A stretch of DNA of 27,589 nt from a virus. The stretch covers positions 1-27,589 of the IMG/VR virus record IMGVR_UViG_3300047374_000133, one strand, 5' to 3'. The position numbers and the translations under genes were made by a program. Below the pieces are notes generated by a model. That model was not told the origin of the DNA, did not search any database, and was given only the letters and a program-made list of their open reading frames with translations. Below are positions 1 through 27,589 of the stretch, in pieces (within the stretch, counting starts at the first letter, position 1; the number at the start of each line of letters is the position of its first letter).

Positions 1-293
1 AGTGTAGAAATACTTACATTTTCCACACACAAAAAACAGTGCCTTGTTATTTGACATTTTGTTTCTGTTACAACCTAACCATAGGGGGTATAGGTGTCTC
101 AAAAAATTGTTGGGGATTAGTTTTGTTATACCCAACGCCAATGCAATACATGGATAATTACCAATACCATTATGTGAGTGTTTATTTGCATGGGCTAGGT
201 GTACCACGGGGGATATTGTTTTTTGATATACATACCGGGGATATAGTTCTTGATAAGAAGAAAAAAAAATTGTATATTATTGTAGTAGGGAAT
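1..293. other. Left-edge region without a convincing gene
   Basis: One + frame is open from the window edge into the gene at 294, but its translation is rich in Cys, Tyr and Trp, has no recognisable motif, and uses codons (ACC, GGG, CTA) rare in the neighbouring genes, so I do not call it coding. The stretch has four G-tracts (84-88, 112-115, 208-212, 237-240) arranged as two similar halves about 125 nt apart, and a GTATATTAT box at 272-280 resembling the other promoter candidates here. No tRNA arms were seen. It may be a leader, a structured RNA or an intergenic control region. Confidence 0.4.
272..284 (+). promoter_or_regulatory. Candidate phage promoter box upstream of the 294 gene
   Basis: GTATATTATTGTA lies 10 bases before the ATG at 294. 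GTATATTAT is also present at 18629-18637. The spacing to the start codon is shorter than for the other boxes (about 35-70 nt), so a very short leader or a different downstream start would be implied. Inference from motif recurrence only. Confidence 0.3.
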
Positions 294-620
294 ATGAATT
301 TTGAAGATAACAACGGAATGCCTATCCCTCCTATTGGAGGATCAAATGAAGAGTTTATAGATATGCAGGAATATGAGGATCTTATAGTTGATAATGCTTT
401 ATATAATTCGTATTTGGTTTTAACTAAAAAATATACCTTTGAGGAGATAATGGATGGGAAAGGTGATAAATTTGGTGATGAGAATTATAATGTAAATTTT
501 TTTGCGCATGATCCAGAATCAGAAATAGAAGATGAGATTGTAGAGATTATGTTACAGCATTATGAAGATAAAGAAGATTATGAAAAATGTGTTGAAATAA
601 AAGAATACATAAAGAAATGA
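294..620 (+). CDS. Acidic 108-aa protein with UVR-like helical C-terminus
   Basis: I chose the ATG at 294 rather than the upstream GTG at 39, because residues before it look non-coding and a promoter-like box ends just before 294. The 108-aa product begins MNFEDNNGMPIPPIGG and is strongly acidic. Its last 30 or so residues (EIVEIMLQHYEDKEDYEKC and onward) form a helical pattern like the UvrB/UvrC UVR motif, a small helical hairpin also found in phage proteins of unknown role. The stop overlaps the next start (ATGA at 617-620), so it is probably co-transcribed with the small genes that follow. Function is unknown. Confidence 0.7.
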   Translation: MNFEDNNGMPIPPIGGSNEEFIDMQEYEDLIVDNALYNSYLVLTKKYTFEEIMDGKGDKFGDENYNVNFFAHDPESEIEDEIVEIMLQHYEDKEDYEKCVEIKEYIKK

Positions 621-739
621 AGAAAGAAAAAATAATCAAAGAGATCGTAAAGTTAAAACTACAGGGGAAGAATAAAATTGAGATTCAAAAACTACAACAA
701 AAGTTAAATGATGAAGACAAGGGTGAAGGCTCCAAATAA
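617..739 (+). CDS. Micro-ORF, 40-aa charged helical peptide
   Basis: This starts in the ATGA overlap with the preceding stop and encodes 40 residues beginning MKKEKIIKEIVKLKLQG, ending at TAA 737-739. Nearly all residues are Lys, Glu, Ile, Leu or Gln, consistent with one amphipathic helix or coiled coil. Codon choice matches the neighbours. The translational coupling and the lack of any other gene in the 620-710 gap support it. No function is recognisable, and short AT-rich frames can arise by chance. Confidence 0.5.
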   Translation: MKKEKIIKEIVKLKLQGKNKIEIQKLQQKLNDEDKGEGSK

Positions 740-854
740 TCATTACTGGGTTAAGCTTGGAGAGAATAGTTATAAACTGGTCGAACACAATAATGTTTTT
801 AAGGCTAAGAAAGGAATTAGTCAATACGCATTGTTTGATACAGAGAAAAAATAA
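711..854 (+). CDS. Micro-ORF, 47-aa unknown protein
   Basis: This ATG frame overlaps the end of the previous micro-ORF by 29 nt (a GTG at 723 is an alternative start) and stops at 852-854, one base before the next gene. The product begins MKTRVKAPNNHYWVKLGENS and ends in a charged tail. The mix of Trp, Tyr, Gly and Asn suggests a small folded beta-rich domain rather than random sequence. It fills what would otherwise be a gap in a compact operon. Function unknown. Confidence 0.5.
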   Translation: MKTRVKAPNNHYWVKLGENSYKLVEHNNVFKAKKGISQYALFDTEKK

Positions 855-855
855 T

Positions 856-1062
856 ATGGCGTTAAAAAAGACAACAAAGAAAAAGAGTACGGTTAATGCA
901 TCAGGTAATTATACTAAACCTGGAATGCGTAAGAGATTATTTAATTCTATCAAAGCTGGTGGTAAAGGTGGTGCACCTGGTCAATGGTCAGCACGTAAAG
1001 CTCAAATGTTAGCTAAACAATATAAAGCTGCTGGTGGAGGATATAAAAGTAAAAAGAAATGA
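856..1062 (+). CDS. Small very basic protein with PGQWSARKAQ motif (68 aa)
   Basis: The start is ATG 856 (MALKKTTKKKS), directly after the stop of the previous micro-ORF. An in-frame ATG at 757 would overlap that gene entirely and add residues unlike the family. The 68-aa protein has a Lys-rich N-terminus, then KPGMRKRLFNSIKAGGKGG, PGQWSARKAQMLAKQY and a GGGYK tail. From memory, this GQWSARKAQ-type motif recurs in small proteins of marine phages and large algal viruses (DUF5872-like; not verified). The extreme charge (about 18 Lys/Arg) suggests nucleic-acid binding, possibly in the virion, but this is inference. It overlaps the next gene by ATGA. Confidence 0.85.
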   Translation: MALKKTTKKKSTVNASGNYTKPGMRKRLFNSIKAGGKGGAPGQWSARKAQMLAKQYKAAGGGYKSKKK

Positions 1063-1364
1063 AAGCTAGAAAAACTAAAGCAGCAAAGCCAATGGCTAAA
1101 AGTGTCTATAAAAAAGGTGGATCTACAAAAACTAAAAGACAAAAGAGTTTAGATAGATGGACCAAACAAAAATGGAGAACTGCTTCTGGTAAAAAGTCTT
1201 CTGAAACTGGTGAGGTATATGCACCTTCTAGAACTATTTCTAAATTAAAAAGTACTGCAGCAGGTAGAAAGAAATTAGCTGCGGCTAACAAAAAGAAAAG
1301 AGCAGCCACTAAAAAAGGTAAACAATTTGCTAAACATGGTCTGCATAAAGGAAAGAAAAGATGA
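1059..1364 (+). CDS. Lys-rich basic protein with SLDRWTKQKWRT domain (101 aa)
   Basis: The 101-aa product contains QKSLDRWTKQKWRTASGK (about residues 28-45) followed by SSETGEVYAPSRTI, then an Ala/Lys-rich tail ending HGLHKGKKR. I recall the W-T-x-x-x-W-R-T-x-S-G-K ... ETGE-Y-P pattern from a family of unknown function (DUF5872-type) in giant viruses and marine phages. The C-terminal 45 residues resemble a histone-tail-like polycation. It starts in an ATGA overlap with the 68-aa gene and ends in another with the next gene, so the three are probably translated as a unit. A DNA-binding or condensing role is an inference from charge. Confidence 0.85.
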   Translation: MKARKTKAAKPMAKSVYKKGGSTKTKRQKSLDRWTKQKWRTASGKKSSETGEVYAPSRTISKLKSTAAGRKKLAAANKKKRAATKKGKQFAKHGLHKGKKR

Positions 1365-1888
1365 GTACAATATTACAAGACATGATGGGTATGCTTTCAA
1401 GAAAGAAAGTTAAAACACCTAAACTAGATGATTATTTTATTATATCTAGATACGAAACACCTCATGAAAGATTAAAACCAAATCCAAAGGTAGATACAGA
1501 ATTAATATTAGCAAAAGACCTAGTATCTTTTGTAAACAACAATACTTCTAAACTAGTCACACTAGAACCTTTTAATCTTTTAGCTGGTGCTGGAGGATCT
1601 TCTACAATGCCAACTAATTATAATTTAATAGATATATCTTGGGATGGTCTTGGAAGTGGAGACTACATTCTTAATTTACCACCTGCTTCTTCATTAACAT
1701 ATAGAAACATAAGAATTATTACAGACGGTAGTTTAGATAATGGAGCACAAGATAAAGTTTTTATTACTGCAGCTCTGGGAGATACTATAGATGGTGGAGC
1801 TAATTTTGAGATTTCTAAAAGATATGAAGGTGTATCTATTTGGTCTGATGGTACAGAGTGGATTGTTATACAGGCTAAAGCACATTAA
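1361..1888 (+). CDS. Putative virion protein, beta-rich (175 aa)
   Basis: The first 60 residues are basic and polar (MSTILQDMMGMLSRKKVKTP), followed by a Gly/Ser/Asn-rich beta-sandwich-like region and the ending RYEGVSIWSDGTEWIVIQ. That C-terminal pattern (a Gly-x-x-hydrophobic turn, SDGTEWIV) is common in phage tail and fibre proteins that carry a receptor-binding or trimerisation beta domain. It starts by ATGA overlap with the basic protein upstream. I infer a structural or adhesin-associated role; no catalytic motif is visible. Confidence 0.7.
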   Translation: MSTILQDMMGMLSRKKVKTPKLDDYFIISRYETPHERLKPNPKVDTELILAKDLVSFVNNNTSKLVTLEPFNLLAGAGGSSTMPTNYNLIDISWDGLGSGDYILNLPPASSLTYRNIRIITDGSLDNGAQDKVFITAALGDTIDGGANFEISKRYEGVSIWSDGTEWIVIQAKAH

Positions 1889-1890
1889 TT

Positions 1891-2184
1891 ATGGCAACTA
1901 AGAAAAAAGATAGTAGATTAGCAAGAGCGGGAGTATCTGGGTACAATAAACCTAAACGTACACCAGGACATCCAAAAAAGTCTCATATTGTTGTAGCTAA
2001 GCAGGGTGATAAGGTTAAGACTATTCGTTTTGGTGAACAAGGCGCTAGTACAGCTGGTAAACCTAAAGCGGGTGAGTCAGCTAAAATGAAAAAGAAAAGA
2101 GCATCGTTTAAAGCTAGACATGCTAAAAATATAAAAAAAGGTAAAATGTCAGCAGCTTATTGGGCAAATAAAGTAAAATGGTAA
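1891..2184 (+). CDS. Conserved basic protein SRLARAGVSGYNKPKRTP family (97 aa)
   Basis: Begins MATKKKDSRLARAGVSGYNK and contains KSHIVVAKQGDKVKTIRFGE, a short beta-hairpin, then a Lys-rich helix and the ending MSAAYWANKVKW. I recognise the SRLARAGVSG ... KTIRFG ... ARHAKNI ... YWANKVKW arrangement as a small family recurrent in marine phages and algal viruses (DUF6321-like from memory; not verified). The function is not known. The charge fits nucleic-acid binding. It lies 2 nt after the previous stop, in the same operon. Confidence 0.85.
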   Translation: MATKKKDSRLARAGVSGYNKPKRTPGHPKKSHIVVAKQGDKVKTIRFGEQGASTAGKPKAGESAKMKKKRASFKARHAKNIKKGKMSAAYWANKVKW

Positions 2185-2188
2185 AACT

Positions 2189-2398
2189 ATGAAAAATAAA
2201 AAAATACATCCGTTAAAATATTACAATGATCAAAGAGATCTTAAAAAAGCTCAAATGGGAAAAGCAATAAAAAGTTTTTTTCAAAATTTAGGTGATAAAA
2301 AACCTGATACAAGCAAACCTCAAAAACTAAAAAGTAATAAATGTAAGTCAAATAGTAAAAGAGGATGTAGAGGAGGCTTAAGAAATTATCAATTTTAA
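2189..2398 (+). CDS. Small basic protein (69 aa)
   Basis: Begins MKNKKIHPLKYYNDQRDLKK and ends in SKRGCRGGLRNYQF. It is Lys-rich with two Cys near the C-terminus and no recognised domain. It lies 4 nt after the preceding gene, and the 67-nt gap after it holds a candidate promoter, so it probably ends the basic-protein operon. Function unknown; it may belong with the other basic proteins. Confidence 0.7.
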   Translation: MKNKKIHPLKYYNDQRDLKKAQMGKAIKSFFQNLGDKKPDTSKPQKLKSNKCKSNSKRGCRGGLRNYQF

Positions 2399-2427
2399 AT
2401 TAAACTTTTTTTATTTAAATATTTTTT

Positions 2428-2440
2428 GTATAGATTTGTA
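2428..2440 (+). promoter_or_regulatory. Candidate promoter upstream of the 2466 gene
   Basis: GTATAGATTTGTA follows a T-run and ends 25 nt before the ATG. It contains TAGATTTG, matching the Bacteroidota -7 element TAnnTTTG, although no clear TTG -33 element is present. It also resembles the boxes at 272, 12999, 17287 and 18629. It lies in the 67-nt gap that separates the basic-protein operon from the lysis and packaging genes. Confidence 0.45.
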
Positions 2441-2465
2441 AACAACAAGTTTATATAAAAATATT

Positions 2466-2744
2466 ATGAGTAAAAAATTAGATGAAAAAAATTCAAATCT
2501 TTCTCCGGAAGAATTAAAGAAACGTAGAGAAGAGATCACAAAATTTTACAAAGATAATTTACCACATCTTAAAATTCAGGCAGAGTATGAAGAGCTTTTA
2601 GCTAGTATTGAAAAATCTAGAGCTGAAAGATTACAAGCACAAACATTTATGGCGCAGGCTTTTGCTGAAACTCCAGAAGGTCAAGAACCTAATGAAGAAG
2701 CTAAAGCATTTATGGAGGCTGTTAAAAACTTTAAAGAAGATTAA
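2466..2744 (+). CDS. Small charged helical protein (92 aa)
   Basis: Begins MSKKLDEKNSNLSPEELKKR and continues as Glu/Lys/Ala-rich helix, with Gln/Ala/Met around residues 58-70 (QTFMAQAFAETPEGQEP). No catalytic or membrane segment is visible. The length and heptad-like charge suggest a coiled coil. It is the first gene after the 2428 promoter candidate and ends 1 nt before the amidase start. Its role is unknown. Confidence 0.75.
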   Translation: MSKKLDEKNSNLSPEELKKRREEITKFYKDNLPHLKIQAEYEELLASIEKSRAERLQAQTFMAQAFAETPEGQEPNEEAKAFMEAVKNFKED

Positions 2745-2745
2745 G

Positions 2746-3636
2746 ATGGATCTTACTAAACAAAATATTAAGATTTTACAAAAAGTTGTTGGTGCTAAAC
2801 CAGATGGTTTGTATGGGCCTAATACTATTGCTAAAGTAAAAGAGTTTCAGAAAAAAAATAACTTAGTTATAACAGGTAATCCAAGTGAACAAACTTGGCA
2901 GTTTATATTAGATTTAGAATCTGAATTAGACAGTGATACTTCTAAACAATATTTTATAACAGAGTATAATCAACTAATCCATAAACATTATTTACCTGAA
3001 GGGGAATATATAAATGGGCCTATAAAGAATGAATATGTTTTTATTCATCATACAGCTGGTAGGAATAATCCATATAAGTGTATTGATCATTGGGCTAAAG
3101 ATTCCAGAGGTAGAATAGCCACTGAATTTGTATTAGGAGGTAGATCACATAACAAGTTTGATATAAACGAATATGATGGTGTTATGGTTCAAGCATTTCC
3201 TGATGGCGGTCAAGGATGGCATCTTGGTAAAACAGGATCCAGACACATGAATAGACATTCAGTTGGTTTAGAGTTATGTTCAACTGGTTATTTAGATAAA
3301 AATAACAAAACATATTTTGGAAGTTTAGTTAATGATTCTGAAATATATACATTAGATAAACCTTTTAGAGGATATTTAAAGTGGCATAATTACTCAGATA
3401 AACAGATAGAAGAAACTGAGAAGTGGTTAAAGTATATTGCTGATAGAGACAATATTGATATTAGAGAAGGATTGCAAAAATGGATTAAGAAGTATGGTGC
3501 TAATAAAGCATTTGATTTTCATGAAGATGCATATTTAGGAAAAGTAAAAGGTTTACTTACTCATACTAATGTAAGAAAAGATAAAACAGATTGTTATCCT
3601 CATGACAAGTTAGTTGAAATGATATTAAGATTATAA
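2746..3636 (+). CDS. Endolysin: PG-binding domain plus N-acetylmuramoyl-L-alanine amidase (Amidase_2 type)
   Basis: The start ATG 2746 (MDLTKQNIKILQKVVGAKPD) follows the previous stop by one base; the frame extends upstream to 2608 but would overlap that gene. The protein has 296 aa. Residues 5-55 match a peptidoglycan-binding repeat (LQKVVGAKPDGLYGPNTI ... FQKKNNL). Residues about 95-285 form a type-2 amidase: FIHHTAG with zinc-ligand candidate H101/H102, a GWHLG site near H159, HSVGLEL at 171-177, and THTNVRKDKTDCYP with H273 and C283. H...H...C ligation resembles T7 lysozyme. It would cut the amide bond between MurNAc and L-Ala at lysis. No signal peptide or membrane anchor is visible, so a holin elsewhere is presumably needed. 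Confidence 0.92.
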   Translation: MDLTKQNIKILQKVVGAKPDGLYGPNTIAKVKEFQKKNNLVITGNPSEQTWQFILDLESELDSDTSKQYFITEYNQLIHKHYLPEGEYINGPIKNEYVFIHHTAGRNNPYKCIDHWAKDSRGRIATEFVLGGRSHNKFDINEYDGVMVQAFPDGGQGWHLGKTGSRHMNRHSVGLELCSTGYLDKNNKTYFGSLVNDSEIYTLDKPFRGYLKWHNYSDKQIEETEKWLKYIADRDNIDIREGLQKWIKKYGANKAFDFHEDAYLGKVKGLLTHTNVRKDKTDCYPHDKLVEMILRL

Positions 3637-3638
3637 TT

Positions 3639-4010
3639 ATGGCAACAGTAAACAAAGTAGATATAAAATTAAAAGTTGATATTAATAAAACAATAAAATT
3701 TCAAATATTAACATATTGTTTTTTTGAAGGTATACAATTGAGTATTTCTGATTTAGATTGTATAGCTGAATTAGCAAAAAATCCTAATACCGAAATAACT
3801 AAATTTTGTATACATCTTACTGATAAAAAAATATTTAAAAGTTCACAATCAGCTAGAAATGCAATAAATAAAATTACTAAAAAGAAACTTATTTTAAAAA
3901 AAGGTAAGAACAAAAAGACAATATCAATTAATGATATTATTAATGTTCAAACAGATGGTTATGTATTATTAGATTATAAAATATTAGGTAGTGAACCCCA
4001 AGAGTCATAA
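3639..4010 (+). CDS. Conserved phage protein, possible winged-helix (123 aa)
   Basis: Begins MATVNKVDIKLKVDINKTIK. Residues about 70-100 (SSQSARNAINKITKKKLILKK) look like a helix-turn-helix recognition helix followed by a basic wing, and the end GYVLLDYKILG is hydrophobic. It sits directly before, and overlaps by 20 nt, a HU/IHF-like gene. Proteins of this pattern occur beside HU/IHF-like genes in large Bacteroidota phages, as far as I recall. A DNA-binding or regulatory role is an inference. Confidence 0.65.
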   Translation: MATVNKVDIKLKVDINKTIKFQILTYCFFEGIQLSISDLDCIAELAKNPNTEITKFCIHLTDKKIFKSSQSARNAINKITKKKLILKKGKNKKTISINDIINVQTDGYVLLDYKILGSEPQES

Positions 4011-4365
4011 AATATTTAAAGAAGGAATAGCTGAAGAAGTAGGAGTTCATAAACAAGTTGTTGATGACTTTGTAAGTTTTTATTATTCTAAAGTTAGAAG
4101 TTCGTTATCTAATTTAGTTTATCCAAGAATATATATAGATAATTTAGGAACATTTTATTTGAGAAATAAAAAATTAGAAAATAAAATTAAAGTATATAAA
4201 AGCAAACTGGGTAATCTTACAAAAAGAACATACAATGGATACACTAAGAGTGAATTAATACAAGAAAATATTAATATTATGACAAGTGCTTATGAACAGC
4301 TTTTAGAAGATAAAGATAATAAAAGAAAATTTATAGAAAAGAAATATGGCAAACAGAGTAAATAA
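3991..4365 (+). CDS. HU/IHF-like DNA-binding protein (124 aa)
   Basis: Uses GTG 3991, the only start that keeps the N-terminal helices. Residues 8-40 give the two helices of the HU fold, and YPRIYIDNLGTFYLR (about 43-57) matches the signature beta segment of HU/IHF (x-L-x-x-x-G-x-F). The region after it would be the DNA-embracing arm, although the usual Pro-containing tip is not obvious. A 30-residue Glu/Lys-rich C-terminal helix makes it longer than bacterial HU (about 90 aa). HU/IHF-like genes are characteristic of crAss-like phages. Likely roles are bending DNA for packaging or transcription. It overlaps genes on both sides by 20 nt. Confidence 0.8.
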   Translation: MNPKSHKIFKEGIAEEVGVHKQVVDDFVSFYYSKVRSSLSNLVYPRIYIDNLGTFYLRNKKLENKIKVYKSKLGNLTKRTYNGYTKSELIQENINIMTSAYEQLLEDKDNKRKFIEKKYGKQSK

Positions 4366-4669
4366 ACTACTAGGAGCTTTTAAAAACGCAGATAAAATAC
4401 TTGAGGGTATTAAGAACAATACATTTAAAAAAGATCATATTGAAGCAATAGCAACATCAAGACAAAAGATATGTGTTAATTGTAGTTTTTATGATGATAT
4501 AGGTACACAATGTGCTGTTCCAAAAACACAACCATGTTGTTCAGATTGTGGGTGTAGTTTAGAATTTAAGCTAAGATCATTATCTAGTGAATGTCCTAAA
4601 AAATTTTGGAATGCTGTTACTACAGAAGAAGCAGAAGAAATGATAGTAAAACAAATAAATGAACAATAA
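4346..4669 (+). CDS. Cys-rich putative zinc-binding protein (107 aa)
   Basis: Begins MANRVNKLLGAFKNADKILE. Residues 43-84 hold eight Cys in the order CxxC ... C ... CC-xx-C-x-C ... C (CVNC, QCAV, CCSDCGC, ECPKKFW). This is a compact treble-clef or zinc-ribbon-like arrangement, likely binding one or two zinc ions. The N-terminal 40 residues form a helix and the C-terminal tail is acidic. It starts 20 nt inside the HU/IHF-like gene, so translation is probably coupled. Similar short Cys proteins occur in Bacteroidota phages; function unknown. Confidence 0.75.
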   Translation: MANRVNKLLGAFKNADKILEGIKNNTFKKDHIEAIATSRQKICVNCSFYDDIGTQCAVPKTQPCCSDCGCSLEFKLRSLSSECPKKFWNAVTTEEAEEMIVKQINEQ

Positions 4670-4677
4670 AAAAAATT

Positions 4678-4684
4678 AAAAATT
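4678..4684 (+). promoter_or_regulatory. AAAAATT translation-start box
   Basis: AAAAATT abuts the ATG at 4685, the same context seen at the capsid gene (13032) and tail gene (17355). It replaces a Shine-Dalgarno site, as expected for Bacteroidota-type initiation at A-rich leaders. Confidence 0.4.
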
Positions 4685-4900
4685 ATGACTGTAACAAAAA
4701 TAGTAGAAGATCTTTTAAAGTACGAACTAATAACATGTGAAGCTGCAATAGTTTTATTAAAAGCAGAAGCAGAAGCAAGTGCGTTTAAAGAAATGACAGG
4801 TAAAACTACAGAAAAAAACAAAGTAGAAAAAAATATATCAACATCAAATCTTTATAGTATAGAAGATTATTATAATTGGTATACAACTTTTACAAATTAA
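4685..4900 (+). CDS. Small unknown protein (71 aa)
   Basis: Begins MTVTKIVEDLLKYELITCEA and ends YSIEDYYNWYTTFTN. The first 40 residues form an amphipathic helix with an Ala/Glu run (LLKAEAEASAFKEM); the end is aromatic. It has the AAAAATT start box, sits 15 nt after the zinc-protein gene and 10 nt before the nuclease gene. No domain recognised. Confidence 0.65.
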   Translation: MTVTKIVEDLLKYELITCEAAIVLLKAEAEASAFKEMTGKTTEKNKVEKNISTSNLYSIEDYYNWYTTFTN

Positions 4901-4910
4901 ATATAGCAAA

Positions 4911-5726
4911 ATGGCAATAGTATTTAAAGAAGAAGGACATTTGTATGAAAGTATTGATCAAGATAAAATTGATTGGACAAGTGTTACTTCATTTATAGGA
5001 ATGTTTAAACCTAAATTTGATAGAGAAGGACAAGCAAAAAAGTCTTCTAAAAATAAAAAGTCAAAGTGGTATGGTATGACTCCAAAGGAAATACTAGATG
5101 CTTGGGACAATGAAACAAATAGAGCAATTAAGTTAGGTAACTTTTATCATAATCAAAGAGAAGCTGATATGCTTGATTTTAAAACTATTGAAAGACAAGG
5201 AGTTCAAGTACCTATTATAAAACCTTTAGTAAATGAGGAAGGTATAAAAATGGCTCCAGAACAAAAGTTAAAAGAAGGGGTATATCCTGAGCATTTAGTA
5301 TATTTAAAGTCTGTTGGTTTATGCGGTCAAGCAGATGTTGTTGAAGTTGTAAATGGATATATAAACATTAATGATTATAAAACAAATAAAGAAATTAAAG
5401 AAAAAGGATTTACTAATTGGGAGGGTATAACTAAAAAAATGTATAAACCTATTAATCATTTAGATGATTGTAATTTAAATCATTATAATTTACAATTGAG
5501 TATTTATGCGTATATTATTAAAAAGCACAATCCTAAATTAAAGATTGGAAAGTTAACAATTCAACATGTAAAGTTTAAACAAGTTGGTGAGGATGCAAAT
5601 GGATATCCAATTAATGAGCATATTAATGGTGAACCTGTGTTAGAAGAAATCAAGATATATGATTTACCATACTTAAAAGATGAAGTTAATAGTTTAATAA
5701 TGTGGTTAAAAGATAGTAAATTATGA
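4911..5726 (+). CDS. PD-(D/E)XK nuclease, Cas4/RecB-like (271 aa)
   Basis: Motifs appear in the family order: GNFYH near residues 76-80 (GxxxH-type motif I), E127 in YPEHLV, GQADVV with D142, NDYKT with D155 and K157 (the D ... (D/E)xK core), and HYNLQLSIYAYII with Q195 and Y199 (the QxxxY motif). These together are typical of RecB/Cas4-like metal-dependent nucleases. Homologues recur just upstream of the terminase in crAss-like and related phages, where they may process DNA for recombination, repair or packaging. It shares an ATGA overlap with the next gene. No Fe-S cysteine cluster like that of Cas4 is present. Confidence 0.85.
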   Translation: MAIVFKEEGHLYESIDQDKIDWTSVTSFIGMFKPKFDREGQAKKSSKNKKSKWYGMTPKEILDAWDNETNRAIKLGNFYHNQREADMLDFKTIERQGVQVPIIKPLVNEEGIKMAPEQKLKEGVYPEHLVYLKSVGLCGQADVVEVVNGYININDYKTNKEIKEKGFTNWEGITKKMYKPINHLDDCNLNHYNLQLSIYAYIIKKHNPKLKIGKLTIQHVKFKQVGEDANGYPINEHINGEPVLEEIKIYDLPYLKDEVNSLIMWLKDSKL

Positions 5727-6241
5727 TAGTAAAATTATTTGATATACAAAATAATAAAGTAGTTCCAACAGAACATTGTTATGCATTACCTTTTTTAAAA
5801 GTTATAATGGATGAATATCCAGATAACTATTTACAAGTTTATCAATATATCTTTTATATGTCTTGTCCTAATCCTGACATGAATCCATTTTTTAATTTAC
5901 CTGAGCATGAAAAAGAAGATATTATAATTGAAGAAGTTCAATTAGAAGAATCTCCTGAAGATGGTAAAATAAGATATGCATTAGACATGTGTAAGAAACT
6001 TTATGAAACACCAACATACAGAGCATATGTAGGTATTAAATCTATGTTAGATAGATTAGCTAAGTATATGGAAACTACAGCTATTGAACATGGTAGAGAT
6101 GGAAATATTAATTCAATGGTTAATGCTGCCGCTAAGTTTGAACAAATAAGACAATCTTATAAAGGAGCATTTAGTGATATGAAACAAGAGCAAGAAAGTC
6201 AAGTACGTGGAGGTGCAGGATTAGCTTATGATCAAATGTAA
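5723..6241 (+). CDS. Conserved phage protein upstream of terminase (172 aa)
   Basis: Begins MIVKLFDIQNNKVVPTEHCY; residues 45-62 include QYIFYMSCPNPDMNPF, and the C-terminal 60 residues form helix with AIEHGRDGNINSMVNAAAKF and end RGGAGLAYDQM. I recall proteins of this pattern adjacent to TerL in large Bacteroidota phages, but no function has a known basis. The position would allow a small-terminase role, but no helix-turn-helix is obvious. It begins in an ATGA overlap with the nuclease gene. Confidence 0.75.
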   Translation: MIVKLFDIQNNKVVPTEHCYALPFLKVIMDEYPDNYLQVYQYIFYMSCPNPDMNPFFNLPEHEKEDIIIEEVQLEESPEDGKIRYALDMCKKLYETPTYRAYVGIKSMLDRLAKYMETTAIEHGRDGNINSMVNAAAKFEQIRQSYKGAFSDMKQEQESQVRGGAGLAYDQM

Positions 6242-6242
6242 C

Positions 6243-6386
6243 ATGAATAGTAAAAAAGATGAATGGTTTTTCTGTTATTGGGATGAATCAGAATTTAATA
6301 AAAAAGAATTAAAACAAGTTAATAATAAAAAACCAAATAAAAATGAGTCAAAAAGTAATACCAGTAGGAGCAAAACTTCTAATTAA
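6243..6386 (+). CDS. Micro-ORF, 47-aa unknown protein
   Basis: ATG at 6243, two bases after the previous stop, encodes MNSKKDEWFFCYWDESEFNK and a Lys/Asn/Ser-rich tail ending at TAA 6384-6386. It overlaps the GroES-like start by 44 nt in another frame. The aromatic and acidic N-terminus (EWFFCYWDESEF) looks like a genuine short domain; the tail inside the overlap is low-complexity and may be incidental. It fills the only gap in this operon. Confidence 0.5.
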   Translation: MNSKKDEWFFCYWDESEFNKKELKQVNNKKPNKNESKSNTSRSKTSN

Positions 6387-6621
6387 ACAAAAAGAAGCTG
6401 AAAAATATTTTGCAGGTACAGAAATTATTATTCCTGATACAGCTAGAAAAAAAGAATATAAAGGTATAGTTGTAGGTGTAGGTAAATCTGTTACAGAAAT
6501 TAATATAGGTGATATGATTCAATATAGTGATCATTGTTTACCAACAACAATGATGCACGATAATGAAGAACATTTATTAATTAATGAAGGAGATGTATTT
6601 GCAATTATAAAGAATGTATAA
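6343..6621 (+). CDS. GroES-like co-chaperonin (92 aa)
   Basis: Begins MSQKVIPVGAKLLIKQKEAE, the classic GroES opening of a beta strand with a hydrophobic-Lys pattern. Residues about 18-36 are the mobile loop, with GTEIIIPDTARKKEYKG, in which EIIIP occupies the place of the GroEL-contacting IVL tripeptide. YKGIVVGVGKSV and GDMIQYSDHCL follow as the oligomer beta core, and LLINEGDVFAIIKNV is the standard C-terminal strand. Phage GroES-like proteins (T4 Gp31) act with host GroEL to fold the capsid protein. The gene overlaps terL by 8 nt, so it is expressed with the packaging genes. Confidence 0.9.
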   Translation: MSQKVIPVGAKLLIKQKEAEKYFAGTEIIIPDTARKKEYKGIVVGVGKSVTEINIGDMIQYSDHCLPTTMMHDNEEHLLINEGDVFAIIKNV

Positions 6622-8800
6622 ATCAATATTGACATATGAAAATAATGAATGGTCTACAACTGATTTTTTAACCTATGAACATTTTAAAGAATTTATATTA
6701 GGTATATTTAGTGAACCTGGTGAGTACGGGTTTACAAGTATGTCTTATGAATTTAATAAACAGGCTAGAATTTTTAATAATCAAGGTTTTTATTGCAATA
6801 AACCTTTTAGATCAAAAGATTTTAAAACATATTGGGAAACAGAAAAAGATAAGTGCCGCAACGGAGTTATTTATAAAGATAATGGTAAGGTTTGGTATTT
6901 AACCAGAGACTATTATATGTGGTTAAACTTCTTACCAATATATGATAAGGAGGAAAAGAAGTATGGTTTTGCTAAGGTTAGAGATGCTCAATATCATATG
7001 GCATTATATGAACTATTAGCAGAACTGCATTATAAACATTCTGCAATATTGAAGAAACGTCAGATTGCTTCTTCTTACTTCCATATGGGTAAGATAATTA
7101 ATACATATTGGTTTGAAGAAGGTAGTACGTGCAAGATTGGTGCGTCACTAAAAGATTATATTAATGATAAAGGTTCATGGAAATTTTTAGATGAGTACAA
7201 GACATTTTTAAATGAGCACACTGCTTGGTATAGGCCTAGTAATCCAGAAAAAGTTTTGTTATGGCAACAGCAGATTGAAGTTAGGGTTGGTAATAGAAAA
7301 ACATCCAGAGGTCTTAAATCTAAAATACAAGGTGCTTCTTTTGAGAAAAATGCAACAACAGGTGTTGGTGGTCCAACAACTTATTTCTTTCATGAGGAAG
7401 CAGGTATTGCTCCTAAGATGATGCAAACATATGAGTACTTGCGTCCTGCAATGTCTTCAGGTATGATTACTACAGGTATGTTTATTGCTGCTGGTTCTGT
7501 AGGAGATTTAGATCAGTGTAATCCATTAAAGGAGATGATACTAAATCCGGAAGCAAATGATATATACGGTATAGAAACTAATTTATTAGATGCAGAAGGT
7601 GCTATAGGTATTGCAGGTTTATTTATACCAGAACAGTGGTCTATGCCTCCATATATTGATGAATATGGAAACTCATTAGTTAAAGAAGCATTAGAGTCTA
7701 TCTTAACAGAAAGAAAAGAATGGAAAGCTAAATTAGATGGTGAGCAATATCAGTTACGTATTTCACAAAAACCAACAAATATTAAAGAAGCTTTTGCATA
7801 TAGAAAAGAATCTATATTTCCACAAGGTATATTATCAATACAAGAAAAGAAAATTACTGATAAAGAATATCCTTATGAGTTATTAGAATTAGAAAGAGAT
7901 CAAACAGGTATTGTTGCTAAAAGAACTTCCAAGTTACCAATATCAAAATTTCCAGTGGATAAAAAGATGCAAGATAAAACTGGAGCAATTACAGTTTGGG
8001 AAAGACCAACACCCAATGCTGATTTTGGTGCATATTATGGATCTATTGACCCTGTTGGTGAAGGTAAAACAACAACATCAGATTCATTGTGTAGTATTTT
8101 TATTTATAAGAATGCTGTTGAAGTAACAAGAATTAATAAAGCCGGAGATACAGAACAGTTTATTGAAAAAGATAAATTAGTGGCATCATGGTGTGGACGT
8201 TTTGATGATATTAATAAAACACATGAGCGCTTAGAACTTTTGATTGAGTGGTATAATGCATGGACACTAGTTGAGAATAATATTAGTTTGTTTATTCAAT
8301 ATATGATATCCCGTAAAAAACAAAAGTATTTAGTTCCTAAAAATCAAATTATATTTTTAAAGGATATTGGAAGTAATAGAAGTGTATATCAAGAATATGG
8401 TTGGAAGAATACAGGAACATTATTTAAAACACATCTCATATCATATGCTATTGAGTTTATAAGAGAATCAATATATGAAGATACAGATGAGAATGGTAAT
8501 ATTATAAATACCATACTAGGAATAGAAAGAATACCTGATCCTATGTTAATTAAAGAAATGTTAGCATATTATCCTGGTCTTAACGTGGATAGACTTGTTG
8601 CATTTTCTGCTTTAGTGGCTTTTGTAAAAGTTCAACAAGCAAACAGAGGCTATGCAAAAAGACGTGAATCAGAGCAAAAATCTTTGGATAATACAGAAAA
8701 TTTGTATAAATTAAAGTATAGCCCCTTTAAAAATATTGGACGTAATAGATCTAGTAATAGCTCAAAGATAAAAAGATCAGGTTTCAAAAATTTTAGATAA
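6614..8800 (+). CDS. terL: Terminase large subunit (TerL), 728 aa
   Basis: Large ATPase-nuclease that would cut and drive DNA into the prohead. ATPase: KKRQIASS at 147-154 replaces a classical Walker A. Its Lys lies at the start (K147/K148), like the deviant lambda gpA motif, and there is no GKT. TTYFFHEEAG at 255-264 is Walker B, with E261/E262 and His at the usual Asp place. Motif III-like AAGSVGDLD lies at 292-300. Nuclease: SIDPVGEG with D479, and VDRLVAFSALVAF with D659 as RNase H-like metal sites. A basic Ser-rich tail follows. The length is usual for crAss-like and large Bacteroidota phages. Confidence 0.95.
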   Translation: MYKSILTYENNEWSTTDFLTYEHFKEFILGIFSEPGEYGFTSMSYEFNKQARIFNNQGFYCNKPFRSKDFKTYWETEKDKCRNGVIYKDNGKVWYLTRDYYMWLNFLPIYDKEEKKYGFAKVRDAQYHMALYELLAELHYKHSAILKKRQIASSYFHMGKIINTYWFEEGSTCKIGASLKDYINDKGSWKFLDEYKTFLNEHTAWYRPSNPEKVLLWQQQIEVRVGNRKTSRGLKSKIQGASFEKNATTGVGGPTTYFFHEEAGIAPKMMQTYEYLRPAMSSGMITTGMFIAAGSVGDLDQCNPLKEMILNPEANDIYGIETNLLDAEGAIGIAGLFIPEQWSMPPYIDEYGNSLVKEALESILTERKEWKAKLDGEQYQLRISQKPTNIKEAFAYRKESIFPQGILSIQEKKITDKEYPYELLELERDQTGIVAKRTSKLPISKFPVDKKMQDKTGAITVWERPTPNADFGAYYGSIDPVGEGKTTTSDSLCSIFIYKNAVEVTRINKAGDTEQFIEKDKLVASWCGRFDDINKTHERLELLIEWYNAWTLVENNISLFIQYMISRKKQKYLVPKNQIIFLKDIGSNRSVYQEYGWKNTGTLFKTHLISYAIEFIRESIYEDTDENGNIINTILGIERIPDPMLIKEMLAYYPGLNVDRLVAFSALVAFVKVQQANRGYAKRRESEQKSLDNTENLYKLKYSPFKNIGRNRSSNSSKIKRSGFKNFR

Positions 8801-8821
8801 GTAAAAGATAATAAACTAAGA

Positions 8822-11575
8822 ATGAAAGTACTTAATGCAATGCAGCTTAAAAATGGTGCTAAATCTACAGAAGGACCTACCTTTTCTAATTTAACACAAC
8901 CTGTTCAGTTTTTACCATATAATCAAAAAAATGAAGAGTGGGCTGCCTGGAATTTAGACTGGCTAGAATTACAAGGTATAGAGTTTTTAAAAATCAACGC
9001 AAGAAGATTATTAAAGAACTATAAGCTTGCTAAAGGTATAATAGATAAATCTGATTATATTGTAGAACCTGACAATGACTATAAGGATTTAATGGATGTT
9101 CTAACAAAAGAAGAAGATTCTGCATTAGAACTTAAATTTTATCCTATTATTCCTAATATTATAAATGTATTATCTGGGGAGTTTTCTAAAAGATATAATA
9201 AAGTTCAATTTAGAGCTGTTGATGATACTTCTTATAATGAGATGCTTGAGTTTAAAAAAGCTGAAGTTGAGTCTGCATTACTTGCTGATGCAGAAAAACA
9301 ACTATTGACAAAAATGATTCAAATGGGAGTTGACCCTAACTCAGAACAATTTGCTCAACAGTTATCTCCAGAAAATATTAAAACATTACCTCAAATAGAA
9401 GATTATTTTAGCAAGTCATATAGAAGTTCAATTGAAGAATGGGCTTCTCATCAATATGCTGTTGATGAAGAGAAGTTTGGAATGCTTGAATTAGAGGAAA
9501 GAGCATTTCGTGATATGCTTATTACTGATAGAGAGTTTTGGCATTTTAGAATGATGGAGGATGATTATGACGTAGAGTTATGGAATCCTGTCCTAACATT
9601 TTATGAAAAGTCTCCAGATCAGAGATATATATCTGATTCTAATTATGTAGGTAAAATAGATTTAATGACTGTATCTGATGCTATAGATAGATATGGATAT
9701 TTAATGAATAAAAAACAATTGGAATCATTAGAAAGAATATATCCTGCGAGATCAGCACAATATCAAGTTAATGGTTATCAAAATGATGGTTCTTATTATG
9801 ATGCAACCAGATCTCATTCATGGAACACTGAAAGTCCTTCACTAGGATATAGACAATACACTAGTAATTATTTTAATGATAGAGGTGTTGGTGGTGATAT
9901 TGTAAATCAAATATTAGATCAAAGCGAAGACTTAGCTCAGTATGGTGATAGTAACTTAATGAGAGTTACAACTATATATTGGAAGACGCAAAGAAAAATA
10001 GGTCATTTAATAAGAGTTTTAGACGATGGTGAAATTATTCAAGATATTGTTGATGAAACTTATAAAATAACTGAAAAAGGTGTATATGATACATCCATAT
10101 ATAAACAAAAGACAAAAGAAAATTTATTATATGGAGAGCATATAGATTGGATTTGGATTAATGAGGTATGGGGTGGTGTTAAACTTGGACCAAATATTCC
10201 AACATCATGGAGATCTGGTATAAGTGATGACTCTGCACCAATATATTTGGGTATTAATAGAAAGACTCCTGGAAGAATACCTTTTCAATTTAAAGGTAAT
10301 AAATCATTATATGGTTGTAAATTACCTGTAGAGGGAAGAGTATTTTCAGATAGAAATACAAGATCAACTTCATTAGTTGATTTAATGAAAGCATATCAAG
10401 TTGGATATAACATGGTTAATAATCAAATAGCTGATATCTTAGTAGATGAGCTTGGTACTGTAATTATGTTTGATCAAAATGCTTTACCTAGACATTCAAT
10501 GGGTGAAGATTGGGGTAAAAATAATTATTCTAAAGCATGGGTTGCAATGAAAGATTTTCAGATGTTACCTTTAGATACTTCTATTACTAATACAGAAAAT
10601 GCTACTAATTTTAATCACTATCAAACTCTTAATATGGAGCAGACAAGTAGATTGATGTCTAGAATTCAATTAGCTAATTATTTTAAACAACAATGTTTTG
10701 ATGCTATTGGTGTTAATCCTCAACGTTTAGGCGGTGCTGTATCTGCTGAAACTGCTACTGGTGTTGTTAATGCTATGCAGCAATCATATGCACAAACAGA
10801 AATATATTTTACGCAGCATTCAGATCATTTAATGCCAAGGGTTCATCAAATGAGAACAGATTTAGCTCAGTATTATCATAGTACAAATCCAAGTATTAGA
10901 TTGAATTATATTACTACAGAAGCAGAAAAAGTAAATTTTATTATAAACGGTACAGATTTATTATTAAGAGACTTTAATGTATTTGTAACATCAAAAACAA
11001 ATCATAGAGCAGTATTAGAACAGTTAAAACAAATGGCATTAACTAATAATACTACCGGTGCATCTATATATGAATTAGGTAATATTATTAAATCTGATAA
11101 CATTGCAGAAGTAAGTGATATTCTTAAAGATGCTGAACAAAAAATGATTCAGCAAAGAACTCAAGAAATGCAACAACAACGTGAGATGCAAGAAGCTCAA
11201 CTTCAACAACAAGCTGAAGAAGCAAGAATGAAACTTGAAGTTGAACAAAGAGATGCAGAACTTGAACGTCAAAAAGATATAACAATTGCAGAAATAAGAT
11301 CTGCAGGATATGCAGCACAATCTGATATTAATCAGAACCTAGTTAGTGATTATAGAGAATCAATGAAAGATATTCAAGAATCTACTAGATATAGAGAACA
11401 AATGAATATTAAACGTGATGAGATGGCTACTAGAAATACGGTAGAACGTTCTAAAGCAGATGTTCAGAAACAAAAAATTGCTGCTGATTTACAGATTGCA
11501 AATACAAATCTTGAGATAGCCAGAGAAAATAAAAATAAATATGATGTTAAATCTTCCAAAGATAAAAAATCATAG
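8822..11575 (+). CDS. Portal protein with long C-terminal coiled coil (917 aa)
   Basis: It lies 21 nt after terL. The first 750 residues have the mixed helix/beta composition and position of a phage portal; it would form the dodecameric ring through which TerL packages DNA. The part between residues 540 and 680 (SLVDLMKAYQVGYNMVNNQI ... MGVNPQRLGG-like NPQRLGGAVSAETATGVV) resembles the helical stem and wing regions. From about residue 765 to 905 there is a Gln/Glu/Arg-rich coiled coil (QQRTQEMQQQREMQEAQLQQ) with a low-complexity charged end. Portals of this size occur in crAss-like and large flavobacterial phages. No protease domain is visible. Confidence 0.9.
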   Translation: MKVLNAMQLKNGAKSTEGPTFSNLTQPVQFLPYNQKNEEWAAWNLDWLELQGIEFLKINARRLLKNYKLAKGIIDKSDYIVEPDNDYKDLMDVLTKEEDSALELKFYPIIPNIINVLSGEFSKRYNKVQFRAVDDTSYNEMLEFKKAEVESALLADAEKQLLTKMIQMGVDPNSEQFAQQLSPENIKTLPQIEDYFSKSYRSSIEEWASHQYAVDEEKFGMLELEERAFRDMLITDREFWHFRMMEDDYDVELWNPVLTFYEKSPDQRYISDSNYVGKIDLMTVSDAIDRYGYLMNKKQLESLERIYPARSAQYQVNGYQNDGSYYDATRSHSWNTESPSLGYRQYTSNYFNDRGVGGDIVNQILDQSEDLAQYGDSNLMRVTTIYWKTQRKIGHLIRVLDDGEIIQDIVDETYKITEKGVYDTSIYKQKTKENLLYGEHIDWIWINEVWGGVKLGPNIPTSWRSGISDDSAPIYLGINRKTPGRIPFQFKGNKSLYGCKLPVEGRVFSDRNTRSTSLVDLMKAYQVGYNMVNNQIADILVDELGTVIMFDQNALPRHSMGEDWGKNNYSKAWVAMKDFQMLPLDTSITNTENATNFNHYQTLNMEQTSRLMSRIQLANYFKQQCFDAIGVNPQRLGGAVSAETATGVVNAMQQSYAQTEIYFTQHSDHLMPRVHQMRTDLAQYYHSTNPSIRLNYITTEAEKVNFIINGTDLLLRDFNVFVTSKTNHRAVLEQLKQMALTNNTTGASIYELGNIIKSDNIAEVSDILKDAEQKMIQQRTQEMQQQREMQEAQLQQQAEEARMKLEVEQRDAELERQKDITIAEIRSAGYAAQSDINQNLVSDYRESMKDIQESTRYREQMNIKRDEMATRNTVERSKADVQKQKIAADLQIANTNLEIARENKNKYDVKSSKDKKS

Positions 11576-11691
11576 TTAGCTATATACTGCAAAAAACATT
11601 AATTTTTTTAAAATTATTTAAGTTTATATAATAAAGAAGTATTATATTATATATACATAGAAACCAGTAATAATTAAAACCAACAAATATT
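11576..11691. promoter_or_regulatory. Portal-scaffold intergenic region with promoter candidate
   Basis: 116 nt of AT-rich DNA with TATATTATATATACAT at 11643-11658, 33 nt before the scaffold ATG. The first 12 bases recur exactly at 17287 and 18630. No convincing hairpin terminator follows the portal stop, so read-through from upstream is likely too. Confidence 0.5.
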
Positions 11692-12987
11692 ATGAGTGAA
11701 AAAACAAATATTGTGGAAAGTAACGTAGAAACATTAGATATTAATATTGATGAAATTTTTAGTGGAGCACCCGCTGGAAGTGACGTTATATCTGCCACAG
11801 AAGAAAAACCAAAAACCAATAACATCTTTAAAGGAAGAGAAGAAGTAGATTTTTCTTTTACTGAACCTAAAACTGATGTTAATGATTTAAATGAATCTAC
11901 TTCTGAAAATTCTGAAGAAGAAGTTGAATCAAAAGAAGAAACTAATGAAGTTGAATCAAAAGAAAATACATTAGCAGAAGCAAATGATATTATTAATTCA
12001 ATAGATGATGAAGATACAGAAGAAGAAACAATAGAAAAAAGAGGTAGAAAACCTATTTCAGGAATATCTGATGTATTTTCTAAACTTATTAAAGATGAAA
12101 AAATTGTTCCTTTTGATGATGAAAAATCATTAGAAGAATATTCAGCTAAAGATTGGGAAGAGTTAATTGAAGCTAACTTAGAAGAAAAAGCAAATCAAGT
12201 TAGAAGAGAAACTCCAAAACAATTTTTTGAAAGTTTACCTGAAGAATTACAAGTAGCTGCAAGATATGTTGCTGATGGTGGTCAAGATTTAAAAGGTTTA
12301 TTTTCAACTTTAGCTTATGTTGAAGAATCTAAACAATTAGATATAAGTAAAGAATCTGATCAAGAAAGAATTATTTCAGAATATCTTAGTGCAACAGGAT
12401 ATGGAACATCTGAAGAGATTCAAGAAGAAATTGAAATTTGGAAAGATTTAGGTAAGTTAGAAGCACAAGCATCTAAGTTTAAACCTAAGTTAGATAAGAT
12501 GCAAGAAAAAGTTATTGCTCAAAAGCTTGAACAGCAAGAAATGAAAAAGAAACAGCAAGAACAAGCATCTGCCCATTACATGCAAAATGTATATGATACA
12601 TTAAAAGATGGTAAAATAAATGATATTAAAATAGATAAAAAGACTCAGGCCATGTTATATAATGGATTAGTACAACCATCATATCCTTCAGTTAGTGGAA
12701 AAAATACAAATCTACTAGGTCATTTATTAGAAAAGTATCAATTTGTTGAACCTAATTATTCTTTAATATCAGAAGCATTATGGTTATTACAAGACCCAAA
12801 AGGATATAAAGAAAAAATAATGTCTAAAGGTGCTCAACAGAATATTGAAAAAACTGTAAGAAAATTAAAGACAGAACAATCTAATCGTACTTCTAACTCA
12901 CTTGGTACAAAAGAAACTGAGCCAGTTAGAAAAAGTAAACCGGGTAAAAAACTTCAGAGAACCAACAACATATTTAAACGGATTTAA
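11692..12987 (+). CDS. Probable capsid scaffolding protein (431 aa)
   Basis: The gene lies between the portal and capsid genes, the usual position of scaffolding proteins. The N-terminal 125 residues are disordered-looking and strongly acidic (EEEVESKEETNEVESKEN); residues about 140-300 are predicted helical, with a Gln/Lys/Glu coiled coil at 270-305 (QKLEQQEMKKKQQEQ); and the C-terminal 60 residues are basic. The peptide TNNIFK occurs at 42-47 and again at 424-429, just before the end. No Cys and no catalytic motif. It would direct assembly of the capsid shell and be removed or leave before packaging. It has its own promoter candidate. Confidence 0.75.
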   Translation: MSEKTNIVESNVETLDINIDEIFSGAPAGSDVISATEEKPKTNNIFKGREEVDFSFTEPKTDVNDLNESTSENSEEEVESKEETNEVESKENTLAEANDIINSIDDEDTEEETIEKRGRKPISGISDVFSKLIKDEKIVPFDDEKSLEEYSAKDWEELIEANLEEKANQVRRETPKQFFESLPEELQVAARYVADGGQDLKGLFSTLAYVEESKQLDISKESDQERIISEYLSATGYGTSEEIQEEIEIWKDLGKLEAQASKFKPKLDKMQEKVIAQKLEQQEMKKKQQEQASAHYMQNVYDTLKDGKINDIKIDKKTQAMLYNGLVQPSYPSVSGKNTNLLGHLLEKYQFVEPNYSLISEALWLLQDPKGYKEKIMSKGAQQNIEKTVRKLKTEQSNRTSNSLGTKETEPVRKSKPGKKLQRTNNIFKRI

Positions 12988-12998
12988 TCAATCAAAAT

Positions 12999-13011
12999 GT
13001 ATAATAAATTA
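12999..13011 (+). promoter_or_regulatory. Candidate promoter box upstream of the capsid gene
   Basis: GTATAATAAATTA begins 33 nt before the capsid ATG, in a 44-nt gap. It shares the GTATA core with the other boxes but is less similar in its second half. It overlaps the start of the AAAAATT repeats. Confidence 0.3.
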
Positions 13012-13031
13012 AAAATTAAAAATTAAAAATT
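13011..13031 (+). promoter_or_regulatory. Triple AAAAATT leader abutting capsid start
   Basis: Three exact tandem AAAAATT heptamers (13011-13017, 13018-13024, 13025-13031) end directly at ATG 13032. Single copies stand at 4678 and 17348. No Shine-Dalgarno is present. An unstructured A-rich leader of this kind is the pattern for efficient initiation in Bacteroidota, and the capsid gene is expected to be the most strongly translated phage gene. Confidence 0.55.
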
Positions 13032-14651
13032 ATGGCAACTCCAGTATTAAACAATGGGATTTTCCTAAGAGACACTAGCTATAGTGCAAGTTCTCACGTT
13101 GATTCTTATCACTTAACTCAGATGCTTGGTTCAGCAGAACCAATGGATATGGGACCAGTAGATTTATGGGCAATGACACAAAAAGTTGAAATGCCTCTTT
13201 ATCAAATGGCTTCATTTGGTGGAAAGAACACAATTTTAGTAGACAATGCACGTGGTGAGTACAAATGGCAAACCCCTATCGCACAAGATCTTCCATACAT
13301 TGTGGCAGACATGGATCCAGGAAATACTTCAAAAGGTATTGATGGGACAACATTTAAAATTAAAATTTCTAAGAGAACATTTGGACATGGTGATATTATC
13401 ACTTATGACAAGTACAATGGTGTAGAACTTTACATTACAGCTGAGGATATTATTCCAGCAGGTGATGGATATGTTTACACAGTTCAATTAGTAAACAACA
13501 ACAACACAGCAACTCTAGACAATGCTTACTTAGCTTCTGGAACTAAATTCTTTAGAAAAGGTTCTGCACGTGGTGAGTATGGTGAAAGATTTTCTGACAT
13601 TGAAACAGGATCTGGATTCCGTGAATTCTACAACTTTGTAGGAGGAGCTGAAGCACATGTACATTATTCTATTTCTAGCCGTGCTGATCTTATGATCAAA
13701 GGTGGTTTGAATGCAGATGGTACAGTTCCTGTAACTGAGATTTGGAGAAACTTTGACAACAATTCTAATAATCCATCAGTAGCTTCTATTGAAGGATTGG
13801 TTGCTAGCATGGGTAAATCAGGAGCAAGAGAAGCATTTGAAAATGGTACTCTTACTAAAACTTTCATTACTAATATGGAAGCTGCTCACCTTTCTAAAAT
13901 TGCTACTGACATTGAAACTTACCTAATGTGGGGTAAGGGAGGTAGAATTAAACAAGATGGTCCAGATGACGTTAGATTATCTGTAGGACTTTGGTCTCAG
14001 TTAGATAACTCTTTCAAGAGAGTATATAACAAATCTTCTTTCACTCTTGATATGTTCAAATCTGAACTTTACAATTTCTATCAAGGAAAAGTTGAATTTA
14101 AAGGTCCAGATCCACAAAGATCACTTGTTGTACAAACTGGTATCGGTGGTATGCAATTAATCAACAAAGCTATTGCTGATGAAGTATATGGTTCTGGATT
14201 AGTTCAAAATGCTTCTGACATTGGTGCAGTAACAGGACAAGGTATGGATCTTGATTTTGGTTTTGCTTACACAAGCTTTACTATTCCTTTCCTTGCTAAC
14301 GTTAAGTTTGTTCTTAACCCTGCATTTGATAATCTAAACACTAATGACATAGAGAATCCATTAATTGATGGTCGTCCTCTAAGTTCTTATAGCTTTATTA
14401 TCTTTGATGTTACAGATGAAGGAAACGACAACATTCACTTGTTGAAACTTTCTTGGGATAATCAACTTAAGTGGTTCTACCAAAATGGTACTATGGACTA
14501 CATGGGAAGAACTCAAGGATTCCAATCAACTGGTAACTTTAATGGTTACAGAGTTATGATGTCGCAGACTATGCCTGCAATTTGGGTTAAAGATCCAACT
14601 AAAGTTCTTAAAATTGTAATGAGAAACCCAGTAACTGGAGGATCATTCTAA
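13032..14651 (+). CDS. Major capsid protein, HK97-fold type (539 aa)
   Basis: Follows the scaffold gene and precedes a strong terminator. Begins MATPVLNNGIFLRDTSYSAS, with an N-arm-like opening, then KNTILVDNARGEYKWQTP and RADLMIKGG near 220, IATDIETYLMWGKGGRI near 300, and a C-terminal beta-rich segment ending MRNPVTGGSF. The balanced helix and beta composition, size (about 490-550 aa in crAss-like phages) and position fit a HK97-fold shell protein. It contains no Cys. Codon use is biased to TTC, AAC, TAC and ATC compared with its neighbours, which agrees with high expression. No N-terminal delta domain is obvious; a separate scaffold is present instead. Confidence 0.9.
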   Translation: MATPVLNNGIFLRDTSYSASSHVDSYHLTQMLGSAEPMDMGPVDLWAMTQKVEMPLYQMASFGGKNTILVDNARGEYKWQTPIAQDLPYIVADMDPGNTSKGIDGTTFKIKISKRTFGHGDIITYDKYNGVELYITAEDIIPAGDGYVYTVQLVNNNNTATLDNAYLASGTKFFRKGSARGEYGERFSDIETGSGFREFYNFVGGAEAHVHYSISSRADLMIKGGLNADGTVPVTEIWRNFDNNSNNPSVASIEGLVASMGKSGAREAFENGTLTKTFITNMEAAHLSKIATDIETYLMWGKGGRIKQDGPDDVRLSVGLWSQLDNSFKRVYNKSSFTLDMFKSELYNFYQGKVEFKGPDPQRSLVVQTGIGGMQLINKAIADEVYGSGLVQNASDIGAVTGQGMDLDFGFAYTSFTIPFLANVKFVLNPAFDNLNTNDIENPLIDGRPLSSYSFIIFDVTDEGNDNIHLLKLSWDNQLKWFYQNGTMDYMGRTQGFQSTGNFNGYRVMMSQTMPAIWVKDPTKVLKIVMRNPVTGGSF

Positions 14652-14663
14652 GAATAATAATTT

Positions 14664-14698
14664 AAAGGGAGGCGGTTAAAACTTCCTCCCTTTTTTTT
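14664..14698 (+). terminator. Rho-independent terminator after the capsid gene
   Basis: Perfect 9-bp stem AAAGGGAGG (14664-14672) and CCTCCCTTT (14685-14693) with a 12-nt loop, then a run of eight T (14691-14698). It lies 12 nt after the capsid stop and should end the capsid transcript. Confidence 0.85.
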
Positions 14699-14720
14699 AA
14701 CCTTTTAAAAATATTATAAT

Positions 14721-14942
14721 ATGGCACAATTAAAAGAAGTGACTCAAAAATTTCAAGATCCTTTATATGAAGATAAAACAAATGCCACAGGTTTGGCTAG
14801 ACTTCTTCATGTAAATGCTGTTATTAATTGGGTGAGAGGAGCTGCAGATTTAGAATATGCTGATAATGCTGCTGCAAAAACTGCAGGATTAACAAAAGGA
14901 GATTTATATCATACAGCAGGAATATTAAAAATAGTTATCTAA
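14721..14942 (+). CDS. Small putative head protein (73 aa)
   Basis: Begins MAQLKEVTQKFQDPLYEDKT and ends in a compact motif, ADNAAAKTAGLTKGDLYHTA followed by GILKIVI. The A-x-x-A-G-L-x-x-G-x-L-Y-x-T pattern recurs in phage structural proteins. It lies directly after the capsid terminator, so it may be a decoration or head-vertex protein, or share an unidentified promoter. No more can be said. Confidence 0.75.
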   Translation: MAQLKEVTQKFQDPLYEDKTNATGLARLLHVNAVINWVRGAADLEYADNAAAKTAGLTKGDLYHTAGILKIVI

Positions 14943-14953
14943 TTTAAATAACC

Positions 14954-14976
14954 ATAGTCAAGATAATCTTGGCTAT
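14954..14976 (+). other. Inverted repeat without T-tract
   Basis: ATAGTCAAG (14954-14962) pairs with CTTGGCTAT (14968-14976), with one G-T wobble and a 5-nt loop. No U-tract follows in either direction, so it is a weak terminator, an RNA-processing site or an mRNA-end stabiliser rather than a standard terminator. Confidence 0.4.
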
Positions 14977-14997
14977 AGAAATATTAATATTAATAAA

Positions 14998-15013
14998 GTA
15001 CATATATATGTAC
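14998..15013. promoter_or_regulatory. Perfect 16-nt palindrome upstream of the 15061 gene
   Basis: GTACATATATATGTAC is its own reverse complement. It lies 47 nt before the ATG at 15061, within the 118-nt gap, where promoter-like boxes stand before other genes. It could be an operator for a dimeric regulator, or a variant of the AT-rich promoter. Confidence 0.4.
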
Positions 15014-15060
15014 ATTTGAATTAACAATAATTATTAAATATTTAAACAAACCAATTTATT

Positions 15061-16077
15061 ATGACAGATTACACAATTGTAGAAAAGTATCAACAATCAA
15101 AAAATCAAAGTATTGCAATACGTCCATTTTTTAACCCTAATATGGAAAATATGGGATTAGAGCAGTATGGATTATCACTTCATGATGGAGTATTTCATGA
15201 GGAGTCTTTAGCATGTTTAGAAATAAACGGTGTTAAAAGATATGTTACAGGATTAAATGAATTTGCACCAGAAGTTAAAAAACTTGCTCCTGCAGAAAAG
15301 AAAACAAAAATTAAAGAAATTAGAAAAGTTGTTGCACAACTAGAAGCAGAATTAGCAGCTAATGTAGTTGATCCTGAAGATAAAGATTTTTGGAATAAAC
15401 TTACGGTAATGAAACCTGATAATTCTGCATTTTGGGATAAGATTAGTTTAAGATGTGGAAATGATCCAGTATTTTTAGATCCAGAAACAGATCCATATGA
15501 TTTAATAAAATTATATGCAATTAATGCAGGTGGATTTTCTATAGTAGCTAAATCATTAAAAGAAGCCAAAGCTTCAAATAATTCTCCTAAATTTTATTTA
15601 GATACTATGCAAGAAACATTAACTACTAGAACTGAAATTAGTAAGTTAAGAAATAAAGCACTAGCATCTTTACAAAATTTATATGATACAAATACAAATA
15701 AGTTAATGTATGTAGCTAAAATATGTGATGCTAATAGTGCTCAGTATGTTAAGAGTACACCTAATGATGTTCTTTATGAAAATATGGATGAATACATTAA
15801 TGGTAATGGTGCTGAGTCATCTAAGAAAAGAGCAGCTTCACAATTTTCAGATGTTGCTTCATTAGATATGGAAGAATTAAAAATAAGAGCTTTAATTAAA
15901 GATAGTTTATATTATAGATTTATTACTACCAAAGCAGGGGGATGGATTGAACCTATTGATAGTGGTATTAGATTAGGAAAAACTCCTTCTGAATGTTTAG
16001 AATTTTTAAAGAATCCTGAGAATGACGAAAGTTTAACATCTTTATTAAATAAGATAGAACCATACTGGAACTCATAA
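15061..16077 (+). CDS. Structural-region protein of unknown function (338 aa)
   Basis: Begins MTDYTIVEKYQQSKNQSIAI. Residues 70-105 are a Lys/Glu/Ala helix (PAEKKTKIKEIRKVVAQLEA); residues 110-170 have DPEDKDFWNKLTVMKPDNSA and FLDPETDPYDLIKLYAINAG; the C-terminal half is helical. No enzyme motif or membrane segment. The position between capsid-associated genes and the adaptor suggests a virion or assembly protein. Its own promoter-like palindrome stands upstream, and the next gene follows within 11 nt. Confidence 0.75.
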   Translation: MTDYTIVEKYQQSKNQSIAIRPFFNPNMENMGLEQYGLSLHDGVFHEESLACLEINGVKRYVTGLNEFAPEVKKLAPAEKKTKIKEIRKVVAQLEAELAANVVDPEDKDFWNKLTVMKPDNSAFWDKISLRCGNDPVFLDPETDPYDLIKLYAINAGGFSIVAKSLKEAKASNNSPKFYLDTMQETLTTRTEISKLRNKALASLQNLYDTNTNKLMYVAKICDANSAQYVKSTPNDVLYENMDEYINGNGAESSKKRAASQFSDVASLDMEELKIRALIKDSLYYRFITTKAGGWIEPIDSGIRLGKTPSECLEFLKNPENDESLTSLLNKIEPYWNS

Positions 16078-16088
16078 ATTTTTAGGAA

Positions 16089-16796
16089 ATGAATAATAAC
16101 ACTCTCCAAATTAAATTAAAACAAAGGCTTAATAAACTTGATAGTCAAGATTATGATAACATAGAATGTTGGCAATTTGTAGAAGCTTTTAATAAAGCTC
16201 AATTAGAATGGTGTAGAAGAAACTTACACGGTAATAATTTATATAAGGAGGGTGATGAATTATCTAAAAGAAGAATAGATGATTTACAACCTTTATTGAT
16301 TGAATTATCTTTAACAGGTACAGTAAATAATAAATATTTTGAAACTGATAATTTTCCAGTAGATCAATATTTAGAATATAAAAGAGTTACAACTGATGCA
16401 ACTAGCGAATGTTGTACAGATCCCCGTTCAATGACAGTATATTTAGCAGAAGAAGCAAATGTTTCTTTATTGCTAAGAGATCCATTGAAGAATCCTGATT
16501 TTGAATGGGGTGAAACTTTTTGCACTATTCTTGGAAACAAAATTAGAATCTATAAAAATGAAGATTTTAATATTGTCAATCCCGTATTAACATATTATAG
16601 AAAACCACAGTTTATTCAAATTGCAGGATGTACGGATCCATATACAGGACAAGTAAGTACTATAGATGTTCCTTGTGAATTTAAAGATGATTTAGTAGAA
16701 TTATTATTAGATGATACTGCAGCTTTAATAGCAGGAGATATTGAAAACATATATCAACAACAAAGAGGGCAAGCTTCTGCAGACCGAAATAATTAA
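16089..16796 (+). CDS. Head-tail adaptor or connector candidate (235 aa)
   Basis: Begins MNNNTLQIKLKQRLNKLDSQ. The N-terminal helices, a central beta region with SECCTDPRS and a C-terminal helix FKDDLVELLLDDTAALIAGD resemble the helical-bundle adaptors that bind beneath the portal, such as P22 gp4 or HK97 gp6-like proteins. This is a fold-level impression, not a motif match. It has seven Cys, including a CC pair. It lies between the 338-aa protein and a Dps-like gene in the gene order expected for connector proteins. Confidence 0.6.
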   Translation: MNNNTLQIKLKQRLNKLDSQDYDNIECWQFVEAFNKAQLEWCRRNLHGNNLYKEGDELSKRRIDDLQPLLIELSLTGTVNNKYFETDNFPVDQYLEYKRVTTDATSECCTDPRSMTVYLAEEANVSLLLRDPLKNPDFEWGETFCTILGNKIRIYKNEDFNIVNPVLTYYRKPQFIQIAGCTDPYTGQVSTIDVPCEFKDDLVELLLDDTAALIAGDIENIYQQQRGQASADRNN

Positions 16797-16798
16797 TT

Positions 16799-17275
16799 AT
16801 GGATTATTCAAGAAATTTAAAAAAGAAAGGAAAAACATTAAGTAGATCATCTTCTGTTAAAGAATCAATGATGGAAAGATCAACAGATATGAAAATGGTA
16901 GATGCAATGACTGCAAGTTTAGTTGTTGAAGTTATGAATGCTGCTACAAGTTTTCACAAGTTACATTTGCAAGTTACAGGTGATGGTTCATATGCACAAC
17001 ATAAAGCATTGAATGAAATTTATGATAAGCTTCCTGATTTAGCAGATGAGATTGCAGAAGGATATCAAGGTGCTTGTGAGTTAATTTTAAATTATCCTGA
17101 GAAAGCTCCTGTTACATTATCCGGTATAGATGGTGCTATTGAATATTTAAGAATGATGAAAGTTCAAATAGATGAATTACAAGCTGTTATGCCACATTCT
17201 GAGATAGTAAATAATTTAGATATCATTAAAGATGCTGTTAATTCAGCAAAATATAAATTAATCTTTCTTTCTTAA
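16799..17275 (+). CDS. Dps/ferritin-like four-helix protein (158 aa)
   Basis: After a basic Ser-rich N-terminal arm (MDYSRNLKKKGKTLSRSSSV), the helices contain FHKLHLQVTGDGSYAQHKAL and LADEIAEGYQG. H56, H68, N72, D83 and E87 have the spacing 12-4-11-4 of the Dps ferroxidase ligands His-His-Asp-Asp-Glu (E. coli Dps H51, H63, D67, D78, E82), with Asn in the third place. The 158-aa length also fits Dps. I recall a phage family of this pattern (DUF5856), not verified. It could bind DNA by its basic arm or oxidise iron, or simply use the fold structurally. It lies within the head-tail operon, 2 nt after the adaptor gene. Confidence 0.7.
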   Translation: MDYSRNLKKKGKTLSRSSSVKESMMERSTDMKMVDAMTASLVVEVMNAATSFHKLHLQVTGDGSYAQHKALNEIYDKLPDLADEIAEGYQGACELILNYPEKAPVTLSGIDGAIEYLRMMKVQIDELQAVMPHSEIVNNLDIIKDAVNSAKYKLIFLS

Positions 17276-17354
17276 AAAAAAATTACTATATTATATATGT
17301 ACAATAAGTACAAAAACAATTATATATATTTATTAAACTTTAAAATTAAAAATT
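17276..17354 (+). promoter_or_regulatory. Promoter and leader of the tail (17355) gene
   Basis: TATATTATATATGTAC at 17287-17302 repeats the 12-base core found at 11643 and 18630. AAAAATT at 17348-17354 abuts the ATG. No hairpin terminator is seen after the Dps-like gene, so this is probably a booster promoter for an abundant protein. Confidence 0.5.
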
Positions 17355-18536
17355 ATGGCTTATTTTAATCACGCATTTTGCAAGACTTTTGTTGTATCTG
17401 ATGTAGAAGAAGTTGGTGGCGTTGCTACTTCAGCTTTAACTGCAGGACAAGCAGGTCTTGTTAGCGACTCAAACTGGCAAACGCTTGCAACTGGTGCAGC
17501 TTTACCAACAGATTCACTTGTATACTTTGTACAAGGTAGTTTTTATAGTTCTGATAGTATCGGAAACAATCCAGGACATGGTGGATACAAAGAATCAGTA
17601 AAATCTAAAGGAATTAATCCTAAATTTATTAACAGACTTGCTAAACAAGATGATGTAGCTGCTGTTCAATCAACTGCTACTCTTTCTGTTGCATCTGATT
17701 GTGTTCCATGTGGTACATCTCTTTATGTAAGAATGGATGTTAAAGGAACTCCAGCATTACGTTTTTTAAATCACAATGCTTATGCAGTTGGTGATTCAGC
17801 TAATGTATGTTGTATAGATGGTCAAACTTACATTGATCCAGCTGTTGCTTTAGCAACTGCTTCTAAAATGTTATTGGCTGATCCTTTGATTTCTCCTTTT
17901 GTAGCAGAAAGATCTGGTGGAGCAATGGATGTTACTATTGCTGGTGTTACTACTCAGTACACTATTGCAGAAGTTCTTGATGGTACTTATACACCTTCAA
18001 CTGATCCTATTACAGATCAAGTAAGTGCAGAAGCAAACTTTATTGGAGCTTATGTAGATACTAAATTTGGAGATTGTTCATTTGATACTAGAGATTTTTA
18101 TGGTAAAGATCCTGTAACAATTATTCCAAGTTTACTTGATGAAACTGGTGATCCTTGTAATGATTGTGGTGTTGCTACATCCGTTACTGGAAAATCTGCT
18201 CAAACATTAGGTGAAACAGTAATTAGAGATTTACTATTATCTGAAAACTACAGACAGTCTCCTTATAACCAAGGTAATGCTGATTCTGCACGTATTCGTG
18301 AAATTGAAATGTCAGATGAGCTTCTTGCTGCTGTAGATAGAACTAGTACTTATGTAGCATATTATATTCAACACACAGTTCCTAGATATAATAATCCTTC
18401 TGGAGTATTTGATAATGATCAGTATTTATACAAAATTTATGTAGAAAATGGATCTGCAGCTGAAGCTGAAATGAATGCACTTATGGCTGATTTAGTAACT
18501 GCTAGTGGAGTTGCTTTAGAAACATTTACTGTATAA
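17355..18536 (+). CDS. Abundant tail structural protein, tail-tube candidate (393 aa)
   Basis: It is the only tail-region gene with both an individual promoter candidate plus AAAAATT leader and a strong terminator behind it, the arrangement seen for the capsid gene, so the product should be abundant. It begins MAYFNHAFCKTFVVSDVEEV and is rich in Ala, Thr, Ser and Gly; beta segments alternate with helices. There are eight Cys, with VPCG, VCCIDG and DPCNDCG clusters. The C-terminus (ELLAAVDRTSTYVAYYIQH ... VENGSA) could be a beta sandwich. A tail tube or sheath is my leading guess; no defining motif was identified. Confidence 0.55.
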   Translation: MAYFNHAFCKTFVVSDVEEVGGVATSALTAGQAGLVSDSNWQTLATGAALPTDSLVYFVQGSFYSSDSIGNNPGHGGYKESVKSKGINPKFINRLAKQDDVAAVQSTATLSVASDCVPCGTSLYVRMDVKGTPALRFLNHNAYAVGDSANVCCIDGQTYIDPAVALATASKMLLADPLISPFVAERSGGAMDVTIAGVTTQYTIAEVLDGTYTPSTDPITDQVSAEANFIGAYVDTKFGDCSFDTRDFYGKDPVTIIPSLLDETGDPCNDCGVATSVTGKSAQTLGETVIRDLLLSENYRQSPYNQGNADSARIREIEMSDELLAAVDRTSTYVAYYIQHTVPRYNNPSGVFDNDQYLYKIYVENGSAAEAEMNALMADLVTASGVALETFTV

Positions 18537-18571
18537 TAATTATTTAGAAGCAAAACTCTAAAACAATTTAT

Positions 18572-18606
18572 AGAGCAAGGGGGTGCAAACTCTCTTGCTC
18601 TTTTTA
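18572..18606 (+). terminator. Rho-independent terminator after the 17355 gene
   Basis: AGAGCAAG (18572-18579) pairs with CTTGCTCT (18594-18601), extended by a G-T and a G-C pair, followed by a T-tract. It lies 36 nt after the stop. A competing CTCTA/TAGAG pairing (18557-18575) overlaps its left arm. Confidence 0.8.
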
Positions 18607-18628
18607 TTTTATATTAATCAATATTTTT

Positions 18629-18645
18629 GTATATTATATATATAT
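18629..18645 (+). promoter_or_regulatory. Candidate promoter upstream of the 18673 gene
   Basis: A T-run followed by GTATATTATATATATAT. The first 12 bases of the TATATTATATAT core (18630) match 11643 and 17287 exactly. Its start is 43 nt before the ATG, and it comes immediately after the terminator. Confidence 0.5.
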
Positions 18646-18672
18646 ATATATTCCCACAATTAAAAAATTATC

Positions 18673-19245
18673 ATGGCTACAAAACATATATTAAGTTTAG
18701 AAACACCAACCGTTTCAAATTGCGGTTTATTATGTATTAAAGACACAAGCCAATATTCAACAGAATTAGCAGTAGATTGTCCAGAGTTATTAATTACATT
18801 ACCTGGATTTAGAAGCACAATATTAATAAAAGTAGATAGTGGATTTGATATGTGTTTAACAGCATGTGCATTATTTATTCAAAAAGAAGATTGCGGAACT
18901 ATTCAATCTAATTTACCTGATGGTACATATGTTATTAAATATAGTGTTTCTCCAAATGATAAAGTATTTGTAGAATATAATCATTTAAGAGTAACACAAT
19001 TAATGACAACATACTATGAAGTATTATGTGATTTAGATGTACAACCAATGATTCCTGATTCAGAAAAATCTGATTTATTAAAAGAAATGGATTTTATAAG
19101 AACTTTAATTGATGCTGCCGTGGCTAATGTAGAATATTGTAATGCGCCTGATAAGGGAATGAGATTATATAATTATGCAAAACAAAGATTGAATAAGATT
19201 ATATGTCCTTCTGGAAATTGTGGAGATAATAAATATAAAGTATAA
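18673..19245 (+). CDS. Cys-rich protein (190 aa)
   Basis: Begins MATKHILSLETPTVSNCGLL. Ten Cys are spread over the protein (SNCGLLC, VDCPEL, MCLTACALF, DCGT, LCDLD, YCNAP, ICPSGNCGDN). Residues 20-110 are beta-rich and residues 120-180 helical (RTLIDAAVANVEYCNAPDKG). It is the first gene after the tail terminator and has its own promoter candidate, so it may be made at high level. A virion tail or baseplate role is inferred from location only. Confidence 0.7.
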   Translation: MATKHILSLETPTVSNCGLLCIKDTSQYSTELAVDCPELLITLPGFRSTILIKVDSGFDMCLTACALFIQKEDCGTIQSNLPDGTYVIKYSVSPNDKVFVEYNHLRVTQLMTTYYEVLCDLDVQPMIPDSEKSDLLKEMDFIRTLIDAAVANVEYCNAPDKGMRLYNYAKQRLNKIICPSGNCGDNKYKV

Positions 19246-19268
19246 AAAATTTTAAAACCAATAAAATT

Positions 19269-19406
19269 ATGAATTGTAAACATTGTAATAAACCTTTTAC
19301 TTGCGGATGTCAAAAAACAAATGTTAACGGCATTACTGTACATAAAACATGTAAAACAGAATGGGAAGCAAAACAAAAAAATTTACAAAATGCATCAACA
19401 TCTTGA
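19269..19406 (+). CDS. Small zinc-finger-like protein (45 aa)
   Basis: ATG 19269 (context AAAATT-ATG) to TGA 19404-19406. MNCKHCNKPFTCGCQ has CxxC and CxC pairs, with a further HxxC at 25-28, giving five Cys and two His in 30 residues, a typical single zinc knuckle. It fills the gap between two Cys-rich genes and ends 13 nt before the next ATG. Function unknown; such small zinc peptides often accompany phage tail operons. Confidence 0.7.
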   Translation: MNCKHCNKPFTCGCQKTNVNGITVHKTCKTEWEAKQKNLQNASTS

Positions 19407-19419
19407 CATAAATTAAATT

Positions 19420-19920
19420 ATGGATAAAGCACTAAAAAAAAATATAGATATTCAACAAAAATTTGCTAATGCAATAAATGGAGTATATCGTGAGCAAAAA
19501 CTTGGGATTACTCAATGTTGTTTTAGTAATTTAGTTAATGTAACAATAGATAAATATTTATGTGATTGGAAAAATAGTGCTACTAATAAAACTGTTATTT
19601 ATAGTAATATACCAGGAGTTTTTATTGAACCACTTGTATCGGTTAATGAAGAAGCAAGTTTATCATGTCCAGAAACACCAACAAATGTTTGTACTATTAT
19701 CGATTTAGAACTATTATTAAAATCTGAAGGTACATTTATATTTACTCAAGCAACTCCATTAATAGTTTGGACAATTACACATAATTTAGGCAAATTTCCA
19801 TCTGTTACAGTTGTGGATAATAATAATCAAGTTGTTGTTGGAGATATAAATTATATTAATACAAATGTATTATCAATAACTTTTGACGAACCTTTTGCAG
19901 GGTTTGCATATTTAAATTAA
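19420..19920 (+). CDS. Fibre-associated protein with HNLG module (166 aa)
   Basis: Begins MDKALKKNIDIQQKFANAIN. The N-terminal half is Cys-containing (TQCCFSN). The C-terminal 60 residues (WTITHNLGKFPSVTVVDNNN ... FAGFAYLN) match a recurrent fibre module with the HNLG-x-x-P-S-V-x-V-x-D core, which I know from phage tail-fibre tips and hubs. A related ending occurs in the next gene. It lies 4 nt before the 543-aa fibre gene. I infer a small tail fibre, chaperone or adaptor for fibres. Confidence 0.65.
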   Translation: MDKALKKNIDIQQKFANAINGVYREQKLGITQCCFSNLVNVTIDKYLCDWKNSATNKTVIYSNIPGVFIEPLVSVNEEASLSCPETPTNVCTIIDLELLLKSEGTFIFTQATPLIVWTITHNLGKFPSVTVVDNNNQVVVGDINYINTNVLSITFDEPFAGFAYLN

Positions 19921-19924
19921 GACT

Positions 19925-21556
19925 ATGGCAATAAGATATATAAATGACTTAAACTTATCTAACAGTAAATTACAAAATGCTGTTATAGATCCCCTTTCTA
20001 GTGCACCATCAGGTGCTTTAGAAGGGCAAATTTACTATGATACAAATACTGACAAACTGCAGTTGTATACAGGTTCTGGATGGGTACCTATTCAATCAGG
20101 AAATGAACTTAATACTACTTATACATTTAATGTTCCTACATCAACTACAACTTTAAGACTAAGCGGAAGTGATGCAACAACTAACGATGTAGCAATTACT
20201 GGATCTGGTACAACAACGGTAACAAGAACAAGTGCGACAGAGCTAACAATAAGTTCTGCAGATCAGTATACAGGTACTGTAACAAGTATAACACCTGCTG
20301 CAGATAATGGATCAGGTTCTGCAATTACAGCAAGTGGTACAATATCAATATTAGGAGGAACTAATATAACTACAAGTATAACAGGTACAACAGTAACAAT
20401 TAATTCTACAGATCAATTTGTTGGAACAGTTACAAACATTGCAACTGGAGCAGGATTAATAGGAGGACCAATTACTACTACTGGTACAATATCACCTAAT
20501 TATTCCGGTTCTTCAAATATTATATTATCATCTGGTGCATTAGTGACTCCTGTAGGTGGTGATACATTAATGGTTAGTTCTGCATCAACAGGTAATGTTC
20601 ATAATGCATTAATTAATACTTTATCTTTAAGCAGTCTTGCATCTCCAATAGCTGATTTATCAGTTAATAATTATAAAATTATTAATTTAGTTGATCCAAC
20701 TGCAACTCAAGATGCAGCTACAAAAAATTATGTAGATACAACATTTGCAGGTTCAGGTGCTTTAATTTATCAAGGTGGATATAATGCTTCAACAAATAGT
20801 CCTGATTTAACAACAAGCCCGAATAGTATAAAGAAAGGATGGACTTATACAGTAACTGTAGATGGTACATTTTTTACTGAACAAGTTAGAGTTGGTGATG
20901 TATTAATTGCAAATTCAGATAATCCATCTGCATTATCTGATTGGACTACAGTTCAAAATAATATTGATTTAGCATCTACAACAACAGTTGGTATTGCTTC
21001 ATTTAGTTCGGATAATTTTGCAGTTAGTGCAGCAGGTGAAGTAACTATTAAAAATGGCGGTGTTGAGTTAGGTGTTGAAACTACAGGTTCTTATAACCCT
21101 ACTGTTGGTACTGATACAGATATAGATGTAGGTAATAATACAACAAGTGGTATTGATATAATTAATACAATCTCATTAACAGATGGTGTAATTACTTCAT
21201 TTACAACTGAAACAGCACAAAGTGCTAGTGAAACAAATCCTGGTGTAATTTTAATTGCAAGTAATGCAGAAGCAACAGCCGGATCAAATACAACTAAAGC
21301 TGTAAATCCATTTCAGTTAATTAGTAATATAAATTCTGGTCATACATCTAGAGGATATGCAACTACTATAACTGCTAGTGGAATAGTTACACATAATCTT
21401 AATACATTTGATGTTATGGTTCAATTATATGATACAGTTATTAATGATACTGTGTATGCAGAAGTTGTAAGAACAGGTAATAATACAATAAATGTTATAT
21501 TTGGAGCAACTCCAGCAAATTCCATAAGAGTATTAGTAACTTCTGTAGGAATATAA
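19925..21556 (+). CDS. Tail fibre protein (543 aa)
   Basis: Begins MAIRYINDLNLSNSKLQNAV, followed by GQIYYDTNTDKLQLYTGSGW, a common fibre opening. A Thr/Ser/Gly-rich repetitive beta region (residues 60-250), then LVDPTATQDAATKNYVDTTF and an IYQGGYNASTNSPDL module (about 255-400), and NPGVILIASNAEATAGS follow, all known fibre motifs. The last 70 residues carry a HNL beta module related to the 19420 product. It is Cys-free. It probably forms a trimeric shaft with a C-terminal tip for host contact. Confidence 0.85.
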   Translation: MAIRYINDLNLSNSKLQNAVIDPLSSAPSGALEGQIYYDTNTDKLQLYTGSGWVPIQSGNELNTTYTFNVPTSTTTLRLSGSDATTNDVAITGSGTTTVTRTSATELTISSADQYTGTVTSITPAADNGSGSAITASGTISILGGTNITTSITGTTVTINSTDQFVGTVTNIATGAGLIGGPITTTGTISPNYSGSSNIILSSGALVTPVGGDTLMVSSASTGNVHNALINTLSLSSLASPIADLSVNNYKIINLVDPTATQDAATKNYVDTTFAGSGALIYQGGYNASTNSPDLTTSPNSIKKGWTYTVTVDGTFFTEQVRVGDVLIANSDNPSALSDWTTVQNNIDLASTTTVGIASFSSDNFAVSAAGEVTIKNGGVELGVETTGSYNPTVGTDTDIDVGNNTTSGIDIINTISLTDGVITSFTTETAQSASETNPGVILIASNAEATAGSNTTKAVNPFQLISNINSGHTSRGYATTITASGIVTHNLNTFDVMVQLYDTVINDTVYAEVVRTGNNTINVIFGATPANSIRVLVTSVGI

Positions 21557-21568
21557 TAAAAAAAATAA

Positions 21569-24500
21569 ATGGCAATTAGATTTTTTAATGATCAAGATGT
21601 ATTTGGTAATGCTACTATTGAAGGTATACTACAAGTAGGACCTGTAGGTGATGGTTTAAAAGTAGATAACTCTAGCAATGATTATAATGTTGGTATTGGG
21701 ACTGCTAGTCCTAGTGCTAAAATACATGTTGCAGGTAAAGCAATAATACAAACTTCTGGAACTGCTACTGCTCATTCGGATACAGATTTATTAATTGCTA
21801 ATTCAACAGCTGCAAGTTCAACATCTCAAATTCAGATACTTTCAGGTGTAAGTGGATCATCTAATTTATATTTTTCTGATACTGCAGCATATAGTGTTGG
21901 TGGAATACAATATGATCATACTAATAATAAAATGACTCTTAGAGTTGCTGCAGGAAGTAAAATGACTATTCTTTCTTCCGGCAACGTAGGAATAGGAACG
22001 TCTAGTCCTAGTCAAAAGCTTCACATATTTAACGCTGGTTACCCGCAAATGGCTTTAGAGTCTAACGGTGGTACTTGGCAAGTAGGTGTTAGTACAGGTA
22101 ATGATTTAGCATTTAGAAGAGGTACATCAGGCTCTAACTACCCATTATGGCTTGATAGCTCAGATAACGTAGGTGTAGGAACAACTAGTCCTAGTCAAAA
22201 GCTTGATGTAGCTGGTAACATAAAAAGTAATGGTGAATTTCAAATATTTACAGGAACTACGGACATTGGACAAATATCTAACTCATCAGGTGCTTTAAAT
22301 ATACAGGGTACATCTACAAGAGATGTAAGCTTAGGTTCAGATACAAATCCTCAATCTATTTTTATAGAAGGAACAAATGGTAACGTAGGTATTGGCACGA
22401 CTAGTCCAAGTGAGAAGTTGGAAGTCGCTGGAGCAGTTGGTAACTTTAAAACAACAGGTCATCAAATATTTCTTACAAGAAATGGTAATAATGAAATATA
22501 CGCAGTCGGCGCATCTTCAGTATTAGCTTTAGGTCAAAATGGATCTGAAAAAATGCGTATACATTCTAACGGTAACGTAGGTATTGGTACGATTAATCCT
22601 CCTTATAAATTAACAGTAGCTGGGGACACTTATGTATTTAATGCTAATCTCCATTTAAATAGTGGTTATGGTATTGTAAACGCTGGTAATACAAGCCATA
22701 AAATAGGATTTCCATCCCTTGGAAATTTTGCCTTTGAAAATGTCAACGTAGGTATAGGTACTACTAGTCCTGACAATATATTGCATATAGTAAAAGACCA
22801 AGGTGGTGTTTCAAGTGCTTTAAAATTAGAAAATAAAGCCGGAGCTGATGATACTGGATTTGATATTGATTTTAAATTAGCATCTTCTGGTTTATCAGCT
22901 AAAATAGGAGCAATAAGAACTAATAGTCCGGGAGCGGGAGACACTGATATGTTCTTTTCAACATCAACTAATGGTGTAACTACTACGGAGGCAATGCGTA
23001 TTGATTCTGCCGGCAATGTAGGTATAGGCACAACTAATCCTGGCTATAAACTTGAAATATCTGACGATACAGATACCACCGTAAATTTATTAAGACTTAG
23101 AAACGCCGACAGTTTATACTCTCAAACATGGGACTTCCAACTAGATACAGGTAAACATTTAGTAGTTACTGGAGCTAGTGGTTCTGGAGGTATTGTATTA
23201 AAACCTGGTTCAGCGGGGCTGAATGTCACCTCAACATCAGCAGCTCAAATATTTTTAAATTCTGCTACAGGTAATGACTCTGTATTGAATTTCCGCGAAA
23301 ATTCGTCTCAAAAAGGCAAAATAGGTTACGACACGTCTTTATCCGGCATAGCATTAGTTGCTGGAAGCGGAGCATTCTCATCTGCAGATATGGTGGTGCT
23401 TGATAGTGGCAACGTAGGAATAGGAACAACTAGTCCTGGAGTTAAATTAGATGTCACTGGTCAAATAAGAGCATCAAGTGGACTAGAGATATCAGGAGGC
23501 AATATAAACCTTGTAGACAATAGTAGAATAAGACTTGGTTCGTCAGTTGACTTTCAAATATATCACGACGGTTCTAATAGTTATATTGCTGATACAGGTA
23601 CAGGTACTTTGAATATTTCTTCTAACCAAATAAACCTAAATGCAAGTAACGGTGAAAACGGAATACAAATAAATGAAAACGCAGATGTAAAAATAAGATA
23701 CGATAATAGTGTTAAACTTCAAACCACAAGCACAGGCGTTAGTGTAACAGGAACTGCAACTGCAACCACTTTTTCAGGTGATTTAAACGGCACAATAAAT
23801 ACAGCAACTACAGCTGTAACAAAAGCAAACGCAACAAACGACACTACAGTAGCTACTACAGCATTTGTACAAAACTTGATAGGTACAATACCTGCAGGTT
23901 TAGTATTTCAAGGAACGTGGGATGCAGCTACAAATACACCAACACTTACAAGTGGATCAGGCACAACAGGTCATTTTTATATAGTATCAACGGATGGTTC
24001 TACTAATTTAGATGGTATAACTGATTGGAAAGTTGGTGACTGGGCTGTATTTGTAGAGCAAGGGGCTACAGACGCTTGGGAAAAAGTAGATAACTCTTCT
24101 GTATTAGACGGGTCTGGTACAGGTCAAAAAGTAGCATTATGGTCAGGTTCAGGTACATCTAATACTTTAACGGATGCACCTATAACAGTCAGTGGTAATA
24201 ACGTAGGTATTGGTACTACAAGTCCTACATCGCCTTTACACGTAGTAAACACAGTAGGAGGATGGAGTGCTTATATAAATAATGACGTTGGTACAGGCAC
24301 GCAATCAGGATTATTATTAGATGCCGGTTCAAGTTCATCAGACTTTGCTATGTATGTTAGAAATGCAGCAGGGTCAAGTGATTTATTTTCAATAAAGGGC
24401 AACGGTAACGTAGGTATCGGAACTACTAATCCTGGGGCTAAGTTAGATGTTAAGGTATCTTCAGCAAACCTAACAAACGTTATAAAATTCGGAGACGCAA

Positions 24501-27500
24501 CACCCGGGTATTTAGCTTCTGGCACTAATGGTGTCTACCTTAGTGACAGTAGTGGTAATGCAAGGATTATGTTTGAACATACTGGTAACGTAGGTATAGG
24601 TACTACTAGTCCAAGTGAAAAGCTTCATGTAGACGGTAATGCTATTGTATCTGGAATTGGAATAGGAACTTCGACTCTATATTCTAACTCAATAAACATA
24701 ACAAACTCCGGTACGCTGCGTATTGGTAACACAGAATTCCTGTCTAAATCAAGTAATGACTTATCTATATATCAACAAAAAATAAACGTAACATCAGCCG
24801 GCAACGTAGGAGTTGGTACTACTAGTCCTGCAGAAAAGCTAACAGTTTCAGGTGATGCTAATATTACAGGTAAGCTAGCGGTAGGTTCTTCTGCGGCTCA
24901 CCCATCATTCGCTTTTTACAACCAGCTAAATGCTTATTTTAACGGAGCTGTTACAATAGACGATACGTTAACCCAGTCAGGTGGTGGAACCTCAAGCTTC
25001 TCAGGCAACGTTGGTATAGGAACGACTAGTCCTGCTAATAAACTAACAGTAAGAACAAGTACAATTAATGACGGATTATATTTAGAAACTTCTCAACCTG
25101 TTACGTATGGAAAAATATACAATAGTAATTCAGAGTCTTTTCCTGTAGGAAATCTAAACTTAGCATACGGCACTAATAGTACCGCTATAATCCAAGCATT
25201 AAGTAATAGAATGTCTTTAAAAGGAGGCTACACTACTGGAGGTCAAATATCTTTCTTATCTGCTTCTACAGAGATAATGAGAATGACATCTACTGGTTTA
25301 GGTATTGGTACTACAAGTCCCTCTCAAACTTTATCTGTAGAAGGTAATATTGAGCTCGGAACTGGCGGGTACATATATGGAGACACTACAACACCTTACC
25401 TTAGATTAAATAATGCAGCAGGCGCGTTTTTAGGATACAGTACTTCTTATGTTACAGTTGGCGGTCCAACAACTGTAGTCGACGCCGGGACATATGTAGC
25501 AAGATTTAGAAGCAATAAAGTAATATTTACTCAACCTTTATTTGTAGGTACATCTAATATTAATGACACGCCTACTGCTGAACTTCAAGTTAAAGGAGCT
25601 GGAACAACATCTGCAACAACAGCTCTATTAGTACAAAACTCTGCAACAACTGAATTATTTAGAGTTAGGGACGATGGTAGCGTGTATGGAATAGGCGCTG
25701 GAGGTGTAGACACAAACGCTGCCTATGGTAAAGATGCTTTAATAAGCAACACTACAGGTTCAAATAATGTTGCAGTAGGTGCAGCATCATTATATACTAA
25801 TACTATAGGTGCTAATAATACATCGGTAGGAAGACTTGCTATATTTAGTAATTCTACAGGTTCTAATAATACATCGATTGGAATGCAATCCTTGTATAAT
25901 AACACTACAGCGAATAATAATTCAGCATTAGGTTTTCAAGCGTTATATAGTAATCAAACAGGTGGTAATAACGTAGCTATAGGATATGCTGCATTGTTTA
26001 CAAATGTAACGGGTAATAATAATATAGCAATAGGTGTAGAAGCGTTAATAAACTCTACAGCAGCTAATAATACAGCTATAGGATATCAAGCATTGTTAAG
26101 TAATACTACAGGTACATCTAACGTTGCACTTGGATTACAATCATTAAAAATTAATACAACAGGAAGTAATAATGTTGCGTTAGGTTATCAATCTTTACAT
26201 ATTAACTTAGCATCTAATAATACAGCTGTAGGTCATCAAACATTATTAGACAATACAACAGGAGCTAATTTAGTTGCTTTAGGTTATAGGGCATTATATA
26301 ATAATACTACAGGTTCAAACAATACTGCATTAGGTCATCTGTCATTGTTTGATAACACTACAGGTTCAAGTAATGTAGCAATTGGAACGTCAACATTAGA
26401 AAACAACACAGCATCTAGAAATACAGCAGTAGGATATGCTGCAATGTTTGCTAACATTACAGGTACCTTTAATGTAGCTCTAGGTTATCACGCATTAAGA
26501 GATAACACAGCATCTAACAACACAGCAGTTGGTAATGAAGCATTAAAAGATAATACTACAGGTGCACAAAATGTAGGGTTAGGTTCTTATGCTTTAGCAA
26601 ATAATACTACAGCAGGATTTAACACAGCAGTTGGTGTAAGTGCAATGTTTATTAACACTACAGGTGCAGGAAATGTAGCTTTAGGTTATCAATCGTTATA
26701 TTCAAATACTACCTCAAATGATAATACCGCGATAGGTTCACTTGCATTGCGTAATAATACAATAGGAGCAAATAATACAGCAGTAGGTAGACAATCATTA
26801 AATTTAAATACTACAGGTAATTTTAACACCGCATTAGGTCGTACATCATTATATGTAAATACTACAGGTTCTTATAATACTGCAGTTGGTAATGATTCCT
26901 TAAGAAACAACACAGCATCAAATCTTACAGCAGTAGGTTTTGAAGCATTAAAAAGTAATACAACAGGTTATGCAAACGTAGCTTTAGGAGATAGAGCATT
27001 ACGAGATAATACAACAGGTTTTGCTAATATTGCAGTAGGTCAATTAACTTTAGTATCCAATACAGGTTCTAATAATACTGCTGTAGGTAATAATGCAATG
27101 CTTACAAATACATCAGGAGCAAGTAACGTAGCGTTAGGTGTTGAATCATTAAGACAAAATACAACAGGTAATAGTAACATAGCTGTCGGTAGACGAGCAT
27201 TAAGAAACAACACAGCAAATAATAATGTTGCTATTGGTTTCCAAGCAGCGTTTAGTAACACTACAGGTACAAGTAACGTAGCAGTAGGTCACGAAGCATT
27301 ATATAATAACACAGTATCTAATAATACAGCACTAGGTTATCAAGCAGGATATGAAACAGGAAATTTAACCGGCACTAGTAATACTTTTTTAGGATATAAT
27401 GCATCTTACGGAACAGCTACCACGATTACAAACTCTACAGCGGTAGGAGCAAACGTTACATTGACTAATTCAAACACAGTTATATTAGGTAATAATGCAA

Positions 27501-27589
27501 ACGTAGGTATAGGGACGACTAGTCCAAGTAAAAAATTGCACGTTGCTGGTTCTTTCAAGGTTACTAGCGAAAGTGTTTTTGAAGGATAT
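21569..27589 (+). CDS. Giant repetitive tail fibre, 3' end beyond window (at least 2007 aa)
   Basis: Starts 12 nt after the previous stop at MAIRFFNDQDV and has no stop to the right edge, so it is incomplete. Residues 40-1390 carry 14 of the 15 NVGIGTTSP-type repeats separated by variable 50-100-residue modules; residues about 630-875 contain a cyanophage-like IYHDGSNSYI segment and a FQGTWDAATNTPTL module. Residues 1394-1929 are about 32 units of a 16/17-residue NTTGSNNVALGYQSL repeat, a YadA-like beta roll. A final NVGIGTTSP at about 1978 probably precedes a C-terminal (possibly peptidase S74) chaperone past the edge. It is Cys-free and would be a trimeric adhesin for receptor binding. Confidence 0.9.
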   Translation, partial: MAIRFFNDQDVFGNATIEGILQVGPVGDGLKVDNSSNDYNVGIGTASPSAKIHVAGKAIIQTSGTATAHSDTDLLIANSTAASSTSQIQILSGVSGSSNLYFSDTAAYSVGGIQYDHTNNKMTLRVAAGSKMTILSSGNVGIGTSSPSQKLHIFNAGYPQMALESNGGTWQVGVSTGNDLAFRRGTSGSNYPLWLDSSDNVGVGTTSPSQKLDVAGNIKSNGEFQIFTGTTDIGQISNSSGALNIQGTSTRDVSLGSDTNPQSIFIEGTNGNVGIGTTSPSEKLEVAGAVGNFKTTGHQIFLTRNGNNEIYAVGASSVLALGQNGSEKMRIHSNGNVGIGTINPPYKLTVAGDTYVFNANLHLNSGYGIVNAGNTSHKIGFPSLGNFAFENVNVGIGTTSPDNILHIVKDQGGVSSALKLENKAGADDTGFDIDFKLASSGLSAKIGAIRTNSPGAGDTDMFFSTSTNGVTTTEAMRIDSAGNVGIGTTNPGYKLEISDDTDTTVNLLRLRNADSLYSQTWDFQLDTGKHLVVTGASGSGGIVLKPGSAGLNVTSTSAAQIFLNSATGNDSVLNFRENSSQKGKIGYDTSLSGIALVAGSGAFSSADMVVLDSGNVGIGTTSPGVKLDVTGQIRASSGLEISGGNINLVDNSRIRLGSSVDFQIYHDGSNSYIADTGTGTLNISSNQINLNASNGENGIQINENADVKIRYDNSVKLQTTSTGVSVTGTATATTFSGDLNGTINTATTAVTKANATNDTTVATTAFVQNLIGTIPAGLVFQGTWDAATNTPTLTSGSGTTGHFYIVSTDGSTNLDGITDWKVGDWAVFVEQGATDAWEKVDNSSVLDGSGTGQKVALWSGSGTSNTLTDAPITVSGNNVGIGTTSPTSPLHVVNTVGGWSAYINNDVGTGTQSGLLLDAGSSSSDFAMYVRNAAGSSDLFSIKGNGNVGIGTTNPGAKLDVKVSSANLTNVIKFGDATPGYLASGTNGVYLSDSSGNARIMFEHTGNVGIGTTSPSEKLHVDGNAIVSGIGIGTSTLYSNSINITNSGTLRIGNTEFLSKSSNDLSIYQQKINVTSAGNVGVGTTSPAEKLTVSGDANITGKLAVGSSAAHPSFAFYNQLNAYFNGAVTIDDTLTQSGGGTSSFSGNVGIGTTSPANKLTVRTSTINDGLYLETSQPVTYGKIYNSNSESFPVGNLNLAYGTNSTAIIQALSNRMSLKGGYTTGGQISFLSASTEIMRMTSTGLGIGTTSPSQTLSVEGNIELGTGGYIYGDTTTPYLRLNNAAGAFLGYSTSYVTVGGPTTVVDAGTYVARFRSNKVIFTQPLFVGTSNINDTPTAELQVKGAGTTSATTALLVQNSATTELFRVRDDGSVYGIGAGGVDTNAAYGKDALISNTTGSNNVAVGAASLYTNTIGANNTSVGRLAIFSNSTGSNNTSIGMQSLYNNTTANNNSALGFQALYSNQTGGNNVAIGYAALFTNVTGNNNIAIGVEALINSTAANNTAIGYQALLSNTTGTSNVALGLQSLKINTTGSNNVALGYQSLHINLASNNTAVGHQTLLDNTTGANLVALGYRALYNNTTGSNNTALGHLSLFDNTTGSSNVAIGTSTLENNTASRNTAVGYAAMFANITGTFNVALGYHALRDNTASNNTAVGNEALKDNTTGAQNVGLGSYALANNTTAGFNTAVGVSAMFINTTGAGNVALGYQSLYSNTTSNDNTAIGSLALRNNTIGANNTAVGRQSLNLNTTGNFNTALGRTSLYVNTTGSYNTAVGNDSLRNNTASNLTAVGFEALKSNTTGYANVALGDRALRDNTTGFANIAVGQLTLVSNTGSNNTAVGNNAMLTNTSGASNVALGVESLRQNTTGNSNIAVGRRALRNNTANNNVAIGFQAAFSNTTGTSNVAVGHEALYNNTVSNNTALGYQAGYETGNLTGTSNTFLGYNASYGTATTITNSTAVGANVTLTNSNTVILGNNANVGIGTTSPSKKLHVAGSFKVTSESVFEGY
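21686..27550 (+). repeat. Dispersed AACGTAGGTATAGGTAC-ACTAGTCC repeats (15 copies)
   Basis: Copies of the NVGIGTTSP-encoding element begin at 21686, 21983, 22166, 22382, 22574, 22745, 23015, 23411, 24200, 24407, 24587, 24803, 25007, about 25298 and 27500. Most have AACGTAGG and ACTAGTCC, more conserved than the protein alone needs. The span given encloses the whole set. Confidence 0.8.
25748..27355 (+). repeat. Tandem 48/51-nt repeat array in the fibre gene
   Basis: About 32 in-frame units. The 51-nt units encode NTTGxxNVALGYxxLxx and seven or eight 48-nt units encode NTASNNTAVGxxxLxx. The units are divergent at DNA level but keep the N-T-T-G and A-x-G anchors. There are no indels that break the frame. 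Confidence 0.9.

Follow-up and report, generated by a model that had tools for sequence, protein, structure and literature searches.

A DUF5856 protein with a predicted Dps-like fold and metal site, encoded in an optional slot of a marine crAss-like phage

The window analysed here, the whole stretch of 27,589 nt, comes from an uncultured contig of a marine crAss-like phage. A small gene for a Dps-like protein starts there two bases after the stop codon of a ring protein gene (Table 1). The locus raises the question of what a putative mini-ferritin does among virion genes: whether it is a Dps at all, whether it travels in the particle, and whether the phage needs it. Earlier work already includes Dps-like proteins of phages, a 'ferritin' in virions and proteins of crAss-like phages annotated as Dps. 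What is new is the union of these in a single family whose invariant site has been tested, the recurrence of its genes in a portal/ring neighbourhood, and its pattern of presence and absence in a marine crAss-like clade. A literature search, outside which most subscription journals lay, found no paper stating the joined family, the portal/ring recurrence or the slot pattern.

Table 1. Features of the window that bear on the Dps-like gene
Feature	Position	Strand	Basis
Terminase large subunit	6614..8800	+	PHROG_6681, E 5.4e-62
Portal protein	8822..11575	+	PHROG_6547, E 1.2e-92
Major capsid protein (crAss type)	13032..14651	+	Pfam Crass_capsid, E 1.5e-30
Ring (connector) protein, 235 aa	16089..16796	+	Profile match to phiCrAss001 ring protein; csAssE-Sib match
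DUF5856/Dps-like protein, 158 aa	16799..17275	+	ATG ORF, Pfam, PHROG, AlphaFold
N-terminal arm, residues 1-37, basic (net +4), largely disordered	16799..16909	+	Net charge; pLDDT
H53 and H56 codons; H56 is the first ferroxidase-type His	16955..16966	+	Invariant in both motif-free sets
H68 (invariant) and N72 (variable position) codons	17000..17014	+	Residue 72 is N/G/E/Q/R
D83 and E87 codons; other half of the metal site	17045..17059	+	Invariant
Virion-module protein downstream, 393 aa, far side of the optional slot	17355..18536	+	Order in relatives

The gene and its neighbours

Judged by its sequence matches, the window is part of a crAss-like phage virion gene module, since a ring homologue, a protein of the Crass_capsid family, and portal and terminase matches all occur in it. 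The ring assignment comes from two comparisons. A profile made from the 235-aa neighbour and its relatives matches the phiCrAss001 ring protein 4/5 gp34 (E 9e-4) over positions 1-218, that is, over the whole length, and tblastn finds the csAssE-Sib 'ring protein' at E 8e-8. The initial annotation had placed the Dps-like gene between connector and tail genes. The upstream half of that placement agrees with the gp34 match, but the downstream half does not find the same backing: the 393- and 190-aa proteins that follow have no PHROG match above noise and no match to a solved structure.

By capsid protein, the nearest isolate is Leptolyngbya phage Lbo-JY46 (PP438436.1, L087; 28.6% identical), in which the virion genes have a similar order. 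This phage infects cyanobacteria, and is thus a crAss-like phage with a host outside Bacteroidota. Its ring-like gene and the gene that follows have no annotated gene of Dps-like size between them.

The 158-aa reading frame is under purifying selection. In four pairs of relatives dN/dS is about 0.10-0.14, at dS values above 1 that are saturated, and in two pairs containing the window copy it is 0.17 and 0.29.

Family, fold and metal site

The product of the gene matches Pfam DUF5856 (PF19174; E 7.5e-15, 56.2 bits against a curated cut-off of 34.6) and PHROG_858 (E 1.1e-18), whose label is 'starvation-inducible transcriptional regulator'. The family includes T4-type rI.-1, and its invariant residues H56, H68, Y75, D83, E87 and G91 are all present in the window protein. 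The PF00210 Ferritin profile does not match the window protein, and gives a sub-threshold match (E 6e-4) to one relative (L047). By these profiles the protein is a member of DUF5856 and not a canonical Dps/Ferritin of PF00210. T4 rI.-1 belongs to the same family by the curated cut-off and has the same invariant residues, but differs in setting, being encoded in the rI operon. The window clade also differs from most of DUF5856 in an A-B loop that is three residues longer and in its basic N-terminal arm.

The connection to Dps can be followed in the sequence itself. HP-NAP, a Dps protein, is reached from the single window sequence at E 0.0065 and from the profile at 4.6e-5. In the profile alignment H56, H68, N72, D83 and E87 fall on H25, H37, E41, D52 and E56 of HP-NAP with an identical 12-4-11-4 spacing, so that the residues and spacing read by the initial annotation are confirmed. 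Shuffling the protein produces such a spaced five-residue match in 11 of 100,000 cases. Measured against the Dps pattern H-x11-H-x3-D-x10-D-x3-E, the protein appears to keep four of the five metal-site residues, in exact register with HP-NAP, MsDps2 and E. coli Dps; the fifth is Asn here and Glu in HP-NAP. A flexible basic arm, as is present in some Dps, had also been proposed, and the charge of the N-terminus agrees with this, as do pLDDT values below 50 for residues 1-23 in the AlphaFold model. The arm is net positive in close window-clade loci, whereas many members elsewhere in DUF5856 have a short or neutral one.

The structure prediction and overlay on Dps that had been suggested at the outset were carried out. 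The AlphaFold model is a confident four-helix bundle (mean pLDDT 87.9), with helices at 29-58, 64-93, 110-130 and 134-157 and no fifth (E) helix. MsDps2 is the closest PDB structure (Z 16.5, 2.1 Å over 127 residues), and HP-NAP, MsDps2 and E. coli Dps all align at Z of about 15-16.5. Dps and other ferritin-like proteins make up the 50 best PDB hits. Against the PDB, Foldseek gives E-values of just 0.01. The model thus supports a Dps-like fold for the window protein. The short BC helix of Dps does not appear between residues 94 and 109, and it is missing also from the model of a member with a short A-B loop (L070). The latter model has the same four helices (pLDDT 94.2) and again finds MsDps2 first, at a Z of 13.8 that is near the level reachable by unrelated helical bundles; the case for this member is therefore carried by sequence evidence. 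Besides the missing BC helix, the lack of a PF00210 match and the Asn at the fifth position, the window protein is set apart from bacterial Dps by a low identity (about 10-15%) and by a Leu where Dps has a Trp after the first ligand His. In Dps the ferroxidase site is shared by two subunits, the D and E ligands being supplied by the partner, so residues lying apart in a monomer model would not refute a Dps-like site.

Similar folds are predicted for proteins of the gut crAss-like phages cr106_1 ('Putative DpsA'), cr108_1 and ctDAq1, which are about 16-24% identical to the window protein over structural alignments. Fold matches in BFVD include three proteins of 333-763 aa from uncultured tailed phages that are named 'Prohead protease' (A0A6J7WPK9, A0A6J7WIS1 and A0A6J7XDU5). 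Their models suggest that a Dps domain has been fused to a capsid protease.

Conservation of the metal site was judged in two motif-free sets, and relatives that had been fetched through the peptide AQHKALN were left out for positions 66-72. Set (a) comprises nine members from named phages, found by tblastn, together with the window protein (mean identity 32%); set (b) comprises 16 distinct proteins chosen through a close ring-protein neighbour. The ten divergent members of set (a) share 11 invariant columns in a core of 111, and H53, H56, H68, D83 and E87 are among these (hypergeometric P 5.5e-5 for the four ligands). The same five residues are present in 16/16 proteins of set (b), where position 69 is K, I, L or M and position 72 is N or G. 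Across DUF5856 and the window protein, the invariant residues are H53, H56, S64, H68, A70, Y75, D83, E87 and G91. The H56-H68 spacing is 12, as in Dps, in the window clade, in the portal-linked crAss-like type represented by L047 and in zth2-2, and it is 9 in most DUF5856 members.

These alignments indicate that selection holds the four Dps-site residues and H53, in keeping with the Dps-type site first proposed. They do not bear out the significance that the initial annotation gave to an Asp-to-Asn change at residue 72. The apparent invariance of N72 arose from the AQHKALN search patterns, and in the tblastn set this position is N, E, Q, G or R. Since it varies freely, the change means little, and N72 was dropped as a telling ligand substitution. 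The general picture is of one family, marked by a strictly kept Dps-type metal site, that unites T4 rI.-1, the PHROG 'starvation-inducible transcriptional regulator', the Kuttervirus virion 'ferritin' peptides and a late gene of crAss-like phages.

An optional slot in a recurrent neighbourhood

The ring protein was used to retrieve 80 loci, out of 582 relatives reported, and the state of the slot behind the ring gene can be read in 78 of them. The Dps-like gene is present in 19 and cleanly absent in 59. In the non-carriers, whose ring protein is 76-86% identical, the 393-aa gene directly follows the ring gene after a gap of 99-134 nt. The ring-protein tree requires a minimum of six changes in the state of the slot, of which well-supported branches force at least two, and gain and loss are not distinguishable in direction. 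The gene is thus an accessory cassette of the late module, and its place there is fixed. Elsewhere in 14 long non-carrier contigs (65-116 kb, with no completeness estimate) no credible DUF5856 or PF00210 gene was found. Together with the 59 empty slots, this argues that the gene is not needed for assembly and is not a fixed head-tail part. Because so many sister phages do without it, its benefit would be conditional, depending on host or habitat, rather than a building requirement. Pairs with and without the gene in one fixed slot amount to a natural experiment on what a phage gains from a mini-ferritin.

Two ways in which non-carriers might compensate were considered and rejected. An ordinary ferritin replacing the lost gene is not seen, there being no PF00210 match in 22 contigs. 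A Dps domain within the giant ORFs (3.3-4.8 thousand aa) of non-carriers was suggested by seven weak DUF5856 matches (E 3-7e-4), but these fall in a HEAFH...EEYxADEF segment that is zinc-metallopeptidase-like and lacks the Dps motif. This stretch, in mid-ORF in crAss-like phages (L177-L183), may itself belong to an enzyme that processes giant cargo or polymerase proteins.

In other phages, the neighbourhood of the gene varies around a common theme. In another crAss-like group (L047 to L063; also L079) and in the podophages DSL-LC05 and ctNMl277, a DUF5856 gene comes directly after the portal gene. Members of a third group sit either between terminase and portal (L070, L078) or adjacent to the portal gene (L071 and L076, the latter directly behind it). 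Several of these reading frames touch or overlap their portal or ring neighbours. A position next to portal, terminase or ring genes recurs in several lineages. For portal/ring adjacency a binomial estimate gives anything between 1e-7 and 0.08, according to the way lineages are merged and the chance rate that is taken, and this range is so wide that we claim recurrence and give no P value.

The gene is found in other settings too, near a DNA polymerase gene (L064), tail fibre genes (L080) or a holin gene (P19250A), and in the T4 rI operon. The member in this lysis-inhibition operon and the one beside the P19250A holin show that members also occur outside virion modules. On two contigs of more than 100 kb, DUF5856 genes directly behind the DNA polymerase gene encode an N-terminal extension of ~140 aa (L064:4674-5447 and L066:4638-5420). 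A QueE-like radical SAM gene lies near a divergent DUF5856 gene at L085:996-1799 and L083:3177-3980, the QueE match being from L085. No member of the family turned up when bacterial genomes were searched with a single strict peptide pattern.

Virion or infected cell

Two distant relatives in the same Pfam family, both from Ackermannviridae, have been detected in virions by mass spectrometry: LIMEstone1 ORF78, with 3 unique peptides and 28.2% coverage (PMC3296691 Table 2), and Sajous1 gp217, with 10 spectra and a Phyre2 model called 'Ferritin' (PMC10892097). Both genes were located in their genomes and score as DUF5856, as does phiR1-37 g280, which carries the note 'phage structural protein'. 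The two Ackermannviridae proteins keep the metal residues, but unlike the window protein they are 117 aa long, have no basic arm and have Gly at position 72, and their genes adjoin other virion-protein genes of unknown role, not portal or ring genes. The virion spectra of relatives are few, and come from myoviruses with a different gene context. By analogy with these two proteins, the presence of the window protein in the virion is plausible. The earlier suggestion that it may be in the virion can stand to that extent, but not as a fixed part, given the 59 of 78 slots from which the gene is absent. An attempt to derive a copy number from the published spectral counts was dropped. The copy numbers of sheath and portal are known from T4, and the counts of these two proteins per kDa deviate from them.

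The reading we prefer, at a probability of roughly 0.4, is that the gene encodes an optional DUF5856 mini-ferritin, a metal-binding homologue of Dps that is carried in the virion or made together with it. The protein would be translated late, with the ring protein, and would travel with the virion, inside or attached to it, at the portal and tail barrel or in the cargo space, or would at least be made at assembly. Its subunits may pair in such a way that Fe(II) (or Zn/Mn) is bound between H56/H68 of one subunit and D83/E87 of its partner. Oxidation of Fe(II) with peroxide or oxygen would then clear both iron and peroxide from around the DNA, whether packaged or entering the cell, which the basic arm may touch. 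The optional presence of the gene favours a conditional benefit of this kind over a structural duty.

The main rival, which we regard as unlikely, confines the protein to the infected cell, where it would detoxify iron and peroxide late in infection, its place in the operon setting the timing only. Such a role, in which the infected cell is shielded from oxidative stress, is the published proposal for Dps-like enzymes of gut phages (PMC8008677), and it suits both an optional gene and the members outside virion modules (T4 rI operon, P19250A). The Dps and Mn-catalase of Gratiaviridae and other gut phages resemble the present case in being phage-encoded Dps-like enzymes, but they are described as aids to an anaerobic host, whereas the window gene lies in a head-tail module (PMC8008677). 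The LIMEstone1 and Sajous1 peptides come from purified virions (PMC3296691, PMC10892097), which speaks against a purely intracellular protein, as does the repeated portal/ring neighbourhood with overlapping or near-touching reading frames. A structural role, in which the ferritin fold has been recruited as a fitting of the neck or portal vertex and its metal site serves just to stabilise a dimer (e.g. with Zn), would account for portal, ring and terminase neighbours and for Dps-fold proteins named 'Prohead protease' in BFVD. It is nevertheless improbable, as the gene is cleanly absent from 59 relatives close enough to share most of the ring sequence.

The two other proposals come from better-studied members of the family. 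As suggested for T4 rI.-1, the protein might act in lysis timing or regulation, the ferritin fold being incidental; T4-type members do lie in the rI operon, and overexpression of rI.-1 slightly prolongs lysis inhibition (PMC6832632). We give this little credence for the window, where no recognised lysis gene is directly beside the Dps-like gene, and every member examined retains the metal residues. The ferrojan-horse idea, in which virion iron engages the iron uptake of the host, was put forward for Sajous1 gp217, a DUF5856 protein, but tonB, feoB and double mutants were infected about as efficiently as the wild type (PMC10892097). Here, moreover, the neighbours are ring genes and not fibre genes, and this reading seems very improbable. 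A wider form of the preferred reading, itself doubtful, would make DUF5856 in general a virion-borne mini-ferritin, repeatedly acquired by unrelated tailed phages as an optional portal/connector-side cassette, that delivers a peroxide/iron sink with the DNA. If the virion-borne reading is true, T4 rI.-1 and its relatives in >1000 phage records would have a common biochemical role.

Two further observations concern other genes of the window. Four small, very Lys/Arg-rich proteins are encoded in a cluster at 793-1062, 1059-1364, 1891-2184 and 2189-2398 (+), upstream of an amidase-like ORF at 2608-3636, and are possibly DNA-condensing or internal head proteins. At the other end, an open-ended, giant fibre-like ORF of >2000 aa (21569-27589, +) has repeated 'GNVGIGTTSP' units followed by 'NNTAVGYQAL' units, the latter resembling YadA-type head repeats.

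Follow-up and report, generated by a model that had tools for sequence, protein, structure and literature searches.

Among the described fibres that resemble the one analysed here are the mosaic adhesive trimers (MATs) of Bdellovibrio, for example Bd2133. MAT fibres are trimers of β-helix domains with capping loops (PMC10769870). The family has members with and without an S74 domain, and their tips are exchanged on a shared shaft (PMC10769870). The shuffling of fibre domains in general is already known, with recent domain exchange in the tail fibres of distant phages described for receptor-binding proteins in PMC10684548. For known modular fibres, it is usually left open how recombination can keep the frame and leave the protein intact.

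Phage identity and gene neighbourhood

The window, that is, the whole stretch of DNA analysed here, is a virus record of 27,589 bases. The phage is placed with the crAss-like phages because of its major capsid protein, for which the tblastn matches include Leptolyngbya phage Lbo-JY46 (29%), Cellulophaga phage phi17:2 (25%), and csAssE-Sib (23%), as well as Cellulophaga phage phi4:1. The large terminase, portal, and major capsid protein are of the crAss-like type according to their PHROG matches, and these related genes stand in the order known from Crassvirales. Lbo-JY46 has similarly sized genes in the same order, with an annotated tail fibre gene downstream in the corresponding region. In the relatives, the gene that follows the homologue of the 543-residue protein is often large, variable, and fibre-like; several such genes end in Peptidase_S74, others do not.

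A different gene order is found in the phage group of L181, L182, and L183, in which the two upstream genes (166 and 543 residues; 19420–21556 in the window) and the fibre stay together, with the fibre preceding a terminase-like gene; the L182 copy of that gene matches the window terminase only weakly (19% over part of the protein). Elsewhere in the window, the protein encoded at 16799–17275, within the structural cluster, matches DUF5856 (Pfam) and PHROG 858, labelled starvation-inducible transcriptional regulator, and 2608–3636 encodes a probable endolysin or amidase (PHROGs 1493 and 1794).

Architecture of the fibre gene

The open reading frame reported in the earlier note, 2007 codons from position 21569 with no stop before the window edge, was recovered unchanged; the virus record ends at the same point, and neither an in-frame stop nor a frameshift, named there as grounds for doubt, was seen in it. 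The gene has strong profile matches to PHROGs 23837, 6002, 4636, 9942, and 18345 (lowest E 4e-99), labelled virion structural, tail spike, or tail fibre. A frame open over 6 kb with matches to annotated structural families is far beyond chance, and it is probably the tail-fibre gene of a crAss-like phage. The coordinates of its parts are given in Table 1.

Table 1. Features of the fibre gene and of two other genes of the window.
Feature	Position	Strand	Comment
Major capsid protein	13032..14651	+	PHROG 11589; tblastn matches to crAss-like phages
Gene directly upstream of fibre gene (543 aa)	19925..21556	+	precedes fibre gene in relatives too
Giant tail-fibre gene (probable)	21569..27589	+	2007 codons, ATG start, 3' end outside record
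N-terminal part ahead of seam 1 (aa 1-39)	21569..21685	+	common to sister contig L085
Seam 1 (NVGIGTASP)	21686..21712	+	breakpoint, window vs sister L085
Seam 2	21983..22009	+	
Seam 3	22166..22192	+	
Seam 4	22382..22408	+	left edge of module with 96% DNA identity to L098
Seam 5	22574..22600	+	right edge of 96% L098 module; left edge of another L098 module
Seam 6	22745..22771	+	
Seam 7	23015..23041	+	
Seam 8	23411..23437	+	left edge of 0.8-kb block common to L088 and L089
Central domain, widely shared (aa 722-873, ...VFQGTWDAATNTPTL...)	23732..24187	+	97% identity to L094, aa 722-892
Seam 9	24200..24226	+	
Seam 10	24407..24433	+	
Seam 11	24587..24613	+	
Seam 12	24803..24829	+	
Seam 13	25007..25033	+	left edge of module 95% identical to L089
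Seam 14	25295..25321	+	left edge of block leading into array, 88% identical to L089
Array of 16-17-residue units, predicted β-solenoid	25679..27490	+	~aa 1371-1974
Seam 15, after array	27500..27526	+	DNA similarity switches here from L089 to L098

Two repeat systems are joined in this polypeptide and followed by one more NVGIGTTSP unit, as had been described from the sequence before. The first is a mosaic of modules divided by the motif xVGIGTxxP, here called the seam, which occurs 15 times in frame, 14 times within residues 40–1243 and once at residue 1978, after the array. The second is the array itself, at least 31 consecutive short units, counted with a relaxed pattern at a spacing of 13–20 residues; its presence agrees with the earlier description, and its length is slightly greater than the 536 residues given there.

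For residues 872–1136 of the mosaic, phmmer finds the Bdellovibrio fibre tip Bd2133, the structure of which is solved (8OND; E 1.3e-10); the seams of the two proteins coincide in the alignment, which suggests that the seam corresponds to a capping loop. The start of the fibre, MAIRFFNDQDVFG, has no evident hydrophobic leader, judged by eye. The array was modelled with AlphaFold2 as a continuous β-solenoid (mean pLDDT 77) in which every 17 residues form about three short strands; the model of residues 1–520, in the mosaic part, had a pLDDT of 36 and was not used. A Foldseek search of the array model found nothing below E 0.001 in the PDB, and in BFVD it found an FhaB-like adhesin of Bodo saltans virus (query-normalised TM 0.83, 41% identity). 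With VIA-align, the array resembled lyases, tailspikes, and an upper-tail protein (Z at most 18.9), which we ascribe to nothing more than a common solenoid shape. The VIA-align matches listed are other solenoids and do not include YadA, which excludes nothing; no Pfam YadA head profile was found in the fibre at E 0.01.

The combination of both repeat systems is not unique, because more than ten other viral contigs carry seams and an array in one frame. L089 contains a complete gene of 1756 residues, which runs from the mosaic through the array and four further seams to a tip that ends in ...YLSEPDEWLVVNIGGVDYVIPAYL and lacks S74. In L092 and L094 the order of mosaic, array, and further seams is the same as in the window and L089, so that the order of parts, for which no described phage protein was known to the earlier note, has counterparts in three related genes. 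Other arrangements of seams and array are present in L227 (2501 residues), L290 (2546 residues), L251 (3867 residues), L122, L124, L119, and L206; several of these, including the first three, have an S74-like C terminus by pattern.

A Pfam search of the 2007 codons returned no S74 match and no family at all, the 3' end of the gene being beyond the record. In the genes that occupy this position in relatives, S74 is present in L174 and L178 and absent in L089 and L098. Since the last two are the most alike to the window near its edge, our guess, made with a modest leaning, is that the window fibre also has a tip of the non-S74 kind. L098 was considered as a continuation of the record and rejected, as it shares the last module but is another phage; none of the viral contigs compared continues the window past its edge. 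A short C-terminal tip, ...YLSEPDEWLxVNIxGxDYVIPAY, is common to L089, L092, L094, L098, and L088, and the tip of L089 gave weak matches only among phage records (EPS depolymerase of Erwinia phage Hena1, E 0.09). In L313, a contig from a Bacteroidetes genome bin, neighbouring genes carry the same kind of array with S74-like C termini, and these genes have hydrophobic starts resembling signal peptides.

Module order in the window and its relatives

The sister contig L085 is 95.0% identical to the window in DNA over 2976 bases and 95.4% identical over 15,420 bases, about 18.4 kb together. This identity ends at position 21712, the last codon of seam 1, beyond which the alignment falls apart. In L098, modules of the window recur in a permuted order, with cuts at the seams: residues 270–341 (96% DNA identity), 1006–1088 (91%), 946–1018 (95%), 1975–2007 (97%), 1078–1155 (75%), 878–953 (96%), and 329–407 (81%). 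The order is also changed in L089, where the block corresponding to residues 1145–1253 precedes 614–886, which leads directly into 1244–1417. As a counterexample, L092 differs from L089 by a block that has no seam at its end. The seams are an architectural feature, as which they had been noted before, but their main property, that of apparent sites of module swapping, had been missed.

Most of these loci are metagenome contigs, and the seams are repeats at which misjoins would be expected, so metagenome assemblers might have fused modules of different phages at a short repeated seam. Assembler word lengths in common use exceed 26 nt, however, and the longest exact DNA repeat within the fibre gene is 26 nt, short for such words; for the same reason, collapse of the repeats by an assembler with longer words is unlikely. 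L089 and L094, which come from different metagenome records, agree at 99.96% identity over 7.5 kb with their own module order included. Misassembly also cannot produce the codon likeness of the seams described below, and the isolated S-TIM phages include a segment that is shifted and has a seam at or close to each end. An assembly artefact is, in our estimate, highly improbable. The isolate phages with seams back the swapping of modules at seams only in part, as S-TIM54/61/66/5 differ from each other at a few places, some of them at seams and others elsewhere.

Distribution of the breakpoints

Breakpoints were scored in 143 non-redundant genes with at least three seams, using aligned segments of at least 120 bases and at least 85% identity, the inner ends of which were counted as lying in a seam with a tolerance of 9 bases. 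The relatives are a non-random sample because they were collected by their likeness to the window; they are mostly metagenome assemblies, as are all of the strongest pairs. In 55 gene pairs, 79 of 128 breakpoints are in seams, compared to 15.1 expected from seam coverage, and the largest of 20,000 random draws gave 31. With the window left out, 62 of 107 breakpoints are in seams (12.3 expected). Since alignments may extend into a conserved seam, the count was repeated against a more generous null with a 30-base seam catchment, which raised the expectation to 29.2 and the largest draw to 48, still below the 79 observed. When each gene was used once, with one end per pair, about 23 independent pairs were left, with 13.2 breakpoints in seams against 5.2 expected. 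The cut-offs, the seam pattern, and the catchment width were chosen during the analysis; three settings of identity and length gave the same outcome each, and two catchment widths were used.

Such gathering of breakpoints could also arise if recombination took place anywhere and only joins at module boundaries, which keep the fold, survived, leaving the seam a purely structural role and none in DNA. The alignment of the seam with that of a solved relative agrees with this explanation: because the β-helix domains of that relative are bounded by capping loops, joins away from the seams would often misfold. The presence of some surviving breakpoints outside seams (approximately 38% of the total) is likewise consistent with it. 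What this explanation does not predict is a likeness of the seams at synonymous sites.

Codon-level likeness of the seams

Codon choice in 671 seams differs from that in the rest of the same genes. AAC was observed 459 times (229 expected), AGT 425 times (156 expected), and GGT 453 times (309 expected), and GGA at the first glycine was used 63 times where 223 were expected. Gene by gene, the sign test has AAC up in 81 genes and down in 22, and AGT up in 81 and down in 17. The departure from own-gene usage reaches its maximum at the seam codons themselves (Z 7 to 44) and has dropped sharply at a distance of a few codons; a leucine near the seam, conserved in 604 of the 671, shows a codon departure of Z 6.5. 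The isolate Synechococcus phage S-CRES1, which carries 12 seams, has its own version of the motif, AACGTTGGTATCGGTACGAGT, which is likewise very uniform (Z 10). A second peak in codon choice is located six codons before the seam, most often at an arginine (Z 17).

When the seams of one gene were compared with each other, 115 of 126 genes showed a greater likeness than expected from codon usage; at the neighbouring conserved K-L-x-V positions, which served as a control, 48 of 125 did. Survival of boundary joins alone would not yield likeness at synonymous sites in the seams without likeness at the adjacent K-L-x-V, and we regard that explanation as rather unlikely. Codon choice at domain boundaries can influence folding, so the uniform codons might instead have been selected for how fast the module boundaries are translated or how their mRNA folds, with no part played by recombination. 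Yet AAC, GGT, and AGT are favoured in the genes of many phages relative to the usage of each gene, and the breakpoints coincide with the seams, both of which argue against such selection as the cause and make it improbable.

A model of seam-based exchange and comparison with known systems

The reading we favour, and consider likely, is that the fibre is a mosaic and that recombination at the seams, which are conserved at the DNA level, exchanges its modules. In this model, the product of the gene is a long crAss-like phage fibre, probably trimeric, built as a chain of small β-helical modules, each of which would open with the NVGIGTTSP capping loop; the array would serve as a stiff β-solenoid spacer, with the tip encoded beyond the record. 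The seam would have two roles. As protein, it may act as a fixed joint that allows any module to follow another, and as DNA, it would be a stretch of about 27 bases in which the copies stay alike. Homologous recombination at the seams, within the gene or with other phages, could then swap, reorder, add, or remove whole modules in frame. The broader proposal, that NVGIGTTSP is a DNA-level shuffling seam of about 27 bases, its likeness preserved within and between phages so as to let homologous recombination cut fibre modules and reorder them in frame, in the manner of exon shuffling for the host-recognition proteins of many unrelated phages, seems to us evenly balanced between true and false.

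If the model is correct, a joint that is at once a structural boundary and conserved DNA would provide a simple mechanism for in-frame recombination of fibres, and the rate of recombination could be measured by synonymous recoding of the seams. It would also help to explain why crAss-like phages, cyanophages, and predatory bacteria share this motif in their fibres. Seam shuffling suggests a recombination-based way of rebuilding fibres for host recognition, which would be its benefit to the phage. No published account of the NVGIGTTSP or VGIGTT seam, or of seam-based shuffling of fibres, was found in the open-access papers searched.

Comparison with the MAT fibres reveals a likeness in sequence over the region that matches Bd2133, where the seams are aligned, although MATs are located on the surface of bacteria and have, besides a signal peptide, a conserved N-terminal domain of 130 residues, whereas the window gene is a phage structural gene that carries an array and has modules permuted between phages. 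Gp37 of Roseobacter phage CRP-1 and gp55 of Methylophilales phage Venkman contain NNTAxG arrays 40–44% identical to that of the window, but there the array leads to an S74 end (the match in CRP-1 is just under the Pfam cut-off), with no seam mosaic in the same protein. The exchange reported in PMC10684548 is a survey at the level of domains, and the part considered here mentions neither a recurring seam motif nor small modules permuted in one gene. Likeness is also seen to the genes of L089, L092, and L094, which share the order of parts with the window and are 88–91% identical to it in the DNA flanking the array, but differ in having a shorter array and other modules.
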